A program made the translations under genes and the position numbers. Positions 1 through 64,000 of a stretch of DNA of 64,000 bases are shown here, in pieces. Positions within the stretch are counted from its first letter, which is position 1; every line of letters begins with the position of its first letter. Source of the DNA: Armatimonadota bacterium (GTDB lineage: Bacteria; Armatimonadota; UBA5829; JAUSEB01); contig JAUSGG010000227.1 in the NCBI GenBank assembly GCA_030649165.1, forward strand, positions 1-64,000. The letters are read 5' to 3'. A model generated the notes under the pieces. The model saw only the letters and a list, made by a program, of their open reading frames with translations. It did not search any database and was not told the origin of the DNA.

Positions 1-318
1 CGCAACAGCGCGGACCGCAAAAGGAACAGCTCGGCGAGCCGGAAACGGATCCAGGATCGGCGCAACTAGGATAGCTTGACAGACATTAAGGGGACATTTT
101 CCCTCTGCAATAGAGGGGACATAATCGCTCGGCAATAACAGACTTTTGTCGGAAAAAGATCAACGAGGAAAACTCGAAAGGGGGGAAAGGGAGTTTTCTT
201 TATCACGAAAGCGCGAAATGGACTTGGCGGTGCGGGAACTGACTTCTCCGAACGCGAAAGGTGTGACTATGGAGGCCGTTCCCGCAAGATAGAACAGGCA
301 AAGACGTTCAAAGACACC
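1..318. other. Non-coding stretch at the window edge
   Basis: I see no convincing gene here. The stretch holds short direct repeats of the type AGGGGACAT and one copy (231-293) of a dispersed GCGGGAAC/GTTCCCGC element. It leads into the remnant of a Fic-family gene, so it may be decayed coding sequence. Confidence 0.5.
231..293 (-). repeat. Dispersed GCGGGAAC element, copy A
   Basis: Read on the minus strand it starts CTATCTTGCGGGAAC and closes GTCAGTTCCCGCA, so its ends form a GCGGGAA/TTCCCGC inverted repeat around a variable middle of about 40 bases. Three more copies lie at 46050-46103, 56447-56509 and 60271-60334. A flanking block CCAAGTCCATTTCGCGC is shared with the copy near 46 kb. REP-like or small non-autonomous element. 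Confidence 0.65.
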
Positions 319-452
319 TGGGAGTAACGCATCCTACAGCCAACGAGCTATTGAAAACGTTCACGAATCGTGGTGTGCTGTCCGAAATCGAACTGCCGGT
401 GCGAAGCAGGGTATTTGGCTTCATGCAATACTTGGAGTTGTTCAAGTCATGA
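319..452 (+). pseudogene. Fic-family protein, C-terminal remnant
   Basis: An open stretch encodes LGVTHPTANELLKTF, then a GVLSEI and RSRVFGFMQYLELFKS ending. This is the usual winged-helix tail of Fic proteins (TA..L..L...GIL.E..G..R.R.F.Y..YL.L). The Fic gene at 47627-48712 ends with a matching segment (QTAAAYLRELQRIGVL, then ENIFLNVRLYELLSR). The catalytic HPFxDGNGR part is absent, so this is a decayed or truncated gene. It ends six bases before a glnS-end repeat, the same arrangement as Fic genes and such repeats near 47-50 kb. Confidence 0.6.
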
Positions 453-457
453 ATTCC

Positions 458-523
458 AACCGGACGGTTACGTTGAGGGATACTTGGGCGAAGATTGAGA
501 AGAAGATGGAGAGTGAGGGGCAG
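458..523 (+). repeat. glnS 3'-end repeat, copy 1
   Basis: Encodes [17 protein letters not shown] followed by ESEG. It matches the C-terminal coding segment of the glnS gene at 51043-51096. Where copy 3 has the stop TAG this copy has CAG, followed by the same AGGGTT flank. It separates the Fic remnant from the HicA/HicB cassette and has the same orientation as both. Confidence 0.85.
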
Positions 524-600
524 GGTTCGGGGAAGCGATCGGAAACGGCAAGAGAGATGTTGTGCTATAATGCGGTACCGATTGCTGCGCGGAGGACACA

Positions 601-821
601 TTGCTGCCAAGAGGCGTGAAGGCGGACGCGGTCATAAGAGCATTTGAGAAGAGTGGCGGCGTTCGGCGCCCCGGCAGAGGCAGCCACGTTACCTCAAAAT
701 GCCGAATGGGCAGATTGTGACAATACCACGCCACGGCGAGGTGAAGGTCGGCCTGCTGCACGCGGCCATCAGGAAGGCCGGACTCACGGTCGACGAGTTC
801 CTGGGATTACTTGGGGGATAG
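601..821 (+). pseudogene. hicA: HicA-family mRNA interferase, frameshifted
   Basis: From a TTG at 601 the frame reads LLPRGVKADAVIRAFEKSG and GRGSHVT, the N-terminal half of HicA with the GSH motif that supplies the catalytic histidine. After about base 692 the family match continues in another frame: LKMPNGQIVTIPRHGEVKVG and then LLHAAIRKAGLTVDEFLGLL with a stop at 819-821. One missing base between the halves explains it. HicA is a small double-stranded-RNA-binding-fold ribonuclease. The partner hicB starts three bases after the stop and is intact, so the toxin is probably dead, unless the missing base is a sequencing or assembly error. Confidence 0.7.
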
Positions 822-824
822 AAT

Positions 825-1043
825 ATGGATTACACAGTGTTGGTTCATACCGCTGAAGAAGGCGGTTATTGGACTGAGGTTCCATCTCTTCCGGGCTGCT
901 TCTCACAAGGCGAGACTGTCGAGGAAGCCTTGGCCAACACCAAGGAAGCGATTGAGTCTCACATCGAAGCGCTTCGCGAGGATGGGCAGCAAGTCGCAGG
1001 AGATGAAGGACTGCTCATAGGACGAGTGAAGATCGCGGCTTAG
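825..1043 (+). CDS. hicB: HicB-family antitoxin
   Basis: A 72-residue protein with the typical HicB opening: MDYTVLVHTAEEGGYW, then EVPSLPGCFSQGETVEEALAN. The partial RNase-H-like fold of the family has this Y-G-Y-W...PxLPGC..G.T.EEA pattern. There is no obvious C-terminal DNA-binding extension, so it is a short HicB. It lies three bases downstream of a frameshifted hicA, with the pair enclosed by glnS-end repeats. Family role: bind and neutralise HicA. Here it may be an orphan antitoxin. Confidence 0.85.
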   Translation: MDYTVLVHTAEEGGYWTEVPSLPGCFSQGETVEEALANTKEAIESHIEALREDGQQVAGDEGLLIGRVKIAA

Positions 1044-1063
1044 GACCGTGTCTTCGGCGATTG

Positions 1064-1150
1064 CATCCACCCCGACTCCATCACTCCCCACTTAAGCTCG
1101 TCTTCAACCGGACGGTGACGTTGAGGGATACGTGGGCGAAGATAGAGAAG
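1064..1150 (+). repeat. glnS 3'-end repeat, copy 2
   Basis: The longest copy. It begins at a diverged version of the VDPDSTP coding stretch and continues through [18 protein letters not shown], where it leaves glnS similarity and runs in frame towards the next gene. It lacks the KMKSGG-stop tail. It separates the HicA/HicB cassette from the MNT/HEPN cassette. Confidence 0.85.
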
Positions 1151-1198
1151 GCGGTCAGCTATCAGCAGTCAGCCGTCAACAAACAGAGAGGTGGACGC

Positions 1199-1504
1199 AT
1201 GAACGACGCTATCCTGCATAAAGCGCGATTAGAGGCTCTCTTGAAAGCGTTTAAGGAACAGCACGCCGATCAATACCACTTGCTTGCTCTAGGCTACTTC
1301 GGCTCCTACGCCCGCGAGGAAGCAAATGAGGACAGTGATGTCGATATTGTCTTCGATACCGACGCGCCAAACTTGTTCAAGGCCGTGGCGATGAAACAAG
1401 ACCTGGAGGAACTGCTGGGACGTCGCGTGGACGTTGTGCAGTTGCGGGGACTCACCAATCCCAGGCTGAAAGCGCGCGTTGAGAAAGAGGCCGTGTATGT
1501 CTGA
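1199..1504 (+). CDS. MNT-type nucleotidyltransferase antitoxin
   Basis: A protein of 101 residues. The minimal nucleotidyltransferase signature is clear: GYFGSYAREEANEDSDVDIV, with the GS motif and the DxD metal-binding pair, and a later VDVV carrying the third acidic position. In MNT/HEPN systems (MntA/HepT) the MNT protein neutralises the HEPN RNase, in studied cases by adding AMP to it. Start chosen at ATG 1199, preceded by AGAGGTGG. The same reading frame is open upstream through the glnS-end repeat. It overlaps the HEPN gene by eight bases. Confidence 0.85.
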   Translation: MNDAILHKARLEALLKAFKEQHADQYHLLALGYFGSYAREEANEDSDVDIVFDTDAPNLFKAVAMKQDLEELLGRRVDVVQLRGLTNPRLKARVEKEAVYV

Positions 1505-1868
1505 CACGCAATTGCTGGCCGAACGGCTGTCAAGCGTGCTGCAGGCGCTGGAACGCATACCGCGCAGGTTCGCGGAGATCAAGAGCCCCTCCGATTTCAC
1601 GGATACCGATGCAGGAATTGACCGTATGGACGCCATCTGCATGATCCTGATTGCGGTAGGTGAGGAATTGAAGGCGATAGACCGCAAGACGGAAGGCATC
1701 TTGCTCAGCCGATATTCCGACATAAACTGGCGCGGGATCATAGGCGTACGGGACTTTCTCGCCCACGGCTATTTCCAGGTAAACGCCGAGCAGCTCTTTG
1801 GCATCTGCAAAGATGATATTCCTGCGCTTATCAGCACGATTCGTGAGATGATTGGGGAGTTGAGCTGA
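1497..1868 (+). CDS. HEPN-domain (HepT-like) toxin
   Basis: A 123-residue helical protein. The HEPN RNase motif RxxxxH appears as RDFLAH, followed by GYF, close to the usual C-terminal third position (RN.L.H.Y in typical HepT). The N-terminal segment AERLSSVLQALERIPRRF and the MDAICMILIAVGEEL helix fit the four-helix HEPN bundle. The ATG at 1497 lies inside the end of the MNT gene, so the two are translationally coupled. The family cleaves or trims RNA. The gene ends three bases before glnS-end copy 3. Confidence 0.8.
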   Translation: MSDTQLLAERLSSVLQALERIPRRFAEIKSPSDFTDTDAGIDRMDAICMILIAVGEELKAIDRKTEGILLSRYSDINWRGIIGVRDFLAHGYFQVNAEQLFGICKDDIPALISTIREMIGELS

Positions 1869-1871
1869 CGG

Positions 1872-1946
1872 CTCGTCTTCAACCGCACGGTGACGTTGAG
1901 GGACACGTGGGCGAAGATTGAGAAGAAGATGAAGAGCGGCGGGTAG
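1872..1946 (+). repeat. glnS 3'-end repeat, copy 3 (complete)
   Basis: The most complete copy of the tail. It encodes [18 protein letters not shown] followed by KMKSGG and TAG at 1944-1946. I take this as the ancestral glnS C-terminus. It follows the HEPN gene at once and precedes an uncharacterised gene. Confidence 0.88.
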
Positions 1947-2009
1947 GGTTAGGTGCTTCTGCAACCGCGTTTCGCTCTGATACCGAAGATTCGGAAACGG
2001 AGAGGCAGT

Positions 2010-2567
2010 ATGTTCTGGCCATTTCGAACGAAGGAGCCATCTCGCTTATCTGAGATTGTGGAGGGAGCTCTTGGCGCGCTCCTGAGGGAGACGAACCACC
2101 GCTTCATTCACGTGTACTGGCCAATGCTAGGGGATGATCTCGGCGAGCTGTTCAGCAGAAACTACAAATCCTTCGTATTGACGCTAGCCCGACATGCCCT
2201 GATGGATCAGGTCAACACCAGTCGCTTCAGTGGAGTGAGGCTCCTGCCAGACCAAGTCGAGCAAGGATGGAGACAAGGAATGGAGGAAACACTGCAACGC
2301 CGAAGCAAGACTCACGAAGCATACCAGAGGACTCTGGAAGACTACGAGCTAGCCCTGTCCGAATACGATCAGGCAATTGCCGATGCAGCGAGCAAGGGCT
2401 TCCCGGCGTCGGACTACTTCCTGATCACCGCACGGTTCGCAGACAGGGTTGTTGACTTGGGTGCGCCGGAGCGCAGGACGGTAATGGAGATCGCCGTGTC
2501 CATCACCGACTTGGTGGTGGGCGTGTGGAAGAGGGCGCCAAAGCAGTACCATCTCACCGGGCCTTAA
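2010..2567 (+). CDS. Uncharacterised protein
   Basis: I do not recognise this 185-residue protein. It starts MFWPFRTKEPSRL with a good GGAGAGG ribosome site just upstream; an earlier in-frame ATG at 1953 has none. It is soluble, helical and charged, with a Glu/Gln/Arg-rich centre (EETLQRRSKTHEAYQRTLED) that could be a coiled coil, and no signal peptide or catalytic motif. It is the gene immediately after glnS-end copy 3, so it may be cargo of the same array. Confidence 0.6.
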   Translation: MFWPFRTKEPSRLSEIVEGALGALLRETNHRFIHVYWPMLGDDLGELFSRNYKSFVLTLARHALMDQVNTSRFSGVRLLPDQVEQGWRQGMEETLQRRSKTHEAYQRTLEDYELALSEYDQAIADAASKGFPASDYFLITARFADRVVDLGAPERRTVMEIAVSITDLVVGVWKRAPKQYHLTGP

Positions 2568-2643
2568 CGGCTCGTTCCAGAATCTTTGGTAGCAGAGTGT
2601 TTTCCCTGCGTGACAGAGTCTTAGCAAGAGTTGACCCCTCAAC

Positions 2644-2670
2644 TTTTACTAAGGCACTCTGTTAGTAAAA
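2644..2670. repeat. Palindrome TTTTACTAA/TTAGTAAAA
   Basis: Perfect nine-base inverted repeat around the nine-base loop GGCACTCTG. A near copy (TTACTTA, loop GGCATTCCG, TTAGTAAAA) lies at 47359-47383, also at the end of a glnS-end array and upstream of a membrane-protein gene. Could be an operator, a terminator or a cassette boundary. Confidence 0.6.
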
Positions 2671-2781
2671 TACTTTCACTACGGAGGGAGCGAATGGTGG
2701 GGTTCAGAGGAAACACAGATGAACACAGACCAGGCGGGGGAGAAGTAAGGGTAATTCTCTCTCCGGGAAGGTGAACCAACA

Positions 2782-2964
2782 ATGAACGTAGAGAAGGTGC
2801 TCTCAGTCGTTGCTCTCGTGATTGCTGCACTCGTTGGCCTGGCCGAGGTGAACTACTACATGATGCACCGGTACAGGCCCGGTGTATCGCCGCACCTCGT
2901 GGCATTGAGTGCTTCATTGGTCCTGGTGGCGGTCGCAGTACTGATCAGATCGCGGAAGCGCTAA
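2782..2964 (+). CDS. Small two-helix membrane protein
   Basis: Sixty residues with two hydrophobic segments (roughly residues 5-22 and 38-55), a short polar loop YYMMHRYRPG between them and a basic C-terminus RSRKR. ATG 2782 follows AAGGTGA at fair spacing. It precedes the J-domain and ankyrin genes in the same direction with an 80-base gap. No family assigned. Confidence 0.45.
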   Translation: MNVEKVLSVVALVIAALVGLAEVNYYMMHRYRPGVSPHLVALSASLVLVAVAVLIRSRKR

Positions 2965-3043
2965 TAGGTGAGAGGCAGGGGTCCGAATCGATTCGGTCGT
3001 GGCTTTTCGTTGCGACCTCGCGCACATCCGGAGGAACCTAAAC

Positions 3044-3826
3044 ATGGGCGAGATACTGCGGGTCCTCACACCCGAGGCCCGCGAGTTGGAGAAGAAGAAA
3101 GAATACCTGGCTGCTCTGGAGGCCGAGCTTGCCGAGAAGGAGCTCGAGATTCTCACGCTCCAGGCTGACCTGCGGGCATTTGAGCAGCGTTACCTGAGGG
3201 TCGTCGGGGTAGTGTACGCCGAGCTTGACGATGTGAAGGCCCAGATTGCGGAGGATGAGGCACGACGCGACCCGCAGGCAGCAGACACTCAAAGGCGCGC
3301 TGCGGAGGCGAGGGCAAGAGCCCAGTCGAGTGCAGATGAAACCGGAGAAGTAGCAGTGCCTACTCGGTGCAGGATTGAGGCGTCAGAGGAGTTGAAGCAC
3401 CTGTACCGGGAGGCCGCGAAGAAGATTCACCCCGATCTGGCAAATGACGATGACGAGCGGGAGTGGCGCGCCAAGCTGATGGTGGAGGCGAATCTGGCAT
3501 ACGAGGCTGGAGACGAGGACCGGTTGCGCGGAATACTCGCCGAATGGGAGACCAGGCCAGAATCGGTCAAGGGCGACGGGCCAGGAGCCGAGTTGGTGCG
3601 CGTCATAAGGAAGATTGCGCAGATCGAGGGCAGGCTAAGCGAGATTGAAGCCGAGACTACGGAAGCCATAGAGTCCCAACTGTACGGTCTGATGGAATCT
3701 GCAAGAGAGACCGAGGAAATTGGGCGCGACCTGCTTGCCGATATGGCTGAGGATGTGAGACGGCAGATCAGAGAAGCGCAGGCGCGTCTTGCGAAGATAG
3801 AGGCCGGGGGCACTGCAGATGGATGA
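3044..3826 (+). CDS. Coiled-coil protein with a DnaJ-like J domain
   Basis: About 260 residues. The N-terminal half is a Glu/Lys-rich coiled coil (ARELEKKKEYLAALEAELAE). The centre carries a J-domain-like segment: LYREAAKKIHPDLAN with the HPD tripeptide that stimulates Hsp70 ATPase, then helix III and NLAYEAGDEDRL. The C-terminal part is again coiled coil. Start set at ATG 3044, with GGAGGA nine bases upstream, rather than the track-like earlier ATG at 2999. The stop overlaps the next ATG by eight bases, so it is coupled to the ankyrin gene. Role inferred: a co-chaperone or scaffold working with its neighbour. Confidence 0.75.
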   Translation: MGEILRVLTPEARELEKKKEYLAALEAELAEKELEILTLQADLRAFEQRYLRVVGVVYAELDDVKAQIAEDEARRDPQAADTQRRAAEARARAQSSADETGEVAVPTRCRIEASEELKHLYREAAKKIHPDLANDDDEREWRAKLMVEANLAYEAGDEDRLRGILAEWETRPESVKGDGPGAELVRVIRKIAQIEGRLSEIEAETTEAIESQLYGLMESARETEEIGRDLLADMAEDVRRQIREAQARLAKIEAGGTADG

Positions 3827-5759
3827 GATGAAGTCTGGACAGGAACGCGGCATTCGCCCAACGGGCGACGGATCCCTCGCCAGGCTGTCTCGTGAGCTCG
3901 TGGCTCGTGGATCGCAAGAGCTTAGCAAGGCTCTGGAGGACGTAGTTGGCCACGACGAGAACGGCGACACTCCGTTGCACCGGGCCGCGGAGGAGGGCAA
4001 TCTCGCCGCCGCCACGCTCTTGATAGCCCGAGGCGCGGACGTCAACGCGAGAGGCAGTTTGGGCATGACGCCGTTGCATCACGCCGCCTATAATGGTCGT
4101 CCTGCTCTGGCAGAGCTTCTGTTGGAGAACGGCGCCGACGTCCACGCGAGAAGCGATTTAGGCCGGACGCCACTGCACAAGGCTGCCCAAAGCGGTGACG
4201 AGGCTGTCGCGAAGCTGCTGATGGAGAATGGCGCTGATGTCGGCCCGACGGACGAAGATGGCTTTACGCCGCTGCGCTGGGCCGCCGCAAATGGCCACAC
4301 GTCCGTGGCGGGACAGTTGATCCACAAGGGGGCCAACGTCAACGCGCGAGACAGTTTGAGCATGACGCCGCTTCACTGGGCTGCCAGAAATGGTCATTCG
4401 GCTGTGGCAGACCTGCTGATGGAGAATGACGCTGATATCGCCCCGACGGACGGAAATGGCTTTGCTCCACTGCACTACGCTGCCGGAAAAGGTCATCCGG
4501 CTCTGGCAGAGCTGCTGATAGTGAACGGTGCTGATGTCAACGCAAGAAATAGTTGGGGCCGGACTCCACTGGACACGGCTGCCCAGAATGGTCACGCGGG
4601 CGCAGCACTTCTGCTGATAGAGATGGGTGCAGAGGTCGACGCGAGAACCGATGACGGCGGGACACCGCTGTACGACGCTGCCACGCAGGGACACACAGAT
4701 GTAGCCAAGGTGCTGATAGAAAACGGCGCCGACGTCAATGCGAGAACCGAGGGGGGCTTTACGCCGCTCCACAACGCAGCCTTCAATGGGTACACGGCTC
4801 TGGCAGAGCTGTTGGTAGGGAACGGCGCGGACGTCAACGCGAAGATCAATGACAGTTCTTCCATCTGGGCTGGCTTTACACCGCTTCACCTGGCTGCTGA
4901 GGAGGGTCACGAGGCCGTGGCACAAGTTCTCATTGAGAACGGCGCGGAAGTAGGTTTGGTCATGGGGCCTCTTCACTGGGCTGCGTGGTTAGGGGACAGT
5001 CTGGCTGCGGCGGAGCTAAGGAGGCGGGGTTCCGACGTCAATGCCAGAGACAAGGTGTGGAGCGATACGCCGTTGCACTGGGCTGCCAGGAAGGATCACG
5101 ATGCCGTGGCAAAGTTGCTCATAGAGATGGGAGCTGTCGTCAACGCGAAGAACGGCGCGGGCGATACGCCGCTTCACAAGGCCGCCCAGGAGGGTCACGA
5201 GGCTGTAGCAGAGCTACTGGCAGAGCAGGGTGCCGACCTAAACGCGAGAGAGAACACGTGGGGCGGGACGCCGCTGCACACCGCTGCCAGGAATGGTCAC
5301 ACAGCTATGGCAGCGTTACTGATACAGAAGGGCACCGACGTCAACGCGGTAGACAACGAAGGCTGGACGCCTCTTCACTGGGCTGCCGACCACGGTCACG
5401 AGGCCGTGGTAGCGTTGCTGATACAGAAGGGCGCCGACGTGGACGCGGGAGACAACACGCGAGGCGGGACGCCGCTGCACGGGGCTGCCGGGAGCGGTCA
5501 CACAGCCGTGGCGACGTTGCTGATACAGAAGGGGGCCAACGTCAACGCGAAGAACAATGGTAGTTCCATTATGTGGGCCGGCTGGACGCCGCTTCACAGG
5601 GCTGCCGACGGAGGTCACGAGGCGATGGCAGCGTTGCTGATAGAGAAAGGTGCTGATGTCAACGCCAGAGATGAAGATGGCGACACAGTGCTGCACACCG
5701 CAACTGCGCAGGGTCACACAGATTTGGCAGAACTGCTGATAGAGAACGGGGCCTCCTGA
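3819..5759 (+). CDS. Large ankyrin-repeat protein (18 repeats)
   Basis: A 646-residue protein. After a ~45-residue lead it consists almost entirely of about 18 ankyrin repeats of 33 residues with the consensus G.TPLH.AA..GH..VA.LLI..GADVNAR. Two repeats carry an extra loop (NDSSSIWAGF and NNGSSIMWAGW), and one (MGPLHWAAWLGD) is shortened. There is no signal peptide, membrane segment or enzyme domain, so it is a cytoplasmic protein-binding solenoid. Start at ATG 3819 inside the end of the J-domain gene. The near-identical repeat DNA suggests expansion by recombination. Confidence 0.92.
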   Translation: MDEMKSGQERGIRPTGDGSLARLSRELVARGSQELSKALEDVVGHDENGDTPLHRAAEEGNLAAATLLIARGADVNARGSLGMTPLHHAAYNGRPALAELLLENGADVHARSDLGRTPLHKAAQSGDEAVAKLLMENGADVGPTDEDGFTPLRWAAANGHTSVAGQLIHKGANVNARDSLSMTPLHWAARNGHSAVADLLMENDADIAPTDGNGFAPLHYAAGKGHPALAELLIVNGADVNARNSWGRTPLDTAAQNGHAGAALLLIEMGAEVDARTDDGGTPLYDAATQGHTDVAKVLIENGADVNARTEGGFTPLHNAAFNGYTALAELLVGNGADVNAKINDSSSIWAGFTPLHLAAEEGHEAVAQVLIENGAEVGLVMGPLHWAAWLGDSLAAAELRRRGSDVNARDKVWSDTPLHWAARKDHDAVAKLLIEMGAVVNAKNGAGDTPLHKAAQEGHEAVAELLAEQGADLNARENTWGGTPLHTAARNGHTAMAALLIQKGTDVNAVDNEGWTPLHWAADHGHEAVVALLIQKGADVDAGDNTRGGTPLHGAAGSGHTAVATLLIQKGANVNAKNNGSSIMWAGWTPLHRAADGGHEAMAALLIEKGADVNARDEDGDTVLHTATAQGHTDLAELLIENGAS

Positions 5760-5792
5760 CGGGGCGCGATCTGCTTAGCAGTTGCATTGTGG

Positions 5793-5830
5793 TATAATCC
5801 TAATATCCTAATTTCGTAATTTCGGAGATT
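5793..5830 (+). promoter_or_regulatory. Promoter of AbrB/RelE pair 1
   Basis: An extended -10 TGTGGTATAAT (TATAAT at 5793-5798) lies 36 bases before the ATG, followed by TTTCGTAATTTCGGAG. The second AbrB/RelE pair has the same TGTGGTATAAT (7850-7855), the same 36-base spacing and the same TTTCGTAATTTCGGAG. The conserved leader probably contains the binding site of the antitoxin. Confidence 0.65.
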
Positions 5831-5833
5831 CGT

Positions 5834-6106
5834 ATGCTGCTGAAGCTAAGAAGAAATGCCCAGATCACGCTGCCGGCCGGAATCCGCAAGGCCGCTCACG
5901 TGGAGGATGGCGATCTGCTGGATTGTGAGGTTCGCGACGGCCTGATCGTGCTCACGCCCAAGAAGCTCGTGGATAAGCGCGACGCCTGGTTCTGGTCTTC
6001 CGAGTGGCAGAAGGCAGAAGCCGAAGCGCAAAAGGACGTCGATAGCGGCAACGTGATCGAGTTCGAATCAGTTGGCGACATGCTCGCGCGCCTCAAGGGA
6101 GAGTAG
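5834..6106 (+). CDS. AbrB/MazE-like antitoxin, copy 1
   Basis: A 90-residue protein whose N-terminal half is a swapped-hairpin AbrB/SpoVT domain: LKLRRNAQITLPAGIRKAA, then VEDGDLLDCEVRDGLIVLTP. The C-terminal half (AWFWSSEWQKAEAEAQKDV) is the toxin-binding tail. The antitoxin binds its own promoter and the RelE-like toxin encoded three bases downstream. A close paralogue lies at 7891-8163. Confidence 0.87.
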   Translation: MLLKLRRNAQITLPAGIRKAAHVEDGDLLDCEVRDGLIVLTPKKLVDKRDAWFWSSEWQKAEAEAQKDVDSGNVIEFESVGDMLARLKGE

Positions 6107-6109
6107 CCT

Positions 6110-6370
6110 TTGAGGTTCATAGTCACCCGCAGGTTCGAGCAAGCCTACCGGGGTTTGCCGGAACCGCTTCGGCGCAAGACCGACAAAGCCCTGCTCCTTC
6201 TTGCCGAGAACCCAAGGCATCCGTCGCTGCGGCTGAAGAAGATACAGGGCGCGCCCGGAATATGGGAAGCGGGTGTGGACAGAGGTTGTCGGCTGACGCT
6301 TGAGATCCGCTCCGACGCCTTTCTTCTCAGAAACGTCGGCAAGTATGATCCGACTCTGGACAATCCGTAG
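6110..6370 (+). CDS. RelE/YafQ-like toxin, copy 1
   Basis: Eighty-six residues beginning at a TTG codon. Pattern of the RelE fold: FIVTRRFEQAYRGLPEPLRRK, then KALLLLAENPRHPSLRLKKI, a central GIWEAGVDRGCRLTLEI and the ending LLRNVGKYD. The family blocks translation by cutting mRNA in the ribosome. It follows its antitoxin gene with a three-base gap. The paralogue at 8167-8460 carries an 11-residue insertion encoded by a hairpin. Confidence 0.85.
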   Translation: MRFIVTRRFEQAYRGLPEPLRRKTDKALLLLAENPRHPSLRLKKIQGAPGIWEAGVDRGCRLTLEIRSDAFLLRNVGKYDPTLDNP

Positions 6371-6512
6371 ACCCCGTGGTATTGGTATACTGTGGGAACG
6401 GTGTCTCTTCGCCGGCGCAGCAACAAGGGGACAGAGGGATTACTGCAGAAGGCCGCGCAGCGAAGAATCGGGGACTCTGCACTGAGCCACAATCGAGCCC
6501 TACGTCCCGAGC

Positions 6513-7574
6513 TCAGGGCAGCGCCTCTGGATTCCCGCTCCCCAGGTCCCGGATCCACACACTATGGTCCTTGGACTTCGCGTAGGCGACCTTCTTGCCG
6601 TCCGGGCTTATCGACACGGCATCCACAATTCCTCCATCCTCCCACAACACCGGGGAAGTCGCAACGACCTTAGGCCCCAATGTACATACGTACGCCACGT
6701 ACCCTTCGACCCATACTAACGTGCCGAGCGTGCCTCCAGCGATGTCGACTTTGTGCTCCAGCACACCCAGGAATTGCTGCAGCTTCGGCACAACAGTTCC
6801 CTTGTGACCGGGCACAGGCACATCCCACGTCCATAGGCACCCCTGCTTGACCCAATCCGCCACCGCGCAGACTGTACGCCCATCTGCCTTGAATTTCAAC
6901 GTGTATAGCTTGCCAGCCCCACCGGCGAGCGTACCGATCTGTTTGCCCGTGCCTACGCTCCACAGACTGACTCCATCACCGCCGAACCAGTCTTTTCTGC
7001 CACAGGCCAGGATTCGCCCGTCCGGACTGAATGCCAACACATCTGCCACAACCGGCAAGTGTTTGAGCAGCTTGCCAGTCGCTGCTTCTCTGATGGCTAT
7101 TTCGCGGGCACGCGTGCTCCCCGCTTCGACCGCGACAAAGCGTCCATCCGGGCTGAGGGCACACGCAGTGCCCCACTCCACTTTTTCGACGAAATGACAC
7201 ATCATCGCTCCAGATGCGAGGTCTACAACGGTACCCTCCAGACTTCGCCCATCCTCGGACTGGGTATCCGCCAAGAGACGGCGGCAATCTGCAGAGATCT
7301 GATAGCGACCAGATGGTTGGGCGAGTCGTGTCTCGCGAACGCATGCAAAACCGCCTGTAGCCTCGTCCCGAGCATTGACGTCCCATACCTTGAGCAACCC
7401 ACCTTCGTATACCACGTAGAGATGCTTGCTCGACCTGTCGAATTGGAGCGCAAAAGCAAAAGGACGTTGCACGACCGGTTTAGGAATCCCCTCCGGTGTG
7501 CCGCGTGCCACACCGATACACAGCACCAGTGCCAGGGCTAGCAAAAACGGTCTCGCAATTCTGCACATTGCCAT
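6513..7574 (-). CDS. Secreted WD40/beta-propeller-like protein
   Basis: A 353-residue protein with a signal peptide (FLLALALVLCIGVARG). It contains several WD40-like blades: VYEGGLLKVWDVNARD, then ALSPDGRFVAVEAG, LAFSPDGRILACGRKD, VSLWSVGTGKQIGTL, WTWDVP and a last blade SISPDGKKVAYAKSKD with VWIRDL. About six or seven blades fit the length. It lies on the opposite strand between two paralogous toxin-antitoxin pairs. Likely an exported protein-interaction module; no enzymatic role visible. Confidence 0.8.
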   Translation of the reverse strand: MAMCRIARPFLLALALVLCIGVARGTPEGIPKPVVQRPFAFALQFDRSSKHLYVVYEGGLLKVWDVNARDEATGGFACVRETRLAQPSGRYQISADCRRLLADTQSEDGRSLEGTVVDLASGAMMCHFVEKVEWGTACALSPDGRFVAVEAGSTRAREIAIREAATGKLLKHLPVVADVLAFSPDGRILACGRKDWFGGDGVSLWSVGTGKQIGTLAGGAGKLYTLKFKADGRTVCAVADWVKQGCLWTWDVPVPGHKGTVVPKLQQFLGVLEHKVDIAGGTLGTLVWVEGYVAYVCTLGPKVVATSPVLWEDGGIVDAVSISPDGKKVAYAKSKDHSVWIRDLGSGNPEALP

Positions 7575-7849
7575 CCACCATCCAATCGGCTCGTAGTCTG
7601 TCGCAGCAGATCAAGTCTTCTGGATCACTGCCAGCTCGCGTTTCCGGCCCCATTATGGCGCACGGAAGATGCCTTGTCAACTTGATAGATAATGGATAGG
7701 ATAGGGAGGAGGGATGCTTGGAAGGGTGGCATAAAGGCGCGGGCTAAGACAGAATCCGTTTCCCTTCCCGATCCTTCGGTAGCGCGGCGCAGCCCCGTTG
7801 CCGAAGTGGCCGGGCGATACCCCGCATTTCCACATGAGCATCCTTGTGG
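7575..7849. other. Intergenic region with a palindrome
   Basis: No gene seen. At 7773-7806 CTTCGGTAGCG and CGTTGCCGAAG face each other. A related element (CCTTCGGTAGC facing GCTGCCGAAGG) lies at 45981-46018, so this is a dispersed palindromic repeat. Confidence 0.5.
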
Positions 7850-7887
7850 TATAATACGAATGTGCTAGTTTCGTAATTTCGGAGTTT
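7850..7887 (+). promoter_or_regulatory. Promoter of AbrB/RelE pair 2
   Basis: TGTGGTATAAT with the TATAAT at 7850-7855, 36 bases before the ATG, then TTTCGTAATTTCGGAG. It duplicates the promoter at 5793, so the leader was copied together with the genes. Confidence 0.65.
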
Positions 7888-7890
7888 ATC

Positions 7891-8163
7891 ATGCTTCTGA
7901 AACTAAGAAGAAACGCCCAAATCACCCTTCCGGCCGGAATCCGCAAGGCCGCGCGTCTGGAGGACGGGGACGTGCTCGACTGCGAGGTTCGCGACGGCCT
8001 GATCGTGCTCACCCCCAAGAGACTCGTGGACAAGCGCGACGCCTGGTTCTGGTCTCCCGAATGGCAGAAGGCGGAAGCGGGGGCGCAGAAGGACATCGAA
8101 AGCGGGAAGGTGATCGAGTTCGAGTCCGTCGACGACCTCCTCGCACACCTCAAGGGAGAGTAG
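7891..8163 (+). CDS. AbrB/MazE-like antitoxin, copy 2
   Basis: Ninety residues, nearly identical to the product of 5834-6106 (the AQITLPAGIRKAA hairpin, the DGDVLDCEVRDGLIVLTPK strand pair, the AWFWSPEWQKAEAGAQKD tail). Differences are scattered, so the duplication is not brand new. Such similarity raises the possibility of cross-neutralisation between the two pairs. It is followed after three bases by its RelE-like partner. Confidence 0.87.
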   Translation: MLLKLRRNAQITLPAGIRKAARLEDGDVLDCEVRDGLIVLTPKRLVDKRDAWFWSPEWQKAEAGAQKDIESGKVIEFESVDDLLAHLKGE

Positions 8164-8166
8164 CCG

Positions 8167-8460
8167 TTGAGGTTCATCGTCACGCGGAGATTTGAGGACG
8201 CCTATCGGTCGCTGCCGGAGGCGCTTCGGCGCAAGACCGATAAGGCTCTGCGACTTCTTGCCGAGAACCCAAAGCATCCGTCGCTGTCCCTGAAGAGGAC
8301 TCTGTGCTTCGGGACGAAAAGCGAGTCCCGAAGCATATCCACGGTGGGAATATGGGAAGTGCGTGTTGACGGAGGCTGCCGGATGACGCTTGAAATCCGG
8401 TCAGATGCGTTTCTGCTGAGAAACGTGGGGAAGCACGATTCGACTCTCGGCAATCCGTAG
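8167..8460 (+). CDS. RelE/YafQ-like toxin, copy 2 with internal insertion
   Basis: Ninety-seven residues from a TTG start. It matches copy 1 at both ends (FIVTRRFEDAYRSLPEALRRK and GIWEVRVDGGCRMTLEI) but carries an extra segment, TLCFGTKSESRSISTV, in place of the short loop IQGAP. The extra bases contain an 11-base perfect hairpin (8305-8335) that occurs again in an unrelated gene at 21208-21237. The frame is preserved. Whether the toxin still folds and cuts mRNA is uncertain, because the insertion is near the middle of the RelE sheet. Confidence 0.8.
   Translation: MRFIVTRRFEDAYRSLPEALRRKTDKALRLLAENPKHPSLSLKRTLCFGTKSESRSISTVGIWEVRVDGGCRMTLEIRSDAFLLRNVGKHDSTLGNP
8305..8335. repeat. Hairpin element TGCTTCGGGAC inside a toxin gene
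   Basis: Arms TGCTTCGGGAC and GTCCCGAAGCA around the loop GAAAAGCGA. The copy at 21208-21237 has the same arms and, reverse-complemented, the same loop with one change. Both sit in frame inside coding regions. Confidence 0.75.
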
Positions 8461-8492
8461 AACTCTTCTGCTAAGAGGAGTATCATACACCT

Positions 8493-11048
8493 ATGAAGCT
8501 CACGTTAACCATCCTCATCGCCACCCTCGCCATCATCTCCCCCGCCGTGTCCCTTACCAAAATGGGAGAGTTGAGCGAGTATTGGCTCGACTACGCCGAC
8601 GTGAAGCAGGGCGCGACCATTTCGTCACCGTGCACGGCGAACCCGGAAGTACCCAAACTGGAGAATATCATCACTCCCTCACGCGGCGGTTTCTTTATCT
8701 TCGCCGACGGCGTCGAGCAGCGCGAAGAGTTTACCATCGACCTCGGGCAGGAGCGGAAGGTCGGCATGTTCATCTTCGAGATGACGAACACCATCGTCTA
8801 CGAGGGCGAAGTCAGGCGCAAGCCGAACAGCCTGACCGTGGGAATTTCGACCCAGAGCAAAGACGGTCCGTGGACCCGGGTGTACAGCCAGGACCCGGCG
8901 GACGTGGTTATGTCATTTGCGCTGGAGAACGTGCCGGCGCGGTGGGTCCGGTTCGACCTCGGCGTCAACAAGGACGGCATCGGCTCGCGGGTCCGAAAGG
9001 CGAAGATTTACCCGAGATACCTGTTGCTGCCCGGGCCTGAGTTGATGAAGGAGTTCCACACGCAGTTCAAACGCGACGCCGCGGGTCTTGGCGAGTTCTG
9101 GCAAGCCGTTGACGCCGGCACATGGGAAGAAGCCTGCGACTTGATGATCGAGCATTTCGCCAAGTGGCCGGATGAGCCAAAGGGCGAGGCGAGTCCCAGA
9201 GTCTCGGCCTGGATGAACAACGAGGTCGAAGCCAGCGGATGTATATACAAGTACGACAGCGCCGACTGGGACTGGTACAGGCTTAGAGCCGAGTGTCCCC
9301 GTCAGTCGCAGGGCGCGCCTCCGGGAGCGTCCACGATCCTCCATTTGCTGAAGACCGCCTACGCCGCGACCGGCGACGAAGCCTACGCAAAGCAGCTTGC
9401 GGCGCTCCTCCGAGACTGGCTTCGGGACATCCCGTGCCCCGGCGTCCATCGCGGACAGGACGGCCACGTCATCATACCGTGGTCGGGCATAATCGCAAGC
9501 CAGCGCACGTGGAGCTTCGGCGAGATGGTCCACGCCATGTTCAAGGAGAACAAATACTGGGACCGCGACCTCAAGATCAACCTGCTCTACTCGCTTTGGC
9601 AGCACATCAACTTCATGCGCGCCATCTCCCCGGAACTCGGCGGCAACTGGCTGACCAACGCCAACTCGTGCATGTTCGACGGAGCTGTCAACTATCCGGA
9701 GTTTACGCAGTACAAGGAATGGCTGGAGAGCTCCAAGTCGTTCTTCGAGATGAGCCTTTTGAGGGATTTTCTTCCTTGCGGCAGGCCGAGCGAAGATTCC
9801 ACTATGTACGTGCCGATCGCGGCCAACCAGGTTACCGGGCAATACGCCGCGATGAAAAAGGCGGGTGTGACGATTTCGCCCGAAGCGCGGAAGAAGATGA
9901 ACACGCTGTGGGACTGCTACGCTCGAGTCTCCTATCCCGACTTGTCGCTTCCGGCCATCGGAGACGCTCACAGAGAATCTCCTCTGATGAAGAACGGCCA
10001 GGCGGTCTCCGGCGCCTATCTGGAGCTTTTCGACCGCCCGGACCTGGCGTACATCAATAGCCAGGGCGCAAAAGGCAAGATGCCGGAGCAGGCATCGCGC
10101 CGGTGCTCCGACTGCGGATGGTACGTGATGAGGTCGGCCTGGGAAACAACGCCGTACACTGACGCCAGGCAGATGTTCCTCAAAGCGTCCAAGAGCCAGG
10201 GACACGGGCATCGAGAGCAGATGTCTTTCACAATGTACGCCTACGGCAGGGAAATCCTGACCGACCCCGGCAACCCGAACTATGGGCTGCCGATCGAGCC
10301 CAAAGTGAGGCCGACCGCGGTCCACAACACCATTTGCGTGGACGAGAAAGACCAGGGCGGAACGCCGGGCATAGAGCATATCTGGTCCGCGACCAAAGGC
10401 GTTGATTTCATAGACGCCGAGTGCGCCCCTTACAAGGGCTTGACGCACCGAAGGCAGATTGTCTTCCTGAAGTCCGGCAGCGGCGCTCCCGACTATTGGC
10501 TCATCCGAGACACCGTGAGTGGCGAAGGAGAGCACACCTTCGACCTGAACTTCCACTTCAGCGAAGGCGCAAAACCCCAAGTGGTGAATGGTTCAGTCTG
10601 CTCGACCTACGCCGAGGGCGGAAACGCGCTTCTGCGCTGCCTCGACCAGTCGGCAACGCCCGATATTGTGGACGCGAACATATCCCTATTGCGCGAACTC
10701 GTTCCATCCAAAATCTGCCGGTTCAGAAAAAACCAATCTGCTCCGGCCACGTTCGAAACGCTCGTAATGCCGTTCAAGGGCCCCAAGTCTCCAACCATCA
10801 AGGCAGGGTACTTACCCCCTGACCCCGAATGCGCCAACGCCGACGCTGTGTGCATAAGAGTAGACAACGGATTCGGCCGCGACTTCATCATAATCGCCGG
10901 CAACCCCGGAACCGCGCTTTTCTTCGACAACGGCGCAATCAAGACCGACGCCGCAATAACAGTCATACGAGCCAACAAAAAGGGCAAGGTCATCTACGCA
11001 TTTGCCGACAGCGGCGCCGCGACATATAGGGGCAAGGCGATAAGATAG
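8493..11048 (+). CDS. Secreted heparinase II/III-like polysaccharide lyase
   Basis: An 851-residue exported protein (signal peptide TLTILIATLAIISPAVS). Residues ~30-185 look like a beta-sandwich carbohydrate-binding domain of discoidin type (FTIDLGQERKVGMFIFEMTN, then RWVRFDLGVNKDG). The middle is an alpha/alpha toroid as in alginate and heparin lyases (NWLTNANSCMFDG with the Asn/His-type site, GRPSEDSTMYVPIAANQ). The C-terminal part matches the heparinase II/III beta-sheet domain (GHGHREQMSFTMYAYGREIL, then TDPGNPNYG). The family cleaves uronic-acid-containing polysaccharides by beta-elimination. The substrate cannot be read from the sequence. Confidence 0.85.
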   Translation: MKLTLTILIATLAIISPAVSLTKMGELSEYWLDYADVKQGATISSPCTANPEVPKLENIITPSRGGFFIFADGVEQREEFTIDLGQERKVGMFIFEMTNTIVYEGEVRRKPNSLTVGISTQSKDGPWTRVYSQDPADVVMSFALENVPARWVRFDLGVNKDGIGSRVRKAKIYPRYLLLPGPELMKEFHTQFKRDAAGLGEFWQAVDAGTWEEACDLMIEHFAKWPDEPKGEASPRVSAWMNNEVEASGCIYKYDSADWDWYRLRAECPRQSQGAPPGASTILHLLKTAYAATGDEAYAKQLAALLRDWLRDIPCPGVHRGQDGHVIIPWSGIIASQRTWSFGEMVHAMFKENKYWDRDLKINLLYSLWQHINFMRAISPELGGNWLTNANSCMFDGAVNYPEFTQYKEWLESSKSFFEMSLLRDFLPCGRPSEDSTMYVPIAANQVTGQYAAMKKAGVTISPEARKKMNTLWDCYARVSYPDLSLPAIGDAHRESPLMKNGQAVSGAYLELFDRPDLAYINSQGAKGKMPEQASRRCSDCGWYVMRSAWETTPYTDARQMFLKASKSQGHGHREQMSFTMYAYGREILTDPGNPNYGLPIEPKVRPTAVHNTICVDEKDQGGTPGIEHIWSATKGVDFIDAECAPYKGLTHRRQIVFLKSGSGAPDYWLIRDTVSGEGEHTFDLNFHFSEGAKPQVVNGSVCSTYAEGGNALLRCLDQSATPDIVDANISLLRELVPSKICRFRKNQSAPATFETLVMPFKGPKSPTIKAGYLPPDPECANADAVCIRVDNGFGRDFIIIAGNPGTALFFDNGAIKTDAAITVIRANKKGKVIYAFADSGAATYRGKAIR

Positions 11049-11199
11049 CTCGGTTGAGAGTTGAGGGTTGAGGGTTGAGCGAACCCGAGCGCTCTGACGG
11101 CCGCCGGCAATTACTCCCCCATCCGTGTCCATCTGTGGTTTCAATCTGCTCTCAGCGCCCTTGAAATTTCCCGCGCGGGGTGGTAATCTAAATTGACGC

Positions 11200-11275
11200 T
11201 GCCGGATAGCTCAGTTGGCAGAGCGACTGACTCTGGATCAGTAGGTCCTAGGTTCGAACCCTAGTCCGGCAGCCA
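11200..11275 (+). tRNA. tRNA-Gln (anticodon CTG)
   Basis: Full cloverleaf of 76 bases including an encoded CCA. The acceptor stem TGCCGGA pairs with TCCGGCA. The D arm contains AGCTCAGTTGGCAGAGC. The anticodon stem ACTGA/TCAGT encloses CTCTGGA, so the anticodon is CTG, reading CAG. The T arm has GGTTCGAACCC. It is the only tRNA I find in the window, whose glnS lies 40 kb away. Confidence 0.95.
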
Positions 11276-11362
11276 GCTCTTCGGTCGATGATCGCTTCGA
11301 GACTTCCACATACAAGACCGCAAACTCATCTCAGTCTCCAGTGTCTCGTCATGCCCCACTCA

Positions 11363-11387
11363 CCCTGGTAATAATACCTGTTTTTCC
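11363..11387 (+). promoter_or_regulatory. Conserved upstream element GGTAATAATACC
   Basis: CCCTGGTAATAATACCTG contains the palindrome GGTAATAATACC and is followed by a T-run. The same element (54495-54518) lies upstream of the PEP-CTERM gene. In both cases it ends about 115 bases before the ATG. Candidate operator or activator site for a small regulon of exported proteins. Confidence 0.55.
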
Positions 11388-11493
11388 TATTTCTGATGGA
11401 TCACTGGAAAATTCGGGGGGGTGATATAATGGGGCTGGCAGGCTGCCGCATAGAGCAACCGCCAATACAACACATCACGAAGGAGAAGGAAAG

Positions 11494-11700
11494 ATGAAGA
11501 AGGTTCTTGCAGTATCTTTTTGTGTCATGCTGTGTTTTCAATGTATGCAGGCTAGTGCCGGAACTATAACTGGTCCCGTCATTAATCTTGCCAACGGACA
11601 TGCTTACTATTTGCTAGACACCAACGGCTATAAGTGGTGGCTGCAGGCGGAGAGCGAAGCCATTTCAATGGGTGGCCACTTCAGCCTTGACTTCCAGGCT
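11494..11700 (+). pseudogene. Truncated secreted protein, lectin-like
   Basis: Begins with a clear signal peptide (MKKVLAVSFCVMLCFQCM, then QASAGTI) after AAGGAGAAGGAA. It continues with NLANGHAYYLLDTNGYKWWL and QAESEAISMGGHF, which resembles the start of C-type-lectin-like domains in PEP-CTERM proteins (NGHxYYLL...W..AE..A...GGHL). Similarity stops near 11690, where the promoter of a Phd/RelE pair begins. The frame runs on meaninglessly to 11880. It looks cut off by insertion of the toxin-antitoxin cassette, though part of the original gene may have been short. Confidence 0.55.
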
Positions 11701-11708
11701 GAATCGGG

Positions 11709-11733
11709 TATAATAGTTGTAGAAGTTACAACT
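11709..11733 (+). promoter_or_regulatory. Promoter and operator of the Phd/RelE pair
   Basis: TATAAT at 11709-11714 is followed directly by the perfect inverted repeat AGTTGTA-GAAGT-TACAACT (11715-11733). A palindrome just downstream of the -10 box fits autorepression by the Phd-type antitoxin. GGAGG precedes the ATG at 11753. Confidence 0.65.
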
Positions 11734-11752
11734 GTTAGCTCTGGAGGCCCGG

Positions 11753-12040
11753 ATGACAACTATCACCGCAAAAACAGCGCGCACGGACTTCAGCGAAGTG
11801 CTCGCAAAGGCTGCTTACTCAAAAGATCGCTTCGTGATCACTCGCAACGGGAAGCGGGCCGCTGCCCTTATTCCGATTGAGGAGTTTGATCTTCTGGAGC
11901 AGTTCATGGAATATCTGGAAGATCAGATGGACTTGAGAGACGCAAGAGAGGCATTGGCGGAGGTCGAAGCTGCGGGTGGTATCGAGGCTTGCTGCCTTCC
12001 TATGCAGGAGTTCTTCGAGAAGCTTGAGGCAAGTGAGTAA
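11753..12040 (+). CDS. Phd/YefM-family antitoxin
   Basis: A 95-residue protein. The N-terminus has the Phd/YefM DNA-binding pattern: TAKTARTDFSEVLAKAAYSK, then DRFVITRNGKRAAALIPIEEF. The rest (LLEQFMEYLEDQMDLRDAREA) is the acidic helical tail that wraps the toxin. Its stop overlaps the toxin's ATG by one base, so the pair is coupled. Confidence 0.88.
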   Translation: MTTITAKTARTDFSEVLAKAAYSKDRFVITRNGKRAAALIPIEEFDLLEQFMEYLEDQMDLRDAREALAEVEAAGGIEACCLPMQEFFEKLEASE

Positions 12041-12372
12041 TGGCCCTACAAGTCTACATCTGTCCCAGGGCCGGTCGGCAGATCGAAGCGTTGCCGAAAG
12101 TAGCCAGGGATAGGATACGGGTCAAGCTGCTTGAGCTTGCCGACAACCCCAGGCCGTCCGGGTGCAGAGTGTTGGAGGCTTCCTCCGATATCTACCGGGT
12201 CCGGGTCGGGGACTACCGAGCGACATACTGCATACGCGACGATAAACTGATGATCCTGGTTCTGAGAGTGGCCAATCGCCGGGAAATCTACGACCGCAAA
12301 GAGCTCAAGGGAATGGTCAAAGATGCTGGGGAATGGCTTGCTGCCCGTAGTCAGGACTCCCGCAACAAGTAG
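12040..12372 (+). CDS. RelE/ParE-family toxin
   Basis: A 110-residue protein with the RelE fold pattern: VYICPRAGRQIEALPKVARD, KLLELADNPRPSGCRVLEAS, YRVRVGDYRATYCIRDDKL and ILVLRVANRREIYDR. The central YRVRVGDYR strand is diagnostic for RelE. The family cleaves ribosome-bound mRNA (RelE) or inhibits gyrase (ParE); the sequence favours the RelE group. It ends two bases before the TTG start of a radical-SAM-like gene. Confidence 0.87.
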   Translation: MALQVYICPRAGRQIEALPKVARDRIRVKLLELADNPRPSGCRVLEASSDIYRVRVGDYRATYCIRDDKLMILVLRVANRREIYDRKELKGMVKDAGEWLAARSQDSRNK

Positions 12373-12374
12373 CG

Positions 12375-13436
12375 TTGTGTATCCTTGTCTGTAGCGTTAA
12401 GACTGTGCAAGTGAATTTGCAGCCCAACCGAACAAATGACCGTTTCGATGGCGTTATCGAGGATATGACGACTGCGGAAGTCAAGGAGATGCTTACGTTC
12501 CTGGCGGATGCCGGCGTCTCAAATATCTCGTTCACGGGTGGTGAGCCGCTGCTGCGGGAGGATATTTGTGAGATAGTCGCTTTTGCCGCCGGACTAGAAG
12601 CGGTCAACGCGTTTGAAGACACGGACGGCGTTTCCCTGCGTCGATCCAGGCCAAGCCTCTATATGAACACGAATGGCGCGTTGTCAACAAGCGAGTTTCT
12701 GAAAGTGTGCCTGGAATGCGGGCTGCGATTGACAGTTTCTTTGCCTGGCCTGAGAACCTACCAAGAACTGACGGCGGGAGGGGACGCTCGCAAAGCATTG
12801 GGAGCCATGGAGGCTGCCAGCGCTATGGGCGTGCAAGTCACTGCGGCGATAACCATCACCCGAATCAACGAACACGAACTGGTCGAAACCATTGCGGCGG
12901 CTCTCCTTGCCGGAGCGGACTCCATCTTGCTCAACCGGTTTCTTGCTGGGGGAAGAGGTTTGGGGAAGATCTCAGAGCTATCTTTGGACGTGGATCAGGT
13001 CAAGCGGATGCTTCTGATCGCCGACGAGGTACTGCACACCGCTGGAAGGTACGGCAGGATGGGCACAGAAGTCCCCGCTTGCCTGATAGCTGGGTTGCAG
13101 TTTCGTAACCTGACTGTGGGCACGCGCTGCAGCGCAGCCCTACACTTCGTGGCAATAGACCCATCGGGCTATGTGAGGGTGTGCAACCACTCCCCAGTTA
13201 GATTGTGCCACTACACCGACATAGACAGCGTGTGGCAGCATCCGCTGTGGCAAGCGTACACACGGCGAAGCCTGCTACCCACGTCCTGCTCAGGGTGCCA
13301 CTCACGACCTGACTGCGACGCCGGATGCAGAGAAGCGGCTCGGCTCGTGTCGGGCGATCCTATGGTGGACGACCCGTGTTTGTTGTTCGACGCCCAGCTT
13401 GCTGATATGAACCAAGGTAATAGGAGGTCAATATGA
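12375..13436 (+). CDS. Radical SAM/SPASM-like protein with degenerate cluster motif
   Basis: About 353 residues from a TTG start. The core has FTGGEPLLREDICEIV (the GGEP SAM-binding motif), LYMNTNGAL, and an alternating alpha/beta pattern of a partial TIM barrel. The C-terminus is SPASM-like, with cysteines in FVAIDPSGYVRVCNH, SCSGCHSRPDCDAGC and the final DDPC. The CxxxCxxC motif is not intact: the N-terminus reads CILVCSVK, with lysine at the third cysteine. The Phd/RelE pair ends two bases upstream, so the original N-terminus may have been lost to the insertion. The stop overlaps the next ATG by four bases. Confidence 0.7.
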   Translation: MCILVCSVKTVQVNLQPNRTNDRFDGVIEDMTTAEVKEMLTFLADAGVSNISFTGGEPLLREDICEIVAFAAGLEAVNAFEDTDGVSLRRSRPSLYMNTNGALSTSEFLKVCLECGLRLTVSLPGLRTYQELTAGGDARKALGAMEAASAMGVQVTAAITITRINEHELVETIAAALLAGADSILLNRFLAGGRGLGKISELSLDVDQVKRMLLIADEVLHTAGRYGRMGTEVPACLIAGLQFRNLTVGTRCSAALHFVAIDPSGYVRVCNHSPVRLCHYTDIDSVWQHPLWQAYTRRSLLPTSCSGCHSRPDCDAGCREAARLVSGDPMVDDPCLLFDAQLADMNQGNRRSI

Positions 13437-14176
13437 TTCGTCGATACACCAAGGTTGGTCCGGTCATTCTGTTCATTCTTCTGACTGCGGCCGACTGCTC
13501 ATCCATTGGCACCGCTGCTGTCACGAAGAAGCCCGATCTTAGCCGCTTCGTGCCCAACGGCTATCAGTTGGTCAGATCTGCGGAAGGTGACCTGAACGGC
13601 GACGGACAGAAAGATGTCGCCCTGGCTGTGCAGGCACGTGACATCAACTACGGATCCGAGAGCAGGTTGGCCAAGATCATAGTCCTTTTCCGCCAAGGCA
13701 ATAACCTCAGGAAAGCTTGGCAGCATTGGGATCGCTATAGTTACTTGATTGGAGAAGGCGAAGGGCCTGTCGTTAACAAGCACACGATTGAGATCGGTGA
13801 CTTCAACGGAGATGGAACCAAGGAAATCGCTTTCCGTATGACGAATATGGGTGCTTCGGACGGGACAATATCTATAAGGGTGTTCTCGTGGGGCAAAGGG
13901 AGATTCCTGAAACTGCTGGAACTCCAGCATCCTCTTGAGGGTGGTGTCAAATACCAGGCCGGAAACACGTTTGCGCCGGGAAAAGCCGTGATGGTCTACC
14001 AGATGATCTGGGCTGACAAGGAGAGCCACGCCGATCCCCACCGCTATGAGGGCGAATACTATCGGTGGAATCCCAAGGCACGAAAGTACGAGTGCTACAA
14101 GAAGGTGGAGACTAAGGCTAAGGGAGAGCGAGGACTGCGGGAGCTTCATTCGATCACGAAGAAGCTCTGGAGCTAG
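13433..14176 (+). CDS. Exported FG-GAP/VCBS-repeat-like protein
   Basis: A 247-residue protein with a hydrophobic N-terminal signal (VGPVILFILLTAADCSS); the Cys after AAD could be a lipobox. Two calcium-binding-loop-like repeats are visible: GDLNGDGQKDVALAV and GDFNGDGTKEIAFRM, as in integrin-type FG-GAP propellers. ATG 13433 overlaps the stop of the radical-SAM-like gene and has AGGAGGT upstream. Likely cell-surface or periplasmic, function unknown. Confidence 0.7.
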   Translation: MIRRYTKVGPVILFILLTAADCSSIGTAAVTKKPDLSRFVPNGYQLVRSAEGDLNGDGQKDVALAVQARDINYGSESRLAKIIVLFRQGNNLRKAWQHWDRYSYLIGEGEGPVVNKHTIEIGDFNGDGTKEIAFRMTNMGASDGTISIRVFSWGKGRFLKLLELQHPLEGGVKYQAGNTFAPGKAVMVYQMIWADKESHADPHRYEGEYYRWNPKARKYECYKKVETKAKGERGLRELHSITKKLWS

Positions 14177-14330
14177 AGTTGTGGGTGGAGAGACCCCCGC
14201 AAACTGCAGGCGGAAGGGATTTGGACGCTGCGCTGACTGGCCATTGTGTGCACATTTCTGTTCTTGTCAGTTCTGTACGGAACTGGTTCATATCATTGGA
14301 CACGATTACTCGTGTAAGGAGTTGAACAGC

Positions 14331-14966
14331 ATGAAAAGATTGTTACTCGTACTTGTGCCATTTCTCGCGATCTTCGTTCTTCCCGCAAGGGCAATACCTC
14401 TGTCCCAACAGAAGAAAGACGTTCCGCTACCCAACGGACTGAAGGCATCAATAACGTGTCCGAAAGGCTGGGAACACTCCACATGGCGCGCGGACGATAA
14501 CTCTAGCGCGGTACTGGGGATCAGAGTCTCCCACACGATATCATCCGCGAACCAAGAGGCGGACATCATGATGTCGCCAAACATGGAGATCGCCTTCGGC
14601 GGCATCTCGGTCCATGGCAGCATGGAGGAGGCGCAGGCAAAGGCCAAGAGGCTTGTCCAGGACTGGAAACACACTGCCCAAGCTTCGATGGAGGATTGGA
14701 ACGAGAGCCGTTTCGCAACCAAGCAAAGGTCTATCAAGACTTACGGCAGTGGTAGGTACAAAGCAATCGTGGTCTATCACGACTACAGAGGGGCCGATTC
14801 CTCGTACCGCGACGGGATCATAGTTGCTGTGGGCGGCAAACACAAGGACAAACTCGGGAAAGATTACACGATGATATACCGCGTGCTGATAACCGGTGGT
14901 CAGTACTGCTGGAAGACAATGCCAAGAGACATCGAGTCCGTTCTCGCAAGCATAAGAGTGCCATAG
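14331..14966 (+). CDS. Exported protein of unknown function
   Basis: A 211-residue protein with signal peptide MKRLLLVLVPFLAIFVLPAR. The start at 14331 is chosen because it opens the signal peptide after TAAGGAG; the frame is open further upstream without a ribosome site. The mature part has two halves separated by a helical stretch (MEEAQAKAKRLVQDWKHTAQ) and ends IESVLASIRVP, reminiscent of PsbP/DcrB-type folds whose last helix reads like this. That comparison is only a hint. It sits between the FG-GAP gene and the peptidase fusion in the same direction. Confidence 0.65.
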   Translation: MKRLLLVLVPFLAIFVLPARAIPLSQQKKDVPLPNGLKASITCPKGWEHSTWRADDNSSAVLGIRVSHTISSANQEADIMMSPNMEIAFGGISVHGSMEEAQAKAKRLVQDWKHTAQASMEDWNESRFATKQRSIKTYGSGRYKAIVVYHDYRGADSSYRDGIIVAVGGKHKDKLGKDYTMIYRVLITGGQYCWKTMPRDIESVLASIRVP

Positions 14967-15049
14967 TGGGTGTTACTGTGCTAGCTGATAGGAACGTGTA
15001 GGACGCTCGGGCGACTATCACACTGATATTCTGTTGTCAGGGAGTAAAC

Positions 15050-16873
15050 ATGAGACGTAGACTGATTCCTTTCTCTGCAGTAGTGCTGTTGTGTCTGTTC
15101 GCCAACCCGTCAATGGCGGCCAAGAACAGCACCGTTGACACTCTGATCAACGCCGCCATACTGCTGGGCAGCGGGCCGAAACTCGAAAAGGCTTTAGGTG
15201 ATATGGGCAGCCAGTCGCTGGAGCAACACGAATCGGTAAGCACAGACGCTGCACTTAACGCCAGGGCAGGCAACGTAGTAAACAGGTTGCTGTCCCGGTC
15301 GGCTCGAACGGACCTGAAGTACCAGGTCAAGGTGCTGAACAAGAGTGAGGTGAACGCCTACGCGCTTCCCGGCGGTCACTTGTATGTAAACGCAGGGCTG
15401 TTGCGACTGCACGGGGTATCTGACGACGAGTTGGCTTATGTGCTTGGGCACGAACTCGCGCACACAAACAAGGGCCACGGCCTCAAGCAGATGAAGAACT
15501 CGATCCTGACGGGAACCTTCCTCAAGGCCGTTGCGAAGGACGCCAAAGTCAAGCTTTATGGAGAAATGACGCAGCAGCTCTTCCTGTCCGGCCGGTCACG
15601 TAAGGATGAACTGGAGGCCGACGCCGCAGGCTTCGACTACGCCGTAAGCGCAGGCTATGACCCTGCGGGCGGGCTTGCGTTCATGCGCAGGCTGGAGACG
15701 CTTTCCACCGGTCGCAAGGACCTGTTCCAGCAGTTCTTCTCCACGCATCCTCCCTCGCACGACAGAGCCGAGATTCTCAAGAGCAAGATGCTCGCTCAGG
15801 AATACGGAGCCGACTTCAAGACGCCGGCCAACATGGCTACCTTGACCGAGTTCTCTCGCTACTCCGGTCCGCCGCGAAACAAGATCGGACTTCTGACAGA
15901 CAAGATCGTCTACCTGGGGGATGACCGGTCCGGTGAGAAAACGGTCTGGTCGAACACCTTCTACCTGACGAGTGAGGAAGTCAGCAGGTGCACATCCGCC
16001 AAGATCAAGTTCCAGATCAAGGCGATTCCCCGCAAAGACCCCATTGTCTGTATCAACCGAACTGAGATCGGCCGCGCGGTGGCGAAGAGCGACAAGTGGG
16101 AGACCTGGGAATTCCCGGTCGATCCGAAACTACTGCGTGGCAACCAAGCAAACCTGCTGGACATGGAGACGTTCATCCCGGATATGTGGCGGTCGTACGA
16201 TGACTGTGAGGTCAAGCAGGTGTGGCTGGTTCTGACATATCGAGACCGGGACGTGGTAGAGCAGCCTCCCGATCTACATCCTAATGGTTACGACGGTTTT
16301 CAGTATCCAGTTACATTCAAATCGAATCCTCCGAAGTACTACCCTGGAGAGTACACGCAGTTCTTTGGCGATGAGAATACACTGAGCACTCCACACTACT
16401 ACGGTCACCTGGGTGCAGATTTGGCCACATCTGACAGACGAATTCGTTCTGCATCCGCGGGTTGGGTAGCGCGAAAGCAGAAGGACGCGGGCGATGGCTG
16501 GGGCAATTACGTGGTGATTGGCCATGAGCTCCCAGGAGAAGGCGTTGTCTATTCATTGTACGGCCATCTTGCTGCCAAGTTCGACCCTAACTTGCCTAAC
16601 CCCAGCACTACTCCCAACGAACAGAGCCGCGTGCAGCGTGGCCAACTCATCGGGACTGAAGGGAATACCGGTTTCTCGTCCGGCGGCAGCGGCAAAGGAA
16701 TCCATCTGCACTTTGCGATAATGTCATCACTGCCCAAGGTGCCGGGTGGATACACTGGGGCGAATTTCGGCAGTCTCAAGAACCAGGAGAGAAGCATTAA
16801 GCATAAGGGCACCATCTACTACAACCCCATCGTTTTCGTGCAAGAGCACTCGGCACCTGAACTCCCGTGGTGA
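15050..16873 (+). CDS. Exported M48-M23 double peptidase
   Basis: A 607-residue exported protein (signal peptide IPFSAVVLLCLFANPSMA). Residues ~60-270 are an M48 metallopeptidase: GGHLYVNAGLL, then the HExxH zinc motif in LGHELAHTNKGH and the third ligand in DELEADAAGFDYA, as in BepA/LoiP. A middle beta domain follows (~275-400). The C-terminal ~190 residues form an M23 lysostaphin-like domain: HYYGHLGADLA (H..D), VYSLYGHL, G..G.TG and the HLHF motif. The two families act on misfolded envelope proteins and on peptidoglycan. Both zinc sites look intact. One chain combining them is uncommon. Confidence 0.88.
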   Translation: MRRRLIPFSAVVLLCLFANPSMAAKNSTVDTLINAAILLGSGPKLEKALGDMGSQSLEQHESVSTDAALNARAGNVVNRLLSRSARTDLKYQVKVLNKSEVNAYALPGGHLYVNAGLLRLHGVSDDELAYVLGHELAHTNKGHGLKQMKNSILTGTFLKAVAKDAKVKLYGEMTQQLFLSGRSRKDELEADAAGFDYAVSAGYDPAGGLAFMRRLETLSTGRKDLFQQFFSTHPPSHDRAEILKSKMLAQEYGADFKTPANMATLTEFSRYSGPPRNKIGLLTDKIVYLGDDRSGEKTVWSNTFYLTSEEVSRCTSAKIKFQIKAIPRKDPIVCINRTEIGRAVAKSDKWETWEFPVDPKLLRGNQANLLDMETFIPDMWRSYDDCEVKQVWLVLTYRDRDVVEQPPDLHPNGYDGFQYPVTFKSNPPKYYPGEYTQFFGDENTLSTPHYYGHLGADLATSDRRIRSASAGWVARKQKDAGDGWGNYVVIGHELPGEGVVYSLYGHLAAKFDPNLPNPSTTPNEQSRVQRGQLIGTEGNTGFSSGGSGKGIHLHFAIMSSLPKVPGGYTGANFGSLKNQERSIKHKGTIYYNPIVFVQEHSAPELPW

Positions 16874-17037
16874 GCGACCAGCCAGGGCAGGACGCACTGA
16901 GCTACCTGGGGCTGACAGATGACGCCTGGGTGAGTTTCGTGCGAGGACGCAAGGCCGAAGACTATCTGGGGTTGTGGCACCGCCGCTACACACGGAGAAC
17001 AGGAGGACTATGCACATTATGCTCTTGGCCAGATTGA
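16870..17037 (+). CDS. Small ORF coupled to the peptidase gene
   Basis: A GTG at 16870 overlaps the stop of the peptidase fusion by four bases and opens a frame of 55 codons: VSDQPGQDALSYLGLTDDAW, then VSFVRGRKAEDYLGLWHRRY. The YLGL motif occurs twice. No family is recognised. A further ATG with AGGAGG at 17010 begins a hydrophobic stretch that soon runs into a GGGTCTCCAGACCCC palindrome, so a following gene may have been cut here. Confidence 0.35.
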   Translation: MSDQPGQDALSYLGLTDDAWVSFVRGRKAEDYLGLWHRRYTRRTGGLCTLCSWPD

Positions 17038-17054
17038 GTTTGCCTCCTGCTGTG

Positions 17055-17077
17055 CGCGGGTCTCCAGACCCCGCACG
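17055..17077. repeat. Short palindrome GGGTCTCCAGACCC
   Basis: Arms GCGGGGTCT/AGACCCCGC type. Similar sequences stand at about 20158-20176 (GGGTCTCCTGACCCC) and 20300-20318. Could act as a terminator between the converging gene groups or be a dispersed element. Confidence 0.4.
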
Positions 17078-17114
17078 CCCGCGGACCGCAGGTCTCCCTC
17101 TGCCTCCCCCATTC

Positions 17115-18383
17115 TCATCTGCGTTCTCCTGAACCCCTGTCACTTGGCCGCAGCATCTCCGCGTTGATCGACCAGTAGATGGCGTCTCCGATGACACCGC
17201 TGGGCGGGAGTATCTTTACATCGTATCCGGGCACGGTTACAAGCGAATCGCCCATCGCCCAGTGTTGATTGATGTACATCTCGCCCGGCAAGAGTGACTT
17301 TACCGCATCGGGCCTGTAGTCCGTGAAGCTCCAGGCTATCTTGGCGCCCGTCGGACAAATCGTTTCGGCGACGTTCTTCCAGAACTTTCCGGTGAGGATG
17401 CTGTCGTATCCCATGCCAATGACGAAATCCACCGGTTTGATATCCGCGTTCGCCACAGGCTTGAACAGGCCGGGGTCGTGCGCGCATCCCATCTCGTGCA
17501 TCAGGGAGTGTCCCGTCAGCGCCGCATAAATGCCGCCTCCGTTGGCGCGGGTCTGCAGCGCCGTCGAAGCGACGGTTCGGATTGTCGCTCCCTCTTTAGA
17601 GAAGACCTCGTCCACGTTCTTTGTGACTCCGTCCAGGTAAGCGCGAGCTGCCTTGCCCGGCGGGAAGGGAGGCGGGCATTTCTCCAGGAACAGACGCCCT
17701 CTTGGCGTGGCCTGATCCATGTCGGCAATGTACTTGTTGTTTCTTTCTGTGGCGCCGGGTACCATCATCGACTGCCATACTTGGGGAGCTTTTCCAAGGC
17801 GCGTGCAGGCGGCGATGAACTCGCCTGTCCAGGTCCAGAGCGCCGCGATGTTCGCCGGCTGATCGGTTGGAACCAGCCACTTGTCGCCCAAGGGGATCAG
17901 TCCTCCGTGTTCAGCCGCGTGAGTATCGATCAAGGACAGAGTGGCCGAAGGCTCCAAATCCTTGGTCACCGTTTTCCGAGCGAAGATGACCACCATGTTG
18001 CCCTGTTTCTGGAACTCAGATGCTTGTCGCAGGTCATCGGAGAGACGATCATCCCGTAGCGTCATAAGCACAACTGACTTCGTGGCGTTCTCTTTCACCC
18101 ACCAGCTAATGGGCAGAATCCCGCCGGAGCGTCCCCTGAACTCCTCGACGAAACCTGGATCGCCCCACGCTCCGACCTTATATTCGTCCTCAACGTAAAG
18201 CCGAGCGGCGGACTCCGCCGATTTGGTTATCAGCGGGACGTCGCGCCTGATGTCTTTCATGCAACCTTTGAGCCACGTGTGGTACATCCTGCTTCCGCCG
18301 GTGGTTTTCGCCTGTATCTGTGGCGAAGCCATAGCGGTCAAACAGGTCATTACGAAAATGAGGAATGGGAGTCTAAGCTTCAT
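17115..18383 (-). CDS. Exported SIS-like (sugar isomerase fold) protein
   Basis: A 422-residue protein with a signal peptide (LPFLIFVMTCLTAMA). The segment TRANGGGIYAALTGHSLMHE resembles the SIS signature of phosphosugar-binding proteins (NGG.I...GTGHS...AEE). ALWTWTGEFIAACTRLGKAP fits the helix after a nucleotide-like strand. Two similar halves may exist. An exported SIS-like protein is unusual because phosphosugars are cytoplasmic, so it may bind something else. It starts the minus-strand side of the carbohydrate region. Family assignment is tentative. Confidence 0.55.
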   Translation of the reverse strand: MKLRLPFLIFVMTCLTAMASPQIQAKTTGGSRMYHTWLKGCMKDIRRDVPLITKSAESAARLYVEDEYKVGAWGDPGFVEEFRGRSGGILPISWWVKENATKSVVLMTLRDDRLSDDLRQASEFQKQGNMVVIFARKTVTKDLEPSATLSLIDTHAAEHGGLIPLGDKWLVPTDQPANIAALWTWTGEFIAACTRLGKAPQVWQSMMVPGATERNNKYIADMDQATPRGRLFLEKCPPPFPPGKAARAYLDGVTKNVDEVFSKEGATIRTVASTALQTRANGGGIYAALTGHSLMHEMGCAHDPGLFKPVANADIKPVDFVIGMGYDSILTGKFWKNVAETICPTGAKIAWSFTDYRPDAVKSLLPGEMYINQHWAMGDSLVTVPGYDVKILPPSGVIGDAIYWSINAEMLRPSDRGSGERR

Positions 18384-18580
18384 TGGGGGAAATCCTCGGA
18401 CATTGAGACTTCAGCTTACATACTGGTGTTCGCTACACTGATGGCGGGTTTCCTGCATGGGCCGACTGCGGGGGACTGCGCGCACCTGCCCATCTTCCTC
18501 CACCAGCATCCTGCAATGAGCCATCGCGTCGCCCGGATTACATCACCGATGTGTTATATTGTAATCATGGAGGCGCTCCA

Positions 18581-18823
18581 ATGGTAAGAACACAGATACA
18601 GTTGACCGATGAGCAAGCGGAGAAGGCGAGACAGGCTGCAAGGAGAATGGGCATATCCATGGCCGAGCTGATCAGGAGAGCATTGGACGAATCTCTGGCA
18701 TCAGCCGGCAGTCAGGTATCAGCAAAAAAACGCTCTTTAAGAGCGATTGGGTGCGTCGCGTCAGGAACCGGAGACCTGTCAGAGAATCACGACAAGTATC
18801 TGCGGGAAGCATATAACAAATGA
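18581..18823 (+). CDS. Ribbon-helix-helix (VapB-like) antitoxin
   Basis: Eighty residues starting MVRTQIQLTDEQAEKARQAA, then MGISMAELIRRALDE: a standard ribbon-helix-helix DNA-binding domain. The tail DKYLREAYNK is the toxin-binding end seen in VapB partners of PIN toxins. ATG 18581 follows TGGAGG. Its stop overlaps an ATG that begins a PIN toxin which breaks off after ten codons, so this is an orphan antitoxin. Confidence 0.8.
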   Translation: MVRTQIQLTDEQAEKARQAARRMGISMAELIRRALDESLASAGSQVSAKKRSLRAIGCVASGTGDLSENHDKYLREAYNK

Positions 18824-18849
18824 ACGTCTTTGTGGACACCTCGGCTGTC
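18820..18849 (+). pseudogene. VapC (PIN-domain toxin), only the first codons left
   Basis: ATG 18820, overlapping the antitoxin stop, reads MNVFVDTSAV. That is the first strand of a PIN domain with its first catalytic aspartate. Similarity then stops; the frame ends at about 18905 after unrelated residues. The rest of the toxin has been deleted and the end of a GH130 gene lies directly downstream. Confidence 0.6.
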
Positions 18850-18887
18850 CGGGACCGCAACACCGGAACCCCCCGCGATCCCCGCAA

Positions 18888-20015
18888 TCACTCAGACCCA
18901 CCCTGATCCGAACCCGACTCCGCGCCCTGCCCTTCGAGATAAGCCAGTAGTTCGCGTTTGTTTATCCGGGCTCCAAGCACGTACGCGTCGGCGCCGCCGT
19001 AGACGAGAATGATGTCACCCTTATACTCGAAGCTTCCCGCGGGAAAGATGCAGTTCAGCTTGGTCGGTTGAGGCCATGGGGAGTTGACTTCATAGGGCGT
19101 CTCAGGTTCGAGAAGGCCGTCGCATCGGGCTTCCACTATGTCCTCTGGGCTGTCCATACTGAACCTGTTGAAGTTCAGGATAGCGTAACCCGCGCAGTAG
19201 TCCCTTTCTCCCGCGGCGGAGTAATTGCCCTTATGGTAATCCGCAAGGTACCGGTTGTTCCCGAGCGGAAGGGGAGCGGAGCCGGCTCCTAACCAGGAGA
19301 TCATATACCTTGGGTCCTGCTCTGCTCGCATGATGGGGCCGATATCCCGCCACTCACCAGTAGGCGAGTCGCTCACTGCAAGCGAAATAGTGAAATCACC
19401 TTGAGCGCCAACCATCGGCCTGTGCAGCATCATGTATTTGCCCTGGATTGGCCCGGGCATAATGACCGCGTCCTTGTTCGGATAGTCATTCACATCGCCG
19501 CGGGCAGGGCCAAGCTTCGTCCAGTTCAGCAGGTCTGTAGACTCGGCCAGGCAAATGTTGACTCTCTCAGGCATGCTCAGACTGGCGTTGAAGCCGCAAT
19601 AGACCATGTAAAAAGTGTCGTCGATCCGGGTGATCCTTTGGTCTTCGACTCCATTGTAGTCGTAGCCCGCTGGGTCATCCGTCGGCGCCACAAGCGGATG
19701 GGCAAAACGTTTCAGCAACTCCAACTGGGGCGTAAATACCGCGAGTCCCACCGCGGACCTGAGCGGCGGGCAGCCTGGCACATCCCTGGGCAGCCCCCTG
19801 TAGTATACCGCCACGACACCTTCGCTGAGCTTGGGGTCATCCAACGAATGATCGCCGAGTATGCCTCGAATGAGTTGGTCGTTCCGCGACGACCTCTCCA
19901 GGCGGACAATTGTTGGGTTGAGGGTGAACGCATTGTCCCAGCTATCAGGGGCTGCTGAGATGAGCGGTTGCCCCTGGTTGAGACGTTCGATGTTGAGTCT
20001 TCCACTTACTGCCAA
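18888..20015 (-). CDS. GH130-family glycosidase/phosphorylase
   Basis: A 375-residue protein with the five-bladed propeller of GH130: FTLNPTIVRL, VVAVYYRGLPRD, LAVFTPQLELLKRFAHPLV, then YNGVEDQRITRIDDTFYMVY with the conserved GVEDxRI, and INICLAESTDLLNW-type repeats later. No signal peptide, so cytoplasmic. The family acts on beta-mannosides, either as phosphorylases or hydrolases; which one depends on residues I cannot judge here. Its 3' end abuts the VapB/VapC remnant. Confidence 0.82.
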   Translation of the reverse strand: MAVSGRLNIERLNQGQPLISAAPDSWDNAFTLNPTIVRLERSSRNDQLIRGILGDHSLDDPKLSEGVVAVYYRGLPRDVPGCPPLRSAVGLAVFTPQLELLKRFAHPLVAPTDDPAGYDYNGVEDQRITRIDDTFYMVYCGFNASLSMPERVNICLAESTDLLNWTKLGPARGDVNDYPNKDAVIMPGPIQGKYMMLHRPMVGAQGDFTISLAVSDSPTGEWRDIGPIMRAEQDPRYMISWLGAGSAPLPLGNNRYLADYHKGNYSAAGERDYCAGYAILNFNRFSMDSPEDIVEARCDGLLEPETPYEVNSPWPQPTKLNCIFPAGSFEYKGDIILVYGGADAYVLGARINKRELLAYLEGQGAESGSDQGGSE

Positions 20016-20359
20016 ATGTATTGCCCTTGCTGGAACACGGGCTGTCTCCCGACGCTGAGCAGAGATTCCCGTTTGTTGCTTATTCCTCAGCTAACTTGTT
20101 TATAGCATACAATATTTCCGTCGCGTTGAACACTGCAACCTTACCCCCTCGCTGCACGAGGGTCTCCTGACCCCGCGCCAAAGGGACCTGCCTCGGAAAA
20201 TCATCGGTAAAACCCGGCCATTTTCCGGTTTAACTTCAGCCGCTCAAGGATATAATCGTGTCACCTGATATGCTGAGTTCGCTGTGCGGGGGCCTCCCTT
20301 GTGCAGGGCTGTCCTGACCCCCCACTGCGCACTTCTTTTGGACTGCGAGGGAACGTTCA
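20016..20359. other. Intergenic region between divergent genes
   Basis: No gene seen. It should hold the promoters of the GH130 gene (minus) and the membrane-protein gene (plus). Two imperfect palindromes of the GGGTCTCCTGACCCC type lie near 20158 and 20300. TATAATCG near 20252 could be a -10 box. Confidence 0.45.
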
Positions 20360-21424
20360 TTGTCTGTGGAAACCGCTTCGGAAAACGTGGCTCCAGCCGG
20401 TCAAGCATACAAAGCGCGCGTCGGCCTCGGAAAGATTGGTAATGCCGGCGTTCTACTGCTCTCGCTTGGCATAGTCCTGGCTGTCTGCTATCCGGCTTTC
20501 TTCCCGAAGCTAGTCCGTTTGCTTCAGACCTACGCCAGCGCCGATCACAGCATCACCGAAGAGGGCCGGCGGCAGCTCACCGACGCCGTTTACTTCTTCG
20601 CGGTCCTGCTTATGGTCGTGGGCTCCGCGCTGGTTCTGGCGCGCAACAGCGACCGGCGTCTCCGTCTGACTCAAGTGTTCGTGGGCGAGTCCGCGCGTCC
20701 CTCCCCACGATTCGTTCTCCTCGCCTCATCCACCGTGGGCCTGCTCATGGTGATTCACATCCGCCTTTACGATCCCTCGTCACCCGCATTTCGCATTCTC
20801 TATAAGGAAGATGGCGTCTTCGAATTGCTCACGCCCCTCCTGATGGTCGCCTCCGCCATCCTTATAGGCCGCGCTGTCCTGCGATTGAGGAAACACGCAA
20901 CGAGCGCTCTCAGCGGACATGTGACCGCGGCTTACCTGGTCTTGATGCTCTTCTTCGTTCTCTACGCAGGCGAGGAGGTTACCTGGGGACAAAGGGTTTT
21001 CGGATGGAGTACGCCCGGCTTCCTGGGAGGCAATTCTCAGAACGAGACCAACATCCACAACTACTTCAACGGCTGCTTCCCGTCGGTATACAGGCTGCCC
21101 ATCATTCTCCCGTTCCTCGTCCTGTTCTCAGCGTGGCTGGAGTTCAAGAAGCCCAAACGCGCATTTACCGCGCAAGCCGCGGCCGAATCCGGCAGCTCGC
21201 TTCCCTATGCTTCGGGACACGCTTTTCGTCCCGAAGCCGGCGTCGCGGCATTTGCCCGAGCGTCGCTGCCTCATCCCAGCACGATCGGCCTGGCCTGCAT
21301 CATCGCCTTTGTCTCACTCGTATGGAATCAGGAACAGGAATTGCTGGAAGAACTCGTGGCTCTCTTCAGCCTCTTCTACAGCCTGGGAATCTACGGCCGT
21401 CTGCGCGAACCTGCCAACCTATAA
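20360..21424 (+). CDS. Conserved multi-pass membrane protein
   Basis: A 354-residue protein starting at TTG after GAGGGAA. It has about six to seven membrane segments, for example GVLLLSLGIVLAVCYPAFF, FAVLLMVVGSALVLA and YLVLMLFFVLYAGEE. A conserved motif sits after the fifth helix: EEVTWGQRVFGWSTP and the later NETNIHNYF, which I recognise only from uncharacterised membrane proteins. Near residue 285 the frame contains the insertion YASGHAFRPEAG, encoded by the same hairpin element as in the RelE-like toxin at 8305-8335. Function unknown. Confidence 0.7.
   Translation: MSVETASENVAPAGQAYKARVGLGKIGNAGVLLLSLGIVLAVCYPAFFPKLVRLLQTYASADHSITEEGRRQLTDAVYFFAVLLMVVGSALVLARNSDRRLRLTQVFVGESARPSPRFVLLASSTVGLLMVIHIRLYDPSSPAFRILYKEDGVFELLTPLLMVASAILIGRAVLRLRKHATSALSGHVTAAYLVLMLFFVLYAGEEVTWGQRVFGWSTPGFLGGNSQNETNIHNYFNGCFPSVYRLPIILPFLVLFSAWLEFKKPKRAFTAQAAAESGSSLPYASGHAFRPEAGVAAFARASLPHPSTIGLACIIAFVSLVWNQEQELLEELVALFSLFYSLGIYGRLREPANL
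21208..21237. repeat. Hairpin element TGCTTCGGGAC inside a membrane-protein gene
   Basis: Arms TGCTTCGGGAC and GTCCCGAAGC around ACGCTTTTC. Apart from one loop base it is the reverse complement of the element at 8305-8335. It is in frame and falls in a hydrophilic loop. Confidence 0.75.
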
Positions 21425-21482
21425 CTCCATAACCCTACAACCCTACAACCCTACAACCCTATAAACCTATAAACCTACAACC
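21425..21482. repeat. Simple repeat of ACCCTACA/ACCCTATA units
   Basis: Tandem eight-base units such as ACCCTACA and ACCTATAA fill the gap between the convergent membrane-protein and pectate-lyase-like genes. Similar runs occur at 27200-27245 and 29733-29765, always next to the ends or starts of the glycosidase genes. Confidence 0.7.
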
Positions 21483-22778
21483 CTACTCCGCCGCCTCATT
21501 CCCCACAATCGCAGCCTTCTCACCGATCTCATTCACGATCCGCACGCCCTTCTCGCCGTTGTTGCCCATAATCACCGCGTGTTTCAAGCCCGGCTTCAGC
21601 GCCACGCTCGGCTGGCCGGTCCCGAACGTGCATCCGATCACCTGCAGCTTGCCGTTGTCGGCGAGTATTAGCGGCGTCGGGTTGTCGCTCTTGCGCCAAC
21701 TGCTGAGGTAGCAGTTCGACAGCGACACGTAACCGGAGCCGTGCGAGATCACGTTGTAGATAGGCTCCCCCCAAAACATGCAATTCTCGAACCGGACCGA
21801 CCCGCTGTTCGTCTCGTTGATCACAACCTGGGTCGGGTCCACCGAATCTTGCGCCAAAGACGCAAACATCCCGTTGGTGATGACGATTCCAATCGAAAGT
21901 ACAGCGTCCACGACTATGCACTTCTGCGCCCAGTCCGCGCTTATCCCAGAGAACTGGCCGTAGCAAACACCCTTCTCAGTCGCGATGAAGTGGTAGCCGA
22001 TCTTCGCCGGGAAGACGAACGTGTTGGTGACGAACTCCGAGTCGGTCTTTCCGAAGATGAACGCCTCCAGGTTCTGGAGCATATACTTGTTGACGATCAG
22101 CGAGTTGCCTTTCGCGTCGGGCATCCACCACCAGTTTCCGTGGAACTGAATATCCTCGATGCGTCCGACGTCAACACACCCGTCGACGAATATCCCCCTG
22201 CGCAGGACACAGCCGTAGACGCCGCGGATGCGATGCCTGACGTTGCCTTCCGGCCCGGTCCGAATCCCGTTGTAGCTGTTGATCAGCGTGACCTTCTCAA
22301 CGGTATTGTCAGCGCCGATAAGCTTGAACGTCCACGGATAGGGCCTTATGTCCTCGACCTTCTGCTCCGGGTAATAGATCGTGAGGCCGATTACGGACGT
22401 TGACTCCTGAAGAGTGAAAAGCGGCTCGCTCTCTTCCTTGTCCCGCCCAGCGGTCGCCAGCACGATCGTTCCCTTCAACGGCTCACAGTAGATGGGAGAG
22501 TTTGCGACTCCCTCGATGCTCACCCCCGGCGGGACCTTAAACGTGCCGCGCGTCATGTACCTGCCCGCGGGCAGAAACACCTTCCCGCCCAACTTCCCCG
22601 CGGCGTCGATCGCGGCTTGAAACGCGGCGGTGTCGTCCGTGTTCCCGTCCGCCTTTGCCCCAAACGACTTCACATTGAACACCGAATCACCCGCCTTCGC
22701 GCCCTTTGCCCCCAAAACCGGCGCCGCCGCCATCACAAACACAATCACCGCCCCAATAACCCACGGCTTACACATCAC
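21483..22778 (-). CDS. Exported pectate-lyase-superfamily beta-helix protein
   Basis: A 431-residue protein with signal peptide (VIGAVIVFVMAAAPVLG). The N-terminal motif FNVKSFGAKADGNTDDTAAF, followed by QAAIDAAGKLGGKVFLPAG, is the hallmark of the Pectate_lyase_3/GH55-like right-handed beta-helix. Beta-helix coils follow (TSVIGLTIYYPEQ, NTVEKVTLINSYNGI, VRFENCMFWGEPIYNV). The superfamily includes lyases, hydrolases and non-enzymatic binding proteins; catalytic residues cannot be fixed by eye. Same direction as GH2 and GH42 genes upstream, gap of about 100 bases. Confidence 0.8.
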   Translation of the reverse strand: MMCKPWVIGAVIVFVMAAAPVLGAKGAKAGDSVFNVKSFGAKADGNTDDTAAFQAAIDAAGKLGGKVFLPAGRYMTRGTFKVPPGVSIEGVANSPIYCEPLKGTIVLATAGRDKEESEPLFTLQESTSVIGLTIYYPEQKVEDIRPYPWTFKLIGADNTVEKVTLINSYNGIRTGPEGNVRHRIRGVYGCVLRRGIFVDGCVDVGRIEDIQFHGNWWWMPDAKGNSLIVNKYMLQNLEAFIFGKTDSEFVTNTFVFPAKIGYHFIATEKGVCYGQFSGISADWAQKCIVVDAVLSIGIVITNGMFASLAQDSVDPTQVVINETNSGSVRFENCMFWGEPIYNVISHGSGYVSLSNCYLSSWRKSDNPTPLILADNGKLQVIGCTFGTGQPSVALKPGLKHAVIMGNNGEKGVRIVNEIGEKAAIVGNEAAE

Positions 22779-22799
22779 CCTACTCCCCTTCCATCCTCA

Positions 22800-22852
22800 A
22801 CCCACCAAATCCCCCCTCCCTTTGGGAGGGGGTCATGGGGAGGTTTCTCTCA
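22800..22852. repeat. Palindromic CCCCCTCC/GGAGGGGG repeat between two genes
   Basis: AATCCCCCCTCCC, then TTT, then GGGAGGGGG and a trailing GGGGAGGTTT. This element type recurs at 31190-31265, 35668-35702, 39112-39148, 40185-40217, 40820-40858 and 41893-41930 between genes and at three places inside genes. Here it may end the GH2 transcript. Confidence 0.7.
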
Positions 22853-22879
22853 ACGCTCAACCCTCAACTTCCCCAATCC

Positions 22880-25800
22880 CTACTTCCCATACTCCCCCGG
22901 CTTCTCCGCCGAATACTTCAGCTCCTCGATCGGCTTGCCCCCTGGGTCCGTGAACCTCGCCATCGTTCCCCAGCCGCCGGTTCCCTGTCCGATCTTCATC
23001 ATCAGCAGGTTCCAGCCGCATCGCAGGACCACATTGTGGATCACGTCCTGGTCCGGACCCAGAGGCCGCATCGCCGGATTGCTCCAGACCTCTTTTCCAT
23101 TCAGCCACACCTTGATCCCATCGTCGCTGCCGACCCGCAAATCCGCCTTGAAAACGTCCGGCGAATCCAACAGCGCGCCGCAATTCTTAGGCGACCACAC
23201 GTAAACCGCCGCGTAAGCCGCCGCTTCGTTCTGGTCCGGGAAGAGATCGGCCGCGTGGAAATCGATGCCCGCCTCAACGACATTAGCGTGTTTCTTCCAC
23301 TTGTCGCCCGCCTGCGGCGCTGCCGTCAGCTCGTCACCGAGCCAGTCGTGCGCCAGGTCGTTGCCGTTGCGTTCGGGCGAAGAATGCGGACCGGAAATCA
23401 GCCACGTTCGGATGAAGCCCTCGTCATCCGCTCCCGAAACGAACCCCGCCGGCCTCTCCCGGGTCATCGGGACGCCGAGGTTCTCCAGCAGAGATCCCGC
23501 CACGCGTTTGATCTTCTCGCTCGTCGGACGCGCTGTAATCTGGCAGAGGATGATCTCGCCCTTTTCGTAGGGCAGGCGCACCAGCGCGTTGGCCGTCGGA
23601 GCGGGATTTGCCTGCGACTTGATCACCGCGCTCGTCTTTATGTTCTCGCCGTTGTCCGTCCATCCGTGCCAGTTGATGCCTGGGCTCTTGATCAGGACCT
23701 GCCCGTCGGCCACCTCCACGGATTGCTCGATCACATTGCGGCCTGCGTGCGGCTCCAGCCAATACAGGTCGGCGTTGTTGATGCCTACCAGCAGCGGATC
23801 CGCCCGCCCGTTGCCGTTCACGGACTCCACCGTAACAAGCGAAAAATACTGTTCCCCGCGCGCCGGAGGTCTCGCCCAACCCGCGACCGTGTCGCCTGTC
23901 TTCAGCCCGAATGCCGCAATCGCTTCCTTCGAAACATTCACGTCGGAAGGCGACGGATGAAGGACGTCCTGCCGGATATAGCTCGATTTGTTCGGTCTCG
24001 CTTCCAAAATGCCTTCCACGAACGTCAGCCCGTTCGGCGTCGTTGTTTCGGGAAACCCCTTTCCCGAAACCGGCAGGCCCCTGTCGCACTTCACCAGAAC
24101 GTCGCGCGGACTCTCAGTCAGCGATATAGAAAGCCCAAGCGCCCGGTTTATGCTGTCGGTCGCGGCGAGCTTCAGCCCCCAGATCAGAATCTTGCCTCCG
24201 TCCTCCGCGACCTTGCGCAGCGCCCCCGGCTTAACCGTGTCCGGAAGCGGCTCACTGCCGTCGATAATGACCATCTTCGAGCCGGCCGCCGCCGCGTCCT
24301 CCGAGCGTTCCACGCCCAGCGCGTTCAGCGTCTTGGCAAGCATGGAATCGGCCGCCCCAATGTACGATGTCGGCGCGTTCGCCGCTGAAGCGTCCGGCGC
24401 GGTGGCGGCGTAGTTCGCCAGGTTCGCCAGCAGCATCCTTGCCGCCGGCTCCGCGCTCGCCTTGCCCATATCGATGCCGCAGCCGATGATGCGGCCCTTG
24501 CCCACCCGCTGCTCGTAAATCGCAATCTGCCCGTTGCCGCAGAAGAGCAGCGCCCGGGCATTCGGCGGCGGAATCGACTGATATACCCAGCCCACCACGC
24601 TGGGACCATCACCCGCCCAAAGCGCCAGGTCCGTGTTCCGCATACCCTGGAAGATCGGATGGTTCGGATCGGCCGGGAACGCATAGTCCGCCGACTCCGC
24701 TTTCTCCTTCCAGCTCAGCTCGTTCCACGGAACCGCGCCGAAGAAGACCACCCGCAGCCCCTCGTTGACCTTCGCCATCAGCGCCGCCTTCTCGTCGTCG
24801 CTCATGGCCCTGTTCACCGAGATCAGCAGCGGCCTGTCTGCGGCCGCCTCTCTCGAACTCTTCACCGGAGTCGCGTCTATTCCGGCGGCCGCAAGCACAG
24901 AGGAAATGTTGGTCTTCGCAGACTCCAGAATACTCACCCGCGGGGCCGTGACCCTCCCCGGGAAGACCGAACACTTCTGCGCCTGCTCGAACAGCCGGCG
25001 GTCCTTTTCGGAAATGCAGACGAATACGTCCATCTCCGTCCGCTGCTTGACCTGCGGAGCGCCGAAGCTGAAGCTGATCGTCTCCATCCCCGCCGCCGGC
25101 ATCTTCAGTGTAGTCGATTTAGAATACACGTCAGCCCCGCCGCACGTCACCGAGATGTCCAGCCTCATGTCAACCGCCCGCATTACGTCGTTGTGTACCG
25201 TTACACTGCGCTTGACCGACTGGCCCGCGTAGAACCCGGCGTTGCGTTCGTTGAAGAAAAACCGCTGCGGCAGGAACGAGTCCCGCATATAAGGGTAGAA
25301 AGCGTTGGGCTGGTACAAAGGCTTGTTTGGATCGAAACCCGCGTTCAACGTGGAAGTGTACGGCCCGATCCGGTCCGGCTTCATGCCCGGACCATCAAGA
25401 TCGGAATAGCTCCACGTCTGTCCTGCAAACGGAAGCGGGTCCAGCGCATACCAGACCAGGTTGAACGGCGCGGTGTATTCGGCCCACTCGCGCTCCTTCT
25501 GCGTGACCCAGTTCATCTCGATCCCGATACCCTTGAGCCGGTTGCCGAAGCTCTCGTAGACCACGTCACCGATGAATCGCGCCGGCTGGTCGGGACCGCA
25601 GTAGTACATCGGGCCGACTTCTCCGATCGTTACGGGCTTGCCGCGGTACTTCGCCTCCGGCGGGTCCGCGCCTGGATAGTGCATACAGCAGATCGGCAGA
25701 GCGCCCTCATGATCGTTGTCGCCGTCCGCGCTGATCGGTCTCGATTTGTCGTATTTCCGGATCGCCGGCACGAGCTGGGTATCGACTTGCTGAATCAGCC

Positions 25801-27184
25801 ATTCCATGCTCGGCGCGCCATCGTTGGGGTTCGCCATGTGCGCCCCGAAGATTTCGTTGTCCACGCTCCAGATGACTATGCTCGGGTGGTTGCGGTCTCG
25901 CTTCACCCAATCTTCGGCGTGCCGGGCCGCTCTCGTCCAAAAGCCGGGGGTGTACTGATAGTTGCAGTGCGAGGCCCACGTCGCGTTCTCATCGATTATC
26001 AGCATTCCTACCTCGTCCGCCACATCGAGGTAGAACCGTGGGTACACCTGCGCGTGCGGCCTTACTATGCCGACATTCGCCTCCTTGGCCGCCTGATACC
26101 ACGCGCGGGCGTACTCCTCCGTCATCTGCGGGACGCCCATAAAGTGCCACGCGTCCCCGTTCGTCCGCACCGCGTTGCCGTTCAGTATCAGATGCGTCCC
26201 GGCAATCCAGAACTCGCGGAACCCGAACCTGACCGCCGTCTCGTCCAGCGGCTTGTCGCTCGACAGCGAAACCGTCATGTAATAAAGGAAAGGAGATTCC
26301 GGCGACCATAGCTTAGGCGACTCCCACAGAGCGCTGGCCGGCGCGACCTTCGTCTCGCCGGGCTCCAGAGTCACCTGCTGCACGGGGATTTTGGGGATTG
26401 ACCCGCCCGCGCCTATTGCCGGTTGTACGGAGAAACTGACGGCGAACGCCCTGCGCTCTCGCGAGCTGTTGGTGACGGTTACCTCCGCGTTCAGCTTCTT
26501 CTCGCGGACCGAGGTCGTCACGTAGATGTCGGTGATATACGTATCCGGCAGCAGCCGCAGATATACGTCCTGCCAGATGCCCCTGACGTGCTCCCCCCAG
26601 AAAGATCCCGTCGGATGCGTCGCCCGCCCGTTCTCCCGTATATGGTCCGCGTTCCGAACGCCCACCATTACCTCGTTCGCGCCGGGGATCACAAGGTCCG
26701 TAACGTCGAACTCGAACGGCAGGAAACCGTCCCCGTGCCTGCCCGCAAGCCGGCCGTTTACGTACACCTCGGCTTCGTACATCACCGCTTCGAAGTGAAG
26801 GATAACCCGCTTCTCCGCGAGCTGACCGTTAGTCAGCGTAAACTGCCTCTTATGCCAGCCGTACGGCGCGCTCTCCCACTCCCTCGGATACGCCGAAAAC
26901 GTGACGAAATCGCCGCCCGGACCGTTGCCGCCCGAGAACGAGTTCACGTTCCACGGCGATGGTATCCGTATCTTGACCGACGACCACTCTCCAACCTTCG
27001 GCGCCGCGTACTCGGACTGCGGAGCGAAATCCCACTCGCCGTTCAGCCAGACCAGGCTGCGCATCGACCCGCCGTCCGCCAACGGCGTCCGGTTCGTAAC
27101 GTACGGTGACTCAGCGCTAACCGCCATCAACCCGCCCCCCAGCATCAAGACAATCGACAAAAGAACCGAAACTACCCTTTTCAC
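22880..27184 (-). CDS. Very large exported GH2-family glycoside hydrolase
   Basis: A 1434-residue exported protein (signal MKRVVSVLLSIVLMLGGGLM). The N-terminal jelly roll (LVWLNGEWDFAPQ, VYVNGRLAGRHGDGFLPFEF), an Ig-like domain and a TIM barrel follow GH2 order. The acid/base site is HPSIVIWSVDNEIFGAH and the nucleophile probably VTIGEVGPM. Beyond residue ~700 comes a long region with Rossmann-like blocks (KMVIIDGSEPLPD, KILIWGLKL) as in amidotransferase-like domains of large glycosidases, and a final jelly-roll domain (GIKVWLNGKEVWSNP). Substrate class: beta-galactoside, glucuronide or mannoside. A CGGGAAA/TTTCCCG palindrome lies in frame at 24045-24070. Confidence 0.85.
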   Translation of the reverse strand: MKRVVSVLLSIVLMLGGGLMAVSAESPYVTNRTPLADGGSMRSLVWLNGEWDFAPQSEYAAPKVGEWSSVKIRIPSPWNVNSFSGGNGPGGDFVTFSAYPREWESAPYGWHKRQFTLTNGQLAEKRVILHFEAVMYEAEVYVNGRLAGRHGDGFLPFEFDVTDLVIPGANEVMVGVRNADHIRENGRATHPTGSFWGEHVRGIWQDVYLRLLPDTYITDIYVTTSVREKKLNAEVTVTNSSRERRAFAVSFSVQPAIGAGGSIPKIPVQQVTLEPGETKVAPASALWESPKLWSPESPFLYYMTVSLSSDKPLDETAVRFGFREFWIAGTHLILNGNAVRTNGDAWHFMGVPQMTEEYARAWYQAAKEANVGIVRPHAQVYPRFYLDVADEVGMLIIDENATWASHCNYQYTPGFWTRAARHAEDWVKRDRNHPSIVIWSVDNEIFGAHMANPNDGAPSMEWLIQQVDTQLVPAIRKYDKSRPISADGDNDHEGALPICCMHYPGADPPEAKYRGKPVTIGEVGPMYYCGPDQPARFIGDVVYESFGNRLKGIGIEMNWVTQKEREWAEYTAPFNLVWYALDPLPFAGQTWSYSDLDGPGMKPDRIGPYTSTLNAGFDPNKPLYQPNAFYPYMRDSFLPQRFFFNERNAGFYAGQSVKRSVTVHNDVMRAVDMRLDISVTCGGADVYSKSTTLKMPAAGMETISFSFGAPQVKQRTEMDVFVCISEKDRRLFEQAQKCSVFPGRVTAPRVSILESAKTNISSVLAAAGIDATPVKSSREAAADRPLLISVNRAMSDDEKAALMAKVNEGLRVVFFGAVPWNELSWKEKAESADYAFPADPNHPIFQGMRNTDLALWAGDGPSVVGWVYQSIPPPNARALLFCGNGQIAIYEQRVGKGRIIGCGIDMGKASAEPAARMLLANLANYAATAPDASAANAPTSYIGAADSMLAKTLNALGVERSEDAAAAGSKMVIIDGSEPLPDTVKPGALRKVAEDGGKILIWGLKLAATDSINRALGLSISLTESPRDVLVKCDRGLPVSGKGFPETTTPNGLTFVEGILEARPNKSSYIRQDVLHPSPSDVNVSKEAIAAFGLKTGDTVAGWARPPARGEQYFSLVTVESVNGNGRADPLLVGINNADLYWLEPHAGRNVIEQSVEVADGQVLIKSPGINWHGWTDNGENIKTSAVIKSQANPAPTANALVRLPYEKGEIILCQITARPTSEKIKRVAGSLLENLGVPMTRERPAGFVSGADDEGFIRTWLISGPHSSPERNGNDLAHDWLGDELTAAPQAGDKWKKHANVVEAGIDFHAADLFPDQNEAAAYAAVYVWSPKNCGALLDSPDVFKADLRVGSDDGIKVWLNGKEVWSNPAMRPLGPDQDVIHNVVLRCGWNLLMMKIGQGTGGWGTMARFTDPGGKPIEELKYSAEKPGEYGK
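24045..24070. repeat. Palindrome GTTTCGGGAAA inside the GH2 gene
   Basis: GTTTCGGGAAA and TTTCCCGAAAC flank a four-base loop CCCC. A related palindrome TTTCGGGAA-TCTTG-TTCCCGAAA lies before apbE at 56572-56594. Resembles the TGCTTCGGGAC hairpins but is distinct. Confidence 0.55.
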
Positions 27185-27235
27185 ATCTTAATCCCTTAAC
27201 ACCTTGGAACCCTATGACCCTATAACCCTAAAACC

Positions 27236-29647
27236 CTAAAACCCTACTTCCGTAATCGTATTCGCCTTCACCGTAACCTTCTTCTCCCCGCCTCCCGGCG
27301 CGACAATCGTCTTCTTCACGTCAAACTCATTCGTATTCAGGAACAGGACCTTATTGCCTTTAAGCAGCGTCGCGTACACCCCGTCGGGCTCGCAGTCCGG
27401 GTTCACGACTCCCGACGCTTTCAGCGCGCCGGAGAGCGTCGCCAGGAAATCCTTGGGGGCGGCGCTCCGGGGGACCAGCACGGTCTTCCCCTTGTCCAGC
27501 GCCCGCGCGCCGCCTTCTTTCGGGAAAAGCCGCTCGTACGGCCCCGAATCGCCCTCCACGGTCTTGATCACGCCGAAATCCCCCGCCAGGACCGTCCCGC
27601 CTTTGCGGACCCACCGCTCGATGATCTCCATGTCCGACCGCTCCATTACGTCACCGTATATGATGACCAGGACTTTATACCGTTCCAGCGCCCCGTCCCT
27701 GAGCATATCCTCATCCAGATAATCGTAGTCAGTCAGGTCCCGAAAAGCCGCCGCCCGCCGCAGATAATCGCCCTCTTTCAACGTCAGTGCGACGTTCGGG
27801 TACCACAGAGCTGTCTCCACCACCGGCTCGGATTTCCTGAGGAACTTGATGTGCTTCTGCTGGACATCCTGCCTGGTTTGCGAATTGACCACGTTGTTCT
27901 GATAGTCGTGAAGCTGGCGCGCCCCCGACGCCGTCGCGTTGTAGATGCGCGCGACTATGCCCTTCTCGTCCTCGCCTCCCGCCGGCTCGAAGCCGTAAAA
28001 CGCGCCGTAGAACTTGCCCGCGGCGGCGACCCACCGGGTAATTGCAAAGTTGTTGGCGTAATTGGACGCCTCGTTTGTGATCCGCACTCCCTGGCCGTGC
28101 TTTGCCGCCACCTTGCACTGCGCCGCGAAGTTCGCCCCATGCTCCGGCGGCGCATGACCGCCCGTGCAGAGGTAGATAGGCGTCTTGGGAAAATGCTTCT
28201 TCGTCGTCGCGATCCACCAGTCGGAGAAGCGCGTCATCTCGCCCCTGTACCACTCCACGAAGTCCAGCCACCGCCGCTTCGTCGTTGTCGGGGCCTCTGA
28301 AACCGACTGCCGCAGCTTCTTGATCGCCTCCTCGCCTCGCGCCGGAAAGTCGATCGAGTCCGCCGATTTCCAGTCCGTCCCCCACGCCTCGTTCACCTTC
28401 TCCAGGCTCCCGTACTTTGAGATCGCCCAGGACCGGAACGACTTCAGCGCGTATTCGTCGCCGCACCAGAACCCGGCGTGGTTGTGATACTCTCCCGGCA
28501 CCTTGAACGTCCAGCCGCCGCCGAATACCGAGTAGATCGCCTCGCCGAAGTCCCCCTGAATCCCCAGCAGGACCGACTCGATCACGCCCGTGTCGCCGTA
28601 CCTCTTGGCGAACTCGCCTAAGAACCGGTCGATATACGCCGGCAAATGCGGGTTCCACAGCGACTCGATCTTGCTCGTGATGTTGTGCTCCAGGCAGACA
28701 CACCCGTAATGGTCCTCGGAACCCCTGAACCAGTCCGGAGTCGAATACGCCGGGCCGAGGATGACGAAAGGCACCCACTTCAGGCCGTTGCGCTTGAGGA
28801 TCTCAACCTGATCGTCCCACTCGCTCCAGTCCCACTCGCCTTTGCCCTTGCGCTCGCACGTCTCCCACGTGACGTACGTCTCGATGCTCGTCACTCCGAG
28901 TGACCTGTACAGCACGGCGCTGTCGTCGGACGCGCCGTTGCCGAACGTATACTCCATACCTGATGGTCTCCTTCCCTTATTGTCTTTGGCGGCGCTGTCC
29001 AGCCGCTCCAACGCGCTCGGCCACGAGCCGACCTCCTTCGGCGTCCACGACGCCTCGATCCGGTTCAATGTCAGCCCCGACGGCGCCATTATCCGGAAAT
29101 CGGCCCCGCCGTTCTGCCCGTGCGACAACTTCGCGTTCTCAACCCTGTACGTGCTTTTCACCCACGCCCCGGTCCCCAGGGTGATTCCCTGCGGACCTCG
29201 AACGTACGGATCGACACCGTTGTACTCAAGGGTAAACACCTGTCGAGGCGAGTCGCGGTAATCGATGGTTACATACAGGTCCCTACTCCCTCCCCCTTCG
29301 GGGGAGGGTTGGGGAGGGGTTTCCCGATCACTACTCCCTCCCCCTGTGGGGGAGGGCTGGGGAGGGGTCTTCCGCATGAAACCCTCCGCGACCTGGAAGT
29401 AAATGTAAAGCGAGGCCTGGTCTTCGCCGATCATGTTCACAAGGGCTTTCCGCCCGCCGGCTTCAATCTCTTTGAAGTGGCCGTCGAAGTTATCGACCAC
29501 AACAATTCCCGCGGCCTTTCCGCCGACCTCGAACGACACCGAATCCGCCGCCCAGGCCGTACACGCCCCAAAAACGGCCAGGACCGCAATCGCGAGGGGA
29601 ATATAACAGGTGATTCGTATCTTAACCAAAAGCCGGTTCCGGTTCAA
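27236..29647 (-). CDS. Exported GH42-like beta-galactosidase
   Basis: An 803-residue protein with a signal segment near residues 10-33 (LAIAVLAVFGACTAWA). After an N-terminal beta domain, a GH-A clan barrel follows: SLGVTSIETYVTWETCER, GLKWVPFVILGPAYSTPDWF, then LLGIQGDFGEAIY, where the Glu of the GxxGDFGE-like motif is the candidate acid/base, and LCTGGHAPPEHGA. The C-terminal part has a trimerisation-like fold (VLVIIYGDVMERSDMEII). About 30 residues (KTPPQPSPTGGG...) near position 95 are encoded by two palindromic repeats inserted in frame at 29282-29376. Confidence 0.75.
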   Translation of the reverse strand: MNRNRLLVKIRITCYIPLAIAVLAVFGACTAWAADSVSFEVGGKAAGIVVVDNFDGHFKEIEAGGRKALVNMIGEDQASLYIYFQVAEGFMRKTPPQPSPTGGGSSDRETPPQPSPEGGGSRDLYVTIDYRDSPRQVFTLEYNGVDPYVRGPQGITLGTGAWVKSTYRVENAKLSHGQNGGADFRIMAPSGLTLNRIEASWTPKEVGSWPSALERLDSAAKDNKGRRPSGMEYTFGNGASDDSAVLYRSLGVTSIETYVTWETCERKGKGEWDWSEWDDQVEILKRNGLKWVPFVILGPAYSTPDWFRGSEDHYGCVCLEHNITSKIESLWNPHLPAYIDRFLGEFAKRYGDTGVIESVLLGIQGDFGEAIYSVFGGGWTFKVPGEYHNHAGFWCGDEYALKSFRSWAISKYGSLEKVNEAWGTDWKSADSIDFPARGEEAIKKLRQSVSEAPTTTKRRWLDFVEWYRGEMTRFSDWWIATTKKHFPKTPIYLCTGGHAPPEHGANFAAQCKVAAKHGQGVRITNEASNYANNFAITRWVAAAGKFYGAFYGFEPAGGEDEKGIVARIYNATASGARQLHDYQNNVVNSQTRQDVQQKHIKFLRKSEPVVETALWYPNVALTLKEGDYLRRAAAFRDLTDYDYLDEDMLRDGALERYKVLVIIYGDVMERSDMEIIERWVRKGGTVLAGDFGVIKTVEGDSGPYERLFPKEGGARALDKGKTVLVPRSAAPKDFLATLSGALKASGVVNPDCEPDGVYATLLKGNKVLFLNTNEFDVKKTIVAPGGGEKKVTVKANTITEVGF
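29282..29376. repeat. Two CCCTCCCCC palindromes inserted in frame in the GH42-like gene
   Basis: Two adjacent elements of the CTCCCTCCCCC...GGGGGAGGG...GGGGAGGGGT type. In the minus-strand reading frame they encode TPPQPSPTGGGSS and TPPQPSPEGGGSR, a near-perfect tandem repeat within an otherwise normal beta domain. Confidence 0.85.
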
Positions 29648-29863
29648 GGAATATGGGTGTCCGTGTCTCGGACACCCTACGGAGTTATCCTTAGGCGGTA
29701 TCCACCCTTACTCCTTCCTCCGCCCCGGAACCCTACAACCCTCATAACCCTTATAACCCTATAATTCTATAGCCCTTCCCCACAACTATCGCCTCAATCC
29801 AAGTAAAAATCATGGAAGATAGCCTTAGGTGGGAAGTGATACCAACGGATCAAGGAGAACCGG
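29648..29863. other. Intergenic region between GH42-like and ParB-like genes
   Basis: Divergent promoter region. It carries GGGTGTCCG-TGTCT-CGGACACCC, a perfect hairpin near 29653-29676, and a run of ACCCTATA-type units. The ParB-like gene has AAGGAGAACC before its ATG. Confidence 0.45.
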
Positions 29864-31015
29864 ATGCAACTGTTGGATCTGGACCAGATAGTCGCCACTG
29901 AAGGACAGCCCCGCAAGACGTTCTATAAGGACAGCCTCGAAGAGCTTGCCCGATCAATAAAGGAACGCGGCGTGCTCGAACCCATAGTAGTCCGTCCCAG
30001 AAACGGAAAGTACGAGATAGTAATGGGCGAGCGCCGCTATAGGGCCAGCGTTATGGCCGGGCTGACGCAGATTCCCGCGATCATAAGAGACCTCAGCGAT
30101 CAGGATGCCAAGTCCGATGCCCTCCTGGAGAATTTCCAGCGAGAGGACCTGAACCCGATCGAAAAGGCCAGGGCCATCCGCGAACTGCTTACGTTCATGA
30201 ATTGGGATAAATGCTGCCGGACCCTTGGCGTGAGCGAAAGCACCGTCCGGCGTTTCCTCGAACTGCTGGAGCTGCCGGAGAGCGTTCAGAAGGAGCTCAT
30301 CGCCAAAGACGGCGGCTCAGGTGATACCGCGTTCACCGAGGGCCACGCGCGCCTTCTTCGCGCCCTCAACGGCGACCTCGGCACGCAGATACGGATAGTC
30401 AAGAAGATAAAGGCCGAGAAGCTCTCGATAGATGAGACCCAGAAACTGCTGGAGGCCATTGCCGACGTCCCCGACAAGAAGGAAGCGTTCCTGCGCGTGC
30501 CGCTGAACGTTACCGAGGAAATACTCCGCCACACTCGACGCCAGGCGGAGAAGAAGAAACCATTCAAACCGAAAACTGCCGACCTTCATATTAAGTCGCT
30601 CGAGCGCACGGCTTCGCTGATGGTCGATCTTCTCGACGAGCGTCTCGTGGACTTTCTCAACGCCGTGCAGATGAATCAGTTGCTCAGCACGATGAGCGAT
30701 CTCTACACTAACGTGGACAAGTACGCCCAGATGGTGCGCGTCGCCCTTCAGAAGAACGACCACGGCTTCAAGGAAGTCTACGTCCACTGCCCGCTGTGCG
30801 GGCGCATCGAGCTCATCGGCAGCCTCAAGTGCGGCGTCTGTTGGAGCATCCTGCGCAGGTGTCTGGACTGCGGCAGGTACGACCAGATGTACCAGCGCTG
30901 CGGCATGTCGGAGCAGTACGTCTATCTTTCAGACGCCGAAAACCCAAAGGAGACTTCCCCCTCCTACAAGTGTCCCGACTACAGGCCCAAATACGAGGCC
31001 CGCAAAGCCGCGTAA
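29864..31015 (+). CDS. ParB/Spo0J-like protein with C-terminal zinc ribbon
   Basis: A 383-residue protein. The N-terminal ParB/Srx nuclease-like domain has LDQIVATEGQPRKTF, then SIKERGVLEPIVVRP, the CTP-binding GERRYRASVMAG and ENFQREDLNPIEKARAI. A helix-turn-helix follows (CRRTLGVSESTVRRFLELL-like). Unlike chromosomal ParB, the C-terminus carries a zinc-ribbon-like part: CPLCGRIELIGSLKCGVC, then CLDCGRYDQMYQRCG. No parA is adjacent. It precedes the prophage-like region, so it may be a phage or domesticated regulator rather than a partition factor. Confidence 0.82.
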   Translation: MQLLDLDQIVATEGQPRKTFYKDSLEELARSIKERGVLEPIVVRPRNGKYEIVMGERRYRASVMAGLTQIPAIIRDLSDQDAKSDALLENFQREDLNPIEKARAIRELLTFMNWDKCCRTLGVSESTVRRFLELLELPESVQKELIAKDGGSGDTAFTEGHARLLRALNGDLGTQIRIVKKIKAEKLSIDETQKLLEAIADVPDKKEAFLRVPLNVTEEILRHTRRQAEKKKPFKPKTADLHIKSLERTASLMVDLLDERLVDFLNAVQMNQLLSTMSDLYTNVDKYAQMVRVALQKNDHGFKEVYVHCPLCGRIELIGSLKCGVCWSILRRCLDCGRYDQMYQRCGMSEQYVYLSDAENPKETSPSYKCPDYRPKYEARKAA

Positions 31016-31516
31016 CCGGCCGAATCCAAATCAGCCAACCCCCGGGGCGGCCCCAGCGCCGCCCCTTCATCCGTCCCATAAGTCCCATAGGTCCAATTCG
31101 TCCCACCAACCACCAATCGCATACCAGGAGCATCGTTTGTGGAAGGCTCACCCTGTTTGAACCCCACCCCCACCCTCCCCTGAAAGGAGAGGGGGCAAAT
31201 CCCCCCTCCCCGTGGGAGGGGGTTATAAGATCCCCCCTCCCCGTGGGAGGGGGTTAGGGGGAGGTCCATCTGTGGCTAATGACTACAAACGATGCTCCTG
31301 AACCGCATACTGCTGAGCTTGACGCAGACTGCCCCACCGCGTACCATAGGGGGTAATTCTAAGCGTAAGCGGCGCGGCCGCTCCCTCTCCCTGGAAGGGA
31401 GAGGGCTGGGGTGAGGGTTGAAGCGAAATCCAACTTCCAACCTCTAACCTCTAAGTCGGGGGTTGAGCTTATCAAAGGCGCTATAGGTTCCGGCGCGCAG
31501 GCTGATACTCAGGACT
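31016..31516. other. Non-coding region with palindromic repeats
   Basis: About 500 bases without a gene. It holds a CACCCTCCCCTGAAAGGAGA element, two tandem CCCCCCTCCCCGTGGGAGGGGG units (31195-31260), and a CTCCCTCTCCC-type unit near 31380. No promoter for the downstream gene is obvious. Confidence 0.6.
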
Positions 31517-33148
31517 ATGACTGCAAAGAAGACTGACATCGCAAACGAGAGCATCGGACAAACTGTGAGAAGCGAGGCTGAGTGGCTTCGCGCCGAAGCG
31601 GAGCGCACCGGGCGAATCCTCGACTCCGTCACTTCGCATACGGACGCGCATCTCGCGTACCTCGACCGGGACTTCAACTTCATCTGGGTGAACTCCACTT
31701 ACGCCGACAGGTGCGGTCACTCGAAGGAAGAGCTGACAGGGAGAAATCATTTTCAGTTCTTCCCAAATCCTGAAAACCAGGCCATTTTCGAACAGGTCCG
31801 CGATACCGGCACAGCCTGTGAGGCAAAGGAGAAGCCGTTCGAGTATCCGAAACACCCCGAATGGGGCGTGTCGTACTGGGACTGGACCCTGACGCCGATC
31901 AACGACCGCGACGGACGGGTCGAAGGCTTTGCCTTTTCTCTGCGGGAAGTGACGGAGACGGTGCGCGCTCGACAGCAGATCGAGGCGCTGCGCGCCGAAG
32001 CCGAACGCAACGCCAACGAGCTTGACGCCGTGTTCGCCTCCCTCACCGACGCCCTTCTTGTTTTCGACGAGGCCGGCGATATTGCGAGGGCCAACGAGAC
32101 GACTCTGCGGCTGTACGGGTTCGACCCCGTCGGCAGGCATCGCGATGAGCTGCTCAGGAGCTTGCGAATCTGCTACCCGGACGGAAATCCGGTGCGCTTC
32201 GAACAACTGCCGTCCAGCCGGGCGCTGCGCGGAGAGACCGTAGTCAGCGAGCGGTTCAGCTTCACGAATCTATACGGGAAGCGCGTAACCGCCCTTACCT
32301 CGGCAGCGCCCCTTCGTTCGGAGTCGGGAATATCGGGAGCCGTCACGATACTGCACGATATAACGGAATTGGAACAGGCGGAGCAGGAGTTGGAGGCGGC
32401 CTACCGGCACGAGCAGCGCATCGCCACGGTATTGCAGAACGCGCTCATCTCCGAGGTCAGCCTCGACGTGCCCGGCTACGAGATGGGCGGAAGCTATCAG
32501 CCGGCTCTGGCCGAGGCGAAAATCGGCGGCGATTTCTACGATGCGTTCCGGCTTTCCGACGGCCGCGTTGCGCTCATTCTTGGGGATGTCGCCGGGAAGG
32601 GAATAGAAGCCGCGGTCTACATCGCTATGTGCAAGAACATCCTGCGAGGATTTGCCCTGGAAATGCCCTCCCCCGCCATCACCCTCGAACGTCTCGACAA
32701 CGCCCTTCGAGAAACCCTGCCATCGACCGAGTTCATCACTCTTGCCTACGCCCTTCTCGATCCGGCGACCGGCGGTGTCAGGTACGCCAGCGGAGGCCAC
32801 GAGCCCGCCATACTGTATCGCCTGGAAACCGACTCCGCGTGCGATGTCGCCGCTCCCGGACACGCCCTCGGCAGCGGCGCGCCTTCAGAATTTCGCGAGA
32901 TCACATTCACGCTCGACCAGGGCGATGTGCTCGTGATGTACACCGACGGCATAAGCGACGCGGGCCGGCCCCGCAATCGCTACGGACCGTTGGGCATCGG
33001 CCTGGAAATCGTGCAGCACAGCCGCGAGACCGTAAAAGACCTCATCGCCCACATAATGACCGAAGCCGCCAAGCGCGACCGCGCCGACCGCAGCGACGAC
33101 AAAGCGCTGCTCGTCGTCAGAAGGGGCGGGAGTTCTGAGTCCTCGTGA
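31517..33148 (+). CDS. PAS-PAS-PP2C (SpoIIE/RsbU-like) phosphatase
   Basis: A 543-residue cytoplasmic protein. Two PAS domains: residues ~30-150 (AYLDRDFNFIWVNSTYADRC) and ~170-290 (LLVFDEAGDIARANETTLRL), joined by helices. The C-terminal ~240 residues are a PP2C-type SpoIIE domain: EAKIGGDFYDAFRLSDGRVA, LILGDVAGKGIEAA, YASGGHEPAIL and LVMYTDGISDAG, with the metal-binding aspartates in place. The family dephosphorylates anti-anti-sigma factors in response to a PAS-sensed signal. No partner-switching genes are adjacent. Confidence 0.9.
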   Translation: MTAKKTDIANESIGQTVRSEAEWLRAEAERTGRILDSVTSHTDAHLAYLDRDFNFIWVNSTYADRCGHSKEELTGRNHFQFFPNPENQAIFEQVRDTGTACEAKEKPFEYPKHPEWGVSYWDWTLTPINDRDGRVEGFAFSLREVTETVRARQQIEALRAEAERNANELDAVFASLTDALLVFDEAGDIARANETTLRLYGFDPVGRHRDELLRSLRICYPDGNPVRFEQLPSSRALRGETVVSERFSFTNLYGKRVTALTSAAPLRSESGISGAVTILHDITELEQAEQELEAAYRHEQRIATVLQNALISEVSLDVPGYEMGGSYQPALAEAKIGGDFYDAFRLSDGRVALILGDVAGKGIEAAVYIAMCKNILRGFALEMPSPAITLERLDNALRETLPSTEFITLAYALLDPATGGVRYASGGHEPAILYRLETDSACDVAAPGHALGSGAPSEFREITFTLDQGDVLVMYTDGISDAGRPRNRYGPLGIGLEIVQHSRETVKDLIAHIMTEAAKRDRADRSDDKALLVVRRGGSSESS

Positions 33149-33158
33149 GCGCTGGATA

Positions 33159-33482
33159 TCACACTTTGGGCTTTCGGTAATGCCTGCCGATCTTACCTGC
33201 GGTCTGCTTGGTGGCGCAGTAGAATTGTTCTCGGCTAAGCCCAGACTGGCCGACCATAGACTTAATCAGATCGTCGTCAAACTGGACATAATGCGTGTCT
33301 ACGGTTACATCCCTCCATCTACCCCGGATCACCGCTGAGTAAGTGGTATGGCTTCCGGCTGTCTTGCCGCGGTCAAATCCCCATGCGCGTAGAATTCGGA
33401 TAACCTGGCCAGGCGTTAGAGGGGGCCATTTCTTGGGCAGAGGTTGTCTCCTTACAACGCAAAGCCGAGACGCCGAGTGCAA
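33159..33482 (-). CDS. hicA: HicA-like toxin
   Basis: Pattern of HicA/YcfA: PPLTPGQVIRILRAWGFDRG, KTAGSHTTY with the GSH histidine, then VTVDTHYVQFDDDLIKSMVG and SGLSREQFY. Up to 107 residues from the ATG at 33482, which lies inside the hicB end. An AAGGAGA followed by the CTG at 33440 (giving LPKKWPPLTP, the usual HicA start) suggests translation may really begin there. Unlike the other two hicA genes in the window, its frame is intact. It follows hicB in the reverse of the canonical order. Confidence 0.75.
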   Translation of the reverse strand: MHSASRLCVVRRQPLPKKWPPLTPGQVIRILRAWGFDRGKTAGSHTTYSAVIRGRWRDVTVDTHYVQFDDDLIKSMVGQSGLSREQFYCATKQTAGKIGRHYRKPKV

Positions 33483-33817
33483 GGCGGCATTTTGCGCTTA
33501 GGAGGATTGAGGAGGCGCGTAACGGATGATTTCAATCTGAGCCAGTGGTATTCGGTTTTCACGCTTAACGGAGCCGGGCGATGGCGAAAGCCTTCAATGC
33601 CCTCTCGCGCAAGTACCGTGTTCAGATAGCTGCGGGATGCGTCTCGAAGACGATTCATGGCTACTTCTACAGTCTCGCCTTCGGCAGCCAAATTCAGGTC
33701 GATGCAACACGCGAAATAGTGGTCTGCATGTCGGCGCACAAATGAACGCACGGTCAACGTCCGGTTAAACGGACCTTCAACTTCGGGCGTAGATACCTTA
33801 CGCTGAGGGCGTGGCAT
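33452..33817 (-). CDS. hicB: HicB-like antitoxin
   Basis: A 121-residue protein with a HicB-type core: LTVRSFVRRHADHYFACCID, then LNLAAEGETVEVAMNRLRDA, corresponding to the partial RNase-H-like domain (Y.A.C.ELN...G.T..EA...L). The C-terminal half (EYHWLRLKSSVTRLLN) is short and basic; no classical helix-turn-helix. ATG 33817 follows AAGGAG. It precedes the hicA-like gene, overlapping it. Confidence 0.7.
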   Translation of the reverse strand: MPRPQRKVSTPEVEGPFNRTLTVRSFVRRHADHYFACCIDLNLAAEGETVEVAMNRLRDASRSYLNTVLAREGIEGFRHRPAPLSVKTEYHWLRLKSSVTRLLNPPKRKMPPCTRRLGFAL

Positions 33818-33913
33818 ATCTCATGTCTCCTTCGCAGTCCGAACTCAACCCCATTAAATCATTACCCCTCGGTGCGGGCTTTCAAAAGCCTCTATTCTAC
33901 CTAGATGTTCAAT

Positions 33914-33948
33914 ATAATAGGCATGTTCACGGGCCACATGTCTATTAT
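33914..33948. promoter_or_regulatory. Inverted repeat upstream of hicBA
   Basis: ATAATAGGCATG and CATGTCTATTAT with an eleven-base centre form a near-perfect palindrome about 100 bases before hicB. On the minus strand TATTAT may serve as a -10 box. Candidate autorepression operator. Confidence 0.5.
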
Positions 33949-34077
33949 GCCATCTAATAACCGAGGTCTTTAGGGGCGAGCAATTGCAGTCTACAGTAGC
34001 CAAGAAGCGGCTGTCAAGCACGGGAGCACAAAATCAGGTAATTTGTGCGAGTTTCGGGGATTTGAAATCCCAATCAA

Positions 34078-34335
34078 TCACCTTGCCGAGTCTTTCAGAT
34101 TCTCATTAAGCCCGATCGCAAATCCCGCCGCAAGCAGCCCGTTCAGGACGAGCAGCCCTATCTCCGCCGGCGAGCGGGCGCCGGTGGCCAGGCCGGCGCT
34201 CGGGGTTATCAGCTCGGCTATAAGAAGAGCGGTGAGGTGGTTCGCCTTGCCCTCGATCTCGAATACGGCCCTAAGCGGCGCCACGATGTAACGCGTGGCC
34301 GCTCCGGCCCCGGCCAGCGTCAACAGCCCTTCCAA
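34078..34335 (-). CDS. Small phage-type membrane protein (holin-like)
   Basis: Eighty-five residues with two hydrophobic stretches (LLTLAGAGAATRYIVAPL and PAEIGLLVLNGLLAAGFAIG). It is the last gene of the minus-strand phage block and lies after two other small proteins. Holins have this size and layout, but no lysin is adjacent, so the assignment is positional. Confidence 0.45.
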   Translation of the reverse strand: MEGLLTLAGAGAATRYIVAPLRAVFEIEGKANHLTALLIAELITPSAGLATGARSPAEIGLLVLNGLLAAGFAIGLNENLKDSAR

Positions 34336-34352
34336 GATGAAAACCCGTCCAC

Positions 34353-34550
34353 CTATAACTCCTCCACGTACTTGACCATAGCCAGCAACTCGCGCCGGAC
34401 TCCCTCGATATCCATCCGGTCCAGCATGCCCAGCAGGAGATGCAGCTTCTGAAGCGCCTTCTCCTTAGCGCGCTTGCCCAGCGTCTTGCGCAGCGCGTCG
34501 AGGGCGACCTTCCGCCCGTCGTCTTTCCACCATTTGCTCAACCAGCTCAT
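34353..34550 (-). CDS. Small phage-region protein
   Basis: Sixty-five residues: MSWLSKWWKDDGRKVALDAL, then RKTLGKRAKEKALQKLHLLL. Helical, basic, without membrane segments. Start at ATG 34550 because an AGGTAG site precedes it; the frame is open further. It lies between two small phage proteins. No family assigned. Confidence 0.5.
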   Translation of the reverse strand: MSWLSKWWKDDGRKVALDALRKTLGKRAKEKALQKLHLLLGMLDRMDIEGVRRELLAMVKYVEEL

Positions 34551-34554
34551 CTGT

Positions 34555-34797
34555 CTACCTCCCGAATATGTGTCCGATAAACGCTCCGACGATGGCGACG
34601 GCAAACACCCCCGCGGTCCACTGCAAGCCCCGCAGGCCGCGCTCCATCGCCACCATCCGTTCCGTGTGCTCGACGATCTTCTCAGGGACCAGGCCGCGTA
34701 TGGCCTTCAGCTCCGAGAGGACCGTCTCCAGCTTGTTCTCAATGACCGCCAGGCGAGGCAGCACGTCCGCCTCCCGCGCGGTCTCAGTCCGTCTCAT
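34555..34797 (-). CDS. Phage XhlA/holin-associated-like protein
   Basis: Eighty residues: an N-terminal coiled coil (DVLPRLAVIENKLETVLSEL, ERMVAMERGLRGL) and one C-terminal membrane helix (WTAGVFAVAIVGAFIGHIFG). This is the layout of haemolysin XhlA-type phage proteins and of DUF-type lysis accessory proteins. It follows the head-completion genes, as lysis genes might. Confidence 0.55.
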   Translation of the reverse strand: MRRTETAREADVLPRLAVIENKLETVLSELKAIRGLVPEKIVEHTERMVAMERGLRGLQWTAGVFAVAIVGAFIGHIFGR

Positions 34798-34818
34798 GGT
34801 CTACCTCCTCCACTCGCT

Positions 34819-35124
34819 TCATCCCAGTATCGCGATCTTGGCGACAGTCGTGTTGGCTATCCGCTGCGCCGACGTCTTCAGCACCGTGTAAGTCCGCCCG
34901 TCTCGCGCTATCGTATTGCCTACCGAAATCGCGGCGTCCGCGGTAGTTACGAGAAAAAGCCCCGGACGAGTCAGCATGGCTACCTCGGTGTCATCGAGGT
35001 AGATGTGCATGCGCCCGGTGTCGAGTTGCTGGAAAAAACCCTTGAGAGCCGTCGTGCCGTTCAGAAGGTAATCCTCGCCAAAGGCCGCCAGCTTTTCGTC
35101 CATCCGTTTTTTGAACAACGTCAT
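34819..35124 (-). CDS. Phage head-tail joining-like protein
   Basis: A 101-residue protein (MTLFKKRMDEKLAAFGEDYL, DDTEVAMLTRPGLFLVTTAD, RDGRTYTVLKTSAQRI). The pattern of a small beta barrel with an N-terminal helix resembles head-completion proteins such as lambda gpFII and ATP-binding-like neck proteins. Directly upstream is the adaptor-like gene at 35135. Assigned mostly from order and size. Confidence 0.5.
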   Translation of the reverse strand: MTLFKKRMDEKLAAFGEDYLLNGTTALKGFFQQLDTGRMHIYLDDTEVAMLTRPGLFLVTTADAAISVGNTIARDGRTYTVLKTSAQRIANTTVAKIAILG

Positions 35125-35134
35125 GCCGCCCTCC

Positions 35135-35563
35135 TCACCATATCGGCTCGCCCGAAAGCTCCCTTTCGGAATCGAGAGTCGTGCTTGTCACCTCAACGTC
35201 CGCCGAGGCAGCCCGCGCCTTCAAGTACGGAGCAAGCCGGTCCGTTCCCTGTTGCAGCAGCGCCGCTCCCCGCTCTTTGCGGTCACCGAGCGTCATCCCG
35301 GCTATCGTGAATTCCTCCGACGCGCCGACCTCCCGGAGTACCTGCTCCAGAAACTCGCCGCAGACGATTTCCAGAAGACCCAGCTTCAACGTCGCTTGCA
35401 GCCCTGAGTTGCCCGTGTCGGCCAGATACGAAGGCTCGACGCTGTACTCTACGGCCGGCTGCATTTCGGCGATCAGGCTGTCTATCGCGGAGTCGTAGGA
35501 GGTGTCTCCCGTCGCTATCATCAGCTTTCGCTTCACATCTGTCTTTGTAATCGATATCGCCAT
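35135..35563 (-). CDS. Phage head-tail adaptor-like protein
   Basis: A 142-residue, mainly helical protein: ITKTDVKRKLMIATGDTSYD, then SLIAEMQPAVEYSVEPSYLA. Length, helical content and the position next to a joining-protein-like gene match gp6/Gp15-type connectors. Shine-Dalgarno AGGAGGGG precedes the ATG on the minus strand. Confidence 0.5.
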   Translation of the reverse strand: MAISITKTDVKRKLMIATGDTSYDSAIDSLIAEMQPAVEYSVEPSYLADTGNSGLQATLKLGLLEIVCGEFLEQVLREVGASEEFTIAGMTLGDRKERGAALLQQGTDRLAPYLKARAASADVEVTSTTLDSERELSGEPIW

Positions 35564-35913
35564 AGCCCCTCCTTCTAACCTCTAACAAAATCGGGCGCGA
35601 ACCTCACCGCGCCCGAAATCCGATCGTCCGGGATCCCGCAAACCTCACAAACCTCGCCCCGCCAATCCCCTCCCCGCATCGGGGAGGGTTAGGGAGGGGT
35701 TCCCCGTTCACCGCTCACCGCTCGCTGCTCACTCCCAGCGCCTGTCATTCCGAGGAACGAGGAATCTGCTTTTTCCCGTTCACCGTTCCCCGCTCACCGC
35801 TCACTCCCAGCGCCTGTCATTCCCAGGAACGACGAATCTGCTTTTTCCCGTCCGGTATTCTAACTCCTAACTCCTAACTCCTAACTCCTAACTCCTAACT
35901 CCTAACTCCCCCC
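35564..35913. other. Repeat-filled gap in the phage block
   Basis: No gene. It contains one CCCCTCCCCGCATCGGGGAG palindrome (35668-35702), two TGTCATTCC.AGGAACGA.GA segments (35746-35780, 35816-35849) that equal the interior of the MITE at 52859, and at 35862-35910 six to seven tandem TAACTCC units. Confidence 0.65.
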
Positions 35914-38871
35914 TCAAAACTTCCCTACCATCCCCTTCAAATCCACCACGAACGTGCTGCACCGCTTTCCGGGGACAAGATCGATGCTGTTGGACGCCGC
36001 CACGCGCTCAGCTATCCGGTAGAACACCATGTCGTAGATCGCGTTCCCGTAAAGCACGCCGTCCACTTCCTTCCTGGAGATGATGAAAACCCAGTCGTCT
36101 ACCGCCGGCGTGAAATCCCAACCGGCCACGTCGCTCGCCCTAAGCGTCAAGCTCTTGCCCAAACCCGCCTCGCTTGAAGCGGAGTTCGTCTCGCTCTCGA
36201 TAAGCGCAAGCTGACCCTGGCCGTTCCCGGAACCGACCCACACGACCTTCCCCTCGAACCTGGTCTCGCCCCATCCCCCGGAATAAGCCGTCGCCGTCTT
36301 GATCACAAGCGTCTCGCCGGCAATAGAGTCCACCTGCGCCTTCGCCAGAACCCCGGCGCCAAGCGTCCCCATATCGATCTTGTCGATGTGAGCGCCGTCC
36401 GAGGCGTCGTTCAGAATCTCAACGTCGAAATAAGCCCCCTTGCCGCGCCCCTCCGTCGTGTTCGCGAACCGCCAGGCCCCCACGCAGCTTGTCCGCCCCT
36501 GGGAGTCCGCCCCGTCCTGGCCGAAGTTACGGACCACCGCCACGTCGGCGATGCTCGGAGTCGCATAGTTCCAGTCATACTCCGTGTTACCGGCCCCAAG
36601 CGGGCCAACACTCCCGTCCGGCAGCGCCGAACCGTAGCCGATCTCCATCTCTGTCGCCGGCGCGGCCCCCTGCGCCGGCAGAGTAACCCGGTCGGGCATC
36701 GCGTGCTCTATCGAGGAATCGCGCATCATTATCTTGCGAACGTCCCAATAGTCCGCCTTCGTCCAGGCGTTGATCCCCTTCATCATCATCAGGTTCCTGG
36801 CCGGAGCTATCGGACCCCCGTACTGCCCAAACGGGTTCCACGTCCCGTCAGGCATCAGCGGGTTCTTCACCTCCCAGCGGACCTTGTCGGTGTCACGGTA
36901 GATCGTCACGAGCTGCTCGACGCACCGCTGGTAGTTCGAGCCGCCGAAGTCCAGAAGCTTTGCCGTCCACGCCAGGAACTTGTGATTGCTATCCGTCGTC
37001 CTGATCCCCCGGTCATACACGCCCAGGCTGACCTGAGAGCTTACGGACCCGGCCCCCTTCAGGACCAGCATGTTCGTTCCGGGGTTGAACCGCGACGCGG
37101 ACATCTTGAAATACGTCCACTGATGGTTCACGTCCGCGAAGCTCACCCCGCCCTGCGGAGAAAGCGGGAAAGACGCGCTCGGCCTGGTGTCGAATCCCCC
37201 CCTGGTAGCCACCGTGTGGCCGACGCCGCCGAATGAATATGTCCCGCCCATCGCAAAGCGCGGCAATACGTAAGCGTTAAGCGTCGGAGACCCCTTCGCC
37301 GCCGCCACGTACACCCATATCCGGACCTCGTCAACGTCCGGGTCCACGCTCACATCGTTGAACTCGAGCTCGCAGCCGACCATCGAGTCCGTTCCCGTAT
37401 GCAAAGACCGGCAGCTTGTCACAAGATAGGCCCGCTCCGGCGCGCCCCAGTCCGCGTCGGTGATGCCGGAGGCCAGCCGGACGCTGTAGGTTCCGCCGCT
37501 TGACGCCGCAACCTGCGCGATCTGGCTTATCTGATCTACCGTCGTCGTCGCCGGGTTCGTCGCTCCGATCTCAAGAGTGCAGCCCACCATATCGTTCGCG
37601 AAGGCCGTCCCCGTCCCGATCACCTTGTCGTCGTTCGCGCCCTTGCGGATAGTCCCCGCGTTCCAATGGCTCATGCCGACCGGCGTGGTCTCGTTTCCGG
37701 CGTCGCCGTCGTGAGAACGCCAGATAATCGCGTCCTCCGGCCATATCTGCCAGGCGTCGCTCGTCAATGGAGTAACCGAAAACGGCTCATCCATCGTCAA
37801 AACCAGGTCAGCGCCGCTAATAGCAACCTGAGCGATCTTGCGGAGCTGCCCCCGCCCGTCGCCGGCGTAGAACCACAGCCACTTGCCCTTGAAGTAGAAA
37901 AAGTCCGTGCTTCCCAATGAATCAAGTGTGATCGTCGTCGCGCTCGTGGCGAGGGTCGGGTTGCCGTCCCTTACGGTGTCGTAGATGTCGACGTCCCTGG
38001 TCACCATCAGCCCAAGGACCTTGTCCGTCTCCACCATGAACTGAGGCAGAAGCCAGCCCCCTATCCGAAACCGCCTGGTCGTGGTCACCGGAAGCGCGCC
38101 GTCCAGCCACATCGTCGCCTTGTCTTCCACCCTGTCGATGATCGCGCCCCCGCTCCAGTGGGCCGGGTTCTCGGTGTCGGGAGCGTCGTTCAAGGCCACC
38201 TGCATCTGAGCGCCCTCGAAGTCTTTTGAGAAAAACGCCGTCCCCGCCGTCACCTTATGGCCGCTTGCGTCCACGCTCACTGTCCCCGTCGGCCAGTTCG
38301 TCAGGCTCGCCCCCGTGTAATGCGTCCCGCGCCCAAGCCATCTGATGAACCGGATAGTAAGCTGCTCCAGGTCCTCGTTCGTCTCAGCCGGGTCGATCGG
38401 GTTGCCGCCCGCGTCCAAAAAGTCCATATACACAATCGGAGCCCAGCCGTGCTCGCCTATCCAGCCGGGATACTGCGTGTCGAAGGCGACAGTCGCCTTC
38501 CTTGAGGCCGAACGCACGTAAGCGAACGGACCCATCATCTGAGAGATCGGGACCGTCTTGGACGAAGCGCTGTAGAAGCTCTTATGCAGAGGCAGATAGT
38601 CCTCTATCCCCATCGCCATCAGATGGCTGCCGTTGACGGTCAACCCCTGATTGTGAGGGACCCAGCTTGAGTTATAACCCACGTCCGGGTGAAAGCCGAT
38701 GACCCCGTTCGTAATGTGAAGCACTTCCCTGCGCACCCCCCACGAATCGAACGCCTCCCGCTTCTCCACCCGTATCCGCCGAACTCCGTCAGCCACAAGC
38801 AGGCTGCCGGCTGCGTCCATCTGGACCTCGCCGAACGTTCCGTCCGGCTTCTGTGCTCTCAATACGCTCAT
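35914..38871 (-). CDS. Large phage structural protein (unassigned)
   Basis: A 985-residue beta-rich protein starting MSVLRAQKPDGTFGEVQMDA; the chosen start (38871) has GAGGAG upstream. Segments such as TKATMWLDGALPVTTTRRFR-like and GTGTAFANDMVGCTLEIGAT repeat a 'value after crossing' style typical of long phage fibre or particle proteins. No collagen, peptidase or lysozyme motif is seen. Its N-terminus resembles that of the small protein encoded just upstream (RRPDGTFGEIHIDERG). In this position, after the capsid protein, it could be a head fibre or spike. Confidence 0.6.
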   Translation of the reverse strand: MSVLRAQKPDGTFGEVQMDAAGSLLVADGVRRIRVEKREAFDSWGVRREVLHITNGVIGFHPDVGYNSSWVPHNQGLTVNGSHLMAMGIEDYLPLHKSFYSASSKTVPISQMMGPFAYVRSASRKATVAFDTQYPGWIGEHGWAPIVYMDFLDAGGNPIDPAETNEDLEQLTIRFIRWLGRGTHYTGASLTNWPTGTVSVDASGHKVTAGTAFFSKDFEGAQMQVALNDAPDTENPAHWSGGAIIDRVEDKATMWLDGALPVTTTRRFRIGGWLLPQFMVETDKVLGLMVTRDVDIYDTVRDGNPTLATSATTITLDSLGSTDFFYFKGKWLWFYAGDGRGQLRKIAQVAISGADLVLTMDEPFSVTPLTSDAWQIWPEDAIIWRSHDGDAGNETTPVGMSHWNAGTIRKGANDDKVIGTGTAFANDMVGCTLEIGATNPATTTVDQISQIAQVAASSGGTYSVRLASGITDADWGAPERAYLVTSCRSLHTGTDSMVGCELEFNDVSVDPDVDEVRIWVYVAAAKGSPTLNAYVLPRFAMGGTYSFGGVGHTVATRGGFDTRPSASFPLSPQGGVSFADVNHQWTYFKMSASRFNPGTNMLVLKGAGSVSSQVSLGVYDRGIRTTDSNHKFLAWTAKLLDFGGSNYQRCVEQLVTIYRDTDKVRWEVKNPLMPDGTWNPFGQYGGPIAPARNLMMMKGINAWTKADYWDVRKIMMRDSSIEHAMPDRVTLPAQGAAPATEMEIGYGSALPDGSVGPLGAGNTEYDWNYATPSIADVAVVRNFGQDGADSQGRTSCVGAWRFANTTEGRGKGAYFDVEILNDASDGAHIDKIDMGTLGAGVLAKAQVDSIAGETLVIKTATAYSGGWGETRFEGKVVWVGSGNGQGQLALIESETNSASSEAGLGKSLTLRASDVAGWDFTPAVDDWVFIISRKEVDGVLYGNAIYDMVFYRIAERVAASNSIDLVPGKRCSTFVVDLKGMVGKF

Positions 38872-39044
38872 GATCTGCTCCTCTGAACCGTCAAAAGCTC
38901 TCCCGATTCCGTCTGTCGCAGTTCCGTGCACGGGAGGTTGGATTGGCCGTTCGAACCGGCCCTCCTCACTTTAAGCCGGCCGCGTTCGTCAATATGAATT
39001 TCGCCGAACGTCCCGTCGGGCCGGCGCGCGCGCCGCAATCGCAT
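38868..39044 (-). CDS. Small phage-region protein sharing a PDGTFGE motif
   Basis: Fifty-eight residues: MRLRRARRPDGTFGEIHIDE, RGRLKVRRAG. Start at 39044 with GGAGG seven bases upstream. Stop overlaps the start of the 985-residue gene by four bases. The motif RPDGTFGEI.ID..G.L.V is repeated at the start of that large protein (KPDGTFGEVQMDAAGSLLV), so the two may share an origin or binding partner. Confidence 0.55.
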   Translation of the reverse strand: MRLRRARRPDGTFGEIHIDERGRLKVRRAGSNGQSNLPCTELRQTESGELLTVQRSRS

Positions 39045-39111
39045 CTTCAGTCCTCCATTCATCACAAAACGGCCGGGCGCCCCGATGATCTCGGAACGCC
39101 CGGCAATGATA

Positions 39112-39148
39112 GTTCCCCCTCCTCTTAGGAGGGGGCCAGGGGGAGGTT
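39112..39148. repeat. Palindromic CCCCCTCC/GGAGGGGG repeat
   Basis: TTCCCCCTCCTCTTAGGAGG followed by GGGCCAGGGGGAGGTT. Same family as 22800-22852; it lies between two phage genes. Confidence 0.65.
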
Positions 39149-39188
39149 CCCAACTGTTCACTGCTCACTGTTCACCGTTCACTCCGGG

Positions 39189-40112
39189 TTAGCTCCCCTG
39201 ACTCCCGTACGCCATCTGCCACAGACCGTAGCCGACGTTGTAGCGCGCGCGGACGCCGTAGAGGTATTCGTCCCGCATAAACCCGGTCTCGCTGTTGCCT
39301 TCGAGCGCGCTGAACTCCACCGGCACCCGCGACTGGAAGACAACCGGCTTGACCGGTCCCGTGGTACAGAGCAGGAACCAGTCGTTGCCGTCCGTCAGAT
39401 ACGGCGATACGACCAGGTCCAGCCTCCCCTTCAGCACGTTCGTCGCCAGCTTCTGCGTTCCGCCGGTCCCGCCGGTCTGGCTGACCAGGTCCGGATAGTA
39501 GGCGGAGTTCAGCAGTTCCATCGCCGTCCACTGGAGGTCCGGAGGAACCACCAGCACGTCAGGGATAACCCCGAGCGGTTTTCCCCGGTCGTCCTTGAAC
39601 TTCACCATCGCGGAGATCGCCGACTGCAGCGATGTGGCGGACAACGCCGACGTGCCCTTGTTGGACTGAGTTCCGCTCTCCCCTTCCGAATGGTCGGTGT
39701 CGAAGAAGTACTGGCCGTCGTAGCAGGCGGAGCCGAAACCGTTCTTCAGCAGCGAGAATACCAGCTCGTCCTGGTGGCGCCTCGCCTCACGGCCAAGTCC
39801 CTGGATTCGGACCTTTATCTGTCCGTAACGCTCGTCCTCCAGGGCGGCGCGCTCGACAGCGATCGACGCTTCCCACGTCCTGTTCTTGATCGAATAGCTT
39901 TGTTCCAGCAGGCCGGCGGGTACCCGCTCGTCCTTGAACTCTCTCATGGCGGGCGCGCTGCCGAGCCAGGCGTAGTCCTCCGTGTCCGCGGTGGACGGGA
40001 CTACCGTGGCGATTCGGCCCCAATCGGACGGGGCTCTGTCGTATTCCTCGAAGAAAACTGCCTTCAATCCTGCCTCAAGCAGGTTCGGGATGTCTGTTTT
40101 TACAAGCGGCAC
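39189..40112 (-). CDS. Mu-like major capsid protein (gpT type)
   Basis: A 307-residue protein. The opening (TDIPNLLEAGLKAVFFEEYD), the middle (ALEDERYGQIKVRIQGLGRE, ARRHQDELVFSLLKNGFGS) and PDVLVVPPDLQWTAMELL are characteristic of Mu gpT-type major head subunits of HK97 fold. It follows the DUF2190 gene and the protease/scaffold gene in the typical Mu-like order. Forms the procapsid shell. Confidence 0.85.
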   Translation of the reverse strand: MPLVKTDIPNLLEAGLKAVFFEEYDRAPSDWGRIATVVPSTADTEDYAWLGSAPAMREFKDERVPAGLLEQSYSIKNRTWEASIAVERAALEDERYGQIKVRIQGLGREARRHQDELVFSLLKNGFGSACYDGQYFFDTDHSEGESGTQSNKGTSALSATSLQSAISAMVKFKDDRGKPLGVIPDVLVVPPDLQWTAMELLNSAYYPDLVSQTGGTGGTQKLATNVLKGRLDLVVSPYLTDGNDWFLLCTTGPVKPVVFQSRVPVEFSALEGNSETGFMRDEYLYGVRARYNVGYGLWQMAYGSQGS

Positions 40113-40184
40113 TTTCGTATGCTCCTTTCAAGTCGGTTCATGGTTCATGGTTCATGGTTGACGGTTTACCGCTCACCTGCCCCC

Positions 40185-40217
40185 TCCCCGCTTCGGGGAG
40201 GGCTGGGGAGGGGTTCC
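40185..40217. repeat. Palindromic CCCCTCCCC/GGGGAGGG repeat
   Basis: CCCCCTCCCCGCTTCGGGGA, then GGGCTGGGGAGGGGTT. Element between the capsid and DUF2190 genes, flanked by GGTTCATGGTTCATGGTTGA-type tandem heptamers. Confidence 0.65.
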
Positions 40218-40237
40218 GTTCACCACTCACTGCTCAC

Positions 40238-40654
40238 TCAGCTTGCAAATCGGTCGATGCGAATCCGCGTCGTGTTCGCGTCTATCGACTCAACGCAGAC
40301 GCCCGCCTTCAGATTGTTGGTGGTCGCGGCGTCGGTCACGGTCTGGTTGTCCACGATGTTGAACTGCGCGCCCACGTCGGTGATCGCCCCGTTGCCGCCG
40401 CCGTCGACGAATACGAACGATCCGGTCGTCAGAATCCGAATCTCCGTGTCGCCCGCCAATCCGCCGCTATTATCCACGGTCTCGTACGCGACCCCGGCGA
40501 AGGTCTCGCCGGAGGCGTCGGACGCATTCGTGGCGTACCCGGCGGCGTTGATGTTGACCAGCGCGCCCTTCGGTATGAGCACGTTGTTCATCTTGCAGGA
40601 GATCAGCTCTCCATCTTTCCGTTTGGCCTCTCTGGCCGTTGTAGTTGCCGTCAT
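40238..40654 (-). CDS. DUF2190-like capsid cement protein
   Basis: A 138-residue protein: KMNNVLIPKGALVNINAAGY, VAYETVDNSGGLAGDTEIRI, TTGSFVFVDGGG. The beta-barrel pattern V...A.G..V.I...G.... matches the DUF2190/gpD-like decoration proteins that sit next to major capsid genes. Stabilises the expanded head. Confidence 0.78.
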   Translation of the reverse strand: MTATTTAREAKRKDGELISCKMNNVLIPKGALVNINAAGYATNASDASGETFAGVAYETVDNSGGLAGDTEIRILTTGSFVFVDGGGNGAITDVGAQFNIVDNQTVTDAATTNNLKAGVCVESIDANTTRIRIDRFAS

Positions 40655-40885
40655 TTTTGCTCCTTGGTTGTTGGTTGTTGGTTGGCGGTTGACGGTTCAC
40701 TGTTCACTTTTCAGGTCCGACACTAATCACGAACCACGAACCACGAACCACTCCGCCCACTGTTCACTGTTCACCGTTCACGGTTGTCAGTTGACGGTTG
40801 CGGACCACACCCCACCAAATCCCCCCTCCTCTTAGGAGGGGGTTAGGGGGAGGTTTCTCAGCACTCGTCACTCATCACTCATCAC
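40655..40885. other. Repeat-filled gap in the phage block
   Basis: Tandem GGTTGTTGGTTGTTGGTTGG and GTTCACTGTTCACCGTTCAC units surround a palindromic CCCCCCTCCTCTTAGGAGGG element (40820-40858). No gene seen. Confidence 0.6.
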
Positions 40886-41806
40886 TCAGCACTGATACCT
40901 CGCCACCGTCTCCCCCGTCACGCCCAGCTTCTCGAACAGCTTCTCGTCTTCGGCGGAAAAGCCGGGCTTCTCCTCCCGCAACCCCGGCGTCAGCTCCGCG
41001 AATTCGATCACCTTCGGCTGCGCGCCCAGAAAAGCCTCGAACGTCTTTGCCACGCTCTCTTTCGATTCCGCGCCCGTCGCGGGGTCGGCGAACGTGACCA
41101 CCTGGTCGTCAGCCGCCATCAGCAGCGACCGCGCAAATGCCTCGGCCGCCGGGGCCAGCTTGCCCTGACGCTTGAGGTCCTCGACCCTGGCGTCCACGTC
41201 TTTCGCCCTCAACTCGCGCTCCAGCGCCGCCACTCGCCCGGCGAAATCAACCGATTCGTCGGTTTCCGGCAGCGTCTCCTGCCTTGTCTGCATGTGCTCA
41301 CCTCCTTCCGATATTGTCTCCCCGGGGGCGGATGCGGCGGCCGCCAGGTCCTCGCCGGCGAAATACTCCGCCTCCCGGCTGAACACCGCCGCGTCCGCTA
41401 TCCTCGGGGACCGGACCAGGCTAACCTCCCGCAGGCCGGTCTTGTCCCTACGGACCGCCACCGAGAGCTTCGTGGCGCCGCACTCGCGCGCCAGAGCCCA
41501 TGCCAGTGGGTTGAATGCCAGCCTGCCGAACAGCTCGCGCCCTGTCCTCCAAATCCTGACCAGCGCCCCGAAACGCAAAGGCGTGTCCGTGTGCTCCACC
41601 TTTATAGGCGCGGGCGCGAAGTTCTCCACAATCCGGTCCAGGTCTTCCTCAGTCACCTCGATGTCCTTGTCGGGATAGTATCCCGCCCGAAACAGCAGAG
41701 CGTCCCGCTCCACCACGCCCTCTATCCCTCCAGGTACCCCTTCTATCCCTCCAGGTACCCCTGCCTGGAGGTCCTCCGCGTTCTCAAGAATGTCGGTATC
41801 GCTCAT
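40886..41806 (-). CDS. Mu-like head maturation protease/scaffold
   Basis: A 306-residue protein. The N-terminal half (YYPDKDIEVTEEDLDRIVEN, APIKVEHTDTPLRFG, then RELFGRLAFNPLAWALA) resembles phage prohead-protease domains; the C-terminal half is an acidic coiled-coil scaffold (VAALERELRAKDVDARVEDL). In Mu-like phages protease and scaffold are encoded by nested genes. An internal ATG (near 41293, MQTRQETLPE with GGAGGTGA upstream) could start the scaffold alone. A 21-base tandem duplication gives GVPGGIEGVPGGIEG near the N-terminus. Confidence 0.7.
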   Translation of the reverse strand: MSDTDILENAEDLQAGVPGGIEGVPGGIEGVVERDALLFRAGYYPDKDIEVTEEDLDRIVENFAPAPIKVEHTDTPLRFGALVRIWRTGRELFGRLAFNPLAWALARECGATKLSVAVRRDKTGLREVSLVRSPRIADAAVFSREAEYFAGEDLAAAASAPGETISEGGEHMQTRQETLPETDESVDFAGRVAALERELRAKDVDARVEDLKRQGKLAPAAEAFARSLLMAADDQVVTFADPATGAESKESVAKTFEAFLGAQPKVIEFAELTPGLREEKPGFSAEDEKLFEKLGVTGETVARYQC

Positions 41807-41892
41807 GGTTGCCTCCTTTGTTTGGTTGACGGTTGACAGTTGACTGTTATGAACCTCACCCCAGCCCTCTCGTAAAAGGAGAAGGAGTGCAA

Positions 41893-41930
41893 ATCCCCCC
41901 TCCTCTCAGGAGGGGGTTAAGGGGGAGGTC
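41893..41930. repeat. Palindromic CCCCCTCC/GGAGGGGG repeat
   Basis: AATCCCCCCTCCTCTCAGGA, then GGGGGTTAAGGGGGAGGTC. Lies between the protease and portal genes. Confidence 0.65.
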
Positions 41931-41949
41931 ACTCAGCGCTCATCACTGT

Positions 41950-43215
41950 TCACTCCCCTGGTACTCCCAGATACTCCCGTATCCACGGCTCGTCCGGCGC
42001 GATAACCTTGCCGTCGATCAGCTTCCCGATCAGGTCCGCGAGCGCGGAAAGGTCCTTGTCCTCCAGCGGACCCAGGCTGAACCTCGGATACCCTCCGACT
42101 CCTCCCCCCGCGAAGTTATAGTCCACGAGACGGCGGATGATCTGCTCGCCCACCACGGACTCCTCCACGTCGCGCTTCAGCTTCTCAAGGTAGAAACGCA
42201 TCACCTCGAAGTGGACCCTGGCCTGGGCGTAGGACCCGCTTCTCGCGCCTTCATCCACGGCGAGCGTTTGGCCGAGTATGGCTCTGGCGATCTGCCGGTC
42301 GTGGTACTCCAGCGCCCGCAAATACCCCGCTTCCCCGCCTCGCTGGGCCTCGATAAGCTCCACGGTCACATCCTCCGGGAGCACGATCGCCGTCTCCTGC
42401 TGGATTTTGTCCAGCACGCGAAGCAGATCTTCCTGCTGCTGCCTGGTCGTCCCCTTGCGGTAACTGCCCTTCGCCGTCGGCGACCCGTATTTCTCCAGAT
42501 ACGTGTTGTAGAAGCGCAGGATAGCGTCTTTGCTCCACCAATGCTTGTAGGCGGCGCGCAGGTCCGACTGGCCGTGCGGGTCCTCGTACCTGGGCATATA
42601 GGTGTAGATGACGAACTTGTCCGGCGGCAGACCCCCTCTTCCGTCCATTCCCCCTCTCCTTTCAGGGGAGGGATGGGGAGGGGTTCCGGCAGCGGTCCAC
42701 GTCCCGGTAACGCCCGTCAGGTTCAGGAACTCGTCCATCTGGAATCCAACGCAGGACGGGTCCTTCGACTTGATCGACGCAAGCCCAATCCGTCCCCGGT
42801 GCGGCCCGGACTCGATGAGCTTGTAGTTCAGCTCGCAGACCGAGAAGCCTTTGGCGACCGCGTCCAGCGCCTTATACAGCGCGTCCAGGATCGAGCCTCG
42901 CATGTCCTGCAGGCAGAACCGGATGAAATCCGCCGTCTCCCTGTCCTCCGGCGCGTCCGAGATCGGATGGACCTCCCACCCACGCGACAGCACGGCGAGC
43001 TTCTTGATGTTGAGGCACGCCGCCACCTGCGCGTCTGTCTGCATTTGGTCGTAGACGGCATAACCCTTCCGCGTGACAAGCTCATCCGGGTTATACGCGC
43101 TGAGCCCGGACAGTGACGTCAGAGCCGAACCCCGCGCCGCAAGCGTCTCGCGCAGCTCCGGCGTCTTGCGATTCGCGGCGAACGTAACCGCCCGCCGCAG
43201 TTTCTCGAGAATCAT
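41950..43215 (-). CDS. Mu-like portal protein (DUF935)
   Basis: A 421-residue protein. DUF935 pattern: YAVYDQMQTDAQVAACLNIK, SRGWEVHPISDAPEDRETAD, DALYKALDAVAKGFSVCELN, then YEDPHGQSDLRAAYKHWWSK and RFYNTYLEKYGSPTAKGSY. The portal forms the dodecameric channel for DNA packaging. About 18 residues (TPPHPSPERRGGMDGRGG) near position 180 are encoded by a palindromic repeat inserted in frame (42629-42687), a sign that the gene may no longer be under phage selection, or tolerates a loop there. Confidence 0.85.
   Translation of the reverse strand: MILEKLRRAVTFAANRKTPELRETLAARGSALTSLSGLSAYNPDELVTRKGYAVYDQMQTDAQVAACLNIKKLAVLSRGWEVHPISDAPEDRETADFIRFCLQDMRGSILDALYKALDAVAKGFSVCELNYKLIESGPHRGRIGLASIKSKDPSCVGFQMDEFLNLTGVTGTWTAAGTPPHPSPERRGGMDGRGGLPPDKFVIYTYMPRYEDPHGQSDLRAAYKHWWSKDAILRFYNTYLEKYGSPTAKGSYRKGTTRQQQEDLLRVLDKIQQETAIVLPEDVTVELIEAQRGGEAGYLRALEYHDRQIARAILGQTLAVDEGARSGSYAQARVHFEVMRFYLEKLKRDVEESVVGEQIIRRLVDYNFAGGGVGGYPRFSLGPLEDKDLSALADLIGKLIDGKVIAPDEPWIREYLGVPGE
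42629..42687. repeat. Palindromic repeat inserted in frame in the portal gene
   Basis: CCCCCTCTCCTTTCAGGGGA, then GGGATGGGGAGGGGTT. It encodes TPPHPSPERRGG on the minus strand, closely matching the TPPQPSP peptide made by the same element in the GH42-like gene. Confidence 0.85.
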
Positions 43216-43399
43216 TAGCAGCCTCCTTTACAGAAATCGTTGGTTTTGGCCGGGAAAGCGCGAAAACCAGGAAAGCATGAAAGGCAAAACAAAACGGCCG
43301 GGAACAGTCCCGACCGTTTTTCCGATCTTTTTCACGTGTTTTTCATTTGGGCGCGGGTGGATCCGACGGATCGGACTGATCCGACCGATCAGACAGCCG

Positions 43400-44719
43400 T
43401 CACCAGCGACCTCCCGTCCGGCTCCTTCCGCTGCTGAGGAACCGCGCCCCGGCAAGTGGCGCCGAGCGCGCCGCCATTACCGCCAGGCCCAGCGCCACCA
43501 CAAGATCGTCCGTGTAACCCGACTTGGCGTTCATCCGCACGTTGCCCGAATCCGTCAGCTCGTATTCGTAATACTGCATCTCGCGGAGTAGCCGCTCGTC
43601 GTTCGGGATCGTCAAATCCCTGTGCGCCAAACGGACGACCAGGTTGTCGATCATCTCCCGCTTGCCCGTGTTCGTGAACGTCATTCCCTGCACGTCCACG
43701 TTTGCGCCGCGGTCTTGCCAAAGGGTGTCCCTCAACCGTTCGAGCAGCGGATCGCCTATCGACGTCTGGTCCGTCAGCGCGACGTTCACGCAATGTCTCT
43801 GCAGGAAATCCGCCACCCGCTCGATCTGCGTCTGCCAGTTCATATTGTTGAACCGGTCAATCGCCACCACCGTGTTCGGCGCGGCGCCAGCTTCGACGAC
43901 GACCGCCGCCGTGTAGTCCGCGTACCTGGCCCAGTCGACTCCGGCCGTTCGCCAGCTTTCGCCTTCGGAAAGCTGGGCCGGCAGAGGGCCGATCGCCGCC
44001 TGGATGTCCGACCACGGAAAAACGCTGTTCTGGTCGTCAAGGAACTCCGCCTCATACTCGACGCTGAACTGCCTCGCGCTCAGGGCCTCCCGCTGCCGCT
44101 CCACGTATTCGCGGCTGATGTGCGGGTTCTCCCACGACGGAAACCGAAACGACGCGCACCGCTTGCCGCCCTCCTGCCCCTGCAGAAACGCCCGGTAGAA
44201 GTGGTTCTTGCCGAACGGCGTCGAGATCATGATGAGCTGCCCGTCCCGGTCGGCCAGCATCGGGCCGATCACCTCTTCGATCACCCGGTCCTTGACGTAA
44301 GCGGCCTCGTCAACCATCACCCTGTCGGCGGAGTGGCCGCGCAGATTGCGCCCGTCCTCGTCCGCCGTCCTGGCCATTATCAGGCTTCCGCGGAAGAGAA
44401 TACGCGGGTACGGCGACCGCGTCACCTTCACCATACGGCGGGTCTGCGGTGAGCTGAGCAAGACGCGCTCCACGGAGTCGAATATAAGCCTCGACTGGTC
44501 ATAGGTCGGCGAGACGATCATCTGGCGGCTTCGCGGGCGGAGCATCGCGAATGTCGCCGCGTCGATGGCCTGCGACTCGGTCTTGCCCCATCTCCGCCCG
44601 CAGGACGCGACTTTGACCCTGCCTTCGTTGAGGAGCCACAGCCGCTGCGTAGGGTGAGGACGCCAGTGGAAATACGCTTCCGCCGCGTCGATTCTTGTTT
44701 TAGCTCCCGGAGGGATCAT
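43400..44719 (-). CDS. Phage terminase large subunit
   Basis: About 439 residues. ATPase: Walker A KVASCGRRWGKTESQ, Walker B RVMVDEAAYV, coupling motif QLIMISTPFG. Nuclease part: TAGVDWARYADYTAAVVVEA (first Asp), VNVALTDQTSIGDPL and KSGYTDDLVVALGLAV (last Asp pair). Start at ATG 44719, overlapping the end of the small-subunit-like gene; the ATG at 44764 is an alternative. The motor protein that cuts and packages phage DNA. Confidence 0.9.
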   Translation of the reverse strand: MIPPGAKTRIDAAEAYFHWRPHPTQRLWLLNEGRVKVASCGRRWGKTESQAIDAATFAMLRPRSRQMIVSPTYDQSRLIFDSVERVLLSSPQTRRMVKVTRSPYPRILFRGSLIMARTADEDGRNLRGHSADRVMVDEAAYVKDRVIEEVIGPMLADRDGQLIMISTPFGKNHFYRAFLQGQEGGKRCASFRFPSWENPHISREYVERQREALSARQFSVEYEAEFLDDQNSVFPWSDIQAAIGPLPAQLSEGESWRTAGVDWARYADYTAAVVVEAGAAPNTVVAIDRFNNMNWQTQIERVADFLQRHCVNVALTDQTSIGDPLLERLRDTLWQDRGANVDVQGMTFTNTGKREMIDNLVVRLAHRDLTIPNDERLLREMQYYEYELTDSGNVRMNAKSGYTDDLVVALGLAVMAARSAPLAGARFLSSGRSRTGGRW

Positions 44720-45101
44720 ACGTCTCTCCGTTTCTCGCCGCCACCTGCGAAAGGGACGCATCAAAGCCGGGGTTGTCGTTTCCCGCGTCGGATGTGTCTT
44801 TAAGAATGCCTCCTCCTTTTAGAATGTCCACGAGCGTTTTCACATCGAGTTTCGCCGACGCCCCGGTCTCTCCGGCGACCACCTCGTGCAGCTTGGCCGC
44901 GGCGTGAGCGTAACCCTGAGAGCATATACGCGCCGCTGAATCGCGACCCTCACGAATCTGCGCCGCCAGGGCTTCGGCGAATTCCCGGTTCCCCATCCAT
45001 CGCCTCAGAGTTTTGACGAGGACCCCGACCTCCGCCGCGACCCTCTCCTCGGGCACCTGGCAGAGAAGCCGCACCGCCTTCTTCTGTTTGTGATGAAGCA
45101 T
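44700..45101 (-). CDS. Probable terminase small subunit
   Basis: A 133-residue helical protein: MLHHKQKKAVRLLCQVPEER, then VAAEVGVLVKTLRRWMGNRE, a helix-turn-helix like those of phage small terminases (VA...GVS..TL.RW). Start at 45101 with AGGAGGGG upstream. Its end overlaps the large-subunit gene by about 20 bases, the usual arrangement. Confidence 0.75.
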   Translation of the reverse strand: MLHHKQKKAVRLLCQVPEERVAAEVGVLVKTLRRWMGNREFAEALAAQIREGRDSAARICSQGYAHAAAKLHEVVAGETGASAKLDVKTLVDILKGGGILKDTSDAGNDNPGFDASLSQVAARNGETYDPSGS

Positions 45102-45320
45102 AAACCCCTCCTGACCAGCGTACAGCAAAACGGACGGGTCTCCCCGCCCGTCCTGCAGCGCCCGAAAATTTTGCCCCCATGTATATAGCCCAGCCAGAGG
45201 GCAAATCCGCATCAGTACCTTTGGTATATTTTCAGGGTATTTGTGCGAACGTTTGTTCGTATTTTCCCAGCCACGCTCAAAACCGGCCAAATGGCGGGGG
45301 CGGCAACAGTTCGGAAACCC

Positions 45321-45375
45321 TTGACATTTGCACCCAAAACGGGTACGATTGCTCCCAATATGGGTGCAACAACAA
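45321..45375 (+). promoter_or_regulatory. Promoter with twin operators, probably leaderless
   Basis: TTGACA (45321-45326), 17-base spacer and TACGAT (45344-45349); transcription should begin at or very near the ATG at 45360. Two overlapping inverted repeats, CACCCAAAACGGGT and CTCCCAATATGGGTG, cover the spacer and start, which suggests autorepression by the encoded winged-helix protein. Confidence 0.65.
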
Positions 45376-45974
45376 ATGACGCCGGCGCTGCCGGAGCGCT
45401 GTTTGGGAAGACGCGAAGGCTCATCCTCGCCCTTCTGTTTCTGCACAGCGACGAGTCCTGCTACTTCCGGCAGATAACCACTCTGACCGGGGTTGGGCAG
45501 GGCGCGGCTGAACGCGAACTGAGCAACCTGGTGAATGCTGGGCTGGTGACCTGTGCGCGAACCGCCAACCAGGTCTACTATCAGGCAAACCGGCAATCCC
45601 CGATATTCGCGGACCTTCGCGCTCTTCTCATTAAAACCGTAGGGCTCGCCGACGTGATCCGCCAGGCGTTGCTTCCCTTCTCGGACCGCATCATCGCCGC
45701 GTTTGTCTACACGCCCGCGGCCGGCGGCGAGGAGCGACCTGACAATGCTTTGGGCGTCCTGGTGGTGGGCAGCGTCGATGCCCGCGATGTAACCGCCGCG
45801 CTTCGTCCCGCCCGGGAGCAATTGGGCCGGCAAATCGAGCCGTCTGTATTCTCGTGGACCGAGTTCACCACTCGAAAGACCCGTCGCGACCGTTCCCTCG
45901 ACTCGGTCTTGAGCGGACCGAAAGCCTTTGTGATCGGGGACGAGGGGGAGTTGGGGATAGGCGGGAATATCTGA
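45360..45974 (+). CDS. Winged-helix regulator with degenerate nucleotidyltransferase domain
   Basis: About 204 residues from ATG 45360; a longer frame opens at 45243, but the promoter lies inside it. N-terminal winged helix: GKTRRLILALLFLHSDESCY, FRQITTLTGVGQGAAERELS, then NLVNAGLVTCARTANQVYYQ. The rest aligns with a nucleotidyltransferase domain (IIAAFVYTPAAGGEE...LGVLVVGSVDARDV), where the GS and DxD catalytic motifs have become TP and ALGVL. So it is probably a DNA-binding regulator with a dead or divergent enzyme domain. Divergent from the terminase genes. Confidence 0.75.
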   Translation: MGATTNDAGAAGALFGKTRRLILALLFLHSDESCYFRQITTLTGVGQGAAERELSNLVNAGLVTCARTANQVYYQANRQSPIFADLRALLIKTVGLADVIRQALLPFSDRIIAAFVYTPAAGGEERPDNALGVLVVGSVDARDVTAALRPAREQLGRQIEPSVFSWTEFTTRKTRRDRSLDSVLSGPKAFVIGDEGELGIGGNI

Positions 45975-46255
45975 CACCGATCCTTCGGTAGCAGAGCGGC
46001 AGCGACGCTGCCGAAGGACGCGCACCACCAAGTCCATTTCGCGCTGTTGCCTATCTTGCGGGAACAGACAGACGTATCGGTTTCACAACAGTCAGTTCCC
46101 GCGGTCGGTCAGGCAGCGAGGCCCTGCGGGAATTGCGTAGGGCGTAGTCCCGTCACCTCGCAGCGCAATACCATTCCGCAGGATAAAAAAGATGATCGTT
46201 GGGCGTCTCTAGACGTCAACCGCGCCTGGTGTCCCTGTCGGGCGCGCCGTCGCGT
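45975..46255. repeat. Intergenic region with two dispersed repeats
   Basis: No gene. 45981-46018 is the CCTTCGGTAGC/GCTGCCGAAGG palindrome also present at 7773-7806. 46050-46103 is copy B of the GCGGGAAC element, preceded by CCAAGTCCATTTCGCGC. Confidence 0.65.
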
Positions 46256-47320
46256 CTACCCTTGCCCGGCGCGTTTGAATGTTTTGGATATTGCGCCGAG
46301 CACGATGCATACTATGACTGCCCCGATGACCATCCACACCGTACCGAGCAACACGTTCCACACCGACGGCATCAAAAACATAACGTACAGTCCTGCCGCG
46401 CACGCCAGCTCAGCCGTGGCATTTGCTCCTGACGGATTCCCGGCGCGTCGCTGAGAAGATATGAAAGGGCGGTACAGGTTGGGCAAGACCAGACCGAAGG
46501 CAACAATGGCAAAGCCGAGCCATATAGGGTGGACGAGGCCCAGCGTGCTCGTAGGGTTAGCCTTTATCCAACCCCCGAGATTCCTTCCGCTCACAATTGC
46601 CCCCAGCATAGCCAGGATAATATACAGTGGACGCACAGTCACGTTGTGTGGCCTCCTTTCCGCGGCCGGATCCATGCAAACCTTTGGTTCGTTGGACAGC
46701 TTCTCGATGGCCTCCTCGAAGTAGGCTGTCTCACCGCCCGGGGTTGCCGCGGGCAAACGCTCCTGAAGAGCCGGCAGCGCGGCGGCGTCTCCGATGATCC
46801 CAAGCGCCTCGGCCGCCATCGATCTGACAAACGGGTCTCCGTCCTCAAGGGCCAACACAAGACGCGCAACAGCGTCGGGGCCGCCAATCTGACCGAGGGC
46901 CGTTGCCGCGAACACTCTCAGGATACTGTCCTCGCTGTTCATCGCCTGAAGCAGATGGCCAAGGGCCTTTGAGGAACTAAATCTTGTTCTACGGTAGACA
47001 ACGGGAAGGAAAACAGCGTCCAACACAAGGCAGGCTCCGACTATTCCGGCTACAACCGACCACAGCCAGTTGTGCGTTCGGTTGAAAGTGATCACCAGTA
47101 TTGGGACCGAGCAGACCGGCCAGGCTACGCTGCCCAGAAACCTGGTCCACTGTGAGACCGGTTCAAGCAACCGGTCGACAAAGTGCTTGCGGAACCCACC
47201 GATTGTCCACGCGTAGAACGCAACAGGGTACGCGGCCAGGGCGACGGAGTGCGTCGCCCACCAGGCAAGAACTCCAGCCAGAGCCATCACAAGGAACAGC
47301 ACGCAGGTCAAGGTGTGCAT
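46256..47320 (-). CDS. HEAT-repeat membrane protein
   Basis: A 354-residue protein with about four N-terminal membrane segments (HTLTCVLFLVMALAGVLAWW, LGSVAWPVCSVPILVITF), a cytoplasmic HEAT-type part (ILRVFAATALGQIGGPDAVA, PFVRSMAAEALGIIGDAAAL) and three or four C-terminal segments (PLYIILAMLGAIVSG, NVLLGTVWMVIGAVIVCIVL). No enzyme motif. It is the gene after the last glnS-end copy in the minus-strand cluster and in the same direction as the repeat, so it might be cassette cargo. Confidence 0.7.
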   Translation of the reverse strand: MHTLTCVLFLVMALAGVLAWWATHSVALAAYPVAFYAWTIGGFRKHFVDRLLEPVSQWTRFLGSVAWPVCSVPILVITFNRTHNWLWSVVAGIVGACLVLDAVFLPVVYRRTRFSSSKALGHLLQAMNSEDSILRVFAATALGQIGGPDAVARLVLALEDGDPFVRSMAAEALGIIGDAAALPALQERLPAATPGGETAYFEEAIEKLSNEPKVCMDPAAERRPHNVTVRPLYIILAMLGAIVSGRNLGGWIKANPTSTLGLVHPIWLGFAIVAFGLVLPNLYRPFISSQRRAGNPSGANATAELACAAGLYVMFLMPSVWNVLLGTVWMVIGAVIVCIVLGAISKTFKRAGQG

Positions 47321-47356
47321 CCAAGGATAGCGTTTGTGGGCAAGACAGTAAAAGTA

Positions 47357-47383
47357 TCTTACTTAGGCATTCCGTTAGTAAAA
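47357..47383. repeat. Palindrome related to TTTTACTAA/TTAGTAAAA
   Basis: TTACTTA, loop GGCATTCCG, TTAGTAAAA. Matches the palindrome at 2644-2670 (loop GGCACTCTG). A further AACTTTTACTA follows at 47394. It lies just upstream of the HEAT-repeat gene. Confidence 0.55.
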
Positions 47384-47446
47384 GTTAGCCCATCAACTTT
47401 TACTATCGTGCTCATAATCAGGCCGGTTGTCAAGCGCTTGCCGGCC

Positions 47447-47500
47447 CTACCCCTCGGTCTTCATCTGGTTCTCAATCTTCGCCCAAGTATCCCGCAATGT
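47447..47500 (-). repeat. glnS 3'-end repeat, copy 4
   Basis: Minus strand: [10 protein letters not shown], then NQMKTEG and a TAG stop, followed by GGGCCGG. It lies after the Fic gene at 47627 and its palindrome cluster, in the same orientation. Confidence 0.85.
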
Positions 47501-47632
47501 CGATGATCGAGACAAGTATCGACATTCTGCGCTGATATGTCGATGGCATCGACACGTCTATCCGACGTGTCGATTTTAACTGATATAATCGACACGTTAT
47601 GGCGATATGTCGATTGCATCGACATATCAGCG
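47498..47632. repeat. Cluster of nested TGTCGAT/ATCGACA palindromes
   Basis: Five TGTCGA and several TCGACA words alternate. The outer arms GCGCTGATATGTCGAT (near 47530) and ATCGACATATCAGCGC (47613-47628) are inverted copies. Inside are CGACACGTC-TATCC-GACGTGTCG and GTGTCGATTTTAACTGATAT followed by AATCGACACG. The whole can fold into a multi-armed cruciform. It fills the space between the Fic gene end and glnS-end copy 4. Confidence 0.75.
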
Positions 47633-48712
47633 CGAGAGCAACTCGTACAACCTGACATTGAGGAAGATGTTTTCTCTACCTGCTTTGAATGCCTGCAGAA
47701 CGCCGATTCTCTGCAGTTCCCTGAGATAAGCAGCCGCGGTCTGCCGCTTGGCTAAACCCTCATTGACCAGGAACTGGACCTTCGTGTAAGGATGTCTGAA
47801 CAGCGATTCAACGAGCTCTTTCGTATAGATTCCGGCCAGCCGCTCCCTCACAATCTCAACGGTGTTTCCCAGCAATTCTCTGATCTCAAGAATGCGTCTG
47901 CGGGTAAACACGGCGGTTTCCTCCACCGCTTCAAGCATATAGAGTGCCCACGGCTCCCAGTCCTGATCTTGGGTGACCATGCGGAGCCGGCGGTAGTATT
48001 CGGATTTGTTCTCGATTATATACCTACTCAGGTACAACACGGGCAGATCCAGCAAGCCCTGCTGAACAAGATACAAGATGTTTAGGATTCGCCCGGTTCG
48101 CCCGTTGCCGTCGGAAAAGGGGTGAATCGCTTCAAACTGGTAGTGGATTATCGCCATTTTGATCAAAGGATCGGGCCCGTCGGGCGAGTGGATATATTCT
48201 TCGAGGTTCCGCAGTTTGCGCCGGATCAGATCCTCGCCTTCCGGTGGGCTATATATGATCTCTCTCGTTGTGGGATTGTGGAGCACGGTCCCAGGAAGAT
48301 TCCTGACCCCCGCCTGGCTCTTTCTGATCGTACTGACCACACCTGCGAACACATTCGTTGTCAAGAGCGAATGTTTCGATAGATCCGTAAAGCCGGTCCA
48401 GAGGGCTTCCCGATATCGGAGTACCTCCTTCGTTGTCGGTTCCACGCTGGACGACGAGGGAACGGCCATCGCCCTGAACAGCGCGTCGTTTGTGGTCACG
48501 ATATTCTCGATCTCTGAACTGGCCTTCGCCTCCTGCAGGACTATGGAGTTGATCATGATGCCCTGATCTGGAATGGTGTTTCCCAACCCCTTCAGTTCCG
48601 CCAGCGCTCGACCGGCAGTAAGCGCTCTCTTCAGAACAGGTACGGTTTCGATGTCGCGGGCCGGCGGCAGGTCCGGCAGATCATTGTATGGCACAGCAGG
48701 GTCAAAGGTCAT
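47627..48712 (-). CDS. Fic-family AMP transferase
   Basis: A 361-residue protein. Fic motif AIHPFSDGNGRTGRILNILY is intact, so AMP transfer from ATP is expected. The inhibitory helix motif is ASSEIENI in the N-terminal region (class II type, [ST]xxxE[GN]). An N-terminal FicN-like part (YNDLPDLPPARDIETVPVL) and a C-terminal winged helix (QTAAAYLRELQRIGVL) complete the common bacterial architecture. Start overlaps the end of the membrane-protein gene by eleven bases, so both are one operon and one cassette between two glnS-end copies. Confidence 0.92.
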   Translation of the reverse strand: MTFDPAVPYNDLPDLPPARDIETVPVLKRALTAGRALAELKGLGNTIPDQGIMINSIVLQEAKASSEIENIVTTNDALFRAMAVPSSSSVEPTTKEVLRYREALWTGFTDLSKHSLLTTNVFAGVVSTIRKSQAGVRNLPGTVLHNPTTREIIYSPPEGEDLIRRKLRNLEEYIHSPDGPDPLIKMAIIHYQFEAIHPFSDGNGRTGRILNILYLVQQGLLDLPVLYLSRYIIENKSEYYRRLRMVTQDQDWEPWALYMLEAVEETAVFTRRRILEIRELLGNTVEIVRERLAGIYTKELVESLFRHPYTKVQFLVNEGLAKRQTAAAYLRELQRIGVLQAFKAGRENIFLNVRLYELLSR

Positions 48713-49754
48713 GTTGTTGTTCCCCTTCCAAGGTTCTTGCTTCGGCAGCGTCTGGAGTACCCGTCGTTCTCACTAATCGCGTCATCAGCCGGACGAGATA
48801 CTGTAAGAGCACCACAAGTGAAAAGCAAAAGGCAATGAGGACTCTCCAGCGAAGCTCCGGGTAAAGGCCGAATTCTTCCCACGCTAGTGAGCACAGTGGC
48901 AGTACCACACCTACTACCAGGATCAACGCGGTACATGCGAGCCCCCATTTGGCTTCTGATAACGGTAGAGGCTGCTTTAACCGCTCCCGGACGATCTCGG
49001 CTTTAAGTTTGGCATTACGCGCGGCGTCAAGCGCGTCAGCCTTTTGCCGCTTCTTTTCGTCAATATGACCCTCATACTGTTTCACTACTTGGCGTACATC
49101 GTCGGGTAGGTAGTCGCGGTTCTCGGAGGATATTCCCTTGCCCTCTTCGTCCACCCATTCCTTCAACTGGTGAGTATTCTTCGCAGAAGACCCATCATTT
49201 GCCGTCATTCTCTTTAGGCTGATCTGCTTAATGTACTCCAAGTCACTTGCCCACGGCTGACCGATACCTAAACCGGAATCGTGATCAGGGAGTTCGGCAG
49301 AGTCCAACAAACGCTTGGTCAGCTCGTCTAGCTGCTTCCGCCTTTCGTTGTGAAGATAATCTATCTCGTTGTCCAGCCAGTCGAGGTCTTCAGGGTACAG
49401 GTTCCCACCACCGAGGCTATCTATATTATAACGATAAGCCGTCTGTAATTCTTGAATCGTCGGACCGACGCGGTTGCCGATCTTCTTCTTTCCCTCTAGG
49501 AGAATGTCCTTCCGAATCTGAACGAGATACATGTGCCGGTAGAACGACTTAACGTACCATTTGGCGTTATCGTGCTGGTCGAGGAAGGCTTTGTTCTCCT
49601 CACGAAGAGATATGAGTTCGTTCTCCAAGCGCCGCTTTTCCTGAGAATGAGAGAGGAGATAAGTTGTGATGAACCCTCCGACTATCGCAGCTATAGCAGC
49701 AGCGCATTGTGCCAAGGTGCTTAGAAACCAACTTACTTCATAAGGGCTCTGCAT
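48702..49754 (-). CDS. Membrane-anchored coiled-coil protein paired with Fic
   Basis: A 350-residue protein. One N-terminal membrane helix (FLSTLAQCAAAIAAIVGGFI), a long helical cytoplasmic part with coiled coils (EKRRLENELISLREENKAFL and KKRQKADALDAARNAKLKAE), and two C-terminal helices (WGLACTALILVVGVVLPLCS, RVLIAFCFSLVVLLQYLV). No enzymatic motif. It overlaps the following Fic gene. Fusion-like coupling suggests that it localises the Fic activity to the membrane or is its regulator. No known family recognised. Confidence 0.7.
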   Translation of the reverse strand: MQSPYEVSWFLSTLAQCAAAIAAIVGGFITTYLLSHSQEKRRLENELISLREENKAFLDQHDNAKWYVKSFYRHMYLVQIRKDILLEGKKKIGNRVGPTIQELQTAYRYNIDSLGGGNLYPEDLDWLDNEIDYLHNERRKQLDELTKRLLDSAELPDHDSGLGIGQPWASDLEYIKQISLKRMTANDGSSAKNTHQLKEWVDEEGKGISSENRDYLPDDVRQVVKQYEGHIDEKKRQKADALDAARNAKLKAEIVRERLKQPLPLSEAKWGLACTALILVVGVVLPLCSLAWEEFGLYPELRWRVLIAFCFSLVVLLQYLVRLMTRLVRTTGTPDAAEARTLEGEQQHDL

Positions 49755-49810
49755 TTACCTTTCCTTCCAGCTCAATTACCAGCGGGCAATCCAAATCAGC
49801 AATGTTAGTA

Positions 49811-49873
49811 TTACCCCCCGCTCCCCATCTTCTTCCCAATCTTCGCCCACGTATCCCTCAGCGTGACCGTGCG
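49811..49873 (-). repeat. glnS 3'-end repeat, copy 5
   Basis: Minus strand: [16 protein letters not shown], then GSGG and TAA. It separates the upstream Fic cassette (49967-51007) from the membrane-protein/Fic cassette. The tail KMGSGG-stop parallels copy 3. Confidence 0.87.
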
Positions 49874-49917
49874 GCTTGCATGAACGTGGACTCGGATTTC
49901 AATGTGGTAATGAATCC

Positions 49918-49956
49918 GTAAATGTGGTAATACTAGCCAGTAATTACCACATTTAC
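49918..49956. repeat. Inverted repeat GTAAATGTGGTAAT
   Basis: Perfect 14-base arms GTAAATGTGGTAAT and ATTACCACATTTAC around eleven bases; another AATGTGGTAAT stands at 49901. It lies between the end of the Fic gene and glnS-end copy 5, the same relative place as the TGTCGAT cluster at 47498-47632. Confidence 0.7.
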
Positions 49957-49966
49957 AGTGGTATTC

Positions 49967-51003
49967 CTATATTCTCCTCCACCTTGCGGAACGACCACGC
50001 CCCAGGCACTCGACCGCGCCTTCCGTCCTCATCTGCTCCAAGACCGAACGAACGGTATCCCTGCTTACGCTCGGACACGATCTCATCAGCTCCGTAAGAC
50101 TGAAGTCTCCCACTTGCCTTTCGGCCATCCGCCTGACAAGCTCCGACTTGGCGCCCCAGGTGTTCTCAACCATTCCCACACGCGTCTCAAAATCCCGGCA
50201 GGCGGCGATAAGCACTCCCAAGAAATACTCCCACCACGGTAACAAAGTGTGTTCGCCTTCACGCCAGCCCTCGGAGGACTTCGCCAGCGACTCGTAGTAT
50301 GATTCCCTGCTGTTCTCTATGACTCGTTCCAGGCTGATGTAGCGGCCAACCTCGTAACCGCCTTGATAGAGGAGAAGCAAGGTCAACAGTCTTGCCATTC
50401 TACCGTTTCCGTCTCTGAACGGATGGATACATAGGAAGTCGAAGCCGAACGTAGCCGCAAGCAATAGATGAGGCGTCGTCTCTGAGTCGGAATACTGCTT
50501 GTACGACGCGCACAGCTCGTCCATCGCTTGCGGAGTAGCGACAGCGGGAACGGTTCTGAATCTGACGATGTGGGAGCCGTTCGGCAGAACATCGTCTATT
50601 GTGTTATCCACGTGCTTCCAGCGACCACCCTCAGACGGGATATACTTGAACAGGTCCCGGTGTAGTTGCAGTATTGTGTTTGGCGTGATCCCTATGTGCG
50701 AATTGGAGGCGTGAATGAGCGAAAGCACATCTCGGTAGCCTGCAACCTCGCCTTCAGGCCGGTCTTGCGGAGCGACTTTGTCTTGCATGATCAGCTTCAG
50801 TTTCCGTTCCGACACCTCAATGCCTTCGATCCGGTTCGATGACTCCGTACTCTGCACCATAGCCACTTGTTGCAGCGCCTTGAGAACCTGCGGCGATTGT
50901 TCAGCGTAAAGCTGCTGCCGCCCCTTGAACTCGTTGACCTCCGCAACCAGATTCACAATGGACATCGGAACCGGCTCTGACAGCTTGCCGGCTCGAAATG
51001 ACA

Positions 51004-51007
<4 letters not shown>
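49967..51007 (-). CDS. Fic-family AMP transferase coupled to glnS
   Basis: A 346-residue protein with the intact motif [20 protein letters not shown] and a class II inhibitory motif in [17 protein letters not shown]. The N-terminal segment ([20 protein letters not shown]) and C-terminal winged helix ([20 protein letters not shown]) are standard. Its ATG overlaps the glnS stop by four bases, so it is probably translated from the glnS transcript. It is the first cassette after glnS and only distantly related to the second Fic gene, which argues against simple gene duplication. Confidence 0.92.
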
Positions 51008-52794
<1,787 letters not shown>

Positions 52795-52858
52795 GTAGAG
52801 TTCCTCTCTTAGTGATCGTGTGTCATTTTGGCATATTGGTGGGGGAAGGTCAAGGGAA

Positions 52859-53016
52859 GTAACAGTTCAGGAATAGGAAGTACGTGGCGCTGAATGTCAT
52901 TTCGGAGCGCCAGCGTAGTCGAGAAATCTGCTTCTGTAAAGTGGCCGGAAAAAGCAGATTCCTCGTTCCTCGGAATGACGTTGCCCGGCAGGTACTCACC
53001 ATTCCTGAACTGTTAC
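52859..53016. mobile_element. MITE copy 1 (158 bp, 8-bp target duplication)
   Basis: Ends GTAACAGTTCAGGAAT and ATTCCTGAACTGTTAC are perfect inverted repeats. The interior halves are also imperfectly complementary (GAGAAATCTGCTT against AAGCAGATTCCTC), so the element can fold back over most of its length. It is flanked by the direct repeat CAAGGGAA (52851-52858 and 53017-53024). GTAA ends and an 8-bp duplication fit the IS66 group. No transposase inside, so it is non-autonomous. Confidence 0.9.
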
Positions 53017-53059
53017 CAAGGGAAGAGTCGGAGGAGTCGAGCGAGTCGAGGGAAGCGGA

Positions 53060-53290
53060 AGGGGCCCGGCGGTTGAAACCTGCGCCCCGTTGATGTACAC
53101 GCGCCGTTCTCGGCGCTCGTAGCGCAGGCCGGCCTCAGCGCCCGTTCCTGCACGGCCGTCGCCTTGCCCTTCGAGCTTCGCCGCCGGCGTGTCGAGTTCC
53201 GGCGAGCGCAGGAGATGCAGTTCGGTCAGCCGGCGGCGCAAGTGGGCCCCCGACCACGTTCGCGTCAACCCGGCTTCATCTCGCATATTG
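53060..53290 (-). pseudogene. Fragment of a type ISP-like restriction/methylase C-terminus
   Basis: The minus-strand frame reads LRRRLTELHLLRSPELDTPA, then LRYERRERRVYINGAQ. This resembles the ending of N6-adenine methylase/helicase fusion proteins (HLL.SP.LD.P...., V.Y....RV.IN..QYF.GVP). After Q the expected YFEGVP is lost and the frame continues into the MITE. No catalytic part is present. Tentative. Confidence 0.4.
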
Positions 53291-53371
53291 GCGGAGGTTG
53301 AGGATATGGCGGAGGTGTTGGGGAGGGCGTTGAGAAGGGCGGGGATGCGGATGGCGTGAGTCAGATGTGGT

Positions 53372-54283
53372 ATGATTGGCAGGGAGACAAAGCACGTCAC
53401 GGCACATCTGCTGTTCGTAGATGAAAGTGGACAGGATCATCGTGAATCACCGTACGAGACGCTGGTCGGGATAGTAGTGGAGGACCGCGACCTATGGAAT
53501 ATGGTCCGAGCTATCCAATACGCCGAACTGAGCCATTTCGGAACGCCTTACAGTGCAGGCAGGAGGGAACTCAAGGGCAAGAAGCTTCTGAATCGGAAAG
53601 TCTTCCGCCTGGCGTCTCAACTCCCCGATTTTGGCGAGGAGGAACGCCGCTCACTAGCCCTGAGATGCCTGCGGAACGGCGAAACCGCTGGAAGGCGGGA
53701 GATGACTGCACTGGCTCAGGCGAAACTGGCGTACGTTCGGAATGTGCTGGATATCTGCGCGCAGCATCGCTGCAAGGCAATCGGGAGTATCGTGTTGAAC
53801 CCCGCAACATGGGGCCTGCCCGAAGAGATGCTTCGCAGAGATTACTGCTATCTGTTTGAGAGGTTCTTCTATTTCCTTGAGGATGTCGGACCTGAAAATA
53901 TGGGAATCGTGGTCTTCGACGAACTGGAGAAAAGCCGCAGCCACCTTCTGTTGGGTCAGATGGATCGCTATTTCAAGCTCAGCGCTAAGGGACGACAGCG
54001 GGCGGGGCAGGTGATCCCAGAACCCTTCTTCGTGCATAGTGATCTAACCACAGGCGTGCAACTCGCCGACCTCGCAGCTTACATCCTGTCGTGGGGTTAC
54101 CGCGATACGAGGAAAATGAGGAAACCAGCCCGTTCAGAGTTGGCCCCTTTTGTTAGTCAGGTATGTGGGATGCGATTTAGGGTATCGCGCGCGGTCGGTT
54201 CAGAGCAGAAAAGCAAGCCTGTTTGGAGCTTTGTTCTCATCCCCGCTCTTACCGCGGACAACACCTGCCCGGCCGGTACATAG
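53372..54283 (+). CDS. DUF3800-domain protein
   Basis: A 303-residue protein. DUF3800 pattern: LLFVDESGQDH near the start, a conserved acidic MGIVVFDELEKSRSHLL in the middle and GVQLADLAAYILSWGYRDTR near the end, an arrangement of acidic residues like that in RNase-H-fold nucleases. The family is frequent in phage and mobile regions, function not established. TGTGGTATGATT overlaps the ATG and could be a -10 box, in which case translation starts slightly downstream. Confidence 0.8.
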   Translation: MIGRETKHVTAHLLFVDESGQDHRESPYETLVGIVVEDRDLWNMVRAIQYAELSHFGTPYSAGRRELKGKKLLNRKVFRLASQLPDFGEEERRSLALRCLRNGETAGRREMTALAQAKLAYVRNVLDICAQHRCKAIGSIVLNPATWGLPEEMLRRDYCYLFERFFYFLEDVGPENMGIVVFDELEKSRSHLLLGQMDRYFKLSAKGRQRAGQVIPEPFFVHSDLTTGVQLADLAAYILSWGYRDTRKMRKPARSELAPFVSQVCGMRFRVSRAVGSEQKSKPVWSFVLIPALTADNTCPAGT

Positions 54284-54494
54284 AAAAGGCAATGCAGTGA
54301 TTGCTCACCGCAAAGCCTCCACAAATATTATACCCCTTGTTGATTAGATAATCAACTATCATTTTGGCGTTGCATTTTGGCGTTGCCGCTTTTGGTGTCG
54401 TATTCCCCGCAACCCCGGGCCTGGTCGGAGCGAGATTGAGGCGGACGGGATGAAGACCACGGCAAACTCCTCTACCGGACCAACGCGGATTGCG
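54284..54494. other. Intergenic region with a palindrome
   Basis: No gene. GTTGATTA-GA-TAATCAAC (54339-54356) is a perfect palindrome, and ATTTTGGCGTTGC follows twice in tandem. The end of the DUF3800 transcript may lie here. Confidence 0.45.
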
Positions 54495-54518
54495 CCCTGG
54501 TAATAATACCGGTTTTCC
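54495..54518 (+). promoter_or_regulatory. Conserved upstream element GGTAATAATACC, second copy
   Basis: CCCTGGTAATAATACCGG followed by TTTTCC. It ends 116 bases before the PEP-CTERM gene, as the copy at 11363 does before its gene. Confidence 0.55.
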
Positions 54519-54551
54519 CGCAGCCTCACGCTTGGTTGACAAAAGGTGTCA

Positions 54552-54579
54552 TTGACAAATCCGTGCAGAGTTCCATAAT
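54552..54579 (+). promoter_or_regulatory. Promoter of the PEP-CTERM gene
   Basis: TTGACA (54552-54557), 16-base spacer, CATAAT (54574-54579). Another TTGACA stands 16 bases further up. Downstream is a small hairpin GGCTC-CGAAGA-GAGCC and the ribosome site AGGAGGAGAAGG just before the ATG. Confidence 0.7.
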
Positions 54580-54626
54580 GATTGTGAAACTCGAAAGGCT
54601 CCGAAGAGAGCCATAGGAGGAGAAGG

Positions 54627-55622
54627 ATGAAGAGGATGTTTGTGGCAGTGGCGGCGGTTGCGTTGCTGTGTTTGTGTGTTGCGGCTCAGGGGGTGAGCAT
54701 CGAGACTGTCACGGTCGGCGATCCGGGGAACGCCGCTGATACGCGCTACGCAAGCCCCGGCTATGGAGCAGTAAGCTACACCTACAACATCGGCAAGTAT
54801 GAAGTCACCGCCGCGCAGTATGTGGAGTTCCTGAACGCAAAGGCAAAGACCGACCCGTACGGGCTGTACGATACATCAATGGGCGACACGACGGCCTATC
54901 AGGGCTGCAATATCCAGCGTAGTGGTTCCTCGGGCGGTTACAGCTACAGTGTGGCAAGCGGGTGGGCGAACAGACCAGTCAACTACGTAAGCTTCTGGGA
55001 TGCCTGCCGATTCGCCAACTGGCTGAATAACGGCCAGGGCGACGGCGACACGGAGAGCGGTGCTTACACTCTCACCCCCGCCGGGATTAGCAACAACACC
55101 ATCACGCGAAACACCGGATGTAGGTGGGCGGTCACCAGCGAGGACGAATGGTACAAGGCGGCCTATTACAAAGGCGGCGGGACCAGCGCGGGCTATTGGG
55201 ACTACGCTACTCAGAGTAATGCGGCTCCGGCCAGCCAAGTGTTGCCTACAGACCCCGGAAACAGCGTCAACTACTATACGTATACTAGCGGTTACAGCGT
55301 CGGCAGCCCATATTGGCGCACGAACGTAGGCGAATTCGAGAACTCCGTAAGCGCTTATGGCACGTTTGACCAAAGCGGCAACGTCTACGAGTTGAACGAG
55401 GCCATAATAAGTGAGGCATATCGCGGATTGCGTGGTGGTTCATTCTGGGACAACGACTACCACTCCCTCCAGGCTTCGAATCGCCTTATCTTCCCAACGC
55501 CCGGGTTCTCAGATCTCGGCTTCCGCGTTGCCGAAGCAGTTCCCGAACCCTCCTCTCTCCTCGCCCTATCCGCCGGCGGCCTTGGCCTGCTCCTGGCCTG
55601 GAGGCGGCGCAGGGGCAGTTGA
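54627..55622 (+). CDS. SUMF1-like exported protein with PEP-CTERM anchor
   Basis: A 331-residue protein. Signal peptide (VAVAAVALLCLCVAAQG), then a formylglycine-generating-enzyme-like fold: YTYNIGKYEVTAAQYVEFLN, RPVNYVSFWDACRFANWLNN, WAVTSEDEWYKAAYYKGGG, GNVYELNEAI and GLRGGSFWDN. The C-terminus is a PEP-CTERM sorting signal: VPEPSSLLALSAGGLGLLLA, then WRRRRGS. The active-site cysteines of true FGE are not seen, so it is probably a binding protein. PEP-CTERM proteins need an exosortase, which is not in the window. Confidence 0.9.
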   Translation: MKRMFVAVAAVALLCLCVAAQGVSIETVTVGDPGNAADTRYASPGYGAVSYTYNIGKYEVTAAQYVEFLNAKAKTDPYGLYDTSMGDTTAYQGCNIQRSGSSGGYSYSVASGWANRPVNYVSFWDACRFANWLNNGQGDGDTESGAYTLTPAGISNNTITRNTGCRWAVTSEDEWYKAAYYKGGGTSAGYWDYATQSNAAPASQVLPTDPGNSVNYYTYTSGYSVGSPYWRTNVGEFENSVSAYGTFDQSGNVYELNEAIISEAYRGLRGGSFWDNDYHSLQASNRLIFPTPGFSDLGFRVAEAVPEPSSLLALSAGGLGLLLAWRRRRGS

Positions 55623-55713
55623 ACCACAGATTAGGAGACTCCAGAGATTTCACAGATGGCGCTGCCGCCCCCATTCGCGGCCTTCGCGCTCCTTCGCGGC
55701 CTTCGCGTTTCAA
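55621..55713 (+). repeat. Dispersed 'ACCACAGATT' repeat, copy 1
   Basis: Starts TTGAACCACAGATTAGGAGA and ends CTTCGCGGCCTTCGCGTTTC. Related copies at 56340-56430 and 60592-60693 share the opening, CACAGAT in the middle and the GCGCTCCTTCGCG...TTTCA end. About 95 bases, all in the same orientation. Confidence 0.6.
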
Positions 55714-55846
55714 TAGAAGGAAGGCATAGCCTATCACCACCTCTCGATCCCCGGAGGAAGCGAAGGCGGGCTTTGTTGCGGCATCGAAGCAATCGGCAAG
55801 TCAGGATATGGTATAATCGGCTGTAGGACATACACCGGAGAGAAAC

Positions 55847-56071
55847 ATGAAAGAATACCGATTCAGTGTGGTCGTCGAGAAGAACAAAGATGGATACTAC
55901 GCCTTCTGTCCTGAACTCCAGGGCTGCTATACCCAGGGCGATAGCTACGAGGAAGCTCTTGCCAACATCGACGACGCGATAAGACTTCACGTCGCGGATC
56001 GCCTGGCGTCGGGAGAGGACATCCCGGAGATCGAGCAAATCAGCCTTACGAGTCTTGCGGTCGCGGTATGA
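55847..56071 (+). CDS. hicB: HicB-family antitoxin
   Basis: Seventy-four residues: YRFSVVVEKNKDGYYAFCPE, then LQGCYTQGDSYEEALANIDD. Typical short HicB. A -10 TATAAT (55811-55816) and GGAGAG precede the ATG. The stop overlaps the start of a hicA gene by four bases. The partner carries a frameshift. Confidence 0.87.
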   Translation: MKEYRFSVVVEKNKDGYYAFCPELQGCYTQGDSYEEALANIDDAIRLHVADRLASGEDIPEIEQISLTSLAVAV

Positions 56072-56308
56072 GCGAGCGATTGCCCCGGATAACTTCCGCC
56101 CAGGCGGCTCGCGTTCTCGCTGAAGCCGGGTTTGTATTGGTTCGCCAAAGCGGGAGTCATATATGATATACAGAGGCGCAGAGTCGCCCATGGCGCGCGT
56201 GTCACGCTGCCTTTCCACCCCGGCAAGATACTCCATCCAAAGCTTCTGCAGTCGATTTTGAAGGACGCAAACCTCTCGGTGGACGACCTGGGACGTCTGT
56301 TGAGATAA
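56068..56308 (+). pseudogene. hicA: HicA-family toxin, frameshifted
   Basis: From ATG 56068: LPRITSAQAARVLAEAGFVL, VRQSGSHI and then TGA. In the next frame similarity continues: YDIQRRRVAHGARVTLPFHP, GKILHPKLLQSILKDANLSV and DDLGRLLR with TAA at 56306-56308. One extra base in CATATATGAT (about 56158-56163) accounts for it. The histidine motif GSH and the PFHPGK.L.P.LL..IL...G motif are otherwise intact. Dead toxin, sequencing error or, less likely, frameshift-controlled expression. Confidence 0.7.
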
Positions 56309-56619
56309 CCACGGAGCAAGACGAGATGGCGGCCGCAGTAGCTAAACCACAGATTAGGCACATTCAAGAGATTCCGCGGATGGCACGCCGCCGCACCCAT
56401 TCGCGTGTTTCGCGCTCCTTCGCGTTTCAGCGCCAAGAGGCACAGCCTATCTCGCGGGAACGGCATCGAACGGCCAACCTCTCGGGTCAGCGCCAAAGTC
56501 AGTTCCCGCGCGGCGTCGGCCTGATCGCAGCCCGAACCGGGGATTGAAAAACGCTCGGTGTTTGGTTGGTATTTCGGGAATCTTGTTCCCGAAACCGGAC
56601 GCCTTCCAGGAAGTGTAAA
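56309..56619. repeat. Repeat-filled gap before apbE
   Basis: Holds the second 'ACCACAGATT' copy (56340-56430), copy C of the GCGGGAAC element (56447-56509) and the palindrome TTTCGGGAA-TCTTG-TTCCCGAAA (56572-56594). No gene seen. Confidence 0.65.
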
Positions 56620-57555
56620 GTGGGGACACCGATCATTATCAGTGTGAAGCGCCGGGCGATGGATTGCGAGTTCGAACTCGTGCTCCGCGGCACGGACCGG
56701 CAGTATCTTCTCGACGCCGGCGAGGAGGCCTTCGAGGAGCTTGCGCGCCTCGAGGAGCAGATGAGCGTCTTCATCCCGACGAGCGAGATATCGGATATCA
56801 ACGCGAATGCCTCGAACCGGCCTGTGCGAGTCGACGCCCGGCTGTTCGACCTGCTTCTGATGGCGAAGAGGGTGAGCGCCGAGACCAGCGGCGCGTTCGA
56901 TATCTCGGTGGGACCGCTGGCGCGCAGGTGGACGGCGGGGGACGAGGACTTCTCTGTCCCGACTTCGGAGGAGATCAGACAACTGACCTCGAAGGTTGGA
57001 ATGAGGCATGTGCGCCTCGACGAGCGCGACTACACCGTGGAGTTCGACCGGCCGGGAGTGATGCTCGATCTCGGCGCGATCGGGAAGGGGTATGCCGTCA
57101 GGCAGATGGCCTCCCTCCTGCGCGACAGGGGTATCGATGCCGGGCTGGTCAGCGGCGGCGCGAGCACGGTCTATGCAATCGGTCATCCGCCGGATGACGA
57201 CGCCTGGACCGTGGGCATCCGCAATCCGGTCGAGCGCGAGAAACGGCTCACCACGGTGAAGCTCGGAGACCAGGCGCTCTCTACATCAGGCGGGCACGAG
57301 CGGTTTGCCGAGTTGGACGGCATCCGGTACAGTCACGTGATCGATCCGCGGACCGGCCGGCCGGCAGACAACCTGCTCATCGCCGGCGCGGTGACGCCCG
57401 ACCCGGCGGAGAGTGACGCGCTCTCCACGGCGTTCCTGGCGCTTGGAGTCGAGGAAACGAGGCGGTTTTGCAGTACCCACGCCAATGTGGGCGCTGTTCT
57501 GGTCCCGAGGCCCGCGCCCGGCGCGGAGTTGGAGATCATACGAATCGGGACCTGA
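56620..57555 (+). CDS. apbE: FAD:protein FMN transferase (ApbE-like)
   Basis: About 311 residues from GTG 56620 (AGGA upstream); GTG 56644 and ATG 56659 are alternatives. ApbE motifs: EELARLEEQMSVF, SAETSGAFDISVGPLARRW, GVMLDLGAIGKGYAVRQMA, the DAGLVSGGASTVYAIG loop and HVIDPRTGRPADN with the metal site DPAESDALSTAF. It attaches FMN to Ser/Thr of flavoproteins. No signal peptide or lipobox, unlike many ApbE proteins. The next gene, an oxidoreductase, starts 24 bases downstream. Confidence 0.9.
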   Translation: MGTPIIISVKRRAMDCEFELVLRGTDRQYLLDAGEEAFEELARLEEQMSVFIPTSEISDINANASNRPVRVDARLFDLLLMAKRVSAETSGAFDISVGPLARRWTAGDEDFSVPTSEEIRQLTSKVGMRHVRLDERDYTVEFDRPGVMLDLGAIGKGYAVRQMASLLRDRGIDAGLVSGGASTVYAIGHPPDDDAWTVGIRNPVEREKRLTTVKLGDQALSTSGGHERFAELDGIRYSHVIDPRTGRPADNLLIAGAVTPDPAESDALSTAFLALGVEETRRFCSTHANVGAVLVPRPAPGAELEIIRIGT

Positions 57556-57579
57556 GGCTAACCCGGGAGTGTTTGTTTC

Positions 57580-58830
57580 GTGAGTCTTGATGATGGTGGT
57601 TTGAGTCGGAGGGAGTTCATCAAGGGTTCGGCAGCCGTTGCCGTCACCCTCGGCCTCGCGTCCGGCGTGTCCGCGCAACAGCCGGATGCCAGGAAGATCA
57701 GATGCGGCGTCATCGGGGTCGGCGTGGAGGGGTCGAGGCTCCTCAGCAAGCTTGTCCGGATCCCCGGCGTGAGAGTCCCCGCTATCTGCGACATCTATGA
57801 GCCGAACCTGAAGGACGGCTTGAAGATCGCCGGGCTCGCCCGTGGGTATGAGGACTACCGCTGGATGCTCGATCGGGACGACCTCGACGCGATATTCATC
57901 GCCACTCCACTGAACCTGCATGGCTCGATGGCGATCGATGCCATGAAGTCCGGCAAGCACGTGTTCTGCGAGAAGATGATGGCCTACTCGATAGACGAGG
58001 CCAAGGAGATGCTGCGCACCTCAACAGAGACCGGCAAGCGCCTTCAGATCGGATATCAGCAGCGCTACAACGCGATCTACAATCATGCCTACGAGCTGAT
58101 CAAGCAGGGAGTCCTCGGCAAGATCACACATGTCCGCTGTATGTGGAACCGCAATGGAAGCTGGCGTCGCGCCGTGCCCGATCAGAAGTACGAGCGCCTG
58201 TTCAACTGGCGCATGTATAAGGAGTACTCGCAGGGACTCATGGCCGAGCTTGGCAGCCACCAGACGCATGTCGTCAACTGGTTCCTCGAGAGCGTTCCTG
58301 TATCTGTTATGGGCTCAGGCGGAATCGACTATTGGAAGGACGGACGCGAGACCTATGACAACGTCAACGTCATCTTCGAGTATCCCGAAGGGGTCAGGCT
58401 CTACTTCCAATCGCTGACGACAAATCAGTATGACGACCATTACGAACAGTTCATGGGCGACAAGGGCACGCTGATTATCACTCCAGTCGGAGCGCGGCTC
58501 TTCCGGGAGCCGCAAGCCGAGCAGTTGACGTGGGGGGACGCCGCCCACAAGGAGAAAGCCGGCGGTAAGGAAGCCATTGTGCTCGATGCGGATGTCACCG
58601 CCAAGCTGAAGGCTCAGACGGGCGCAGGTGAGCAGATCGCCGCCGGAGAAAAGAACAAAGACGACTATATGTGCGAAATCGAGAGCTTTATTGCCTGCGT
58701 ACTGGAGAACAAGCAGCCGGACTGCGACGGTCAGGAGGGCCTCGAGTCCGCGGTGACGTGCCTGCTGGCCAACCAAGCCATGGCTCAGGGCAAGAAGCTC
58801 TTCTACAAGCCTGAGATGTTCAAGGTATAG
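57580..58830 (+). CDS. Gfo/Idh/MocA-family oxidoreductase with Tat signal
   Basis: A 416-residue protein from GTG 57580. Twin-arginine signal LSRREFIKGSAAVAVTLGLA. Rossmann fold: IRCGVIGVGVEGSRLLSKLV, then CDIYEPN, IATPLNLHGSMAIDAMKSGK and HVFCEKMM, the EKP-like motif in which lysine is catalytic. The C-terminal domain has ELGSHQTHVVNWFL and an acid-lined sheet. Family members oxidise or epimerise sugars with NAD(P). Exported members are common in polysaccharide degraders. Likely acts with the downstream DUF6807 protein. Confidence 0.9.
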   Translation: MSLDDGGLSRREFIKGSAAVAVTLGLASGVSAQQPDARKIRCGVIGVGVEGSRLLSKLVRIPGVRVPAICDIYEPNLKDGLKIAGLARGYEDYRWMLDRDDLDAIFIATPLNLHGSMAIDAMKSGKHVFCEKMMAYSIDEAKEMLRTSTETGKRLQIGYQQRYNAIYNHAYELIKQGVLGKITHVRCMWNRNGSWRRAVPDQKYERLFNWRMYKEYSQGLMAELGSHQTHVVNWFLESVPVSVMGSGGIDYWKDGRETYDNVNVIFEYPEGVRLYFQSLTTNQYDDHYEQFMGDKGTLIITPVGARLFREPQAEQLTWGDAAHKEKAGGKEAIVLDADVTAKLKAQTGAGEQIAAGEKNKDDYMCEIESFIACVLENKQPDCDGQEGLESAVTCLLANQAMAQGKKLFYKPEMFKV

Positions 58831-58861
58831 GATATACGCCTTAAAGACACTTAAGTCGAGT

Positions 58862-59064
58862 ATGCGTCGAAACGTAACAGTTCAGGAATAGGAAGTACGT
58901 GGCACTGAATGTCATTCCGAGCGGAGCGCCAGCGTAGTCGAGAAATCTGCTTCTGTAAAATGGCCGGAAAAAGCAGATTCCTCGTTCCTCGGAATGACGT
59001 TGCCCGGCAGGTACTCACCATTCGTGAACTGTTACGTCGAAACAAGCGCCTGATACTGACAATC
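58862..59064 (+). pseudogene. Displaced start region of the DUF6807 gene
   Basis: ATG 58862 is followed by CGTCGAAAC and then the MITE. Behind the MITE GTCGAAAC is repeated and the frame continues AAGCGCCTGATACTG. Removing the MITE and one GTCGAAAC gives MRRNKRLILTIMLLAICST, a proper signal peptide with a basic start. The 170 inserted bases shift the frame, so the old ATG no longer leads into the gene. Confidence 0.75.
58874..59035. mobile_element. MITE copy 2 (162 bp, 8-bp target duplication)
   Basis: Same element as at 52859-53016, about 93 percent alike by eye, with four extra bases (GAGCGGAGC). Ends GTAACAGTTCAGGAAT and ATTCGTGAACTGTTAC. Target duplication GTCGAAAC at 58866-58873 and 59036-59043. 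It lies between codon 4 and the rest of the signal peptide of the DUF6807 gene. Confidence 0.92.
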
Positions 59065-60231
59065 ATGCTTCTTGCCATCTGTTCAACCATCTGCCACGGC
59101 TCCGACCTCGAGGTCAAGGTGCGACTCCTGCCGGAGCATTCGGGCGCGGTCGTGCCTGTCTCCGTGAAGCTCGATGCCCCGGTCCCCGATCCGGGCCTGT
59201 ACTGCCTGCGGGATGCCTCGCGCGGCAAGCGCCTTCCCTTTCAGTACGATCGGTCCGTGGAGACAATCGAGTTCATGGTCGATGTTCCCGAAATCACCAA
59301 ACCGGTGACGAGAGTCTTCCGCCTGACACCGGGCGCTCCGGCGCCAGGCGACGGCGTCCGAGTCCGGAACACAGCCGACAAGTCCCTCGTAGTTGAGGAG
59401 GGGGACAAGCGGGTACTGGTCTACAACTACGGGTCGCTCCTGCCTCAGGGACTCCACCGGAATTACCGCAGATCCTGCTATATCCATCCGGTCTTCGGAC
59501 CGCGGGGTGAGTCGCTGACCGATGATTTTCCCGCGGACCACTACCACCACAGAGGCATCGCCGTGATGTGGACGCACGTCATCGTCGGTGGCAGGGATTA
59601 CGATCTGTGGGGGCTTAGCGGCATCAAGCCCCGGTTCAGCAAAGTCCTCGCGATGGAGGACGGCCCGGTATACTCCCTGCTCCGAGTCAACGACGGGTGG
59701 TATACAGACGAGGGTAACAGGGTGGTCGATGAGACGTGGACGGTGAAGACATACAGGTCGGGAGAGCATGGCCGGATCGTGGATTTCGACATCCTCCTGA
59801 AGGCGGTCGGCGAGCCCGTCACATTACGGTCGTCGGACAGAGGTTACGGCGGGTTCAACGTCAGATTCGCGCCGAGAGAAGACACCGTTGTGTTCTCCGA
59901 AAAGGGGGAGGTTCCGGCCGACGCCGACAAGGAATCATACCTGTGGAACGATCTCTCCGCGAAGTTCAAAGGCGCCGACGCGATATCCGGCCTGGCGGTC
60001 TTCGATAACCCCGGGAACGTGCGACATCCGCAGCCGTGGACTAATCGGCGCTACGGTTTGCTGAACCCGGCTCCGGCGGCAATCGAGCGTTTGACGATCA
60101 CGGCCGATCAGCCCCTGCGTCTCCGGTATCGGGTCTGGATCCACAAGGGCGATGTGAATGCGGGAAAAGTGGCGCAGGCGTATCGGGCGTATGTGAATCC
60201 GCCTGTTGTGGAAACGAAGGGGGACAAGTGA
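59065..60231 (+). CDS. PmoA-like (DUF6807) exported protein
   Basis: About 388 residues from ATG 59065; the open frame reaches back to 58909 in the MITE. The remaining signal peptide is MLLAICSTICHGSD. Characteristic DUF6807/PmoA features: DDFPADHYHHRGIAVMWTHV with the DH.HHRG motif, TWTVKTYRSGEHGRIVDFDI, GYGGFNVRFAPR and a late FDNPGNVRHPQPW. The family is linked to sugar oxidoreductases in polysaccharide degraders; its activity is not firmly established. Translation now must start at 59065 or inside the MITE, so export may be weakened. Confidence 0.8.
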   Translation: MLLAICSTICHGSDLEVKVRLLPEHSGAVVPVSVKLDAPVPDPGLYCLRDASRGKRLPFQYDRSVETIEFMVDVPEITKPVTRVFRLTPGAPAPGDGVRVRNTADKSLVVEEGDKRVLVYNYGSLLPQGLHRNYRRSCYIHPVFGPRGESLTDDFPADHYHHRGIAVMWTHVIVGGRDYDLWGLSGIKPRFSKVLAMEDGPVYSLLRVNDGWYTDEGNRVVDETWTVKTYRSGEHGRIVDFDILLKAVGEPVTLRSSDRGYGGFNVRFAPREDTVVFSEKGEVPADADKESYLWNDLSAKFKGADAISGLAVFDNPGNVRHPQPWTNRRYGLLNPAPAAIERLTITADQPLRLRYRVWIHKGDVNAGKVAQAYRAYVNPPVVETKGDK

Positions 60232-60801
60232 GCGGGAGAAGCGCTGAGTTCTGAGTGCTGAGTCGGAGGTTCTATCGTGCGGGAACGGGATAAAATGGTC
60301 AACCCGTCGCATTTCCACGAGGTCAGTTCCCGCAGCGCCCCGGTTTCGCCTGTCGGCTCTGGAGATAGCCTGCCGATTCGTCACGGCGGAAGCAGGCCCT
60401 TCGCTGATCATGTGCCTGCGGGGAGGCGTCATTCTGAACGGAGTGGCGGGGCCAGTGTCTCGTTTGATGATCCACAACCGCTTCGTTTAAGGCGACGTCC
60501 TTGGCGAGCGTCCTTCCAAACGAAGTGAAGAATCTGCTTTTCCTCGGCGAAGCGGAAGCGAAGGCGGGCTTTGTTGTTGATTGCGGTGTGTGGTTGAACC
60601 ACAGACTGGGAGATTCCCAAGATTCCACAGATTGCATTGCCGGCGCGTGCCTTTCGCGGATTTCGCGCTCCTTCGCGTCTTTCGCGTTTCAACGCGCGAT
60701 AGGACTCTCAACCCTCAACACCCAACTCCGCGCGTACCTCGCCCCTCGACGCATACCACGTAAGTATGCTATCCTTCCGTACAATACTTCCGAGGTGACG
60801 T
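60232..60801. repeat. Repeat-filled gap without genes
   Basis: About 570 bases. Contains copy D of the GCGGGAAC element (60271-60334), a GTCATTCTGAACGGAGTG ... GAAGTGAAGAATCTGCTTTT stretch (60428-60542) that resembles the MITE interior, GAAGCGAAGGCGGGCTTTGT also found at 55758, and the third 'ACCACAGATT' copy (60592-60693). Confidence 0.65.
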
Positions 60802-61542
60802 ATGAAACGGTTTAGCTGGCATATCTTGCTCGCAGGCTTACTGATTGCGGTATCGGCGGCGATCTACGCTTTCCAGATCATATCTTTCCGGCGATCGGAC
60901 GACACGTTATTCTACATGCTGCAGGACTTCGCTTTCGTGCCGATCCAGGTGTTGCTGGTGACTATTATCGTCAACGCGCTCCTTGGATCGAGAGAAAGAG
61001 CCGCGCTTCGCAAGAAGCTGAACATGGTCATCGGCGCTTTCTACAGTGAGGTTGGGACGCACCTGCTGAAGGACTTGTCCAAGTTCGATACCAACGTGGC
61101 CGACATTCACCCGATGGTCACCTTCGGGGTTCGCTGGTCGCGAAGGGATTTTACGCGAGCGAGGGGCTTCCTTCGCGAGCGCGAGTACGCCATCGACTGC
61201 GGAGGCGGTGACCTGAAGGAGTTGAAGGTATTCCTTGCGAACAGGAGAGGGTTCCTGCTGCGCCTGTTGGAGAACCCGAACCTTCTGGAGCACGAGTCGT
61301 TCACCGAGCTGTTGTGGGCGGTAACTCATCTGAGCGAGGAGTTGAGTCTCAGATCGGATGTCAGCGCCCTTCCAAGCTCGGACTACGCTCACCTCGCGGG
61401 AGACATCAAACGCGCTTACGGGCAGTTGCTGGCGCAGTGGCTCGCCTACGTCGAGCATCTCAAGGCCGAGTACCCCTACCTGTTCTCCGTCGTGGTCCGC
61501 ACGAATCCGTTCGATCCCGAGGCGTCGCCGATAGTCAGTTAG
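60802..61542 (+). CDS. Two-helix membrane protein of unknown function
   Basis: A 246-residue protein with two N-terminal membrane helices (HILLAGLLIAVSAAIYAFQI and FAFVPIQVLLVTIIVNALLG) and a helical cytoplasmic part (REREYAIDCGGGDLKELKVF, NPNLLEHESFTELLWAVTHL, YGQLLAQWLAYVEHLKAEYP). GAGGTGA precedes the ATG. I recognise it only as a conserved hypothetical type; no enzyme motif. Confidence 0.7.
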   Translation: MKRFSWHILLAGLLIAVSAAIYAFQIISFRRSDDTLFYMLQDFAFVPIQVLLVTIIVNALLGSRERAALRKKLNMVIGAFYSEVGTHLLKDLSKFDTNVADIHPMVTFGVRWSRRDFTRARGFLREREYAIDCGGGDLKELKVFLANRRGFLLRLLENPNLLEHESFTELLWAVTHLSEELSLRSDVSALPSSDYAHLAGDIKRAYGQLLAQWLAYVEHLKAEYPYLFSVVVRTNPFDPEASPIVS

Positions 61543-61592
61543 ACGCCGGGAACCGGTAACTCTGGTGAGTGTACAAGCTATTGGAGGCAGCC

Positions 61593-63443
61593 ATGCGTCA
61601 TCGCGGCATATTGAGTTTGATCGCAATAGCCTGCTGGTTATGTGGAGGCTCACCGGCGTGTGCCATCTCGGCCATCAGCGGAAGTAGCAGGTTGGCTGGC
61701 CGGACTTCGCTGGACGCTGCCGGCAAGCCCGTTAGCGACATCCTCAAGGACTTCTCCGGGCGGTTCAGCATCACGCTTTCGGCCGACCCGATACTGGCGG
61801 ACATCCCCGTCTCCGCCTACGTCACCGGCAAATCCGCCGCCGAAATTATGGATTTGCTGGCCGATTTGCTGCTGGCCGAGTGGATCAGGGACGGCGGCGG
61901 TTATAGGCTGGTTCAATCGCGGCTTGGGAAGACGATCGAAGCGGAGATTCGCGAAAAGCAGGATTGGACACTGGAAGAGCGCGTCTCGCGTATTCAGGAA
62001 GGCCTGAAGATTCCGCGGCAGACGTGGGAGAATGCGCTTCCCTCCCTGCCGCGCGGGATGACTTCCGTCCACCTTCCGGCAGATTTCCACTACCCCAACG
62101 ACATGCAGTTGGCGACTTCGCTCAAGTCGGAATATCGCCGGGCGGTTTTCACGATGCTGCTGTCGCTTCCGGCCAACGCGTGGCAGGAGGCGAAGGAGCC
62201 AAGCGGGGCGGAGGTTCCGTTGGATGCGTTTTCGGAAGCCGCGCGCAAGGCAGTTGCTCAGGAGATTGCCGGTGAAGCGCCTCCGCATCCCGCCTTCCCG
62301 GACAGCAAGGAATCGAGCTGGCCGAGCCCTGAAGACAGGGAAAAGGCAAGTGAGGCCCTATGGTCCGGCAAGGGTTCTTTGATTCTTCACCTGCACAACG
62401 ATCGCCTCGGCAGATGGACAGCTTTATCCGCCCAGATACGGGCACCGCAGGTCTCGACCCAGATAGCCGGCTGGATCCCAATCGGTAGAGGCGATGGAGT
62501 CCATCGGTTCAATCACCTCATAATGGTCCCGCGTAGCGGCAGGGTTTCGTTGCCGAACTATGAACATGTCGTCCCAAGCAGCGACACCGCCGACTGGGCT
62601 GCCTCAGACCCCTGGTTTGCCGAGAAAATGGGTAAATTTGCGTGGCCTCCTACGCCGGAGAAGACGGAAGGAGGCGCGTGGCGTTATACGTTCGATCAGG
62701 TACTGGAGAAAACAAGGGAGAAGGTTGGCATTGAATATCTCGCGACACGCATGGGCGAGGGATTGGGATACTCCACGGCGGATTTCGACCACGAACGGGG
62801 CCGGGTCATCTCCGGGACTGCCGGCGCGCTCGACTCCAAGTGGGAGCGTGTCAGAGGCGTATATCTATTCCGGGAGAACTACTGGCCGCTGAAATGCGAC
62901 GTAAGAATACCCGCTTCGTTTTTCGCCCGCTGGACGGCGAAGTTGTCGCCGGACCATTACCTTTCGCTCGACGATCTCGCCGCGGCGGCCGCGGAATTGA
63001 CACCGGAACAGAAACACTGGTGGTGGGACCACCATGAGTCTCTGCCGCTCAAGCCGTATTCCAGACTCCTTACAAGCGACCACGAGCGCGCTTTTCCACT
63101 CTGGCGGATGTTCACGCCCGAGCAAAAGCGACGGATGAAGGTCGAACATGACCCGTCCGGCAGTTCCTTCCCCCTGGAAGGCGGGAAGGGCATTTCGATT
63201 CGGGAGCTTTCCAAACCGGCTCAGGAGTACATCGAGGCCTGGCTCGCTGCACGACGTCCTGACGCCGTGTCCAACGCGGCCGACGTGCGAATCGGTTATA
63301 TGCATTACCGAGTCTCCGATGGGTATGAACGGGAGAGAGTCCCCATTGAGTTCTTAGACGAGAAAGGCCGGCCGCGATCCGCTACATGCATGTTTGAATT
63401 CTTTCACCCGAAGTCGAGCGATTGGATCGAGCCGCCGAAATAG
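61593..63443 (+). CDS. Exported protein with an STN-like N-terminal domain
   Basis: About 616 residues. Start ATG 61593 with GGAGG directly upstream. Signal peptide (GILSLIAIACWLCGGSPACA). Residues ~30-100 look like a secretin/TonB short N-terminal domain: VSDILKDFSGRFSITLSADP, then VSAYVTGKSAAEIMDLLADL. The remainder is a mixed region with no recognised domain; it includes the Ser/Pro-rich DSKESSWPSPEDREKASEAL and many aromatic motifs (HYLSLDDLAAAAAELTPEQK). No secretin pore domain follows, so it is not a secretin. Confidence 0.7.
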   Translation: MRHRGILSLIAIACWLCGGSPACAISAISGSSRLAGRTSLDAAGKPVSDILKDFSGRFSITLSADPILADIPVSAYVTGKSAAEIMDLLADLLLAEWIRDGGGYRLVQSRLGKTIEAEIREKQDWTLEERVSRIQEGLKIPRQTWENALPSLPRGMTSVHLPADFHYPNDMQLATSLKSEYRRAVFTMLLSLPANAWQEAKEPSGAEVPLDAFSEAARKAVAQEIAGEAPPHPAFPDSKESSWPSPEDREKASEALWSGKGSLILHLHNDRLGRWTALSAQIRAPQVSTQIAGWIPIGRGDGVHRFNHLIMVPRSGRVSLPNYEHVVPSSDTADWAASDPWFAEKMGKFAWPPTPEKTEGGAWRYTFDQVLEKTREKVGIEYLATRMGEGLGYSTADFDHERGRVISGTAGALDSKWERVRGVYLFRENYWPLKCDVRIPASFFARWTAKLSPDHYLSLDDLAAAAAELTPEQKHWWWDHHESLPLKPYSRLLTSDHERAFPLWRMFTPEQKRRMKVEHDPSGSSFPLEGGKGISIRELSKPAQEYIEAWLAARRPDAVSNAADVRIGYMHYRVSDGYERERVPIEFLDEKGRPRSATCMFEFFHPKSSDWIEPPK

Positions 63444-63906
63444 CCCATCTTTGATCGGACCACTCCTCTTTCTGCTCACTGGAGAGCGCATTTTACCGTC
63501 CCATCGGGAGGAGGGTTCGTCGGGGGATATGAAGGAGTTCTTAATGTGCTTAGAAGACTCCGAACTCATTTGCTTCCCATCGCGGCGCTGGCTGCCGGCG
63601 CCCTTCCCTTTGAGAGGCCGTTGCGATAGACGGTATACCGGGATCGGCACTGCCATATGTAGTAGGGAATCAGGCTGGACCATACTACATATCGTATGCC
63701 TGGCTGCTATCTGAGGTAGATTTGCTTCTATCGCAACAACCTCTTTGAGGACATACTTGACGTGGCGATGGAGGGCCGGGGCGTAGTCCCGGCCCGGTTG
63801 TATTCTATTGCCCATTCCGCGGCGTTCCTGTAACGTTTTCATTGAAACTCCCCACTTATCTATTGACAACGCGTTCTTCCGCGCAGCCGGCGCGCATAGG
63901 ATATTC
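63444..63906. other. Intergenic region with nested inverted repeats
   Basis: No gene seen. Outer arms TTGCGATAGA (63621-63630) and TCTATCGCAA (63727-63736) with partly matching flanks, inner arms ATATGTAGTA and TACTACATAT (about 63655-63694). A small cruciform or degenerate MITE. TTGACA near 63870 may belong to the next gene's promoter. Confidence 0.5.
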
Positions 63907-64000
63907 GTGTATAGTTCAGCCGATCTGACATTCGACTCTCTGGCGCAGCAGTACCGCCAACCATTGACGCGGGCGGCGTACCACCTGTGCGGCAATCTCG
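63907..64000 (+). CDS. Start of an ECF sigma factor (cut by window end)
   Basis: From GTG 63907 (AGGA upstream) the frame reads VYSSADLTFDSLAQQYRQPL, then TRAAYHLCGNL. This matches the beginning of sigma-70 region 2 in ECF sigma factors (F..L...Y...L.R.AY.L.GN..DAEDLVQE). Only 31 residues are visible. Confidence 0.5.
   Translation, partial: MYSSADLTFDSLAQQYRQPLTRAAYHLCGNL

Follow-up and report, generated by a model that had tools for sequence, protein, structure and literature searches.

Whether one exported chain can carry both an M48 and an M23 peptidase with complete active sites, and what such a chain would do, is the question raised by a gene in the window (the whole 64,000-nucleotide stretch of Armatimonadota bacterium DNA that was analysed). 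The initial annotation had read M48 and M23 motifs in a single exported 607-residue protein and held that a protease able to clear envelope proteins and cut wall at one place would be new. The coordinates, length and open frame of the gene were confirmed, and its features are collected in Table 1.

Table 1. Features of the M48-M23 gene; positions are those of the window.
Feature	Position	Strand	Basis or remark
Whole gene	15050..16873	+	607 codons plus stop, uninterrupted frame
Shine-Dalgarno-like AGGGAG	15039..15044	+	5 nt before ATG; read from sequence, putative
Signal peptide, residues 1-23 (MRRRLIPFSAVVLLCLFANPSMA)	15050..15118	+	Sec type, no lipobox (VLLC); Kyte-Doolittle
Peptidase_M48 domain, residues 70-245	15257..15784	+	PF01435, E 1.5e-26; PDB 3c37, E 4.2e-25
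HELAH, residues 134-138 (HExxH)	15449..15463	+	H134, E135 and H138 invariant in alignment A2
DELEADAAG, residues 186-194, third zinc ligand E187	15605..15631	+	E187 invariant in alignment A2
HPx4R active-site plug, residues 233-239	15746..15766	+	Corresponds to BepA H246/P247/R252 (PMC7950410)
Orphan middle module, residues 270-405, probably all-beta	15857..16264	+	No Pfam or PDB match; low-confidence model
Peptidase_M23 domain, residues 452-559	16403..16726	+	PF01551, E 1.6e-11
HLGAD, residues 453-457, M23 Hx3D motif (H453, D457)	16406..16420	+	Invariant in alignment A3
HLHF, residues 552-555, M23 HxH motif (H552, H554)	16703..16714	+	Invariant in alignment A3
C-terminal tail, residues 560-607 (GYTGANF...R..KGTIYYNPIVF)	16727..16870	+	Common to locus L165; BLASTP

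The proposed architecture was borne out by a Pfam search, in which M48 (93.8 bits, curated cut-off 20.3) and M23 (44.6 bits, curated cut-off 28.7) both exceeded their thresholds and lay far outside what chance would give, and no other family was matched in the protein at E values up to 1. In an alignment of the window protein with 11 M48 relatives (A2), H134, E135, H138 and E187, together with the plug residues H233, P234 and R239, were invariant. The M48 part has the features of family membership, namely a profile match over the cut-off, HExxH with a third glutamate ligand, and the HPx4R plug. In E. coli BepA, this plug (H246, P247 and R252) coordinates the zinc and occludes the active site, and its movement is needed for BepA function; the plug is conserved through M48, which is plug-gated and prefers unfolded substrates (PMC7950410). 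By its motifs, the M48 site of the window protein is probably self-gated in the same manner.

In the M23 part, the zinc ligand within HYYGHLGAD (residues 449-457) is the second histidine, which gives the pairing H453/D457. The residues H453, D457, H506, H552 and H554 were invariant in an alignment of the window protein with five M23 relatives (A3), and they match the M23 ligands and water-activating histidines described for the family (PMC9662197). A profile match over the cut-off, the H(x)nD and HxH motifs and the extra active-site histidine (H506) were all present. The claim that both active sites are intact in one exported chain was upheld by these residues and by the N-terminal signal detected by hydropathy, and the chain is very probably real and both its sites intact.

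Residues 4-25 were the sole strongly hydrophobic segment of the 607-residue protein on the Kyte-Doolittle scale, with 19-residue windows above 1.3 found at the N-terminus only. The highest 19-residue window past residue 40 was 0.64, and the maximum between residues 386 and 446 was negative, so that no second signal sequence was detected by hydropathy near the M23 half. The signal peptide cleavage site (between SMA and A) was assigned by eye, and no lipobox was seen at Cys15 (VLLC, residues 12-15) when the sequence was read. Between residues 381 and 455 there was no in-frame ATG, and two GTG codons were present. Since the M23 half has neither its own signal peptide nor an ATG near the junction, read-through of two genes is unlikely, and since the sole signal peptide lies at the start of the chain, M23 would be exported only within the whole chain. 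On this reading of its sequence, the product is a genuine, if predicted, exported two-headed zinc peptidase.

The two heads are separated by a region for which no Pfam family (residues about 260-450) and no PDB sequence (residues 273-410) was matched. Residues 270-408 alone gave an all-beta AlphaFold2 model, built with no alignment and of low confidence (pLDDT 53.5, pTM 0.50), and a Foldseek search with this model returned nothing below E 0.001; the whole protein, also predicted without an alignment, reached a pLDDT of 33.8. A beta-sandwich is plausible from the model. A jelly-roll-like fold stays a guess because the model confidence is low and Foldseek gave no significant match, and a carbohydrate-binding role is likewise a guess.

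Codon usage and gene neighbours were also recorded. At codon 393, close to where the M23 part begins, GC3 dropped from 0.75 to 0.59; the maximum z of this shift (4.06) was the second highest among the 33 window genes tested, and other window genes had shifts with z of 4.90, 3.85 and 3.61. The change fits a young fusion, to which it lends weak support. The gene just upstream (14046-14966) probably starts at an internal ATG (MKRLLLVLVPFLAIFVLPARA, signal peptide); its predicted product is small and secreted and had no confident match in Pfam. Further upstream lie a tRNA-Gln (CTG; 11200-11275), a Phd/YefM antitoxin and ParE-type toxin pair (11753-12040 and 12040-12372) and a radical SAM protein (12375-13436), and the stretch from 11200 to 13436 resembles the border of an insertion. 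Secreted polysaccharide enzymes in the neighbourhood were a heparinase-like protein (8493-11048) and a GH130 protein (18888-20015), both assigned by Pfam.

The distribution of the architecture was then compared with that of its parts. The M48 part had relatives in 100 of the 101 genomes searched, the best with about 38% identity over the domain. For the C-terminal half, only generic M23 matches were obtained in a set of 291 genomes of the phylum that contains the window's own genome. A profile made from A3 detected M23 in 241 of these 291 genomes; among the matches listed, the window protein alone matched nearly the whole profile, and among the best 30 loci the window's locus alone had M48 in frame. 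Conversely, the M23 profile found M23 in none of the long-frame M48 genes of the phylum among the matches listed, and no M23 occurred in an M48 frame in the best 80 M48 loci from a scan of GTDB genome contigs of 84,980 species. M48 was not found in the M23 proteins of 788 genomes from the phyla of the Phycisphaerae and Bryobacteraceae loci, and plasmids, phages and viral contigs contained no M48+M23 fusion. A scan of genome contigs with the C-terminal half, which is sensitive to close relatives only, yielded no full-length homologue. As a result, the full chain was counted once and was absent from the 290 other genomes of the phylum. Elsewhere in the own genome, separate genes gave four further M48 matches and six further M23 matches. 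The pairing seems rare, and unrelated M48-M23 fusions may occur elsewhere. Since an orthologue of the full chain was not found in the searched collections, there is no sign of selection on a joint function.

Both parts are met with in other company. M48 relatives with long C-terminal additions were frequent, many of their frames having 450-800 residues. Two M48 proteins (L055:2746-4695 and L115:2410-4131) have C-terminal regions that look carbohydrate-binding, the latter with a CBM_4_9 match (E 9.5e-4) under the curated cut-off. The M23 part with its tail has its closest relative in L165, a protein of the phylum to which the Phycisphaerae locus belongs (BLASTP, 31% identity over 158 aa, tail included). 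In L165, six NHL repeats stand in place of the M48 and middle modules and are followed by the same M23 module and tail, with the common tail pattern GY-G--F...R...G-iY-NP--F. Because the M23 module and tail also follow an unrelated exported NHL propeller in another phylum, they behave as a plug-in domain. With C-terminal additions usual among the M48 relatives and the M23 module mobile, a protein such as that of the window is what the joining of two exported, freely shuffled modules would be expected to give. Elsewhere in the own genome (contig C266, 11879-14623; loci L162 and L163), two M23 domains lie 2.4 kb apart, both reported in 1351-aa frames. HEAT-like repeats were seen at the N-terminus of the part that was read, and its C-terminal region resembles a TIM barrel; this, too, is an unusual architecture for M23. 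An M23 gene adjoins an M48 gene in L042:2172-3969 (Ozemobacteraceae) and L089:2803-6382 (Bryobacteraceae). Such adjacency was rejected as a signal, as 2 of 80 loci is not significant against about 0.6 expected, the latter being our own estimate from the M23 density over 495 kb of the own genome.

Among known systems, a survey of more than 90,000 M23 sequences recorded more than 1,000 architectures, and the catalytic partners named there (Rpf-like, amidase, M56 and NlpC/P60) together make up under 1% of M23 entries; M48 is absent from these named partners (PMC9662197, InterPro survey). M23-M56 fusions (M56 as in BlaR1/MecR1) likewise join M23 and a zinc peptidase of a protein-cutting family in one chain, whereas the partner in the window protein is a predicted soluble exported M48 domain, and no M56 domain was matched in it by Pfam at E values up to 1. 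Since M56 is a zinc peptidase family acting on proteins, a chain of M23 and a protein peptidase is an already known kind, of which the window protein is a variant with M48 instead of M56. The interpretation offered at the outset was sustained in part: two complete catalytic sets in one exported M48+M23 chain were unmatched in the other genomes searched, but the M23-M56 precedent exists (PMC9662197). In neither the genomes nor the literature searched was M48+M23 common or characterised, and no description of M48 and M23 in one protein was found in the literature.

BepA, which was aligned with the M48 part using PDB 6sar, shares with the window protein an exported soluble M48 domain, the zinc ligands, the HPx4R plug and a second part after the N-terminal M48, but this second part is a TPR domain in BepA and an orphan beta-rich module with M23 here. 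Identity with BepA was rejected (64 bits vs an NCBIfam equivalog cut-off of 570, and no TPR match in Pfam). Over the M48 part, the highest NCBIfam score was that of LoiP, an E. coli M48 lipoprotein (72 bits); this lies far under the cut-off of 365 bits and the window protein has no lipobox, so this identity was rejected as well. LoiP also has no M23 domain, unlike the window protein. The closest solved relative of the M48 part is the Geobacter sulfurreducens protein of PDB 3c37 (residues 45-246 matched), a stand-alone M48 protein of 253 residues, in contrast to the fused chain described here.

From these comparisons, a soluble M48 envelope protease of the BepA/LoiP type may have been extended at its C-terminus by a beta-rich module and an M23 wall peptidase. 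Of the two heads, M23 would bind and cut peptide links of the peptidoglycan, so the chain would be held on the sacculus. The M48 head would stay latent behind its HPx4R plug until opened by unfolded or stalled envelope proteins, and would then degrade envelope proteins at the place on the wall where the M23 head sits. The likeliest benefit of such coupling would be protein clearance where the wall is opened. Both Pfam domains over their cut-offs, full sets of catalytic residues, the retained plug, a single N-terminal signal peptide, the recurrence of the M23 module and tail behind an NHL propeller in another phylum and the frequent long C-terminal additions among M48 relatives support this mechanism; the singleton status, the separate M48 and M23 genes of the own genome, the GC3 change at codon 393 and the low-confidence structures count against it. 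Taken whole, this picture of a BepA/LoiP-type envelope protease, latent and brought to the wall by an active M23 module, is a tentative proposal, which we put somewhat below an even chance. It is distinctly unlikely that the plug-gated M48 and M23 heads regulate or feed each other, by activation in cis or by protein clearance at sites of wall opening, and no description of such a coupling was found in the literature searched.

Other explanations are conceivable for the same chain. It may be a recent lineage-specific fusion with no selected joint role, whose modules share a signal peptide and each do their usual job or none. The single occurrence in 291 genomes, the GC3 shift close to where the M23 part begins and the other M48 and M23 genes of the own genome all agree with this; however, both active sites are fully intact in an undamaged frame, and similar GC3 shifts occur in other window genes (4.90, 3.85 and 3.61), which leaves it unlikely. 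Far less credit is due to the suspicion that two genes became one through chimeric assembly or a sequencing error, a doubt already attached to the initial annotation. The searched collections yielded no second, independent copy of the junction, the assembly is metagenome-like (266 contigs, 2.46% contamination) and GC3 shifts near the junction, but the reading frame is nowhere interrupted, neither an in-frame ATG nor a signal peptide for the M23 half lies there and the middle module separates the two parts; an artefact is highly improbable.

A protein that leaves the cell would read differently, as a degradative enzyme acting on other organisms' cells or debris, in which M23 opens foreign walls, M48 digests the released protein and the beta module binds glycans. 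The signal peptide without a lipobox or membrane anchor, the heparinase-like and GH130 neighbours and the related M23 module in an NHL-propeller protein are consistent with this. Against it, both the type of M48 and its plug belong to intracellular-envelope quality-control proteases, no sign of passage across the outer membrane was seen, and the middle module had no matched fold or ligand (Pfam, PDB, Foldseek), so we regard it as unlikely. Control in cis, whereby the M48 head would cut the middle region and free or activate the M23 head, like propeptide removal in other M23 enzymes, draws on the N-terminal part of Csd3, which occludes its M23 site (PMC9662197), and on the fact that the two heads share a chain whose middle region is long. 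A plug-gated M48 that prefers unfolded substrates (PMC7950410) fits poorly with this, and such control is very unlikely.

In summary, the gene as it stands represents a rare domain combination in one genome, and without any orthologue found, the significance of the M48-M23 fusion is limited. If both heads work, the protein would offer a natural setting in which to ask whether wall opening and protein quality control in the envelope are coordinated in one molecule. Its main value is as a pointer to M23 modules shuffled onto exported proteins of several kinds.

Follow-up and report, generated by a model that had tools for sequence, protein, structure and literature searches.

Roughly 140 MITEs with 8-bp target duplications in an Armatimonadota genome, probably mobilised in trans by an IS66-family transposase of the ISBst12 group

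The genome of an uncultured Armatimonadota lineage (assembly GCA_030649165.1) contains short, repeat-bounded elements that are very probably non-autonomous MITEs of the IS66/ISBst12 type moved in trans; their movement we infer from their ends, their flanking duplications and an IS66 insertion sequence (IS) in the same genome. Few bacterial mobile elements have been studied as little as MITEs, and here a likely MITE/IS66 pair is found within one genome, with about 140 MITE copies, clear duplications and relatives carrying end variants. The pair offers a direct test of which end bases an ISBst12-type transposase requires, and lets one ask how a MITE can originate if its core was not derived from the IS.

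Two copies lie in the window, by which we mean the whole 64,000-nucleotide stretch analysed (contig JAUSGG010000227.1, positions 1 to 64,000). An earlier note, made from the sequence alone, had described both, under a title speaking of perfect ends, as IS66-like MITEs with 8-bp direct repeats, and direct reading of the sequence places them, with those repeats, exactly where it had put them, to the base:

52851..52858, no strand: target-site duplication left of copy 1, CAAGGGAA
52859..53016, + strand: MITE copy 1, 158 bp, family B (GTCATTYCGAG hairpin core), sequence read directly
52859..52874, + strand: left terminal inverted repeat (TIR) of copy 1, GTAACAGTTCAGGAAT
53001..53016, - strand: right TIR of copy 1, 16/16 identical
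53017..53024, no strand: target-site duplication right of copy 1, CAAGGGAA
58866..58873, no strand: target-site duplication left of copy 2, GTCGAAAC
58874..59035, + strand: MITE copy 2, 162 bp, family B, sequence read directly
58874..58889, + strand: left TIR of copy 2
59020..59035, - strand: right TIR of copy 2, one mismatch, GTAACAGTTCACGAAT
59036..59043, no strand: target-site duplication right of copy 2, GTCGAAAC

The description of the ends as perfect holds for copy 1, where the 16-bp TIRs match at 16/16 positions, and fails for copy 2, where they match at 15/16. Allowing up to three mismatches, the 16-mer end occurs four times in the window against 0.25 expected. Copy 1, which corresponds to the 162-bp type of family B less 4 bp, folds at -72.9 kcal/mol, where shuffled sequences give -42 +/- 4 (z = -7.9).

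Copy 1 is situated between a glutamyl/glutaminyl-tRNA synthetase gene (51004-52794, - strand) and a DUF3800 gene (53372-54283, + strand), and copy 2 between a GFO/IDH/MocA oxidoreductase gene (57580-58830, + strand) and a DUF6807 gene with its likely ATG at 59065. Copy 2 thus stands directly upstream of the DUF6807 gene and may affect its expression. A 134-codon open frame (52996-53400, - strand) extends out of flanking DNA into copy 1; it is probably not a gene, and a Pfam search of the frame returned no match. Elsewhere in the window (35690-35840) a core-like stretch, GTCATTCCGAGGAACGAGGAATCTGC, is flanked by repeated CACCGCTCACCGCTC / CTCCCAGCGCC stretches, with no recognisable IS66-type ends in that interval.

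The census was taken across the draft assembly (5.48 Mb in 266 contigs) from pattern counts, from selected genome stretches and from an unbiased 576-kb sample, consisting mostly of the starts of successive contigs chosen regardless of the element. With up to two mismatches allowed, the 16-base end is matched 138 times forward and 138 times in reverse genome-wide, against one and three for a reversed-pattern control, which puts the family at about 140 copies. The 576-kb sample contains 16 short end pairs, ten of them with an exact 8-bp duplication, and scales to some 150 per genome. Counting copies and their flanking duplications had been one of the checks proposed in the earlier note, and the count bears out its reading: an exact 8-bp duplication borders 41 of the 74 distinct short elements read, and the flanks match at six or more of eight positions in 54 of the 74. 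None of the 74 has a duplication longer than 8 bp. When flanks were offset by 1-10 bp, between none and two of the 74 matched at six or more of eight positions and no exact 8-bp repeat appeared. Where several partners were possible the best-matching one was taken, a slight bias towards matches that the offset controls suggest is small. From the intact duplications it is plausible that transposition was recent, where the note had written of recent or well-preserved transposition.

The duplications vary from site to site, and no strong target-sequence preference was found among 54 sites (no more than 0.08 bit of information at any position). Insertions are mostly intergenic and avoid long open frames, 44% of insertion points falling inside open frames of at least 200 codons compared with 85% of random points. 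The elements thus have what is expected of MITEs: TIRs, many dispersed copies, a target-site duplication of constant length (8 bp), and a short length (131-380 bp, where about 100-400 is expected) without a transposase gene. Their strong hairpins, and mosaic interiors with swapped modules, would also suit structured repeats of the REP/BIME kind, which owe their spread to recombination or gene conversion and not to transposition. Recombination would not, however, create exact 8-bp repeats that differ between sites, present at 41/74 copies with none in the offset controls, and we give this account of the elements almost no credence, while allowing that recombination or gene conversion may still hold for the shuffling of interior modules.

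A transposon origin for the MITEs is strengthened by a matching IS. The earlier note had suggested looking for a full-length IS with the MITE ends, and one exists in the same genome, a 1531-bp element of the IS66 family that is identical to the MITEs over its outer 13 bp. Only one IS66 transposase match above the Pfam cut-off occurs in the genome (PF03050, DDE_Tnp_IS66; 2.3e-40), near the end of contig C106, with GTAACAGTTCAGGGTT just outside its stop codon. The N-terminal part of the transposase is at the start of contig C60, which runs out into CCTGAACTGTTAC and then GCCGGTGC; the same eight bases, GCCGGTGC, precede the C106 end, such that both outer flanks of the IS are identical. The two contigs overlap perfectly over 141 bp, and joined they give the 1531-bp IS, with GTAACAGTTCAGGGTT at both ends (the second inverted) and an 8-bp duplication, GCCGGTGC, on either side. 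Because exactly 141 bases is what an assembler k-mer break would leave, we infer the contiguity of the IS across the contig break from this overlap; the matching flanks support it independently.

The IS has one open reading frame of about 460 aa and no other exceeding 150 codons on the transposase strand. Its product matches the NCBIfam model NF033517 (IS66 family transposase, 3.7e-74) above the cut-off, and in Pfam DDE_Tnp_IS66 (PF03050, 4.9e-40) and, below threshold, zf-IS66. It combines an IS66 DDE transposase, a single ORF without tnpA/tnpB, GTAA ends and an 8-bp repeat, and it is on account of the one ORF, the GTAA ends and the 8-bp repeat that it fits the ISBst12 group of the IS66 family. 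ISDge4, a member of that group that has been seen to transpose, has GTAACTGCTCAGCA/GTGACTACTCAGCA as its ends, together with an 8-bp repeat (PMC12898284). GTAAC-type ends (GTAACTGYTCAG..) and 8-bp direct repeats are features that the group shares with the elements described here, as it shares with the partner IS a single IS66 transposase of about 450 aa (PMC12898284); the MITEs differ from ISDge4 in having neither a transposase gene nor internal similarity to the IS.

Agreement between the IS and the MITEs is confined to the ends. The outer 13 bp are identical at both IS ends, TIR bases 14-15 differ (..GGAAT in the MITE, ..GGGTT in the IS), and over positions 14-26 the two resemble each other weakly, with scores that about 1% of random sites equal. 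Past the ends, a comparison of the IS interior with the MITEs gave only chance matches of 11-15 bp. As the two have nothing in common beyond their ends, the MITEs are not internal-deletion products of this 1531-bp IS. The IS66-like reading is upheld with three qualifications: the difference at bases 14-15, the unrelated interiors, and a recency of transposition that is plausible at most.

Duplications of 8 bp are not unique to IS66, which leaves room for another transposase that duplicates 8 bp, such as one of the IS256 type, to have spread the MITEs, with the likeness to IS66 ends a product of convergence. An ORF judged from its sequence to encode an IS256-type transposase is indeed present on contig C153. 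No MITE ends lie near it: 3.2 kb of this locus (L072) contains no MITE-end match at up to four mismatches, and the IS256-type transposase was rejected as mobiliser. The IS66 locus, in contrast, has an exact 13-bp MITE-end match at its very end, and the same kind of end is found on IS66-type IS of several other genomes, so that convergence under an IS256-type mobiliser seems highly improbable.

Within the IS66/ISBst12 explanation itself, the mobiliser might be a close relative with exact GTAACAGTTCAGGAAT ends, lost or missing from the draft, to which the resident IS would be a cousin. This is a version of the main explanation and not its opposite, and we consider it possible, if rather doubtful. 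It is because bases 14-15 differ that a lost sister IS could have been the main mobiliser, and a single IS beside some 140 MITEs, in an assembly of 266 contigs where several MITE or IS ends fall at contig edges, leaves room for a cognate IS that was lost or never assembled. Against this, the resident IS has a complete transposase domain and an 8-bp duplication of its own, and MITE ends themselves vary at bases 13-15 among copies that have kept their duplications.

On the IS66/ISBst12 explanation, each MITE would be bounded by the recognition ends of a single-ORF transposase of this group, supplied either by the resident full-length 1531-bp IS or by a now-lost close relative. The transposase would recognise GTAACAGTTCAGG ends of about 13 bp together with a weakly conserved subterminal stretch, and would move the MITE in trans to mostly intergenic sites, where 8 bp of the target are duplicated. 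Framed by IS66-type ends, the hairpin cores would then be passenger sequence and not IS remnants. The ends, the duplications, the copy number, the matching IS, the intergenic bias and the family structure are observed; that the resident transposase recognises these ends, acts on them in trans and is still active are the steps of this scheme that reach beyond those observations.

Two main families of MITE have ends in common around strong hairpin cores that are unrelated to one another, and a few single element types have other cores. Family A comprises elements of 133-136 and 157-159 bp with the hairpin CCCTCTCCCTCAAGGGAGAGGGG; family B, to which both window copies belong, comprises the 158/162-bp elements and forms of about 260-380 bp, with arms GTCATTYCGAG...CTCGGAATGAC. 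At one locus (L004 1501-1804; G000:C102 77001-77304) 9 bp separate a 162-bp family-B copy from a 133-bp family-A copy. Their duplications, GTTGACCG/TTGACCGT, overlap, and one of the two elements probably landed within the duplicated target of its neighbour. In a further class of copies with the same core, GTGAGTTCAGTTTCGCGGGAAT, resembling an IS66-type end with altered outer bases, precedes the core (L137 near 216, L142 near 17001, and L143 near 2379 and 5838).

Many of the family-B copies of about 305 bp are the 162-bp type enlarged by a palindromic module of about 140 bp, CTAAKGAAGCGCCC...GGTCGGTTG, of which the genome holds at least 41 copies. At 15/15 aligned places the module follows CTC at one and the same position, and it is present in both arms of the GTCATTYCGAG hairpin and in MITEs with differing outer ends. 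The aligned places are:

L227 1501-1640, L230 1501-1640, L236 1501-1640 and 12 other places: examples of the module

This placement fits insertion with a 3-bp duplication (CTC), although the module may have inserted without one, and the module may be a second, site-specific mobile element or the product of repeated gene conversion. A module variant has the same ends and a different interior. Taking these families together, we tentatively propose, at a confidence a little short of evenly balanced, that one IS66/ISBst12 end type has repeatedly framed unrelated hairpin cores, yielding several MITE families without internal deletion of an IS, and that a second, separately mobile palindromic module of about 140 bp has in turn settled at one fixed position within the GTCATTYCGAG core.

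The general kind of element is known. Bacterial MITEs (PMC10969869), among them MITEPsy1 of Pseudomonas syringae (PMC3189936), are likewise small, mostly intergenic and present in several copies with TIRs and a target duplication, and are presumed to be mobilised in trans by IS with similar ends; MITEPsy1, unlike the elements here, has a 4-bp duplication and is tied to ISPsy2 (PMC3189936). ISPa75-fosZ (PMC12888890) similarly has IS66-type ends around DNA unrelated to transposition genes, but retains tnpA, tnpB and the DDE transposase along with a resistance gene, where the MITEs enclose a short non-coding hairpin core. MITEs of the IS66 family are seldom reported: the term IS66 is absent from a 2024 review of prokaryotic MITEs (PMC10969869), and no description of an IS66-derived MITE was found in the open literature, which, subscription coverage being thin, is weak evidence of novelty.

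Related elements and ends occur in other genomes. One genome of the same family (G001) contains elements of 133-156 bp with IS66-type ends and 8-bp duplications, and two of the same order (G010 and G011) have one element each with an exact duplication. IS66-type IS with the same end pattern are found in two further genomes (G002 and G003) and on a Dehalococcoidia chromosome (OX638345.1), where the related IS has GTAACTGTTCAGGGTT ends and an exact 8-bp duplication at two of three copies, with 7/8 positions matching at the third. The hairpin core joined to an IS66-type end was found in 3/291 genomes of the phylum to which the window belongs and as two single matches in 301 genomes of the phylum of OX638345.1, distributions that rule out this combination as a general bacterial feature. 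In genome G011 the GTCATTYCGA core is also joined to another variant of the end, in about 20 copies.
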